Position numbers and translations under genes: made by a program
The notes under the pieces: model-generated
What the model saw: the letters and a program-made list of their open reading frames with translations, nothing else
Database searches by the model: none
What the model was told of the DNA's origin: nothing
Assembly: GCF_900156805.1 (NCBI RefSeq)
Contig: NZ_FTOQ01000027.1
Span: forward strand, 1 to 33,981
From: Roseivivax lentus
GTDB taxonomy: Bacteria; Pseudomonadota; Alphaproteobacteria; Rhodobacterales; Rhodobacteraceae
DNA length: 33,981 nucleotides
Direction: 5' to 3'
Shown here: positions 1 to 33,981 of the stretch, piece after piece
How the letters are laid out: each line of letters starts with the position of its first letter
How positions within the stretch are numbered: position 1 is the stretch's first letter

Positions 1-139
1 GCTCTCAAATCGCAATATGAAGGCGATTTGTGACCGCCTGAACGGGACACCCAGAAAATGCCTCGGATGGCGCACCCCAACCGAAGCCTTCAGAGAAGAG
101 ATGATGAAACTGAGATAGCGGAAAACGTCGCAACGACCC

Positions 140-1582
140 TTGAGCCATCAGTTCATGGAGTCACCATCCAAGTCTGCGAGCCGCGGTTTTTCTGGAGCCG
201 TTGGCGTTTTGGCAATACTCTGCGCGCTTTTCTTCATTTGTGCGCAAGAGCCTGCCCATGCGCAAACGTCACCGACGACGTCAGATACCGCCATCAGCGA
301 GCCGCAAAACGAGGTCGCTGTCGACCCGAGCGTGCGAGACGACGCGATCGCAGATCGTCTCCGCCGAATTCTGGTCGCAAGCGAGTGGTTCGAGCCGCTT
401 GCCGTATCGGTGCGCGAGGGCATCGTTTTCCTCGATGGCGAGACCGAAACGGATGAGCGCAAGGAATGGGCGCGCCAATTGGCTTTGCGCACCGAAGGCG
501 TTGTCGCCGTGGTCAACCGGATCGACGTGAAACCGGAGATCAGCTGGGACCTGACCCCGACATGGCGCGAGATTGAAAGGCTCGCCGAGCGGGTTCAGTG
601 GTTCGCGCCGCTGACCGTGGTGTCGCTGCTGATCCTTTTGCTGGCATGGCTTGTATCGCGCGGAGTGGTGACGTTGGCGCGGCACTCTCTGCGGCACCGC
701 ATCGCATCACCGCTCTTGCTTCAGCTGGTCGCAAGGTCCTTGTCGATCCCCGTCATTCTGATCGGCCTCTATCTTGTCCTTCAAATTGCTGGTCTGACGC
801 GCCTCGCCATCACTGTCCTGGGCGGTACCGGCCTCGTCGGTATCGTTTTGGGCCTCGCGTTCCGTGAGATTGCGGCCAACTCGCTTGCAAGTATCCTTCT
901 AAGCGTCCGAAACCCGTTCAGAGCGGGTGACTGGATCCGCGTGGGCGAGTATCAAGGCATCGTCCAGAACCTCAACATGCGCACGACTGTCCTGCTGACG
1001 CTGGATGGAAACCATATTCAGATCCCGAACGCGCTCGTCTACGAAAGCGTCATCGAGAATTTCTCGACCAATCCCAACCGACGATCGGATTTTGTCGTCG
1101 GGATCGGATATGACGATCCCGTCGAGCAGGCACAGAATATCATCATCCATGTTCTGCGCGCTCATCCCGCGGTTCTGGACGATCCGGAACCCAATGTTCT
1201 GGTCGATGAGCTTGGGCCTTCGACCGTCAACATGCGGGTACAATTCTGGTTCGATGGCCGGGCCTATTCGGTCTACAAGGTCAGGTCCGCCCTGATGCGC
1301 CAGGTCAAGCGAGCGCTTCAAGACGCAGGCATCTCGATGCCGGATACGGCGCGCGAGATCATCTTTCCGGATGGGGTGCCCGTGCGACAAATACCGGGTG
1401 GGAACCGGGCCATGGCGGATCAGAGGCCAAGTTCAGCTCTTGGCAAAGGGGAGGCCGAGATCGCGACACCTGGCGAGGGCGACCTGCTGTCCGAAATGGA
1501 TGAACTGGAGCGGCAGGCCGAAGGCGCCGATCCGACCGAGGCTGGTGAAAACCTGCTTTCGCCAGAGAAAAAGAGGACATGA
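140..1582 (+). CDS. BON-domain mechanosensitive channel (MscS family)
   Basis: Predicted inner-membrane small-conductance mechanosensitive channel that would release solutes on hypo-osmotic shock. Residues about 16-41 form an export signal ending in an Ala-His-Ala site. A BON domain (about 65-130) should then lie in the periplasm; BON domains are known to bind membranes or other envelope parts. Hydrophobic segments follow at about 155-178 and 192-220. The MscS pore helix and beta domain begin near 222, with the family-like stretch GLAFREIAANSLASILL and then VRNPFRAGDWIRVG. The C-terminal 60 residues are acidic and low in complexity. The longest frame opens with TTG at 140; an ATG at 155 is equally possible and neither has a good ribosome site. 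The domain order is clear in the translation; the envelope role is family knowledge. Confidence 0.88.
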   Translation: MSHQFMESPSKSASRGFSGAVGVLAILCALFFICAQEPAHAQTSPTTSDTAISEPQNEVAVDPSVRDDAIADRLRRILVASEWFEPLAVSVREGIVFLDGETETDERKEWARQLALRTEGVVAVVNRIDVKPEISWDLTPTWREIERLAERVQWFAPLTVVSLLILLLAWLVSRGVVTLARHSLRHRIASPLLLQLVARSLSIPVILIGLYLVLQIAGLTRLAITVLGGTGLVGIVLGLAFREIAANSLASILLSVRNPFRAGDWIRVGEYQGIVQNLNMRTTVLLTLDGNHIQIPNALVYESVIENFSTNPNRRSDFVVGIGYDDPVEQAQNIIIHVLRAHPAVLDDPEPNVLVDELGPSTVNMRVQFWFDGRAYSVYKVRSALMRQVKRALQDAGISMPDTAREIIFPDGVPVRQIPGGNRAMADQRPSSALGKGEAEIATPGEGDLLSEMDELERQAEGADPTEAGENLLSPEKKRT

Positions 1583-1919
1583 CGCAATCTGGCCGGCGCC
1601 ATTGAACAGGTGAAAATGCTTTTCGCCGCAAAAAAAGCCCGCCACGCGTCGACGAAGCGCCTTGGCCCAGGGGAAGACGCCGGTGCCGTTAATGAAGGTC
1701 AAGCGGCAGTGCGGAACCGGTCCACCGCTGCTGTCGAGCGCCACGGCCCAAGCAGTGCGCAGAACGGGCAGAGATCTTTGGCACGTAAGCTCTCGATGAT
1801 GTCTTGGCGTTGCGGCTTCAATTTGATCGCGCGCAGTGAGAGGTTTTGACGGTTTCTCTACATGGAATTGCCGAAGATCTGAGATCGGTCGATCCAGACA
1901 AACAGACCGGGGAAGACAT
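1583..1919. other. Intergenic, no gene supported
   Basis: This 337-base gap lies between the MscS-type gene and the MgtE-type gene. Short open frames exist on both strands but none has a ribosome site, a recognisable motif or convincing codon bias. The last 20 bases hold the GGGGAAG ribosome site of the next gene. Confidence 0.5.
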
Positions 1920-2906
1920 ATGCCAGCCGCAGTCGAAACATACGCCGCCTACCATCGCGAAGCGGCAGCCGCCCACATGGTTGCAAACATTCCGCGTGCG
2001 ACATTCGACACCCCCGTCGACAAGGTCATCGAAGCGCTCCGGGGCCATCTCTACGACTGTGCCGATACTGTCTTTGTCACCGACGACGTTGGCAGGCTGA
2101 TGGGAGTCGTCCGGATCAACGACCTTTTCGGAGACGGGGGTAGCCGGATCGGAGACATCATGGAGGACAGGTACGAGGCCGTGCGGCCCGGGGACGACCA
2201 GGAGCGGATCGCGCAAAACGCGCTCAAGTTCGACATGATCGCAGTGCCCGTCGTCGACGATCTCGGCCACTTGATCGGCGCGGTCCCGCCCGAAGCGCTG
2301 TTCCGGATTCTGCGTGAAGAGCACATCGAGGATCTGCAGCGCCTCGCTGGCATCACCACCCACGAGCACGGGACGGAGGCCGCGCGGAACTCTTCGATCA
2401 TGAACCGATTTGCGCGACGCATGCCCTGGCTGATCTTCGGTCTCTTGGCCTCGTCGCTGATTACCCTTGTCATGGTCGGCTTCGAGGAAACGCTTTCCCA
2501 AAACGTGGCAGCGGCGTTCTTTGTCCCTGGACTGGTCTACATCGCAGGCGCGATCGGCACGCAAGCAGTGTCGGTTTCGGTGCGCAGTCTCTCCATGTAC
2601 GACATCGCGATAGGGCCGCTCCTGCAAGATGAATTGGCAATCGGCTTGGGGATTGGCGCCGTCCTTGGGTTGATGGCTGCGATTGGCGTGTTTTCGTTCT
2701 TCGGCCAACCATCTCTGGCCCTTGCGGTCGGGCTGTCCATCTTGGGTGGCGGGACGGTTTCAGCTCTCACCGGCTTCATGCTTCCGTGGCTGTTCTTGCG
2801 TTTGGGCTTCGATCCCGCACTCGGCTCGGGGCCGATCTGTACAATCGTCCAAGACGCGTCCAGCCTCGCCCTTTACTTCCTATTGGTGACTGCGCTGGTC
2901 CTGTAG
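1920..2906 (+). CDS. Short MgtE-type magnesium channel (CBS pair + membrane domain)
   Basis: Predicted Mg2+ (or divalent cation) channel of the inner membrane. The 328-residue protein opens directly into a CBS-domain pair (about residues 15-140; VFVTDDVGRLMGVV and IAVPVVDDLGHLIGAV are the typical strands). The MgtE membrane domain with about five hydrophobic segments follows (about 165-328). It keeps the family's late stretch GFDPALGSGPI...QDASSLALYF, whose Asp corresponds to the pore-lining Asp of MgtE. The usual N-terminal superhelical domain is missing, so it is about 120 residues shorter than classical MgtE. The ATG at 1920 is chosen because a GGGGAAG ribosome site sits just before it; an in-frame GTG at 1836 would add 28 residues of unconvincing sequence. 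Confidence 0.85.
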   Translation: MPAAVETYAAYHREAAAAHMVANIPRATFDTPVDKVIEALRGHLYDCADTVFVTDDVGRLMGVVRINDLFGDGGSRIGDIMEDRYEAVRPGDDQERIAQNALKFDMIAVPVVDDLGHLIGAVPPEALFRILREEHIEDLQRLAGITTHEHGTEAARNSSIMNRFARRMPWLIFGLLASSLITLVMVGFEETLSQNVAAAFFVPGLVYIAGAIGTQAVSVSVRSLSMYDIAIGPLLQDELAIGLGIGAVLGLMAAIGVFSFFGQPSLALAVGLSILGGGTVSALTGFMLPWLFLRLGFDPALGSGPICTIVQDASSLALYFLLVTALVL

Positions 2907-3487
2907 TCCTGCACCTCAGCCGCGGCAGTTGCCTGAGTGCCGGCGCTGAGAAGAGCCCTACTTGCCGTGTTGCTCGCCCTCTGCGTGGAATGGAGATCAG
3001 AGCCATTTTCGAAGCTGGACTTGGTTCAAATCGATCTGCCAGAGCATGCCTTATGTTCGAATTTATTCCGCCATCCTCGGCACGACCTTGGGGTAGGGGC
3101 CGTAATCCATCATCGTCAAAGTTGACTGCAAGCCGCCACAATCGAAAAACGGCGGAAAACGGGTGTTGCGGCATGGCGTTCCAAAGTCTGTTGTGCGGGA
3201 CCTTCCTGCCGTTCGCCGCACCTGCTCAGTGTTCGCTGCGTCTTCCAACGCATTTCGTATGAGGGCGGATTCCGGACATTTGCCGCAAGTGCGAGACAGA
3301 CACGGCGCGAAGCTGGGAGCCGACATTCAAGTGACGTCGTGACCGAGCTTTGCTCTAACCTGACTAAAGTGTAACCGGTTTTTTCTCCACCCTTGACAAG
3401 AAAGTGATAAGAAGCTGAAAAAACTCGGAAATTGAATAAGGGACCAAGAGTGCCACAATCAATTCCCAAAAAGGGAACTTTGAATCT
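2907..3487. other. Long intergenic region, no gene supported
   Basis: About 580 bases between the MgtE-type gene and the minus-strand terminator of the DUF481 gene. Overlapping open frames occur on both strands around 2940-3330 but carry no recognisable domain, and their residue make-up is typical of out-of-frame reading. The last 150 bases are AT-rich. It could hold promoter debris or old gene remains; I can assign nothing. Confidence 0.45.
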
Positions 3488-3513
3488 AAAAAAGGGGCGG
3501 ATCTCTCCGCCCC
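3488..3513 (-). terminator. Rho-independent terminator of the DUF481 gene
   Basis: Read on the minus strand, GGGGCGGA, a 4-base loop and TCCGCCCC form a perfect 8-bp stem, followed directly by six T. It lies 26 bases past the stop of the DUF481 gene, in the right orientation. Confidence 0.92.
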
Positions 3514-3539
3514 AAGTTCACATGAGGGCCGTCTGAGTA

Positions 3540-4376
3540 TCAGTTGAACGAGTAGACCAGCGCTACGCCGTAGGTGTTGTCCGTATTCTTCTGCCCGCCT
3601 GACACTTCAGAGTGATATTCAGTCAAAATACTGGTGCGCAGCGCCATTGCATCGGTCATGGATACGTTCAATGCGAGATCATTGAACACCGCTGTGTCAG
3701 ATTCCGACCAAATTACGTCTGTGTCGTTGGTAACGAAGACGGTTTCATTGAGCTTGTGCGCGTAATCGGAGCTAACGCCGAATGCGCCTTCACTGATGTC
3801 CCCACTGGCCACATCCGAAAGATCGGCGAACCGATACCCCGGCCCAGCCTGAACCGACCACTGAAGTTCAGGCTGGTTGACCACACGGTAACCCAAGCCG
3901 AAGCTTGCGAACGTGTCGGTTTCGAAGTCAGAAAACTCGTCGACCGAGCCTTGGACCTTTGCAAAGCCAAACACCAGCGGGTTGAAGTCACGGGTATATT
4001 CGAGGCCGTAGAACAAGCTCTCTTCGGTCTTCGTTCCGTCATCTTCACCATAGGCGTAGTTGAGCTGAAGCTCGATCCCGTTGGGGCCCCAGACGTAGTT
4101 CAGGTTGGAACCTATGCCGACGTCGAAGCTCTCGGTGTTGCCGCTTGAGGCAATGGCGCGCAGAGCGACAGAACCGTCGAAGCCTTGCGGGCGGCCTTCA
4201 TTGCCAAACCGATCGAGCTCACGCTCTGCATCGTCCTCAATTGCTTCGAGCAGGTCTTCGTTACGATCTGCGGCAACGGAGTCTCCACCAACAAGCGATT
4301 GTGCGGAGGCTGTGGATGCGGAAACTACTGCGATCAGTGCCAGAGCGCTGATGTTGGATTTTGAGATTGCGTTCAT
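3540..4376 (-). CDS. DUF481 (YdiY-type) outer-membrane beta-barrel protein
   Basis: Predicted outer-membrane barrel of 278 residues; the exact role of the DUF481/YdiY family is not settled. An N-terminal signal ends at Ala-Ser-Ala-Gln near residue 26. A short acidic linker (about 30-65) follows, then the family start with SGNTESFDVGIG. Repeated alternating strands end with aromatic or polar pairs (LNYVWGPNGIELQLNYAYGEDDG, LFYGLEYTRDF). The C-terminus VYSFN is close to the terminal aromatic signal used by barrel assembly. It is a single gene with its own strong terminator. The LysR gene lies 137 bases upstream in the same direction, so separate transcription is likely. Family assignment is good; substrate or function is unknown. 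Confidence 0.85.
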   Translation of the reverse strand: MNAISKSNISALALIAVVSASTASAQSLVGGDSVAADRNEDLLEAIEDDAERELDRFGNEGRPQGFDGSVALRAIASSGNTESFDVGIGSNLNYVWGPNGIELQLNYAYGEDDGTKTEESLFYGLEYTRDFNPLVFGFAKVQGSVDEFSDFETDTFASFGLGYRVVNQPELQWSVQAGPGYRFADLSDVASGDISEGAFGVSSDYAHKLNETVFVTNDTDVIWSESDTAVFNDLALNVSMTDAMALRTSILTEYHSEVSGGQKNTDNTYGVALVYSFN

Positions 4377-4512
4377 TGGACGTTTCTTTCCCTACCAGGT
4401 GAACCAGTCCCCGAAATCATTTTCGGAGGGATGGAAGCATCTCTGCTGGGTACAGATTTACGGACGCCTGACCCGTAAGTTAAATTCTGATTATTTATGC
4501 TTGAGACGAGAT

Positions 4513-5442
4513 TTACTCATTTGTAACTTCAGCGTCTGATACAGGTATAAACCTATCCATCACCTTCAGGTGCCCAACCACGCTTTCTTTTTCTTTTTCA
4601 AGCGTATGGGTAACTCTTGCCAGTGTGCGTTTCGTCAGCGCTAATAAGTCGGCTGGGATATCCTCCCGCCAGATCACGTATGCAGGATATGGAAAGCGTG
4701 GCGCATTTGCCACAAGGTGCAGCTTCCCAGCGTCCAGATACCGTTTGACAGAACGGGCTGGCAAATATGCGGCCGCCCTGCGGTTCACGATATACTCCAT
4801 GGCCAAGCCGCCCAGAGCCATAGATCGACCACTATCAGTGAGATCTGGGATAGCTATGGCAAGCGCATGTGTGAACTCCGGCCCCCAATCAACAGAGATG
4901 AACGCTTTGCCAAGATCCAGCGTAGCATCCGGCCATGATGCCACCAGGACCAGTTCATCGTCGATCGCTGGCTCCACAACCAACCCAGGGCGCATCTGTG
5001 GGGTGTAGAGAAGAGCCGCCTGGATAACTCCCTCCACCAGAAATCGTATGATCCGGTCGCTCATGCCCAACTCGCAATGCACGCTTAACTCCGGCATCTC
5101 CGCCTGCATTGCATCCATCCAGCGAAATCCCAGTCCGGGCCAAAGCGAGTATTGCGCCCCGATGCTGAAGGCTCGCGAATACCCTTCAGGGATCGCGATC
5201 TGTTGCCGGGCTTCTTCCCAGATCTTGAGCAAGCTAAGCGCGTAAGGCTCAAACAGTTTGCCCTCAGGTGTAAGAACAGCGCCCGCCTTAGAGCGCACAA
5301 AGAGCTTATGGCCAAGGCTGTCTTCGAGCCGCTGCACACGCAAGCTCACTGCGGACTGGGTGACAAAGAGCCTTTCGCAAGCGGAAACAAACGAGCCCGT
5401 GTTCGCAACTTCGAGAAAAGTCTTTATCAGGGTGATGTCCAT
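4513..5442 (-). CDS. LysR-family transcriptional regulator
   Basis: A 309-residue DNA-binding regulator. The N-terminal winged helix-turn-helix (about 1-60) has the family pattern MDITLIKTFLEVANTGSF, SACERLFVTQSAVSLRVQRLE and LGHKLFVRS. The rest is a substrate-binding-like effector domain (about 90-295). The start at 5442 is chosen because LysR proteins usually begin at this point. The frame stays open to 5583, and an ATG at 5580 overlaps the stop of the upstream stress-protein gene (TGATG), which would add 46 basic residues and allow translational coupling; I think that less likely. It lies last in the minus-strand run sulP, usp, lysR. The effector and targets cannot be read from the sequence. 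Confidence 0.9.
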   Translation of the reverse strand: MDITLIKTFLEVANTGSFVSACERLFVTQSAVSLRVQRLEDSLGHKLFVRSKAGAVLTPEGKLFEPYALSLLKIWEEARQQIAIPEGYSRAFSIGAQYSLWPGLGFRWMDAMQAEMPELSVHCELGMSDRIIRFLVEGVIQAALLYTPQMRPGLVVEPAIDDELVLVASWPDATLDLGKAFISVDWGPEFTHALAIAIPDLTDSGRSMALGGLAMEYIVNRRAAAYLPARSVKRYLDAGKLHLVANAPRFPYPAYVIWREDIPADLLALTKRTLARVTHTLEKEKESVVGHLKVMDRFIPVSDAEVTNE

Positions 5443-5579
5443 CGGCTGCTTATTATTCGTTGTTCGCATGCAAGGCCAGCTGCCAATGTCTGGCTCAGAG
5501 GCTGCCCGCGAGAGGATCGGCTCTTCCCGCAGGCGCGGCATATTGCGACCCGGTATCTTCCGTCGTCTCTTCCTTGTCA

Positions 5580-6431
5580 TCACCTCACGAGAAGGATCGG
5601 GACCTTGCAGGTTCGGATCATCTCAAGGCTCGTCGAGCCGACGAAAAGCGACCGCAATCGGGAATGTCCCGAAGCACCCATGACGAGGTGATCGAAGTCG
5701 GCGTCATCGATGAGCTTTCCGAGAGCTTCTTCCGGTTGGCCGGGAAGAATGCCGGTCTCCGCTTCGAGCCCTGCCGCCGACAGCATTGCTTTCGCATCCT
5801 GGAGCCGTTTCTTCGCGGCGTCGGTCGCGGACCCGATCGTAACGATCTTGATCTTGAGACCGGCATAGAGCGGAGAGCGCGCCACGTAATCGACCGCGCG
5901 CATGGCGCTCGCGCTGCCGTCATAGGCGATCAGCACCTTTCCAATCGGACGGAACGCCCGAGAGGCGATGAACAGGGGCTTCGACACGGCGCGGACGACC
6001 CGCTCGAGATTCGATCCGAGATGACCCTTGGCGAAGTCGGCGGCTTCGCCGCGCTTGCCGATCAGGATCATCTCGGCGTCACCCTCCTTCTCGGAGATCG
6101 CCTCGATCAGGTCGCCGTGGCGGAGGTGTTCGATCGCTTTCACTTCGGCCGAAGCCAGAAGCGCCTTGGCGTCCTCGAGGATGGCGCGTCCGCGCACGAT
6201 GGATAGTTTGGCGCGCTGCTCGTCAAGATTTGACAGCTCTTCCAGAAGAGCGCTGCGCGCCCCCAGAGAGATCGCGCCGGAGAGGTCGGAGCCCGCGCCG
6301 CTCTCCCGTCGGCCGAGGACATGCATCAGCTCGACCGCGTAGCTGCCGTGTCCGGCGATCCATGCCGCATGATCGCACACGCTTTTCGAGTAGTTGGAGC
6401 CATCCACCAAGGCGATGATCTTGTTGGTCAT
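5580..6431 (-). CDS. Tandem-domain universal stress protein
   Basis: Cytoplasmic universal stress protein of 283 residues with two Usp domains (about 1-150 and 158-283). Domain 1 begins KIIALVDGSNYSKSV and domain 2 VLIAYDGSASAMRAV. The second domain keeps the nucleotide-binding glycine signature GASGHSRLRSLFVGSTS near the C-terminus. The first has the related GKRGEAADFAKGHLGSN, so it may also bind nucleotide. A strong GGGAGGAG ribosome site sits 6 bases before ATG. The start lies only 13 bases after the stop of the SulP gene, so the two are very probably co-transcribed. SulP-Usp pairs are common in bacteria; the stress protein may modulate the transporter, which is an inference. Confidence 0.93.
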   Translation of the reverse strand: MTNKIIALVDGSNYSKSVCDHAAWIAGHGSYAVELMHVLGRRESGAGSDLSGAISLGARSALLEELSNLDEQRAKLSIVRGRAILEDAKALLASAEVKAIEHLRHGDLIEAISEKEGDAEMILIGKRGEAADFAKGHLGSNLERVVRAVSKPLFIASRAFRPIGKVLIAYDGSASAMRAVDYVARSPLYAGLKIKIVTIGSATDAAKKRLQDAKAMLSAAGLEAETGILPGQPEEALGKLIDDADFDHLVMGASGHSRLRSLFVGSTSLEMIRTCKVPILLVR

Positions 6432-6444
6432 GTCGTCTCCTCCC

Positions 6445-7926
6445 TCAATGAGACATCAACTTGTCCATCGCGCCGGGCTCGTCGTGGACAGCGAGCTTGT
6501 CGACGATGGTCTTCGATGCTTCGTTCATGCCAACGATCTCGACTTCGGAGCCGTCCCTGCGGAACTTGAGCACGGCCATGTCCAGGGCCGCAATCGAGGA
6601 GATGTCCCAGATATGCGCCTGGCTCACGTCAATGACCACGCGGTCAGCCGCTTCCTTGAAATCGAAGGCGTCCATAAAGTCCTCTGCCGAGGCGAAGAAG
6701 AGCTGTCCCTCGACATGATAAGTGCGCACGCGCCCATCGTTCGACAGGGATGAAGTGACCCGGAAGAGCTGCGCGATCTTCCCGGCGAAGAACAACCCCG
6801 ACAAGAGGACGCCCACCAGAACGCCGATGGCGAGGTTATGGGTGTAGACGACGACCGCCACGGTCGCGAGCATAACGATGGAGGAAGACCGCGGATGGGT
6901 CTTCAACTGCGTGATCGAGGACCAGGAGAAGGTTCCAATCGAGACCATAATCATGATCGCCACCAGGGCGGCCATCGGGATCTTCGCCACGAGATCGCCG
7001 AGCACGACCACCATGAACAGCAGGAACACGCCGGCCGAGAAGCACGATAGCCGCCCGCGCCCACCCGATTTGATGTTGATGATCGACTGGCCGATCATCG
7101 CGCAGCCCGCCATGCCGCCGATGAAGCCGGTCGCGGTATTGGCGAGGCCCTGGCCGACGCATTCCTGGTTCCGGTCCGATCTGGTGTCGGTCAGGTCATC
7201 GACGATATTTTCCGTCATCAGGCTCTCGAGCAGGCCCACGACGGCCACCGCACCGGCATAGGGAAAGATGATCGTCAACGTCTCGAGGTTGAGAGGGATG
7301 TCGGGGATCAGGAAGACAGGCAGCGTATCGGGCAGCGCGCCCATGTCGCCGACGGTCCGCACGTCCCAGCCCATGATCATCACCACCACACTCAGGACAA
7401 TGATCGTCACCAGCGGCGACGGCACCGCGCGGGTGAGGTATGGGAAGAGGTAGATGATCGCGAGGCCGACCGCGACAAGCGGATAGGTCAGCCACGGCAC
7501 GCCGGTCAGCTCGGGGATCTGCGCCATGAAGATCAGGATCGCCAGCGCGTTGACGAAGCCCGTCATCACCGAGCGCGAGACAAACCGCATCAGGTGACCA
7601 AGCCGTGCAAACCCGGCGGCGATCTGGAGAAGGCCGGCAAGCACGGTGGTCGCCAGCAGGTATTCAAGGCCGTGATCAGCCACCAGCGTCACCATCAACA
7701 CGGCGGTGGCCGCGGTCGCAGCCGAGATCATGCCGGGTCGGCCGCCAGCGATGGCGGTGACGACAGCAATGGAGAAGGAGGCGTAGAGTCCCACTTTAGG
7801 GTCGACGCCGGCGATGATCGAGAAGGCGATCGCTTCGGGGATAAGGGCGAGCGCGACGACGATGCCTGCAATGAGATCGCCGCGCACGTTACCGAGCCAT
7901 TGGCGCCGGTAGGCGTTGAGGTTCAT
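6445..7926 (-). CDS. SulP-family anion transporter with STAS domain
   Basis: Inner-membrane anion transporter or exchanger (SulP/SLC26 family) of 493 residues. Sulfate and bicarbonate are the common substrates; which one applies here cannot be told. The N-terminus has the family motif [35 protein letters not shown] (about 17-52). Many hydrophobic segments run to about residue 390, including the conserved [28 protein letters not shown] stretch (about 270-297). A C-terminal STAS domain (about 400-490) carries [17 protein letters not shown]. It heads a minus-strand run with the universal stress protein immediately downstream and LysR beyond. The start follows a weak ribosome site. Confidence 0.93.
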
Positions 7927-8437
7927 GTTTGGGATGTCCCGTTCCAGTCCGGCCCGGCGGCGGCGCCGCGCCGGTCATCTATACAGATAGTCTTGGTTGG
8001 CCCGACGGATCGGCGGCCGGGAGAGCCACCCGGGGAGTCGCACCCCGAGTCCAGATGATGAGCGCCCTGATATTCGCCCAAGACGACAAGCGCAAGGCTG
8101 TGACCTTCGAGGCTTATCCAATTCCCATCGGAAACGCTTTTCCGCGAGCGGCAGGAATATCCGCATTGCAGCTACTGGAATCTCAAAAATGCTGCGCGAA
8201 GCAGGAATGACCGGTCTCGGGAAGCTGCGGCGCCGCATCACTGCCACTGGTGGACGGCAGCTCAGGGCCGGAAAAGACGCCGCGCTTGAGGTGAGCGTGC
8301 GTATGCCTTGGCTGCGACGCCGCATGTCTGCTCTGAGCCCTAAGCACTGGATGCTGCGCCCTTCACGAATGTCCTCTCGCGAAGTATCTTCGAAGAAGTG
8401 CGTCCGACACGCTGAGTTTTTTTAACGGCAGGATTTC
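7927..8437. other. Intergenic, no gene supported
   Basis: About 510 bases between divergent genes (SulP leftwards, SnoaL-like rightwards). It must hold both promoters. Open frames of up to about 140 codons cross it, but they are arginine- and serine-rich in the way of shadow frames and show no motif. No clear operator or RNA structure was recognised. Confidence 0.45.
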
Positions 8438-8836
8438 GTGGAGAACTCCTCAGACCCCGCAACAGGGAGCAAGCAAGTGTCATTTAAGCAAGAGTGCCAG
8501 GAGCTACTCGATCACTATGTCACCTGCTATCAGCAGGGTGACGCCAAAGGATGTGCGTCCATATATGCCGCGAATGCAGAAATGTACTCACCGTTTGGGC
8601 CACCTGCATTTGGAAGACGGGCTATTGAAGACACCCATTCGGAGTGGGTCGCGGAAGGTGCCGACAACAAGAACATCAGTGTTACGAGTGCAAGTCGAGA
8701 TGGCGATCTCGGCTGGTGTCTTGCAGCCTTCAGCGAAGGCTCGACAGGGCAAGGCGTCTCGCTAAATGTTCTGGCGCGTCAGCCAGATGGTGGTTGGCTA
8801 ATCACACATTGCAGCCTTAATGATCTGAAATCCTGA
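8438..8836 (+). CDS. Small SnoaL/NTF2-like (DUF4440-type) protein
   Basis: A 132-residue soluble protein with the cone-shaped NTF2/SnoaL fold pattern. The opening helix FKQECQELLDHYVTCYQQGDAKGCASIYAANAEMYSPFGPPAFGR is typical of the family, followed by strands ending in DGGWLITHCSLND. Members serve as small enzymes or ligand-binding proteins; there is no catalytic signature that fixes the role here. GTG at 8438 is used because GGCAGGA lies a few bases before it; a second GTG at 8477 is possible. It stands alone, with the recombinase module beginning 450 bases further on in the opposite direction. Confidence 0.72.
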   Translation: MENSSDPATGSKQVSFKQECQELLDHYVTCYQQGDAKGCASIYAANAEMYSPFGPPAFGRRAIEDTHSEWVAEGADNKNISVTSASRDGDLGWCLAAFSEGSTGQGVSLNVLARQPDGGWLITHCSLNDLKS

Positions 8837-9292
8837 GGTGAATTCAAACTCGCCGCCAACTTTTTTTCATCAATCAAATTTCGCTACCGCCCCTTCAAAT
8901 CGAACCGAGGACAGTTCTGAAAGAAGACACTCGCGCATGTCGCAGCGAAATGTTGCTTCGTCTGCATAGCCGCCGCCCACCAAGCGAAAATGTTGCATGA
9001 TGCACGAGTGGCCGCTTCGACGGGCTGTGACGCAGCATGGGGTGATCGTTGCGATGTCGGGTTTAGGCTGAATGCACGCGGGAAATGAAACTTCAGATCA
9101 AGTAGCAAGTGTGTTGAGTCTTTTGCCAATGGCAAGCCGCGTGTTGTGGAAGTTTCAGCGAAGGCTGGATTTTGTTGAAAACGGCTCGTCACCATCCCGT
9201 TCGGGTGATTGCGCCCCGTTTTTAACACGTCTCGGAAAATACAGTATTTTCAGCGCCCTGCGGTGGCGAGCGGAAGCACATTCTGAAAACCC
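8837..9292. other. Left flank of the recombinase module
   Basis: About 455 bases with no supported gene. It holds a near-duplicate motif (AGCGAAATGTTGC at 8944-8956 and AGCGAAAATGTTGC at 8983-8996) and the perfect palindrome listed separately at 9235-9251. The mobile module's left boundary probably lies here, but I cannot identify a target duplication. Confidence 0.4.
9235..9251. repeat. Perfect palindrome next to the recombinase gene
   Basis: GAAAATAC, one central A, then GTATTTTC: two perfect 8-base arms. It lies 41 bases beyond the stop of the smaller recombinase gene. There is no T-run after it, so it is not a classic terminator; a recombinase or regulator site is possible. Confidence 0.5.
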
Positions 9293-10597
9293 TCACAGGG
9301 CCAGCTCGGGCATGGACGCCCGGCGCGCTTCGACAAGATCGATGAACTCCTGCGCAACGGCAATCCCTTGGGAATGATCGTAATGGCGCTGCGTCGTGCG
9401 CTCGTCCTTGTGCCCAAGAAGATAAGCGGCTTTCCGTCCGCCCGTAGAGAGATACTCGCTGGCATCCGTCGCGACGTTATCGCGCAGGCGATGCAGCGAC
9501 ACGCGCACGCCGAAGGCGCGCTCAGTCAGGTCACCGGCAAGCCGACCGAGATGCTGTTCGGTGACCGCTTCACCGCGATTGAGCGATGATGGAAACAGGA
9601 AGGTGCCGTCGTCAAAGATCGGCCGGAATTTCTCCAGGTATTCCTCGACAGCCTCGTAGAGCTTTTGACAGGTCAGCAGCCGTTCGAACGGCTCGCCATT
9701 TTTCTGGTCCTCAGGGAGCTTTAACAACCGAGCGGGAAGCCAAATGCGGATCGTGTGATCACCGATCAATTGGAGCGTCGTGCCGGAAGCCAAGGCCGAC
9801 ATGGCGCGTGCGCGCTGGGGCAGGGCGGTCGCCAGGGCCAGCAGAATGCCGTTGCGGAATTCTTTTGCGGCTTGTGTACCTCGGACAGGCCGAACCCGCG
9901 CCGCGTCCATGAGCTCAAACCCGAGATCATAGATACGGCGCGCGCCGACCAGTTGCGCACCGGTTTTCGTGGTGCAGCCTTCTTTGGCGGCGCGTTCTTT
10001 CCAGTCCTGAGCGACGAAATCGCAAGCCTCCGAGGAAAAGCCAGGCGCGATGATCGAGAAACCCGAAAGGATACGCGCGGCGTAATCCGCCGCTGTGCGG
10101 GCGGTGGCGCGATTGGCAACTGCGCGCGCATATGCATCCAGGCTTGCACCTGTGGGTGTCAGTGGCAGCCCGGAGGTCTGGCAGTGATTTGCCCACCGCC
10201 CGAGGGCCAGCGCGACGTTGCGAAGATGCGCTGCGCTCCAGATCCGTGTGCCTTTCACGCGTTCTCCCTGTTTCGATAACGCGCCATGGCCGCTCAATGC
10301 TTCGCGCCATGGACTTGGAAGGGTTTCAACCGCTTCCTCGGCCAGTTGCCAGTCGGTCTTGCGCTTCGTTTTCGCAGAGACGCGGGCGGCGCGGAGCACT
10401 TGCCCGAAATGCGCCGTGGCCTCCGCTCCCCAAATCCCAGCCGCGACGCGCTGCACGTTGGCAAACTCCGCCCAGGCTGTTTTTCCAACCGCTGCAAACC
10501 GGTCTTGCAGGTGTTCCTGGAGTTCACCGTGCTGCGGGACCCTGGAGTAGGGTCCCGCAGCGCGCATGGCGCGCAACAGGGTCAGGTGAGCATTCAT
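9293..10597 (-). CDS. Tyrosine recombinase (smaller of a pair)
   Basis: A 434-residue DNA strand-exchange enzyme. The C-terminal catalytic domain shows the family residues: an Arg region LPQRARAMSAL, then LHRLRDNVAT (the H-x-L-R box), then LLGHKDERTTQRHYDHS with the box-III His and the nucleophile Tyr. The N-terminal half is a helical core-binding region. The ATG at 10597 is preferred because AAGGA lies 9 bases before it; the frame is open to 10663, which would overlap the upstream recombinase. It follows the larger recombinase by 29 bases on the same strand, so the two are probably one transcript. Two unlike tyrosine recombinases side by side recall Tn554-type TnpA/TnpB and RIT-type arrangements, but I do not recognise this exact set. 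Confidence 0.9.
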   Translation of the reverse strand: MNAHLTLLRAMRAAGPYSRVPQHGELQEHLQDRFAAVGKTAWAEFANVQRVAAGIWGAEATAHFGQVLRAARVSAKTKRKTDWQLAEEAVETLPSPWREALSGHGALSKQGERVKGTRIWSAAHLRNVALALGRWANHCQTSGLPLTPTGASLDAYARAVANRATARTAADYAARILSGFSIIAPGFSSEACDFVAQDWKERAAKEGCTTKTGAQLVGARRIYDLGFELMDAARVRPVRGTQAAKEFRNGILLALATALPQRARAMSALASGTTLQLIGDHTIRIWLPARLLKLPEDQKNGEPFERLLTCQKLYEAVEEYLEKFRPIFDDGTFLFPSSLNRGEAVTEQHLGRLAGDLTERAFGVRVSLHRLRDNVATDASEYLSTGGRKAAYLLGHKDERTTQRHYDHSQGIAVAQEFIDLVEARRASMPELAL

Positions 10598-10626
10598 GAT
10601 TGCATGTCCTTGTCTTTTCACGATTC

Positions 10627-12711
10627 TCACGCTGCCTTGCGGCGGTCGAGAACTGCGAGCCATTCGTCCGAGATCAGGTTTTCATCGAGTTCCGCGTAGA
10701 ATTCGATCGTCGTTTCGATGCTTAGATGCCCGAGCAGCTTCTGAACCTTCGGAAGATTGTCGAGGCTCTCCTTCAACCAGATCCAGCCGACCAAATGCCG
10801 AAAGAGATGCGGGTGGATCTTCACGCCGACTTTTCTATGCAGAATCTGGGTCACGCGCTCGAGAAGGGCCCCGTAATGACCGTCTTGGTTTGTCGCGCCT
10901 TGTCCGGGAAAGAGGTACGGATTTGTGCCCGGTCGGTCCTTCACCAGTGCCGGCCTGAGCGTTTGCAGATAGGTTTGCAACAGCCGACTCGTGGAGAGGG
11001 CGAGCACGATGGTCAGATCAGCGTCACCGTCCTGGCGCATCTTCACCTTGGATGCCGGAACGACAATCCGGGCCCGGTCGTCCGGCCAGGTGATCCAGTC
11101 GAGGCGCGCTTGCAAATACGTTCGCGCTCCGCGGCGCGCGTGACAAGAGAATGTCGTGAGCGAGCGCCGCCATGATGTCACGGGCGAGTTCGGCGTCGAC
11201 GACCTCCACAGGTTTCGGCAGGATGCCGTGGCGCTTCCGCCAGGACTTTCGTTTTTGTCGATTATCCTGTTCACGTCTCCCAGGATTTCGCCGCTCAAAT
11301 TGATCGTTTTCTTGATCCTGGCTTCGTTGAATTGCCGCAGCTTTGCCTTGTTGCGCGGGGAAATTCCTTTGAAACCGGCTTTGTGCAGCTTGATCAGATC
11401 GTCGATCACAAGCAGATCGTCCGCGGATCGGCATTGATAGTCTTGGGCAATCTTGCGGATCGATTGCAGTACTTTGTCGATATATGAACTCGGAAATTCG
11501 CCTTGATTGGCCTCTTTGATGGTTTGCGTCGCCGCCTCCAGGAATTCTGGATCGGTCAGTTCTTCGATTGTGTCTGGCGCGATTCCGGTCGACGCTGAGA
11601 GAGCCTTGGCGATCGACACGACATAGCCGCGACGCGTCTTCAGGGTTTCTTCGCTCCACGTGCTCTTTCCAACGAGAACTCCGGCTTTCCGAATGGCATC
11701 GTTCCGCGCACTCCCGCAATCTTGGTCGGGCTGCCCCGAACGCTGAGCCTTTTCCCGGCGCTTGGCAGGAAGCAATGCCTTCTTGTCCGCGATGGGCTCC
11801 TCGTCTTCCTTCGCATCGAGTTCGGCGATGAAGGCTTCGCGCGTCTTTCCGTCTCGGGACATCTGGCCGAGAACCCAGGGCGCGACACGAGCGTCGAATT
11901 CTGCCATCAGCGGAGCAATCCTTTCCTCGGCGACGCCGTATCTGTTGCGTGCATTGGCGAACGGGTGAGTTGCTGTTACAAATCCGAAGTCGGAGAATTC
12001 CGGGTCGTTGGCCAAACGCTTGAGCAGAGTTGCGATCTCGCGCACGTGTTTTTCGCATTGCGCCTCGCTCTTTGGCGATACCGTGATCCGATGGTTGTAG
12101 TAGTCGCCGAGGGTCGCCGTGGTGATCTCTCCCGGAGCGATGTCCACATCATGCAAATACAGCAGAAAGGACCCTGCTGACAGGCGCGCCGACTTCGGGA
12201 GCGCACTTTCTTTGATCGCTTGGTGTGCGTCACGATAGATCCCGGCGATATCGTCAATCCGTCGTCTGCGCCGGTGCGGCTCGCCACGCCCGGCTGCCTT
12301 GATCAGGGCGGAGCGGTAGGTCGCATAGCTGCCTTCGGAGAGATCGAACCGAGCCGCCGTGTTCGCGTCGAAGAAGTCGATCACGTCCTGCTTGCAGACG
12401 GCGCGCAATTCGGGCGTCCACCCGGCGTTGCGGCAGAGCCAACGCAGCTTCGAAGCGAGCGCTCGATCTTCTGTGTTGAGCACCCGAGCGATCAGGTCCG
12501 CGTAAGTCACCCGCGTCTCACCCACAGCAGCGAACAGGTCGTGGCCGGTTGCTTCGGAGAGAGCCGTCAAAGTTGCATGGCGCGGTTTCAGTCCCGGAAT
12601 GTTCAGGATATCGGAGACCGCTTTCGGGTTCAGGCCAGCGCGCAGGGAGAGGGCGCGCATGCTTTCGCCGGAAGAGTCGAAATAGGATCGCAGAAGAGTG
12701 TCGAGTGCCAT
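10627..12711 (-). CDS. Large tyrosine recombinase with an internal out-of-frame patch
   Basis: A 694-residue site-specific recombinase. The N-terminus (about 1-75) looks like a small helix-turn-helix region (MRALSLRAGLNPKAVSDIL). A long helical region follows, then a catalytic domain with HPHLFRH (H-x-x-R), LLGH and the Tyr in TIEFYAELD. The stretch encoded at about 11125-11256 reads poorly in this frame, while the neighbouring frame reads RKSWRKRHGILPKPVEVVD and LARDIMAALAHDILL, which fits this protein type much better. One base lost in the A5 run at 11252-11256 and one gained near 11120-11140 would explain it. The patch covers the expected first catalytic Arg, so activity is in doubt. An AAGGA ribosome site sits 8 bases before ATG; the HTH gene is 30 bases upstream. 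Confidence 0.85.
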   Translation of the reverse strand: MALDTLLRSYFDSSGESMRALSLRAGLNPKAVSDILNIPGLKPRHATLTALSEATGHDLFAAVGETRVTYADLIARVLNTEDRALASKLRWLCRNAGWTPELRAVCKQDVIDFFDANTAARFDLSEGSYATYRSALIKAAGRGEPHRRRRRIDDIAGIYRDAHQAIKESALPKSARLSAGSFLLYLHDVDIAPGEITTATLGDYYNHRITVSPKSEAQCEKHVREIATLLKRLANDPEFSDFGFVTATHPFANARNRYGVAEERIAPLMAEFDARVAPWVLGQMSRDGKTREAFIAELDAKEDEEPIADKKALLPAKRREKAQRSGQPDQDCGSARNDAIRKAGVLVGKSTWSEETLKTRRGYVVSIAKALSASTGIAPDTIEELTDPEFLEAATQTIKEANQGEFPSSYIDKVLQSIRKIAQDYQCRSADDLLVIDDLIKLHKAGFKGISPRNKAKLRQFNEARIKKTINLSGEILGDVNRIIDKNESPGGSATASCRNLWRSSTPNSPVTSWRRSLTTFSCHARRGARTYLQARLDWITWPDDRARIVVPASKVKMRQDGDADLTIVLALSTSRLLQTYLQTLRPALVKDRPGTNPYLFPGQGATNQDGHYGALLERVTQILHRKVGVKIHPHLFRHLVGWIWLKESLDNLPKVQKLLGHLSIETTIEFYAELDENLISDEWLAVLDRRKAA

Positions 12712-12741
12712 TGGTATTTCCTTGTCAGGTATGGGGTGGGG

Positions 12742-12969
12742 TCATTCGAGATCGAGGTCCGGCCTCCCAGGCTCAGGCCGGACCCTCAGCTCGAAGACCG
12801 CCAGCCACTCGTCCTTGATCGTCCACGATTTTCCGAGTTTGACCGCTTGCAGTTTGACCATCCCGTTCGGTGTCGGGCAGCCGTGGTTGATCCAGTCGCG
12901 GATCGTGTGCGGATCGCGCTTGAAGATATCGGCAACCTCGTTCGCGCTGTAATAGGTGGGTTTCTTCAT
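12742..12969 (-). CDS. Small helix-turn-helix (excisionase-like) protein
   Basis: A 75-residue DNA-binding protein. YYSANEVADIFKRDPHTIRDWINHGCPTPNGM is the pattern of a MerR/excisionase-type helix-turn-helix, and the C-terminal half ends in an acidic LDLE tail. The ATG at 12969 has a textbook GGAGG site 6 bases upstream, so I do not use the longer frame that opens at 13155. It leads the three-gene minus-strand module with the two recombinases. By position it could be a directionality factor or an autoregulator acting on the GGAAATTTCC-type repeats about 52-76 bases upstream. The function is inferred from fold and place only. Confidence 0.8.
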   Translation of the reverse strand: MKKPTYYSANEVADIFKRDPHTIRDWINHGCPTPNGMVKLQAVKLGKSWTIKDEWLAVFELRVRPEPGRPDLDLE

Positions 12970-13020
12970 GTGGTGTCCTCCATCATCTCGAGGAGGAAGT
13001 GGGTCCCATGACCCGGTCAC

Positions 13021-13045
13021 GGAAATTTCCGGCGCAGAAATTTCC
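13021..13045. promoter_or_regulatory. Paired GAAATTTCC repeats upstream of the HTH gene
   Basis: GGAAATTTCC (a 10-base palindrome, 13021-13030) is followed after 6 bases by GAAATTTCC (13037-13045). Two near-identical sites 16 bases apart, just upstream of a small DNA-binding gene, suit an operator or a recombinase-arm site. Confidence 0.4.
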
Positions 13046-13097
13046 AATGATACAAGTAATTTGCTTTGAACTTCCGTTCTCGCCGCAGGGTCGAAAA

Positions 13098-13139
13098 GGT
13101 GTCGCGCCGGTAGAAGACATTCACTACCGGGATGACACC
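13098..13139. repeat. Nested inverted repeat beside the mobile module
   Basis: Outer arms GGTGTC (13098-13103) and GACACC (13134-13139) and inner arms CCGGTAG (13107-13113) and CTACCGG (13124-13130) are all perfectly paired, separated by 3-base internal mismatches and a 10-base loop. A short T-run follows at 13141-13145, so it could act as a plus-strand terminator, but no plus-strand gene ends here. It may instead be an end or recombination site of the module. Confidence 0.55.
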
Positions 13140-13219
13140 CTTTTTCCGGATCCAACTTTTTCTTCCGCGATTTCCGTACCGAACCAACGTCCCTGTCAGA
13201 TCAGAAATGGAGACTGACG

Positions 13220-14053
13220 ATGGACTTGAAGACAGACACGGTGATCAAGCGTGATCGGAATGGGCGCTTCGGCGGAGCGGGGGCGTATGTGCCCACGGCC
13301 GAAACGCTGGAATTCGGCCAGCCGCTTAACACTCTGGCGATCACGGACATCGACTTTTTCGAAGGCGAACTGTTCGTTGCCGGCGTGTCGAACGAGGAGT
13401 TCTCCTCCAAGCTGCGGCGCATACCTTTCCCCTTTACGGATGAGATCAGCACCTCCTCCATCGAGATTTGGCACGGGGTCCACGCCCAATACGAAACCCG
13501 TGCGCCGATCATCACCCAGACTGTGACTGAACTCGACGGCGAGCCGACGCTAATCGCGATCTATGCCTGCACGCCTATCGTGCGGATCCCTCTGGCCGAG
13601 CTCAACAACGGTGCAGAGGTGCGTGGGACGATGATTGGAGAGATGGGGTTCGGAAACACGCCGCTGGACATCGTACCCTACGTCAATGCTTGGGACGGAA
13701 GCAGCAACGTGGTGGTGACAAATTCCAACCGGTCCGCCGCCTCGCTGAATCTTGAGGCCGTGGCCGCAGCCGAGCCGATGCCGCATGGCGAGGGCGTAGG
13801 GAACGTCTTTGCCGCGGCTGGCGTGCCGCAGTTCCCGCTGCCGATGAGCGGCACGTTGCACCTCGATACGCTTGACGAGACCTGGGCGGTCGTCATCCGC
13901 CGATCTCCGGATGACCCGACGAACATCCAGCTTCATACCTTGCCGATGCCGTTCTTCTTCGATCGAGCCGATCATATCGTGGAGATGAACTTTCCGTCCG
14001 ATCCGCGCGATCCCTTCGGCTACAAGTCGGCACCGCCGCTTGAGTACAACTGA
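13220..14053 (+). CDS. Protein of unknown function, probably 5'-truncated
   Basis: I do not recognise this 277-residue protein. It is rich in beta-strand-like segments (ITDIDFFEGELFVAGVSNEEF, EPTLIAIYACTPIVRIPLAELNN, SNVVVTNSNRSAASLNLEAV) such as beta-propeller blades give. It has no signal peptide, although its partner gene does. The ATG at 13220 has GGAG 8 bases upstream. The same frame is open back to 13136 and still reads protein-like just before the ATG (LSDQKWRLT), so the real gene may have been longer and lost its 5' part where the recombinase module lies. Its stop overlaps the next gene's start by one base (TGATG), so the two are coupled. Confidence 0.7.
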   Translation: MDLKTDTVIKRDRNGRFGGAGAYVPTAETLEFGQPLNTLAITDIDFFEGELFVAGVSNEEFSSKLRRIPFPFTDEISTSSIEIWHGVHAQYETRAPIITQTVTELDGEPTLIAIYACTPIVRIPLAELNNGAEVRGTMIGEMGFGNTPLDIVPYVNAWDGSSNVVVTNSNRSAASLNLEAVAAAEPMPHGEGVGNVFAAAGVPQFPLPMSGTLHLDTLDETWAVVIRRSPDDPTNIQLHTLPMPFFFDRADHIVEMNFPSDPRDPFGYKSAPPLEYN

Positions 14054-15123
14054 TGAGCGCTCTGGGACATCTGGTGTGGCGAGCATTGCTCGCCGCCCTC
14101 TGCCTCCTGCCGCTGGCCGTGCACGCAGAGGTCATGGCGGACGTGGATGATGCCTCAGGGGCCGTCGTGATCTCCGGGCTCGAAGCCGGTGAGGTCGCCG
14201 CCATGCTCGCCGACCCCGAAATCGTAAGCCTGCGCGTCTCCGGCATCGCGTCGGAAAGGGGCACACCAGTGACCTTGGCCAAGAAAAACGGCGCGCTGGT
14301 CGTCGCCCCCCGCTTTACGCTGATGCCTGGCATGAACTACGTTGTTGCCCTTGGGAACAAAAGCTACCCAGTCTCTCTGCCGGAGCCCATCGCCCCCGCA
14401 CCCATGGTTGTCGCTTTTGCCCCTTCCCAATCCACGATCCCGGCCAATACGCTACGGCTCTACCTGCGTTTCTCCCAACCCATGGCGAGGGGGCAGCTCC
14501 GCGGGGCGGTCATGCTAAGCGATGCCGGTGGGCGCTTGGTAGATCGTCCGTTCCTCTCGCTGGAGACTGAACTATGGGATCCGTCCCAGACCCGCGCGAC
14601 TCTCCTGCTGGATCCCGGCCGCATCAAGCAGGGTGTCGGGCCGAACTTGACCGGCGGCGCACCGCTGCAAGCAGGCCAAAGTTACCGACTGACGGTCACG
14701 GCAGACATGGAAAGCGCGGCAGGTGTTCCGCTCGGGGAGGTTGTCACGATTGCCTTTCGGGCCGGCCCGTCCGAACGCCGCGCGGTCGACCCAACTGATT
14801 GGCACATCGTCCCTCCGCTGGCCGGTAGCCAAGTGCCGCTGACCATCGTCTTCGACCGCATCATGGACAGCGGCGCCGCCCGGCATCTGATCGAGCTTAT
14901 GGGGCCTGACGGTCGCCCCATCCGCGGCATGGTCAGGACCGACGGCGGTGGCTGGAGCCTGACCCCGACCCGGCCTTGGACCGAGGGGCTTCATCATCTC
15001 GTCTTAGCACCTGACCTCGAGGATGTATCCGGCAATTCCGTCGGCTCGGCTTTCGACGCGGAACCGGGAACAATCGGTGCGAGCGAACGGCCGGTGATCC
15101 TGCCCCTCGGGATCGGGAACTGA
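14053..15123 (+). CDS. Exported Ig-like-domain protein of unknown function
   Basis: A 356-residue exported protein. The signal peptide is clear (WRALLAALCLLPLAVHAEV, cleavage near residue 25). Two Ig-like or SbsA-like strand-rich units follow. The first, around residues 120-235, has LRLYLRFSQPMARGQLRGAV and YRLTVTADMESAAGVPL. The second, around 250-350, has PLTIVFDRIMDSGAARHLIEL and LHHLVLAPDLEDVSGN. These resemble the Big_5-type Ig fold, where 'F-x-x-x-M' strands recur. Start and stop of the preceding gene overlap, so the two proteins are probably made together and may form one periplasmic complex. No enzyme motif is visible. Confidence 0.78.
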   Translation: MSALGHLVWRALLAALCLLPLAVHAEVMADVDDASGAVVISGLEAGEVAAMLADPEIVSLRVSGIASERGTPVTLAKKNGALVVAPRFTLMPGMNYVVALGNKSYPVSLPEPIAPAPMVVAFAPSQSTIPANTLRLYLRFSQPMARGQLRGAVMLSDAGGRLVDRPFLSLETELWDPSQTRATLLLDPGRIKQGVGPNLTGGAPLQAGQSYRLTVTADMESAAGVPLGEVVTIAFRAGPSERRAVDPTDWHIVPPLAGSQVPLTIVFDRIMDSGAARHLIELMGPDGRPIRGMVRTDGGGWSLTPTRPWTEGLHHLVLAPDLEDVSGNSVGSAFDAEPGTIGASERPVILPLGIGN

Positions 15124-15212
15124 TAGGACCGACTTCAGCCAACCCGACGCGACGCACCGAGGACGAAACCCAAGCCAAGATCGCCTCACCCAAAACAAGG
15201 AGACCGGATTTA

Positions 15213-16754
15213 ATGCCCGAGAAAACCGTCCCTATCATTGCCGCCAAGACCCCCACGAAGGCCAAGCTCGAGCAGGGCACGTCGTATCTGTGGTGCCGCT
15301 GCGGCCGGTCGAAAAACCAGCCGTTCTGCGATGGCTCTCATGCCGGCACAGGGATCACGCCCCTGCGCTTCACGGCAGAGAAGGACAGCACAGCCACGCT
15401 CTGCCGCTGCAAGGCGAGTGCCAACGCCCCCTTTTGCGATGGCTCGCATGCGCGGTTGGGCGATCTTGAACCGGGTGACCCGTCTCCGGAGCCCCGTTCG
15501 GAGATGCCGCAAGCGCAGCCGACGCCAGAGGAACCCACGGTCGCCCGCATCCACGAATTGGCCCGGGACGGCCTGTCGAAGTTGGGTCACCACGGCGAGA
15601 TGGGCGCCATGGGGGTTCCGCGAAAGGACTTGCCGCATTGGGACGATATCCAGATCCTTCCGGCCCAGGTGGCCCGAAAGCCGTTGCTGGACGATGCGGA
15701 CGTCTCCACCGCCGTCACCATTGGACCGCGCGCAAAGCGGCCCCTCACACTGGACATCCCGCTCTTTGTCTCAGACATGAGCTTTGGCGCGCTCTCCGAA
15801 GAGTCCAAGACAGCGCTCTCGCGGGGTGCGGAGATGGCGGGCACCGGAATCTGTTCGGGAGAGGGCGGGATGCTGCCCGAGGAGCAGGCCGAGAACAGCC
15901 GCTATTTCTATGAGCTCGCCTCGGCCCGGTTCGGCTGGTCGCTGCACCACGTGGCCAAGGTCCAGGCGTTTCATTTCAAGGGCGGCCAAGGGGCAAAGAC
16001 AGGAACCGGCGGCCATCTTCCGGGCGAGAAGGTTCAGGGGAAGATCGCCGAAGTCCGGGGACTCGAACCCGGTCAGGCCGCGATTTCCCCCGCGACGTTC
16101 CCCGAGCTGCATACGCCAGCGGATTTTAGGCGGATCGCGGATGAGGTTCGCGAACGCTCGGGCGGCATTCCCATCGGCTTCAAGCTCTCGGCCAACCACA
16201 TCGAGGACGACATCGACTTCGCTCTGGAGGCCGGTGCCGATTACATCATCCTCGATGGACGAGGCGGCGGCACAGGGGCCGCGCCGCTGATCTTCCGCGA
16301 CCACATCTCGGTCCCGACGATCCCGGCTCTGGCCCGCGCACGGCGGCATCTCGACAGCAGGACGGGCCGCGACGTGACGCTGGTCATCACCGGAGGGCTG
16401 CGCGTGGCGGAGGATTTCGCCAAGGCCTTGGCGCTTGGCGCGGACGCGGTTGCGGTGAGCAATGCCGCGATCCAGGCCGTCGGGTGCATCGCGGCGCGCA
16501 TGTGCAATTCCAACAATTGCCCGACCGGCATCACGACGCAGAAACCGGAATTGCGCAAGCGGCTCGACGTGCAGGTCGGCGCGGAGCGGCTGGCCCGATA
16601 TTTCAGTGCCAGCGTGGAACTGATGCACGTTCTTGCTCGCGCTTGCGGACATGACAGCCTTTCGGGCTTTGGCCCACGCGACATCACCACATGGAAGCGC
16701 GAAATGGCCGAATTGAGCGGCGTCCGCTTTGCCGGGGTCGCGTGGCGGCCATGA
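15213..16754 (+). CDS. Double-CDGSH / glutamate-synthase-type FMN fusion protein
   Basis: A 513-residue redox fusion. The N-terminus has two CDGSH iron-sulfur motifs, each with three Cys and one His: C28, C30, C39, H43 and C64, C66, C75, H79 (both end CDGSH). These should hold two [2Fe-2S] clusters. After a proline-rich linker (about 85-110) comes the FMN-binding barrel of glutamate synthase (about 150-490): SFGALSEESKTALSRGAEMAGTG, GGQGAKTGTGGHLPG, LDGRGGGTGAAPL and CNSNNCPTGITTQ near the C-terminus. There is no glutaminase domain, so it is probably not a full glutamate synthase; an electron-transfer or archaeal-type GltS-like role is possible. An AAGGAG ribosome site lies 10 bases before ATG. 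The hemerythrin gene follows by 61 bases. Confidence 0.9.
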   Translation: MPEKTVPIIAAKTPTKAKLEQGTSYLWCRCGRSKNQPFCDGSHAGTGITPLRFTAEKDSTATLCRCKASANAPFCDGSHARLGDLEPGDPSPEPRSEMPQAQPTPEEPTVARIHELARDGLSKLGHHGEMGAMGVPRKDLPHWDDIQILPAQVARKPLLDDADVSTAVTIGPRAKRPLTLDIPLFVSDMSFGALSEESKTALSRGAEMAGTGICSGEGGMLPEEQAENSRYFYELASARFGWSLHHVAKVQAFHFKGGQGAKTGTGGHLPGEKVQGKIAEVRGLEPGQAAISPATFPELHTPADFRRIADEVRERSGGIPIGFKLSANHIEDDIDFALEAGADYIILDGRGGGTGAAPLIFRDHISVPTIPALARARRHLDSRTGRDVTLVITGGLRVAEDFAKALALGADAVAVSNAAIQAVGCIAARMCNSNNCPTGITTQKPELRKRLDVQVGAERLARYFSASVELMHVLARACGHDSLSGFGPRDITTWKREMAELSGVRFAGVAWRP

Positions 16755-16815
16755 GCCGCCCTGTCTGGTGTCTCTGACCGTCGCGCCACAGATAGCTTGA
16801 GAAAGGAGAGAGCCG

Positions 16816-17382
16816 ATGCTCGACACTTATGCAATTCGTCAGACCGACATGCCCGAAGAGATGCGACTCCTCTTGAACCAATACCCCCGCGACGGGTGGG
16901 AGGCGCATCCCGGTTTCCGGGACAAAACCCGGCAATGGTTGAACGCGCATCGCGGATTCCGAATGCTTGCCGAACGGGTGCGCCTGGATACCGAGGCGCT
17001 GCTGGACAAAGAGATTGCAGCGGATGACTACGCTGCGCGGCTGTCGCTCTACGGCGGTCGCCTCGTCGGCAACCTGCACGGCCATCATGGATGGGAGGAT
17101 CGGAGTTACTTCCCCGAACTCTCCGCCGCCGAGCCACGCTTCGACGCCGGGCTCGAGGTGCTGGAAAAGGATCACGCCGATCTCGACGCTGTGCTTGATG
17201 CGTTCACCCGGCAGGCCAACCGTATCATAAAGCTGACAAGTCTTGACGAAGCGCAGGCCATGGAAGAAGCCGGGGCGCTGCACGGTCAATCACAGGCGAT
17301 CGAGGCCTTTCTCGAACGGCACCTTGGTGATGAGGAAGACCCCGCGGTTCCGATCATTCTCCATCACAGGCTGCGAGGCTGA
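16816..17382 (+). CDS. Hemerythrin-like domain protein
   Basis: A 188-residue helical protein with the metal-ligand pattern of hemerythrin/HHE domains: NAHRGF near residue 38, NLHGHHGWEDRSYFP (about 85-100), LEKDHADLD (about 115-125) and FLERHLGDEED (about 165-175). It would hold a di-iron centre that binds oxygen, NO or another small oxidant in the cytoplasm. A GAAAGGAGAGAG-type ribosome site precedes the ATG. It sits between the CDGSH-FMN fusion and the glutathionyl-hydroquinone reductase-like gene, 6 bases before the latter, so co-expression is likely. The fold is well supported; the ligand is inferred from the family. Confidence 0.87.
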   Translation: MLDTYAIRQTDMPEEMRLLLNQYPRDGWEAHPGFRDKTRQWLNAHRGFRMLAERVRLDTEALLDKEIAADDYAARLSLYGGRLVGNLHGHHGWEDRSYFPELSAAEPRFDAGLEVLEKDHADLDAVLDAFTRQANRIIKLTSLDEAQAMEEAGALHGQSQAIEAFLERHLGDEEDPAVPIILHHRLRG

Positions 17383-17388
17383 AGATCA

Positions 17389-18435
17389 ATGTCCACCGAA
17401 ACGTCCAAGGAAGAAGACCAGACGAACGCCGCTGCGCGCCGCGCCCGAGGAGAATTCGTGCGCGGCGTCAGCGGCTTCCGGAACGTGATCGGCGAGGTGG
17501 ACTTTCCCCCGGAACCTGGGCGGTATCACCTCTTCGTCGCGCTGAATTGCCCCTGGTGTCATCGCGTGACCTTGGCACGCAGCCTTCTCGGGTTGCAGGA
17601 CAGCATCACCATGGACGTGGCCTTCCCGAACCGGACCGGCGACACGGATCCGGCGGGACCCAACCTGTGGGAGTTCGCGCCGGACCGGATTGCCAGCGTG
17701 ACCGGCGGACCGCTGCCCGAATGTACGCCGGAGACGGGAACCGGGTTCGCGCTGCGACTCGCCAAGGAAATCTACCGGCGCGAGAACTCCGAAGAGCAAT
17801 CGTTGCCCATCCTCTACGACAAGCGCGCCGGTCGGATCGTCAATAACGAAAGCGCCGAAATCATTCGCATGTTCGATGACCATGCAGAAGCACTTGGCAG
17901 CACAAGTCCCGAGCGCCCGCGGCTTTATCCCTCTGATGCCGATAGGCGTGAAAGAATTGACGCATTGAACGAGCAGATTTACGTGGCCGTCAACAACGGG
18001 TCCTACAAGGCGGGTTTCTCGAGCGACCAGGCCACCTATGGCAAAGCCTTCGACACATACTTCGAAACAATCGATTCGCTCGAAGACATACTTTCCGATG
18101 GTCGGCCTTTTTTACTCGGCGACACTTTCACCGAAAGCGATCTGCGCCTGTTTCCCACGCTCTATCGCCATGATCCCGTGTACTATGTCCGCATGAAGCT
18201 CAATGGCGCGCGCATTCTCGATTACCCTGCGCTGTGGCGATGGCTCTGCCGGGTCTATGCGATAGAGGGCGTGGCCGAGGCCGGTTCGCTGGTACATTGC
18301 CGGCAGGGTTACTTCGGCCGGTCCTGGAATGGTGTTGTGCCGCTGGGCCCCCGTTTTCCACGGACATATCCTGAGGCCTATTTGCATCCCGAACTCGCAG
18401 GCCCTCTGACTTCACATGGCGGTGCACCCGATTAA
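17389..18435 (+). CDS. Glutathionyl-hydroquinone reductase-like (GST superfamily)
   Basis: A 348-residue cytoplasmic thiol-transferase of the omega-like/xi group, which reduces glutathionyl-hydroquinones back to hydroquinone with glutathione. The thioredoxin-like domain begins YHLFVALNCPWCHRVTLARSLLGL (active Cys near residue 56). LPILYDKRAGRIVNNESAEIIRMFD (about 143-167) is the glutathione-binding stretch, followed by the helical C-terminal domain with KAGFSSDQATYGKAFDTYFETIDSLE and RPFLLGDTFTESDLRLFPTLYRHDPVYYVRMKLN. The usual motif is CPWA; here it is CPWC, giving a vicinal second Cys. It follows the hemerythrin gene closely. Confidence 0.9.
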   Translation: MSTETSKEEDQTNAAARRARGEFVRGVSGFRNVIGEVDFPPEPGRYHLFVALNCPWCHRVTLARSLLGLQDSITMDVAFPNRTGDTDPAGPNLWEFAPDRIASVTGGPLPECTPETGTGFALRLAKEIYRRENSEEQSLPILYDKRAGRIVNNESAEIIRMFDDHAEALGSTSPERPRLYPSDADRRERIDALNEQIYVAVNNGSYKAGFSSDQATYGKAFDTYFETIDSLEDILSDGRPFLLGDTFTESDLRLFPTLYRHDPVYYVRMKLNGARILDYPALWRWLCRVYAIEGVAEAGSLVHCRQGYFGRSWNGVVPLGPRFPRTYPEAYLHPELAGPLTSHGGAPD

Positions 18436-18675
18436 CCTGTCGACTTCCTTGGCCAAGCAGATGGTTGTCCCTCTGTCCACGAGGACCTCGCTTTTCGGCA
18501 AGTTGACCGTAGTAACGCGTGCCTCAAAGTTCTTCGCGCCTTCCACGAGCAAATTACGTTCCGGCCCAGAGCCGCCGTCGGCATTTGTGCCAAGGTAGGT
18601 CCGCAAGCCGACTTCAAAAATGTCGTTTAAGTTTCCGGGCAGCTTTTCGATGTATATGCACCACGTACAGGCGGC
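18412..18675 (-). pseudogene. Truncated gene remnant ending at an IS end
   Basis: A minus-strand frame of about 88 codons is open from the IS end at 18676 to a TGA at 18412 and reads like real protein (IEKLPGNLNDIFEVGLRTYLG, LLVEGAKNFEARVTTVNL, TTICLAKEVDRLIGC). It has no start codon near its 5' limit, so it looks like the C-terminal part of a gene cut off by the IS element. I do not recognise the family. It overlaps the end of the GST-like gene by 24 bases in convergent orientation, so the true stop region is uncertain. Confidence 0.45.
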
Positions 18676-18805
18676 TGACCTGCCCCACTGAAGAGGTCCG
18701 GTTTCAGTTTTAGTTCATGATGGTCTTGGGAGCTACGGTTGGCGTGGGCGACGACGCGGTCCTGGGTGGCGAAGTCGGCCACGCGACGACATCTGGCACT
18801 GGCCG
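18676..18805 (-). mobile_element. IS3-family terminal remnant (OrfB C-terminus and end)
   Basis: TGACCTGCCCC at 18676 is the kind of terminal sequence seen on IS3-family elements. On the minus strand the last transposase codons end at TAA 18710-18712 and read a proline-rich tail (WPTSPPRTASSPTPTVAPK then TIMN-stop), as many IS3 OrfB proteins do. The same layout (end, then a stop shortly after) recurs at 33400-33440. Only about 130 bases survive; the rest of the element is gone. Confidence 0.6.
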
Positions 18806-19098
18806 ACGTGCAGCGGCTCATCCCAATAGGTCACGGTGTAGAACCAACTGTCCTGCTATAGCCCCGTGGGGCGTTAGCTGTACGATCAAAGGCGATGCTT
18901 CATTAGGAATTCGCCATTGTTTGCTGCTCTCCGATGACCGACTGACAGAAAACGCAACTTTCGGCCCGGCGCCGCCTCCATCGAGCTGAAGTGCTGCCGG
19001 AGTATATTTTTGGGCGCGCCTTGTTTCATGACAAAGGCACAACCACTTCAAATATAAGGAGTCCAATGTGGACTTCTGTATCTCTGATGGAGAGAACA

Positions 19099-19347
19099 AT
19101 GAGTAGAGTGGCATTTGGCGCTCTTCTCGCGACCTTGGTAGCCGTCTCAGCTCACGCCATGAGCCCTGAGATAGATACCGACGGGGACGGAAAAGCATCC
19201 CTGGCTGAACTTCAGGCCATCTTTCCCGAACTTACCGAAGATTTATTCCGAGAGATCGATAGCGACGCCGACGGCTTGGTGAACGATGAGGAAATGATGA
19301 TCGCGGTAGGGACCGAGATGCTGCCTGCGATCAACTCAGATGCGTAA
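19099..19347 (+). CDS. Small exported EF-hand protein
   Basis: An 82-residue calcium-binding protein. A signal peptide (FGALLATLVAVSAHA) is followed by two EF-hand loops with the 12-residue pattern: DTDGDGKASLAE (26-37) and DSDADGLVNDEE (54-65), both with Asp at positions 1, 3 and 5, Gly at 6 and Glu at 12. It is probably periplasmic. The ATG at 19099 is chosen because GGAGAG lies 5 bases before it and the signal peptide then starts at residue 1; the frame is open to 18991. The next gene starts 23 bases after its stop, so they may be one operon. Confidence 0.85.
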   Translation: MSRVAFGALLATLVAVSAHAMSPEIDTDGDGKASLAELQAIFPELTEDLFREIDSDADGLVNDEEMMIAVGTEMLPAINSDA

Positions 19348-19370
19348 CGCCGTCAACTGGAGGTCGTCAG

Positions 19371-19733
19371 ATGGAGATGTTTGCAAGGGTCAGATGGATC
19401 TACGCATCCCTGGGCTTGTGGTTGCTCGTCTCTCCGTTCCTGCTCCTTGGCGGACAATCGTCATTGATGAATGCACGGATCGGTGAAACCAGCGTTTTGA
19501 TACTCGGTGGTCTGACTGCGCTTTTGCTGGCCTGTTTGAACAAGCCTTGGCACGATCAAGTGCAGATGGTGGCTGGTGTGACATTGGGTTTGTCGATGAT
19601 TGCAGCACCTCTCGCCCTCGGTCTCGCCGAAAATTCCGTGGCTGTCTGGAACGCTCAGATCATCGGCGCCGTCTTTGTGTTGAGTGCTCTTTTCGAGCTT
19701 TACGACCACTGGTCAGGACACAATCCCCAGTGA
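19371..19733 (+). CDS. Small four-helix membrane protein (SPW-repeat-like)
   Basis: A 120-residue inner-membrane protein with four hydrophobic stretches: WIYASLGLWLLVSPFLLLGG, TSVLILGGLTALLLACL, QMVAGVTLGLSMIAAPLALGL and IIGAVFVLSALFELYDHW. The repeated unit (a helix starting near W, a Pro after S or A, and a short polar turn) is like SPW-repeat proteins, whose role is unknown; here the motif reads SPF and APL rather than SPW. It follows the EF-hand gene by 23 bases with GGAGG before the ATG. Family assignment is tentative. Confidence 0.72.
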   Translation: MEMFARVRWIYASLGLWLLVSPFLLLGGQSSLMNARIGETSVLILGGLTALLLACLNKPWHDQVQMVAGVTLGLSMIAAPLALGLAENSVAVWNAQIIGAVFVLSALFELYDHWSGHNPQ

Positions 19734-19872
19734 TCCTTCTGGAGTGGGGCGATCATCGCCACACTCACCCCTCGCCTCCCGCAATCTTTGAGCCCCAGAC
19801 AATGGCAAGGATCGCAGGCAGTTAGTCCACAATAGCGATAAAGGTGCCTTTCCGGTGCCGGATCGCATAAAA

Positions 19873-20025
19873 ATGAAAGTCAAGACAATGGCTAAAGGCA
19901 ATAATAGCAAGCGCGGCAACAAGGAAGCCAAGAAGCCAAAGAAGGAAAAACCGAAGGTTTTGGCGACAGCCAATACACTCTCAGGCAAGCCCGCTTTGGA
20001 GATCAGTGGAAAGAAGGTGAAATAA
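19873..20025 (+). CDS. Tiny lysine-rich conserved-type protein
   Basis: A 50-residue, very basic protein ([19 protein letters not shown] at its start). If the second ATG at 19888 is used, it has 45 residues and begins MAKGNNS, which I recall as the start of small lysine-rich proteins annotated as hypothetical in many alphaproteobacteria. The lysine-rich first half ([12 protein letters not shown]) would bind nucleic acid or another polyanion; the second half is neutral ([17 protein letters not shown]). It lies between the small membrane protein and groES. The role is unknown, and support is from codon pattern and memory of similar proteins only. Confidence 0.6.
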
Positions 20026-20207
20026 ATCCGGCGCACTTACGACTGGATCCCCGAGCCACACAGATCGATACACGTTGCCGGCACATTGAAAGCCTTAGGC
20101 TGAATTCTTTTTGCGCCAGCAATGATGCTCAGATTCTAATAAAATACCATCATCCAATTCACCAAAACAGCCCCCAATCGGAAATCTTCAGAAGTAGCAT
20201 TTCCAGC

Positions 20208-22157
<1,950 letters not shown>

Positions 22158-22183
22158 ACGACCGCTGGGATGTGGCTTGAGGC

Positions 22184-22398
22184 TTAAAACACTTCAAGCC
22201 ACTTGCTCATCTGCTGACGATTACTCGTGGTGCGCGGAGCATCAATCCATTGTCTCACCAGGGCCGTTGTGATGGCCTCCGCACCGCCGATAGCCAGCCG
22301 TCATACCCGCGCATGACCAATAACAGCCCTTCGTCGGCAGGCTCGTTATCGGCCCACAGCCGACCTTCACTAACATGCCAACGAATGACGGCTTTGAC
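22184..22398 (-). pseudogene. Frameshifted conserved-looking remnant
   Basis: On the minus strand one frame reads VKAVIRWHVSEGRLWADNEP and then LLLVMRGYDGWLS, and stops at once. The next frame continues GGAEAITTALVRQWIDAPRT and SNRQQMSKWLEVF up to a TAA at 22184. One extra G near 22286-22289 would join them into one protein. No start codon is found in frame upstream, and one more G near 22398 would extend it further. I do not know the family. The neighbouring bases also form a weak hairpin (TGGCTTGA/TCAAGCCA, 22173-22201) that may end groEL transcription. Confidence 0.45.
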
Positions 22399-22551
22399 CC
22401 TACTGCCTCGGTCTCTACTCGCCGGTTAAACGCCCGTATTATCTTTTACGATTATATAGGCTCTGTCTCGATCAAAGAATTTGGGTCTTCAGGGCTAAAA
22501 CCCACATGAAGGATCGTCGTCCAAAATTCAGAGTTTCAATTCCCTTATCGA

Positions 22552-23280
22552 TCAATAATCACCCGCATTCAGCACGCAATACTTAAGGACAATGCTCTTC
22601 ACCGTGGCACTGTAGGCATCAAGAGAGATCCGGCGTCGCCGATACTTTGCACGTTTCACGTACCAGTCCTGCAGCAGCGGCTTGATTAGCGCGGGCAGAA
22701 GCTCTGAGGTTTCGGATCGAAACTGTCCCTTCGCTATTCCTTTTTTTATGATGTCCGCAAATAGCGCCTCGGTCAGCGCTTCGCTTTCGATAGCCAGGCG
22801 CCGCTCGGCCGGAGGGAAGCTCTTCGCCTCCATGAATGCGAAAACGAACCAAGCCAGCAAGTCCTCCGTCAGGCGAAGATGCGCGTCGATCATCCATTGC
22901 AAATGCGCGACGGCATCGTCGGTGATGCCTGGCGGCGGCGCTGTCAGCACGGTCTCCACCACATGCGTGACCTGCGCGAGGATCATCCTCAGCAGCGTCG
23001 TCTTGCTGTCGAAATACGCGTAAAGCCCGCCCGTCGACATGCCCGATTCCTCGGACAGGTCGCGCAGGGACATGGCCTGGAAGCCGCCCGAATTCGACAG
23101 ATCGAGCGCGGCCACGAGGATGCGTTTGAGGCGCGGCACGGCGATCGAGGGATTGCGCACCGAGATCGTGTCCTGATGCCGGGCCAGGATATCGCGGCAC
23201 ATGTCTTCCATGCTCAGAGCGAGCCTCTCCTGGGCCCCCTCAGCCACGGAGACATCGCTTCGGTATTTTAATTGCGCCAT
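22552..23280 (-). CDS. TetR-family repressor of the catabolic island
   Basis: A 242-residue regulator. The helix-turn-helix is clear (about residues 48-95: LVAALDLSNSGGFQAMSLRDL, then SEESGMSTGGLYAYFDSKTTLL). The helical ligand-binding domain follows. The N-terminal extension of about 40 residues before the DNA-binding domain is longer than usual. It is transcribed away from the SDR gene, with a palindrome in the 88-base gap, the usual layout of a self- and neighbour-regulating TetR. By context the inducer should be an acyl-CoA or hydroxyacyl-CoA of the pathway beside it; that is an inference. Confidence 0.9.
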   Translation of the reverse strand: MAQLKYRSDVSVAEGAQERLALSMEDMCRDILARHQDTISVRNPSIAVPRLKRILVAALDLSNSGGFQAMSLRDLSEESGMSTGGLYAYFDSKTTLLRMILAQVTHVVETVLTAPPPGITDDAVAHLQWMIDAHLRLTEDLLAWFVFAFMEAKSFPPAERRLAIESEALTEALFADIIKKGIAKGQFRSETSELLPALIKPLLQDWYVKRAKYRRRRISLDAYSATVKSIVLKYCVLNAGDY

Positions 23281-23339
23281 CCCGGGATTTCTCGACTTAA
23301 CGTTGCGGCAAGCTAAGTCCTACTATAAACATAAACGAA

Positions 23340-23349
23340 CGAACGTTCG
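23340..23349. promoter_or_regulatory. Palindromic TetR operator candidate
   Basis: CGAACGTTCG is a perfect 10-base palindrome, extended on the left by a second half-site (ACGAACGAACGTTCG, 23335-23349). It lies in the gap between the divergent TetR and SDR genes, about 20 bases before the SDR start. GAACGTTC-type centres are common in operators of TetR proteins that control acyl-CoA genes. Confidence 0.6.
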
Positions 23350-23368
23350 ATAGGTTGTATTGGGAGGT

Positions 23369-24145
23369 ATGGCTATCGTGGTTTCTTCGCCATTGGGGGA
23401 ATGGCCCGGCCTTGCGGATCGCACGGCCCTCGTGACCGGTGCCTCTTCCGGTCTCGGACGGCATTTCGCACGGCTTCTGGCAGCGCACGGCGTCGCAGTG
23501 ACGCTGGCCGCACGCCGCATCGACCGTATCCAGTCGCTCTGCGAGGACATCCGTAGCGAAGGCGGCACGGCCCATCCGCTTGAACTCGATGTGTCGGATC
23601 CCGCCTCCATTGCGGCGGGGCTTGGCGGCGAAGCCTTCGATATCGTCATCAACAATGCCGGGATCGCGGCGTCGGCCACGGCGCTCGATCATGACGACGA
23701 TACGCTCGACCGGATCATAGACACCAACCTCAAGGGCCCCTTCCGCGTCGCACGGACCGCCGCGCAGGCGATGATCGATGCGGGCAAAGGCGGCGTGATC
23801 GTCAATGTCGCCTCGATCGTTGGTGTGCGGGTGGCCAGCCATGTTTCGGCCTATGCGGCCTCGAAATCGGGACTGATCCAGATGACGCGCGCGCAGGCGC
23901 TGGAATGGGCGCGCCACGGCATCCGGGTGAATGCGCTTTGCCCCGGCTATATCGAAACGGAACTCAACTCCGATTTCTTCGCCTCCGAACCCGGTCAGAA
24001 GCTGATCCGGCGCGTGCCGCAGCGGCGGCTGGGTCAGGTCCGCGATCTCGACGGGCCGCTTCTCCTGCTGGTCTCGGATCTCGGCGGGTTCATGACCGGC
24101 AGCGAACTCGTGGTCGATGGCGGCCACCTCGTCACATCGATCTGA
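23369..24145 (+). CDS. Short-chain dehydrogenase/reductase
   Basis: A 258-residue NAD(P)-dependent oxidoreductase. The Rossmann signature TGASSGLG (23-30), NNAG (95-98), Asn120, Ser149 and the YxxxK pair Tyr162/Lys166 are all present, so it should be active. It closes VNALCPGYIETEL and GSELVVDGGHL as in typical SDRs. By context it would oxidise a 3-hydroxyacyl-CoA or a related alcohol (the LvaD-like position). The start is uncertain: ATG at 23369 sits only a base or so after GGGAGG, a TTG at 23360 is in frame, and GTG at 23378 has better spacing. It opens the plus-strand operon, 12 bases before the dehydrogenase gene. Confidence 0.9.
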   Translation: MAIVVSSPLGEWPGLADRTALVTGASSGLGRHFARLLAAHGVAVTLAARRIDRIQSLCEDIRSEGGTAHPLELDVSDPASIAAGLGGEAFDIVINNAGIAASATALDHDDDTLDRIIDTNLKGPFRVARTAAQAMIDAGKGGVIVNVASIVGVRVASHVSAYAASKSGLIQMTRAQALEWARHGIRVNALCPGYIETELNSDFFASEPGQKLIRRVPQRRLGQVRDLDGPLLLLVSDLGGFMTGSELVVDGGHLVTSI

Positions 24146-24157
24146 AGGACATACGAC

Positions 24158-25366
24158 ATGGATTTCACCATCCCGGCAGAGATCGAGGATTATCGCGCCC
24201 GCATCGCCACCTTCGTGGAAGAGCGTATCCTGCCGCAGGAAGAAGATCCCGCCGCATGGGACGCGCATGGCAACATCACGACCGAGCGGCTGAACGAGTT
24301 GCGCGCGGCCGCCAAGGCGGAAGGGCTCTGGTGCCTGCAGCTCAAGCCGGAAACCGGCGGTCAGGGGCTCGGCAAGGTCGGCATGGCGGTCTGTTACGAG
24401 GAGATGAACCGCTCCGTCTTCGGGCCTGTCGTGTTCAACTCCGCAGCGCCCGATGACGGCAACATGATGGTGCTCGAACAGGCGGGCACGCCCGAGCAGA
24501 AAGCGCGCTGGCTGGAGCCAATCGTGTCGGGTGCGGTGCGGTCGTCGTTTGCGATGACAGAGCCCCATCCGGGCGGCGGCTCGGATCCGGGGATGATGAT
24601 GACCAAGGCCGAGAAGACAGCCGACGGCTACGTCATTCGCGGCCATAAATGGTATATCACCGGGGCGGAGGACGCGGATCATTTCATCCTCATGGCGCGC
24701 ACCTCCGATGATCCGCGCCGCGGTCTGACGGCGTTCCTGCATGACAAATCCGATCCTGGCTGGCGGATCGACCGCCGCATCCCGATCATGGGCCCCGAGG
24801 AACATGGCGGGCATTGCGAGATCATCTATGACGAGCTGGTCCTGCCCGAGGACCGGGTGCTCTTGGGCGAAGGCCTTGGCCTGAAGGTCACGCAGATGCG
24901 GCTTGGCCCCGCGCGCCTGACCCATTGCATGCGGTGGCTGGGTCTGGCCAAGCGCTGCACCGAGATCGCGCGCGCCTATGCGGAGACGCGCGAGGGCTTC
25001 GGCGTCCGACTGGCCGACCGGGAAAGCATCCAGATCAAGCTGGGCGATCTGGCCATGGGGATCGAGATGGGCCGCCTTCTGGTCATGAAGGCCGCGTGGG
25101 AGCTCGATCAGGGCCGCTTTGCCAAGAAGGAGGTGTCGATGGCGAAGATCCACGTCGCGAACCTTCTGCACAAGGCCGCCGATGTGGGCATCCAGATCAA
25201 CGGCGCGCGCGGCTATTCCAAGGATACGGTTCTGGAATGGATCTACCGCTACGCGCGCCAGGCCCGGCTCGTCGATGGGGCGGACGAGGTGCACCAGATG
25301 GTGCTGAACCGCCATCTCGCCACCGAGGACCGGGATTTCTGGAAGTGGGACGCCGCGACCAACTGA
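24158..25366 (+). CDS. Acyl-CoA dehydrogenase, ACAD10/11-like
   Basis: A 402-residue FAD flavoenzyme of the acyl-CoA dehydrogenase family. The stretch SAAPDDGNMMVLEQAGTPEQKARWLEPIVSG (about 100-130) and SFAMTEPHPGGGSDP resemble ACAD10/11 rather than ordinary fatty-acid ACADs. KWYITGAEDADHFILMART is the FAD strand region. Near the C-terminus RLVDGADEVHQMVLNRHLA places Asp where medium-chain enzymes carry their catalytic Glu, as in the ACAD10/11 branch. In the P. putida lva pathway LvaC, of this type, works on 4-phosphoacyl-CoA. The gene lies between SDR and ligase in one operon; assignment to the ACAD10/11 branch is from motif reading. Confidence 0.9.
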   Translation: MDFTIPAEIEDYRARIATFVEERILPQEEDPAAWDAHGNITTERLNELRAAAKAEGLWCLQLKPETGGQGLGKVGMAVCYEEMNRSVFGPVVFNSAAPDDGNMMVLEQAGTPEQKARWLEPIVSGAVRSSFAMTEPHPGGGSDPGMMMTKAEKTADGYVIRGHKWYITGAEDADHFILMARTSDDPRRGLTAFLHDKSDPGWRIDRRIPIMGPEEHGGHCEIIYDELVLPEDRVLLGEGLGLKVTQMRLGPARLTHCMRWLGLAKRCTEIARAYAETREGFGVRLADRESIQIKLGDLAMGIEMGRLLVMKAAWELDQGRFAKKEVSMAKIHVANLLHKAADVGIQINGARGYSKDTVLEWIYRYARQARLVDGADEVHQMVLNRHLATEDRDFWKWDAATN

Positions 25367-25393
25367 GTGTCACGCAAGGAAGGGAGGCCACAC

Positions 25394-26974
25394 ATGTTCA
25401 CAGACCCGCATCTGGCGCCGCGTTCGGCGAATTTCCGGCCTCTGACACCGCTCGACCTTCTGGATCAGGCGCTTGAAGTGCATGGTGCCCGCCCGGCGGT
25501 CGCCTGGGGCGCGCATGTCTGGAGTTACGATGAATTCGGCGCGCTCGTGGCGCGTCTGGCCGGCCATCTGCGCGCGCAGGGCATCGGCGCCGGCGATGTC
25601 GTGTCGGTGATCGTCGGCAACCGGCCCGAGATGATCGCGGCCCATTTCGCGGTCCCGGCCCTGGGCGCGGTCCTGAACACGATCAACACCCGGCTCGGGC
25701 CGGACGACGTGGCCTACATTCTGGATCATGCGGGCAGCAAGACGCTTTTGTGCGAACGGGATCTGCGGCCCGATCTGGACCTCGACATCCCCGTGGACGT
25801 GCTGTGCAGCGCGCCGGGGGCAGGCGACGGGCTCGATCTGTTTGCGGGCGACGTGCCGCCGCTCGACCTGTCTGGGGCGGTCACGGACGAGGCCCAGCCC
25901 ATAAGCCTGAACTACACCTCGGGCACGACAGGTCGGCCGAAGGGCGTCGTCTATGCCCATCGCGGGGCCTATCTGAACGCCGTGGGCAATGTGCTGGCGC
26001 TGGGGTTCACCGCGGAGACGCGATATCTCTGGACGCTGCCGATGTTTCACTGCAACGGCTGGTGCCATGCCTGGGCGGTCACCGCCGCCGGGGGGATGCA
26101 TGTGTGCCTCGACCGGGTGGAGCCGGTGCTGATCCTCGACACGATTGCGGCCCACAGGGTCACGCATATGGCCTGCGCGCCGGTCGTCCTTTACATGCTT
26201 CTCGAACACGCGACCGAGCAACCGCCGGTGCGCGTGCGGGTGGCCACGGGAGGGGCCGCGCCCACGCCCGCACTTCTGGCGGGGCTGTCGAAGCTGGGTT
26301 TCGATCTGCACCATCTCTATGGGCTGACCGAAAGCTTCGGCCCGGCCACGATCAACGATCCGGGCGATTCCTCCGCCGATATCGAGACGCGCGCGGCGCT
26401 TATGGCCCGTCAGGGACGGCGGCATGTCACCGCCGGACGCGCGCGCGTCGTCGATGAGGCGGGACACGACGTGCCTGCCGACGGTGAGACGATGGGCGAG
26501 ATCGTGCTGGCCGGGAACACGGTCATGTCCGGCTATTACAGGAACGCCGAGGCCACGGAGGCCGCGTTCAAGGATGGCGTCTTCCATTCGGGTGATATCG
26601 CGGTGATGCATCCCGACGGCCAGATCGAGATCCGCGACCGGCTCAAGGACGTCATCATCACCGGCGGAGAGAACGTCTCGAGCCTGGAGATCGAAAAGAC
26701 GCTGCACAGCCATCCCGGCGTGCGCCTGGCTGCCGTCGTCGCAGCCCCGCATCCGAAATGGGGCGAAACGCCCTGGGCCTTCGTCGAGACGAAGGTCGCC
26801 GACAGCGTCACCGAAGAGACGCTCGAGCGGTTTTGCCGCGACCATCTGAGCGGATTCAAACGGCCCAAGCGCTTCATCTTCGGCGAGCTTCCCAAGACCG
26901 CGACCGGCAAGATCCAGAAATACAGGCTGCGCGAGGTCGCGCGCGACATGGCCAACCGCGAGGACGTAGCATGA
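25394..26974 (+). CDS. Acyl-CoA ligase (AMP-forming)
   Basis: A 526-residue adenylating enzyme that activates a carboxylic acid to its CoA thioester with ATP. The P-loop-like motif YTSGTTGRPKG (174-184), YGLTESFGP, GDIAVMHPDGQIEIRDRLKDVIITGGENVS and the terminal PKTATGKIQKYRLRE with the catalytic Lys are all intact. It is most like the medium-chain/methylthiopropionate-type ligases in length and motifs, but the substrate cannot be read. The ATG at 25394 has GGGAGG 6 bases upstream; an in-frame GTG at 25367 follows the previous stop directly. Its stop overlaps the next start (ATGA), so the kinase is coupled. Confidence 0.93.
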   Translation: MFTDPHLAPRSANFRPLTPLDLLDQALEVHGARPAVAWGAHVWSYDEFGALVARLAGHLRAQGIGAGDVVSVIVGNRPEMIAAHFAVPALGAVLNTINTRLGPDDVAYILDHAGSKTLLCERDLRPDLDLDIPVDVLCSAPGAGDGLDLFAGDVPPLDLSGAVTDEAQPISLNYTSGTTGRPKGVVYAHRGAYLNAVGNVLALGFTAETRYLWTLPMFHCNGWCHAWAVTAAGGMHVCLDRVEPVLILDTIAAHRVTHMACAPVVLYMLLEHATEQPPVRVRVATGGAAPTPALLAGLSKLGFDLHHLYGLTESFGPATINDPGDSSADIETRAALMARQGRRHVTAGRARVVDEAGHDVPADGETMGEIVLAGNTVMSGYYRNAEATEAAFKDGVFHSGDIAVMHPDGQIEIRDRLKDVIITGGENVSSLEIEKTLHSHPGVRLAAVVAAPHPKWGETPWAFVETKVADSVTEETLERFCRDHLSGFKRPKRFIFGELPKTATGKIQKYRLREVARDMANREDVA

Positions 26975-28029
26975 GCGGGACCGCCACCCGAGCCGCCGGG
27001 ACCGAGTTCGATCCCGATGCGCTGCGCGCCTGGCTGGCCGCGCGGGATGTGCGCGGAGAGAAGCTGTCGCTTGATCGGATCGGCGGAGGGCAATCGAACC
27101 CCACCTGGTTCGTGACCATCGGCGATCACCGGCTGGTGCTGCGCAAGAAACCCAGCGGGCCGATCCTGAAAGGCGCCCATGCGATCGAGCGGGAATTCCG
27201 CGTGCTGCGCGCTTTGCGCGACACCGATGTGCCGGTGCCCGAGGCGCTGTGGCTCGAAGAAGATCCCGACATTCTTGGCACGCCCTTCTACCTGATGAAC
27301 CGGCTCGAGGGCCGGGTGTTCGAGGATGCCGCCCTGCCCGGTGTCTCGCCCGAGGACCGGCGCGAGATGTATCTCGACATGGCGCGCACGCTGGCGCGGC
27401 TGCATGCGGTGCGGCCCGACGCGGTGGGCCTGGCCGATTATGGCCGTCCGGGCAATTATTTCGAGCGCCAGATCGGGCGTTGGACGAAGCAATACCATGC
27501 CTCGACCGGCCCGCGGATCGACGATCTTGACCGGCTGGTCGAATGGCTGCCTGACAATATGCCCGAAGACGATGGCGCCGTCTCCATCGCGCATGGCGAT
27601 TTCCGGGTCGGCAACCTGATGTGGCACCCGACCGAGCCGCGCGTCGTGGGCGTGCTCGATTGGGAGTTGTCGACGCTGGGGCACCCGCTCGCTGATCTGG
27701 GGTTCTGCATTCTGCCCTGGTACTCGGCGCCGGATGAATATGGCGGGCTGAAAGGCACGGATTGGCGCGGCGCGGGTATCCCCGAATGCATCGACTTCAT
27801 CGCGGAATACCACGCCCATGCCCGCCCGACCGCGCCGCTTCTGCCGTTTCATGTGGCCTTCGCCCTCTTCCGCTTTGCCGTGATCTTCGTAGGCATCGCG
27901 GACCGCGCGCGCAGCGGATCGGCGGCCTCTGCCGAGGCCGCGCAGCTTGGTCCCCTCGCAGAGCGTTTCGCGCGACGGGGCGTCGAGGTCATCCAGAACA
28001 AAAATACATGCATCGGGGAGATGGTATGA
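26971..28029 (+). CDS. APH-fold phosphotransferase (ACAD10/LvaA-like)
   Basis: A 352-residue kinase of the aminoglycoside phosphotransferase fold. GGGQSNPTW (38-46) is the nucleotide loop, the Lys in LVLRKKP (about 59) binds ATP, HGDFRVGN (208-215) holds the catalytic Asp and metal-binding Asn, and DWELS (230-234) is the DFG-equivalent. This subfamily is known from the N-terminal half of ACAD10/11 and from LvaA, which phosphorylates 4-hydroxyacyl-CoAs. Position between the ligase and a TRAP system supports a catabolic, not resistance, role. It overlaps the ligase stop (ATGA) and the next gene's start (ATGA). Confidence 0.92.
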   Translation: MSGTATRAAGTEFDPDALRAWLAARDVRGEKLSLDRIGGGQSNPTWFVTIGDHRLVLRKKPSGPILKGAHAIEREFRVLRALRDTDVPVPEALWLEEDPDILGTPFYLMNRLEGRVFEDAALPGVSPEDRREMYLDMARTLARLHAVRPDAVGLADYGRPGNYFERQIGRWTKQYHASTGPRIDDLDRLVEWLPDNMPEDDGAVSIAHGDFRVGNLMWHPTEPRVVGVLDWELSTLGHPLADLGFCILPWYSAPDEYGGLKGTDWRGAGIPECIDFIAEYHAHARPTAPLLPFHVAFALFRFAVIFVGIADRARSGSAASAEAAQLGPLAERFARRGVEVIQNKNTCIGEMV

Positions 28030-28556
28030 GGCTTCTGAAACTGTTCGACACCTTCAATGAAGGTCTGGGGAAGCTGGTCAGCTTCCTGATCTGGGCGGGC
28101 ATCGTCGTGCTGTGCTTCGAGGTCGTGGCCCGCTACGTCTTCCAGCAGCCGACGCTTTGGGCGCATGGCTACACCCAACGCATCTTCGGGGCCTATTTCG
28201 TGCTTGTGGGCGCCTATACGCTGCTGCGGCAGGACCATGTGCGGGTGGATCTGCTGCTCAATGTGGCGTCGCCGCGCTGGCGCGCCTTCCTCGATCTGCT
28301 GAATTTCGGGTTTCTGCTGCTCTGGGGCATCGTCCTGTCCTACGAGGCCTTCTGGTTCTTCGAGGACAGCTGGCGCTTCAACGAGGTCGATGACAGCGCG
28401 CTCAGGCATCCGATGTGGCCCGTAAAGCTGGCGATGTTCGTGGGCGTGGCCGCGATCACGCTGCAGGGCCTCGTGGAGGCGATCCGCTCGGTCATCCTGA
28501 TCGTCAATCCCGAGGCCGATACCGGCCGCAAGGATTACTCGGCGGGGGTGGTGTGA
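28026..28556 (+). CDS. TRAP transporter small membrane subunit (DctQ family)
   Basis: A 176-residue inner-membrane protein with four hydrophobic segments (about 15-35, 50-72, 88-108 and 135-158), matching the small subunit of TRAP importers. QPTLWAHGYTQRIFGAYFVLVGAYTLLRQDHVRVD is the conserved DctQ stretch. The ATG at 28026 overlaps the kinase stop (ATGA), and the stop overlaps the large subunit's ATG (TGATG), so the three genes are translated in line. It would pair with the large subunit to form the Na+-driven permease. Confidence 0.93.
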   Translation: MRLLKLFDTFNEGLGKLVSFLIWAGIVVLCFEVVARYVFQQPTLWAHGYTQRIFGAYFVLVGAYTLLRQDHVRVDLLLNVASPRWRAFLDLLNFGFLLLWGIVLSYEAFWFFEDSWRFNEVDDSALRHPMWPVKLAMFVGVAAITLQGLVEAIRSVILIVNPEADTGRKDYSAGVV

Positions 28557-29863
28557 TGAGCCCGGAACTTCTGACAATCGGCATGTTCAGCATGCTTCTG
28601 ATCTCGATCCTGCTGGGCGTGTCGCTGACCTTCGCGCTTGGCGGAACGGCGGTGGTCTTCGGCCTGCTGACCTTCGGTCTGAACGGGATGTTCACCATCG
28701 TCTCGACGATGTTCGGCTCGATGTGGTCGATCCTGCTGTCGGCGATCCCGCTTTTCGTCTTCATCGGCGTGGCGCTGGCACGGTCCAAGATCGCGGACGA
28801 CCTTTATCACGCGTTCTATTTGTGGTCGGGCCGCACGCCCGGCGGTCTTTTGATCGGCACGTCCGGCTTTGCCGCGACGCTGTCGGCGATGACCGGCAGC
28901 TGCGCGGCCTCCACGGTGACGACAGGTCTTGTCGGCATGCCCGCGATGAAGAAACGCGGCTATGACAAGCGCTTCATGCTGGGCACGATCGGTGCGTCCG
29001 GGACGCTTGGCATCCTCATTCCGCCGTCGATCACACTGATCCTGATCGCGCTGCAGACCGGCCAATCCGTCGGTCGACTGTTCCTGGGCGGTCTGATCGC
29101 GGGGCTTTTGCTGCTGGCGATGTTCATGACTTATGTGTTCCTAAAAAGCCGATTTTCGCCGCATCTGGCGCCGGGCTCGGATGAACTCGCGCCACTGAGC
29201 GAGCGGATCAGCTCGCTCCGCTCGGTGCTGTTGCCGCTTCTGGTGATCCTGTCGGTGCTGGTGTCGATCTTCGCAGGCATTGCGACACCGACCGAGGCGG
29301 CAGCCGTGGGCGCGGCGGCGGTCGTGCTGTCGGTGGCGATCCGGCGCGAATTGAACTGGACCTACATCAAGGCCGTCAGCCACGACACTGCCAGCCTGAC
29401 CGGCATGGTCATCTGGATCGTTTTCGGCGCCTCGGCCTTCGTCGCGGTCTATGGCGGCGGCGGCGGCACGCGCTTCATGCAGGGCTATCTGCTGGGCCTC
29501 GAGATCGAGCCCTGGATGATGATCCTGCTGATGCAGGTGATCACGCTGATCCTGGGCATGTTCCTCGATCCGGTCGGGATCATCCTGCTGGTGCTGCCGA
29601 TCTTCTTCCCGATCGTCGTGCAGCTTGGCTACGATCCGATCTGGTTCTGCATCCTGTTCCAGCTGAACCTGTGCATCGGCTATATCTCTCCGCCCTTCGG
29701 CTACAACCTCTTCTACCTGAAGTCGCTGAGCCCGGAGACCCCGATCTCCGAGATCTACCGGGCGATCATGCCGTTCCTGCTGCTGATGCTGGTGACCGGC
29801 GCCGTGCTGTTCCTGTTTCCGGAGCTTTTGACCAGCTTCACCGCCCTTCCCGACGGCCGCTGA
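28556..29863 (+). CDS. TRAP transporter large membrane subunit (DctM family)
   Basis: A 435-residue permease that drives uptake with the sodium gradient. It has about twelve hydrophobic segments from residue 8 on, with conserved DctM pieces: GGLLIGTSGFAATLSAMTGSC, GTIGASGTLGILIPPSITLILI and NLCIGYISPPFGYNLFYL. These correspond to the inverted-repeat hairpins that carry the Na+ sites. The start overlaps the small subunit's stop. Together with the DctQ and DctP proteins this is a complete TRAP system, so the island imports its own substrate. Confidence 0.95.
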   Translation: MSPELLTIGMFSMLLISILLGVSLTFALGGTAVVFGLLTFGLNGMFTIVSTMFGSMWSILLSAIPLFVFIGVALARSKIADDLYHAFYLWSGRTPGGLLIGTSGFAATLSAMTGSCAASTVTTGLVGMPAMKKRGYDKRFMLGTIGASGTLGILIPPSITLILIALQTGQSVGRLFLGGLIAGLLLLAMFMTYVFLKSRFSPHLAPGSDELAPLSERISSLRSVLLPLLVILSVLVSIFAGIATPTEAAAVGAAAVVLSVAIRRELNWTYIKAVSHDTASLTGMVIWIVFGASAFVAVYGGGGGTRFMQGYLLGLEIEPWMMILLMQVITLILGMFLDPVGIILLVLPIFFPIVVQLGYDPIWFCILFQLNLCIGYISPPFGYNLFYLKSLSPETPISEIYRAIMPFLLLMLVTGAVLFLFPELLTSFTALPDGR

Positions 29864-29904
29864 GGCCCGAGGAAGATCTGTCCAACCAAGGGAGAAGAAA
29901 GACC

Positions 29905-30957
29905 ATGACTGAGAACACCAAGAGCGTGTCGCGCCGGAATTTTCTGGCCGCATCCGCCGGGACCGCCGCGGGCCTGAGCCTGGCCGCGCCGCCGGCCATC
30001 GCGCAGGGCACCACCACCTGGCGCATGCAGACCCACTGGCCCACGGGCAACTGGTACTATGACGAAGTCTTCGTGCGCTACTGCAACCGCATCACGGAGG
30101 CCACCGGCGGCGAGCTGACCGTCGAGCCCTACGCGCCCGAGGCCATCGTGCCCACGGGCGAGGTGCTGAACGCCGTGCGTCGCGGCCTTCTGGAAAGCGC
30201 GTTCATCTATCCCGCCTACTGGATCGGGCGGATCCCGGCCGCAGGCCACCTGAACGGGCATATCGGCACTTGGCAGGGCCATGAGGAAATGGACATCTTC
30301 TATTTCGAAATGGGCGGCATCGACGTGATCCGCGAAGCCTATGCCGAACAGGGCGTGCACCAGGTCGGTCCCGTCTCCTATTCGGGCCTGACTCTGTGGG
30401 CCAACCGTCCGCTGCAAACGGTCGAGGATTTCTCGGGCTGGCCGGTGCGCTCCACCGGGGCGGCGGGCCTCGTTCTGGAAAAGATCGGCGCGGCGCCCGT
30501 GTCGATCCCCGGCGGCGAGCTTTATCAGGCGCTGCAAACCGGCGTTGTCGACGGCGCGCATTGGGGCGCCACGGCCACGGCCTGGGGCATGAACTTCCAG
30601 GAGGTCTGTACCCATATCATTGAGCCCGACCTTGTCGGTCATCTGAACGGTGAGGTGATGGTGGGCCTCGATGCCTGGAACTCCATCGGCACCGAGCTGC
30701 AGGCGGTCGTCAACGAAGTGACCCGCGCCACCTCTGCCGAGGCGGCGGCGCACTTCCTCTATCGCGATTACCTCTACAAGCAGGAATTCGTGAACAACAT
30801 GGGCGGCACGCTCACGCAGATGGACGACGACACGGTGCGCGCGCTGCGGACCGCCTCGCTCGAGGTCGTCGACGACTTCTCGGCGCAGGATCCGGAATAT
30901 TCCGGTCGCCTGGGCGAGATGCTGCGCGAATTCCTGACCATGACCGGCCGGATCTGA
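29905..30957 (+). CDS. TRAP solute-binding protein (DctP family), Tat-exported
   Basis: A 350-residue periplasmic binding protein. The N-terminus has a twin-arginine signal (SRRNFLAASAGTAAGLSLAAP, cleavage after Ala-Ile-Ala near residue 33). The mature domain begins TTWRMQTHWPTG and has the family piece LQTGVVDGAHWGATATAW with the ligand-contact region. The sequence is of the dimeric TakP/DctP-7 style in that Trp and His recur in the ligand lobe, but substrate prediction is unsafe. GGGAGAAG precedes ATG by about 8 bases. A strong hairpin follows its stop. Confidence 0.93.
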   Translation: MTENTKSVSRRNFLAASAGTAAGLSLAAPPAIAQGTTTWRMQTHWPTGNWYYDEVFVRYCNRITEATGGELTVEPYAPEAIVPTGEVLNAVRRGLLESAFIYPAYWIGRIPAAGHLNGHIGTWQGHEEMDIFYFEMGGIDVIREAYAEQGVHQVGPVSYSGLTLWANRPLQTVEDFSGWPVRSTGAAGLVLEKIGAAPVSIPGGELYQALQTGVVDGAHWGATATAWGMNFQEVCTHIIEPDLVGHLNGEVMVGLDAWNSIGTELQAVVNEVTRATSAEAAAHFLYRDYLYKQEFVNNMGGTLTQMDDDTVRALRTASLEVVDDFSAQDPEYSGRLGEMLREFLTMTGRI

Positions 30958-30978
30958 TCCGTCCGCCGCACGACACTC

Positions 30979-31010
30979 CGGAGGGCACCACGGTGCCCTC
31001 CGCCAGTTTT
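30979..31010 (+). terminator. Strong hairpin after the TRAP binding-protein gene
   Basis: CGGAGGGCACC and GGTGCCCTCCG form a perfect 11-bp stem with a 2-base loop (30979-31002), followed by CCAG and four T. It would end or reduce transcription before the quinone oxidoreductase gene, or protect the upstream mRNA 3' end. The T-run is short, so read-through is likely. Confidence 0.75.
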
Positions 31011-31036
31011 GACACCGCCAGACAAAAGAGGCCGCA

Positions 31037-32026
31037 ATGAGCTTGCCCAGCACCATGACCGTCGTCGAAATCTCCGAATATGGCGGGCCCGACGTGCTGA
31101 AGCCCGCAACCGCGCCGGTGCCGCGCCCGGGCGAGGGACAGATCCTCATCAAGATCGACCATGCCGGGGTGAACCGCCCCGACGCGCTGCAGCGCGCGGG
31201 AAATTACGCGCCGCCCCCCGATGCCTCGCCGCTGCCGGGGCTGGAGGCTGCGGGCCATGTGGCCGCCGTCGGCGCAGGCGTCTCGCGCTGGTCCGAGGGC
31301 GACGCGGTCACGGCTCTTCTGCCGGGAGGCGGCTACGCGGAATACGCCGTCACCGATGCGCGCCAGGCCCTGCCCGTGCCCAAGGGTATGAGCTTTGAGG
31401 CCGCCGCAGGGCTGTGCGAGAACTACTTCACCGTCTGGACCAACGTCTTCATGCGCGGCGGCCTCAAGGCCGGTGAGCGGTTCCTGGCCCATGGGGGATC
31501 TTCCGGGATCGGCACGACCGCGATCCAGCTGGCCAAGCTGCACGGTGCCCGTGTCTTCGCCACGGCCGGCACAGCCGAGAAATGCGCGGTCTGTGAAAAA
31601 CTCGGGGCCGAGGCCGCGATCAATTACCGCGAAGCGGATTTTGTTGAAGCCATGAAGGCAGAAGGCGGGGCCGACCTGATCCTCGACATGGTGGGCGGCG
31701 AATACATCGCGCGCAATCTCACGGCGCTTGCCATGGACGGGCGGCTTGTCCAGATCGCGTATCTGCAGGGCTCCAAGGTCGAGATCGACCTGATGCAGGT
31801 CATGACCCGGCGGCTGACCTTCACCGGCTCCACCCTGCGTCCGCAATCGCTGGACGCGAAGGCCGAGATCGCCGCCGCGCTCGAAGCCGAAGTCTGGCCG
31901 CATCTTGAAAGCGGCGCCATCGGTCCCGTGTATGACAGCACCTTCCCGCTCGAGGAGGCAGCCCAGGCGCATGCGCGCATGGAAAGCTCGGCCAATATCG
32001 GCAAGATCATCCTGAAGGTGGCCTGA
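31037..32026 (+). CDS. NAD(P)H:quinone oxidoreductase-like (MDR family, zinc-free)
   Basis: A 329-residue medium-chain dehydrogenase/reductase of the quinone-oxidoreductase type. It starts MTVVEISEYGGPDVLKPATAPVPRPG, has GVNRPDALQRAGNYAPPPDASPLPGLEAAG, and the nucleotide-binding HGGSSGIGTTAIQLAKLHGARVFATAGT (about 152-180). No catalytic zinc Cys set is present. It is similar to the PIG3/TP53I3-like branch. An AGAGG site precedes the ATG. The hydrolase gene begins 3 bases after its stop, so those two are a pair. Its part in the pathway is not clear: reduction of an enoyl or quinone group is possible. Confidence 0.9.
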   Translation: MSLPSTMTVVEISEYGGPDVLKPATAPVPRPGEGQILIKIDHAGVNRPDALQRAGNYAPPPDASPLPGLEAAGHVAAVGAGVSRWSEGDAVTALLPGGGYAEYAVTDARQALPVPKGMSFEAAAGLCENYFTVWTNVFMRGGLKAGERFLAHGGSSGIGTTAIQLAKLHGARVFATAGTAEKCAVCEKLGAEAAINYREADFVEAMKAEGGADLILDMVGGEYIARNLTALAMDGRLVQIAYLQGSKVEIDLMQVMTRRLTFTGSTLRPQSLDAKAEIAAALEAEVWPHLESGAIGPVYDSTFPLEEAAQAHARMESSANIGKIILKVA

Positions 32027-32029
32027 GCG

Positions 32030-32989
32030 ATGGCGCCCCGCCCCGAATGGCAGAGCGCGGATCGCTCGATCCGGCACAGCTTCGCCTCGTACACCGAGTC
32101 GGGCCTCTCGCTGACCCTGCGACAGCGCGGCGAGGGCCCGCCGGTGCTGTTCGTGCATGGCGCGACCTTCTCGGGGCGCATCTTCGACATCCCGCACGAG
32201 GACCTGAACTGGCTGCAGGTCATGGCCGATGCGGGCTATAGCGCCTATGCGCTCGATTTGCGCGGTTACGGCCTGTCGAAGCCCACGGCCTTTCCAGAAG
32301 AGGGAGTCTATGCCTCGGGCGCGCAGGCCATCGCCGATATCGGCGATGCGGTCGACTGGATCATGGCACGGCATGACGGGGCCCGCGTGGCGCTGGTGGG
32401 CTGGTCCTGGGGCACGCTGACCACGTCTCGCTACGTCATGGCCGACGGACGCGACAAGATCCGCAGCCTGTGTCTTTACGCCCCGATCTACGCGGAGAGG
32501 AATGCGGGCTGGATCGACATGCTGGCCGATCCGGCAGACCGGTCCCGCCTGCGCCCGCTTGGGCCTTACCGCCGGGTGAACCTGTCCGACACGCGGATCC
32601 GCTGGGATGAACAGATCCCCAACGGGGCCGATTGGCGCAGCGAGGCGGCGCTTCTGGCGCTGGTTGAGTCCTCCTGTGCGGATGACGGCGCGGAGGGTGA
32701 CACCGATCCGCCCAGCTTCCGCGTGCCGAACGGAACTTTCGTGGAACTGTGGGAGTGCTTCAACGGGCGCCCGATCCACGACCCTGCGGGCATCGCCTGT
32801 CCCACTATGCTGATCCGGGGATCGCAGGACACGACCTCGACCCGCAGCGACGCGCTGGCGCTCTTAGACCGGCTGACCTGCCTCGACAAGGATTACGTCG
32901 AGATCCACGGCGGCACGCATTTCATCAACGCCGAACGCCGCGCGCGTCCGGTCTTCGATGCAGTGACGAATTTCATCCGGCGCAGTTAA
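32030..32989 (+). CDS. Alpha/beta hydrolase
   Basis: A 319-residue hydrolase. The oxyanion loop is in FVHGATFSG (about 42-50), the nucleophile elbow is GWSWG (Ser near 125), an acid is likely in the LIRGSQDTTSTRSD region, and the His lies in IHGGTHFINAERR near the C-terminus. There is no signal peptide, so it acts in the cytoplasm. With an imported hydroxy acid as pathway substrate, a lactonase or esterase job at the entry is plausible but not shown. It ends the island, and the next 400 bases carry no gene. Confidence 0.88.
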   Translation: MAPRPEWQSADRSIRHSFASYTESGLSLTLRQRGEGPPVLFVHGATFSGRIFDIPHEDLNWLQVMADAGYSAYALDLRGYGLSKPTAFPEEGVYASGAQAIADIGDAVDWIMARHDGARVALVGWSWGTLTTSRYVMADGRDKIRSLCLYAPIYAERNAGWIDMLADPADRSRLRPLGPYRRVNLSDTRIRWDEQIPNGADWRSEAALLALVESSCADDGAEGDTDPPSFRVPNGTFVELWECFNGRPIHDPAGIACPTMLIRGSQDTTSTRSDALALLDRLTCLDKDYVEIHGGTHFINAERRARPVFDAVTNFIRRS

Positions 32990-33399
32990 GAACCCGTGAA
33001 GATTTCTTGTCTGTCTGTCCACTTAACTTGCTTTTTTGCATCCCGTTTTCGTGTCACCGACTTTTGAATTGGGCTTTTGGGGACAGCTTTCACTATGAAG
33101 CAGGTATGGAGGAAAGATTTTTCGTATTTTCAGTGCAATTCACGCAGTGAAGAGCTTTTCCGCCGTCTGAAGAAATACCTGCCGCGAATATAAGTTTCTT
33201 TGCGCATCGCGATGCGTAAGGCGACCTCGGTTTATTCACTGTCGCTAAGTCGCCGGGCAGGAACACACCCTGCGGGACCCACGGGTTCAACGATGAAATC
33301 AAACTCATCCCATGTGAAGCAGTCCTCTTGCTAAGGGAAATATTGCCGTTCGCTTGCTGCAATTACGGAGCGCATAACGTCGTGCCACAAGAGAAAGGG
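32990..33399. other. Intergenic flank, no gene supported
   Basis: About 410 AT-richer bases between the hydrolase and an IS3-family remnant. Short frames show no motif. It contains the palindrome listed at 33204-33217. Confidence 0.45.
33204..33217. repeat. Perfect 14-base palindrome
   Basis: CGCATCG followed by CGATGCG, with no loop. Its role is unknown: a protein site or chance. Confidence 0.4.
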
Positions 33400-33592
33400 T
33401 GGTCTGCCCCCATCGAGTGGTCCGGTTTGATTGTTAGTGCATGGTCGGCCTCTGGTCTATCGGCACGATGCTTTCTGGTGCGGGTGGACGGTATCCCAGA
33501 GAGCTATGGGGTTTGACAGTGTTGTAGTGGCGACGCCATCTCTCGATCAGGATCTGGGCTTCGCGTAGCGAGTAGAAGACCTCGCCGTTCAG
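33400..33592 (-). mobile_element. IS3-family remnant (end and OrfB C-terminus)
   Basis: Minus-strand codons 33592-33434 encode LNGEVFYSLREAQILIERW, RRHYNTVKPHSSLGYRPPAPE and a short tail ending TMH-stop. This is the very recognisable C-terminus of an IS3-family OrfB (DDE) transposase. The end sequence TGGTCTGCCCC at 33400 resembles the one at 18676. The coding sequence breaks just before LNGEV, where the IS110-type sequence begins, so only the last about 50 codons remain. Confidence 0.85.
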
Positions 33593-33981
33593 ATGGCGTA
33601 ATCGGGGCTCAGTCCCCGGGTTCGCCGGTAGTCTTCTTGCCGGTAAGTCCATGACCGGGAGAACGACCATGACGAGAGTATTGTATGCGGGCCTCGACGT
33701 CTCACTGGAGATGACCAGCATCTGCGTTGTCGATGCCCAGGGCGGAATGATCCTTGAGGCAAAGGCGGTTTCGGACCCTGTCGACATCGGCGATGTGCTG
33801 GCTGGTATCGACGGCACCTTCGAGCGAGTTGGTTTCGAAGCCGGGCCTTTGTCGCAGTGGCTTTACAATGGCCTCACGAGCGCGGGCTTGCCCGCCGTCT
33901 GCATTGAAGCGCGACATGCCAAGGCTGCGATGGTGGCCATGAACCGCAACAAGAATGACCGCAACGACGCTCGATCTCTGG
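33593..33981 (+). mobile_element. Left part of an IS110-family element
   Basis: About 75 non-coding bases (with the small hairpin CGGGG/CCCCG near 33604-33618) precede the transposase start at 33669. The element interrupts the IS3-family remnant and continues past the window edge. The exact left end is uncertain by a few bases. Confidence 0.7.
33669..33981 (+). CDS. IS110-family transposase, N-terminal part
   Basis: The first 104 codons of a DEDD (RuvC-like) transposase; the gene runs off the window. GLDVSLEMTSICVVD holds the first Asp, GFEAGPLSQWLYNGL the Glu, and KNDRNDARSL the paired Asp, all at the usual spacing of the IS110/IS1111 family. The ATG at 33669 follows GGGAG by 7 bases. Enzymes of this family are guided by a bridge RNA coded in the element's non-coding end. 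The short left end here suggests that the RNA, if present, lies downstream, as in the IS1111 branch. Confidence 0.92.
   Translation, partial: MTRVLYAGLDVSLEMTSICVVDAQGGMILEAKAVSDPVDIGDVLAGIDGTFERVGFEAGPLSQWLYNGLTSAGLPAVCIEARHAKAAMVAMNRNKNDRNDARSL

Follow-up and report, generated by a model that had tools for sequence, protein, structure and literature searches.

The marine bacterium Roseivivax lentus carries a gene island that probably feeds 4-oxo or 4-hydroxy acids into beta-oxidation, on a plan like that of the lva operon, with LvaA and LvaB replaced by a one-part kinase of the type known from mammalian ACAD10/11. We consider it likely that this TetR-controlled island encodes a 4-oxo/4-hydroxyacyl-CoA pathway that runs via a 4-phospho intermediate and is supplied by its own TRAP importer. 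The island lies in the window, the whole stretch of 33,981 nucleotides that was analyzed, and has the following features.

22552-23280, minus strand: TetR-family regulator, divergent from the operon (PF00440, 43 bits; TetR_C_24, 31 bits)
23336-23349: putative TetR operator CGAACGAACGTTCG, a 6-2-6 palindrome
23369-24145, plus strand: SDR, LvaD-like, putative 4-oxoacyl-CoA reductase
24158-25366, plus strand: acyl-CoA dehydrogenase (ACAD) of putative phospho-acyl-CoA type, third clade by tree (R248, H256, R259, D373)
25394-26974 (or from a GTG start at 25367), plus strand: AMP-forming acyl-CoA ligase (PF00501, 250 bits)
26971-28029, plus strand: APH-fold kinase, ACAD10/11 type by tree
28026-28556, plus strand: DctQ, TRAP small permease (PF04290, 80 bits)
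28556-29863, plus strand: DctM, TRAP large permease (PF06808, 253 bits; TIGR00786 over cut-off)
29905-30957, plus strand: DctP, TRAP solute-binding protein (nearest solved structure, lactate-binding TTHA0766)
30980-31001, plus strand: hairpin with a 9-bp stem in the DctP-MDR gap (folding against shuffles)
31037-32026, plus strand: MDR, PIG3-type NAD(P)H:quinone oxidoreductase (TIGR02824, 464 bits, over cut-off)
32030-32989, plus strand: alpha/beta hydrolase (PF00561, 66 bits)

Organization and recurrence of the island

The order and strands of the ten genes were as an earlier sequence-only reading had placed them, and all ten were confirmed as real genes. The claim that the island has its own importer was borne out by DctP, DctQ and DctM, all of which exceeded the profile cut-offs. 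The gaps were 12 bases between SDR and ACAD, 27 between ACAD and ligase, 41 between DctM and DctP, 79 between DctP and MDR and 3 between MDR and hydrolase, with overlaps of 4 bases at ligase-kinase, 4 at kinase-DctQ and 1 at DctQ-DctM. Since the gaps are so short, the TRAP genes are read as part of one tight operon with the core genes.

The entire island recurs in Roseivivax halotolerans with 85 to 97% identity per gene. Related ACADs, called clade C below, were collected from 95 loci; in 16 of the 72 with enough flank, window counted, DctM and DctP adjoin the core. This recurrence argues that the island is not a chance arrangement. The gene unit is loose, since in many relatives the ligase, SDR or kinase is not adjacent. 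Clade-C ACADs (E <= 1e-100) were found in 27 of the 198 genomes of Rhodobacteraceae searched, the R. lentus genome included, and are thus not rare in this family. Our literature searches gave no TRAP-linked or Rhodobacterales version of an lva-like pathway among the matches listed, and the searches made found no biochemical or growth data for clade-C members.

The lva reference was the plasmid p12939-PER of P. aeruginosa (L107), which is of the P. putida KT2440 type and has lvaB annotated. The island SDR was 53% identical to its LvaD and was the best LvaD match of the genome (runner-up, 38%). The ligase was 48% identical to LvaE, but its LvaE-type status is weak because another ligase of the same genome (G000:C45:119520) scores higher against LvaE.

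The ACAD belongs to a third clade and keeps the phospho-substrate residues

The island ACAD was 43% identical to LvaC and 35% to ACAD11. The sequence-only reading had likened it to these types; in the tree it fell outside both, in a clade of its own (clade C, 97/99), with the LvaC clade at 99/92 and the ACAD10/11 clade at 100/100. Clade C is mostly alphaproteobacterial and sits on a long stem. A grouping of clade C and LvaC as sisters was not rejected (p-AU 0.477), and the sister place of clade C is unsettled. The 95 clade-C rows comprise 90 distinct sequences. The support tree held 17 of these rows and was built without 2wbi and without L127 and L152, which have long branches; L127, from Haloferax, shifts between trees, to the ACAD11 side in one and the LvaC side in another. 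Loci L021 and L022 dropped out because no ACAD was called in them, and the distant ACAD of L021 was then added by hand (C41acad). The ACAD of L056, labelled an actinomycete, is identical to that of L120, a genome of Rhodobacteraceae, the family of the window, so the label is doubtful.

In ACAD11, R626, H634, R637 and D753 act in catalysis and 4-phosphoacyl-CoA recognition, according to the available text of PMC12440821. All four residues were present in 95 of 95 clade-C, 6 of 6 LvaC, 12 of 12 ACAD11-type and 1 of 1 haloarchaeal rows, and each was absent from all 4 ordinary ACADs. Every clade-C row (95/95) thus has the catalytic Asp in place of Glu together with the R/H/R cluster. Judged from these sequences, a clade-C ACAD would eliminate phosphate from 4-phosphoacyl-CoA without an electron acceptor.

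A proline named in the available text of PMC11342911, human P463, aligns with P90 of the island ACAD. This column does not discriminate: it is Pro in 95/95 clade-C and 6/6 LvaC rows, 7/12 ACAD11-type rows, 0/1 haloarchaeal row and 1/4 ordinary ACADs. Another proline, P98 (in CQAPD; human position 471), occurs in 95/95 clade-C, 6/6 LvaC, 12/12 ACAD11-type and 0/4 ordinary rows, and is named in the available text of neither PMC12440821 nor PMC11342911. For ACAD10/11 against LvaC, PMC11342911 gives identities of 62% and 56%, and we measured 34% between the LvaC of p12939-PER and ACAD11; the printed values may refer to other sequences or to similarity.

An ACAD10/11-type kinase and no LvaB

The kinase had been read as LvaA type, which did not hold: it was 46% identical to 3dxp, 39% to the mouse ACAD11 kinase and 28% to LvaA, and in the kinase tree it lay in the ACAD10/11-type clade, with the LvaA clade separate at 100/100. 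It keeps the catalytic-type residues D210, N215, D230, R58 and E75. Grouping of the kinase and ACAD away from LvaA and LvaC is literally what the sequence-only reading had said would refute it. The proposed function can nevertheless be kept, since the kinase falls with the other family for which this reaction has been demonstrated, and the ACAD retains the four residues. The lva-like 4-hydroxyacyl-CoA logic of that reading is retained.

DUF6285 corresponds to LvaB, since the p12939-PER record names the gene lvaB and its product matches PF19802. All 7 LvaA-type kinases had an LvaB-like gene beside them, as against none of the 77 ACAD11-type kinases; at 3 of these 77, fewer than 400 bases were left past the kinase. 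These counts were made with a trimmed LvaB profile, and a profile with overlong rows gave the same 7 loci. As had been proposed, no LvaB partner was found: the R. lentus genome had no PF19802 match at E 0.01, and the LvaB protein reached a best E of 0.2. The absence of LvaB is best explained by the type of the kinase, which would replace LvaA and LvaB. Such a kinase would apparently be LvaB-independent; a purified bacterial ACAD10-type kinase was active in vitro in PMC11342911, the available text of which makes no mention of LvaB.

In 78 of the 95 clade-C loci, a kinase gene and the ACAD lay no more than 6 kb apart; for the other 17 loci, 11 genomes were searched, and all 11 had a related kinase (42 to 57% identity) farther off. 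Four loci carry LvaA plus LvaB and 74 an ACAD11-type kinase. Since one ACAD clade carries both types, kinase modules were exchanged at least once. Parsimony gave at least two kinase-type changes in clade C, on a tree without an outside root and with L103 left out as a near-copy. A tree constrained to keep the four LvaA-type rows together as a single clade was not rejected (p-AU 0.163), so a single swap would also fit.

The clade-C ACADs partnered with LvaA plus LvaB (Methylobacterium, Azospirillum and Paracoccus) are 64 to 75% identical to the island ACAD, which pairs with a single-chain kinase; this provides a natural test of the role of LvaB. The mixed gene sets also tie levulinate breakdown in bacteria to ACAD10/11 of mammals. 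Tentatively, clade C may represent, in Alphaproteobacteria, a third and biochemically distinct class of ACADs that eliminate phosphate, with a non-levulinate substrate and an exchangeable kinase (LvaA plus LvaB in some, an LvaB-free ACAD10/11-type in most) that was exchanged more than once. The R. lentus genome carries a second ACAD10/11-type kinase and ACAD pair plus a ligase at C41, so the island is not the sole such route.

Regulator, importer and additional enzymes

Domain matches agreed with the sequence-only reading that the regulator differs from that of lva, being a TetR protein and not the sigma54-type LvaR. The tetR-sdr gap was found and scanned in 42 of the 95 clade-C loci, window included (41 distinct sequences). 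The operator core CGANCGNTCG was exact in 33 gaps, with one mismatch in 7 and two in 2, against a mean of 0.44 and a maximum of 4 of 42 in dinucleotide shuffles (100 rounds). The 14-mer CGARCGNNCGYTCG was exact in 24 of 42 gaps (shuffle mean, 0.01). Across the R. lentus genome, the 14-mer pattern gave 8 palindromic sites, compared with 4 when the pattern was reversed as a control; no regulon is claimed.

The nearest solved structure to DctP was TTHA0766 (2zzv; 178 bits with a family profile). All 16 orthologs in the alignment share R182 and H219, and H219 stands where TTHA0766 has Asp and 4yzz has Glu. This Asp or Glu is a metal ligand in lactate and 2-oxoacid TRAP proteins. Since H219 replaces it, the DctP ligand may be of another class; the overall DctP sequence points only to the lactate/keto-acid class. 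The structural model was too poor (pLDDT 60) to name a substrate. The DctP ligand would name a 4-hydroxy or 4-oxo acid used by marine bacteria.

The DctP-MDR gap folded with an MFE of -28.7 (z -2.36; 2 of 200 shuffles as low), and all 14 of the other dctP-mdr gaps that were folded showed, as judged by eye, a strong hairpin, which differed in sequence. Against 4dup the MDR scored 338 bits. Among the 16 TRAP-bearing loci, MDR occurs in 14 and the hydrolase in 11. Hydrolase S126 (in GWSWG) and H297 were invariant in 11 of 11 aligned sequences. The 50 Foldseek rows listed for its model (pLDDT 83) were generic alpha/beta hydrolases at 13 to 21% identity (haloperoxidases, esterases, epoxide hydrolases, lipases and one gamma-lactamase), with no close solved structure. 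These matches speak neither for nor against the possible lactonase of the sequence-only reading.

Proposed pathway and alternatives

In the proposed pathway, the TRAP proteins would import a monocarboxylic acid with a 4-oxo or 4-hydroxy group, or a compound hydrolyzed to such an acid, and the ligase would convert the acid to its acyl-CoA. The LvaD-like SDR would reduce a 4-oxoacyl-CoA to the 4-hydroxyacyl-CoA, the 4-hydroxyl of which would be phosphorylated by the single-chain ACAD10/11-type kinase. The ACAD would then use FAD without net oxidation, expelling phosphate to give a 2-enoyl-CoA for ordinary beta-oxidation. The probable inducer is the acid or its CoA ester, which would free TetR from the palindrome (23336-23349). 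MDR and the hydrolase fall outside this scheme.

A special case of this pathway, with overlapping probability, is that the same phospho-elimination chemistry acts on longer, branched, cyclic or substituted 4-hydroxy acids and not on levulinate. In this case the hydrolase would open an ester or lactone and MDR would reduce an enone or enoyl intermediate. We give it a little less than an even chance. The long stem of the third ACAD clade, the joint presence of TRAP, MDR and hydrolase genes in 11 of 16 TRAP-bearing loci and the second ACAD11-type set of the genome are consistent with it, but nothing positive names such a substrate. Gene neighbors, considered as a guide to the substrate, were rejected: no common theme emerged around the five clade-C loci on annotated plasmids, where the neighbors were phenylacetate genes, polyamine-type ABC genes, fatty-acid genes, tyrosine breakdown and aldehyde oxidase.

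Could the island instead be a true lva operon for levulinate, with LvaA and LvaC orthologs, that lost LvaB and changed its importer and regulator? The SDR as best LvaD match, the ligase identity to LvaE, the ACAD nearer by identity to LvaC than to ACAD11 and the p-AU of 0.477 would all fit. However, the kinase tree already disfavors this, the ACAD lies outside the LvaC clade and no LvaB was found genome-wide, which together make it improbable. Slightly less probable still is ordinary acid uptake and beta-oxidation, in which the ACAD would oxidize normal acyl-CoAs and the APH protein would be unrelated. SDR, ACAD, ligase, TRAP and MDR are indeed common catabolic genes that are not all adjacent in every relative, but the Asp for Glu and the R/H/R cluster throughout clade C, and the kinase close to the ACAD in most loci and present in all the other genomes searched, argue against it.

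Comparison with known systems

The preferred pathway via a 4-phospho intermediate shares with the lva operon the SDR (53%), an ACAD (43%) with the phospho-substrate residues, an AMP-forming ligase (48%), an APH kinase and a dedicated importer. In contrast to lva, which has LvaA (28% to the island kinase) and LvaB, a DUF485 plus SSF symporter and a sigma54 PrpR-like regulator, the island has a non-LvaA kinase without LvaB, a TRAP importer, TetR, another gene order and the extra MDR and hydrolase. P. citronellolis LA18T also has an lva-like set reported without lvaB; unlike the island, it has, in the available text of PMC6692424, a kinase of LvaA type (printed identity to LvaA, 59%), a histidine phosphatase, a sigma54 regulator and an ActP symporter. 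DctP shares the monocarboxylate class with TTHA0766, which differs in the Asp aligned to H219. With mammalian ACAD10/ACAD11 and the bacterial pairs, the island shares the kinase clade, the four active-site residues and the lack of LvaB, but its kinase and ACAD are separate polypeptides, and its ACAD is only 35% identical and outside their clade (100/100), of which the genome has a separate member at C41.

Organization and borders of the island

Profile scans of the window sequence confirmed ten genes in the island (22552-32989), beginning with the regulator gene:

22552-23280, divergent: TetR regulator, facing SDR-ACAD-ligase-kinase-DctQ-DctM-DctP

From SDR through ACAD, AMP-forming ligase, APH kinase, DctQ, DctM and DctP, the successive intergenic gaps are 12, 27, -4, -4, -1 and 41 bases. 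The sequence-only reading described an operon and then an importer. Both parts are present, but with gaps of -4, -1 and 41 bases the importer genes are better taken as part of a single operon with the core enzymes. The next gap, of 79 bases, contains a strong hairpin and is followed by genes for a PIG3-type MDR and an alpha/beta hydrolase, separated by 3 bases. Judged by eye, the predicted folds show a strong hairpin behind the gene for the solute-binding protein, both in the window (30958-31036) and in every one of 14 related dctP-mdr gaps. Shuffled controls were applied to the window gap, where 2 of 200 reached as low an energy. Its place is constant while its sequence varies among relatives. 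The hairpin may separate the MDR and hydrolase genes from the upstream genes, or it may stabilize the DctP message.

The closest named relative of the window ACAD (97% identity) is in Roseivivax halotolerans, which also carries the complete island. The end of the window (33434-33981), shortly after the island, holds an apparent transposase gene (open frame from 33651, recognized by eye) and fragments; thus, a mobile element may form the right border. On the other side, groEL (20533-22014) has a frameshift near 21858, with the profile match split into two frames (20599-21858 and 21858-22106). This could be a true pseudogene or a sequencing error; an intact second copy lies on another contig of the genome (G000:C45:246112-247623).

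Kinase type and the absence of LvaB

In a kinase tree of 46 rows, seven LvaA-type kinases formed one side (100/100), and ACAD11-type kinases, with mouse ACAD11, the solved relative 3dxp and a second kinase of the window's own genome, formed the other. The window kinase falls in its own 21-row clade (96/96) nested on the ACAD11-type side and is 28% identical to LvaA; it is thus not of the LvaA type with which the sequence-only reading compared it. It is 45% identical to the second kinase of its genome. That kinase belongs to a second set (G000:C41:141403-145466), whose genes for an ACAD10/11-type kinase, an ACAD and an AMP ligase neighbor each other on the same strand, beside a thioesterase-like gene.

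The LvaB profile matched 7 of the 102 loci scanned, precisely those with LvaA-type kinases. No match came from the 77 loci where an ACAD11-type kinase lies within 6 kb (in three of them, fewer than 400 bases follow the kinase) or from the 18 loci without a nearby kinase. LvaB was not detected anywhere in the window's genome either, so the lack of an LvaB partner noted from the sequence was borne out. According to PMC6692424, Rand et al. 2017 found lvaB to be required for growth of P. putida on levulinate and LvaB to bind LvaA. An ACAD10-type kinase from Burkholderia was purified and found active in vitro, and LvaB is unmentioned in the accessible part of that report (PMC11342911). The absence of LvaB from the island would be explained by its kinase being of the ACAD11 type rather than the LvaA type.

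A separate ACAD clade

The ACAD tree, built from 37 rows and rooted on ordinary ACADs, contained three supported clades: LvaC (99/92), ACAD10/11 (100/100) and clade C (97/99), which includes the window ACAD. Nearly every named member of clade C belongs to the Alphaproteobacteria. The window ACAD, called ACAD10/11-like in the sequence-only reading, thus falls in neither the LvaC nor the ACAD10/11 clade but in a third one. No sister pairing was clearly favored: clade C with LvaC gave a p-AU of 0.477, clade C with ACAD11 a support of 80/23, and LvaC with ACAD11 a p of 0.131. The ACAD on one contig labelled Enemella evansiae (Actinomycetota; L056) is the same in sequence as the one in L120, from a genome of the window's family; the contig is probably mislabelled or contaminated.

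Four residues tied to catalysis and 4-phosphoacyl-CoA recognition in PMC12440821 (window R248, H256, R259 and D373) are present in all 95 clade C rows (90 distinct), while none of four ordinary ACADs has any of them. The proline described in PMC11342911 (window P90) occurs in 95/95 clade C rows, 7/12 ACAD11-type rows and 1/4 ordinary ACADs; it does not tell phospho-substrate from ordinary ACADs.

Exchange of kinase modules

Counting rows of which some are near-copies, we found an ACAD11-type kinase within 6 kb of the ACAD in 74 of the 95 clade C loci, LvaA with LvaB in 4 (Methylobacterium soli, M. planeticum, Azospirillum and Paracoccus aestuarii), and no kinase within 6 kb, in the stretch examined, in 17. 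All 11 genomes searched from these 17 have a distant kinase 42-57% identical to the window's, and the eight placed in the kinase tree are on the ACAD11-type side. The LvaC clade is also mixed, with LvaA in L107, L108 and L128 and an ACAD11-type kinase in L106 and L125. Parsimony requires at least two kinase changes within clade C; a single event was not rejected by the tree test.

A histidine phosphatase gene adjoins LvaA-LvaB sets in Azospirillum (L105:11647-12360), Thermus and Stutzerimonas (L108:8475-9128 and L128:6243-7004), and some ACAD11-type kinases (Deinococcus L146, Streptomyces L149). The phosphatase may remove phospho intermediates.

Regulation, import and gene neighborhoods

The putative operator is unremarkable if judged in the window alone; the claim is made because of its recurrence across 42 tetR-sdr gaps (41 distinct). 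Of these gaps, 33 contain the core CGANCGNTCG exactly, 7 with one mismatch and 2 with two, compared with a mean of 0.16 in mononucleotide shuffles (200 rounds, maximum 2) and 0.44 in dinucleotide shuffles (100 rounds, maximum 4). The 14-mer CGARCGNNCGYTCG (window 23336-23349) was exact in 24/42 gaps versus 0.01 in shuffles.

The nearest solved relative of DctP is the lactate-binding TRAP protein TTHA0766. R182 and H219 of DctP are invariant in 16/16 aligned orthologs. Since H219 aligns with Asp in TTHA0766 and Glu in the solved TRAP protein 4yzz, lactate-like binding by DctP is not to be assumed. Among the 72 of 95 clade C loci with enough flank, 16 (window included) have DctM and DctP, accompanied by the ligase in 15, the MDR in 14 and the hydrolase in 11. 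Leaner loci include SDR and kinase alone (13), TetR, SDR and kinase (11), kinase alone (7) and none of these genes (3).

Proposed route and comparison with known systems

From homology, residues and gene order, the most likely route would begin with a TRAP importer bringing an acid into the cell, where the ligase would join it to CoA. The SDR would reduce a 4-oxo group, where one exists, the kinase would phosphorylate the 4-hydroxyl, and the ACAD would eliminate phosphate with the assistance of FAD, giving a 2-enoyl-CoA for beta-oxidation. TetR would act as a repressor.

As a yardstick we used an annotated lva operon on a Pseudomonas aeruginosa plasmid (L107), found by an ACAD search of plasmid records. 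It encodes a sigma54 PrpR-like regulator, a phosphotransferase, LvaB (named as such in the record, 4-hydroxypentanoyl-CoA kinase subunit), an ACAD, an SDR, a ligase, a DUF485 protein and a cation acetate symporter. Identities to the window proteins were 53% for LvaD (SDR), 48% for LvaE (ligase), 43% for LvaC (ACAD) and 28% for LvaA (kinase). Searched against the window's genome, LvaD had the window SDR as its top match (53%; runner-up 38%), and LvaA had the window kinase, though at 29%; LvaE matched a ligase on contig C45 best (538 bits, against 489 for the window ligase).

Homologues of lvaABCD in Alphaproteobacteria were noted by Rand et al. 2017, according to PMC6692424. Among the matches listed in open-access literature searches, no paper describes this island type. 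The island lacks the LvaA-type kinase, LvaB, the LvaC-clade ACAD, the regulator and the importer of the lva operon, and it differs from the ACAD10/11 route in that its ACAD falls outside the ACAD10/11 clade. In function the island most likely resembles both the lva and the ACAD10/11 routes, yet it belongs in neither group.
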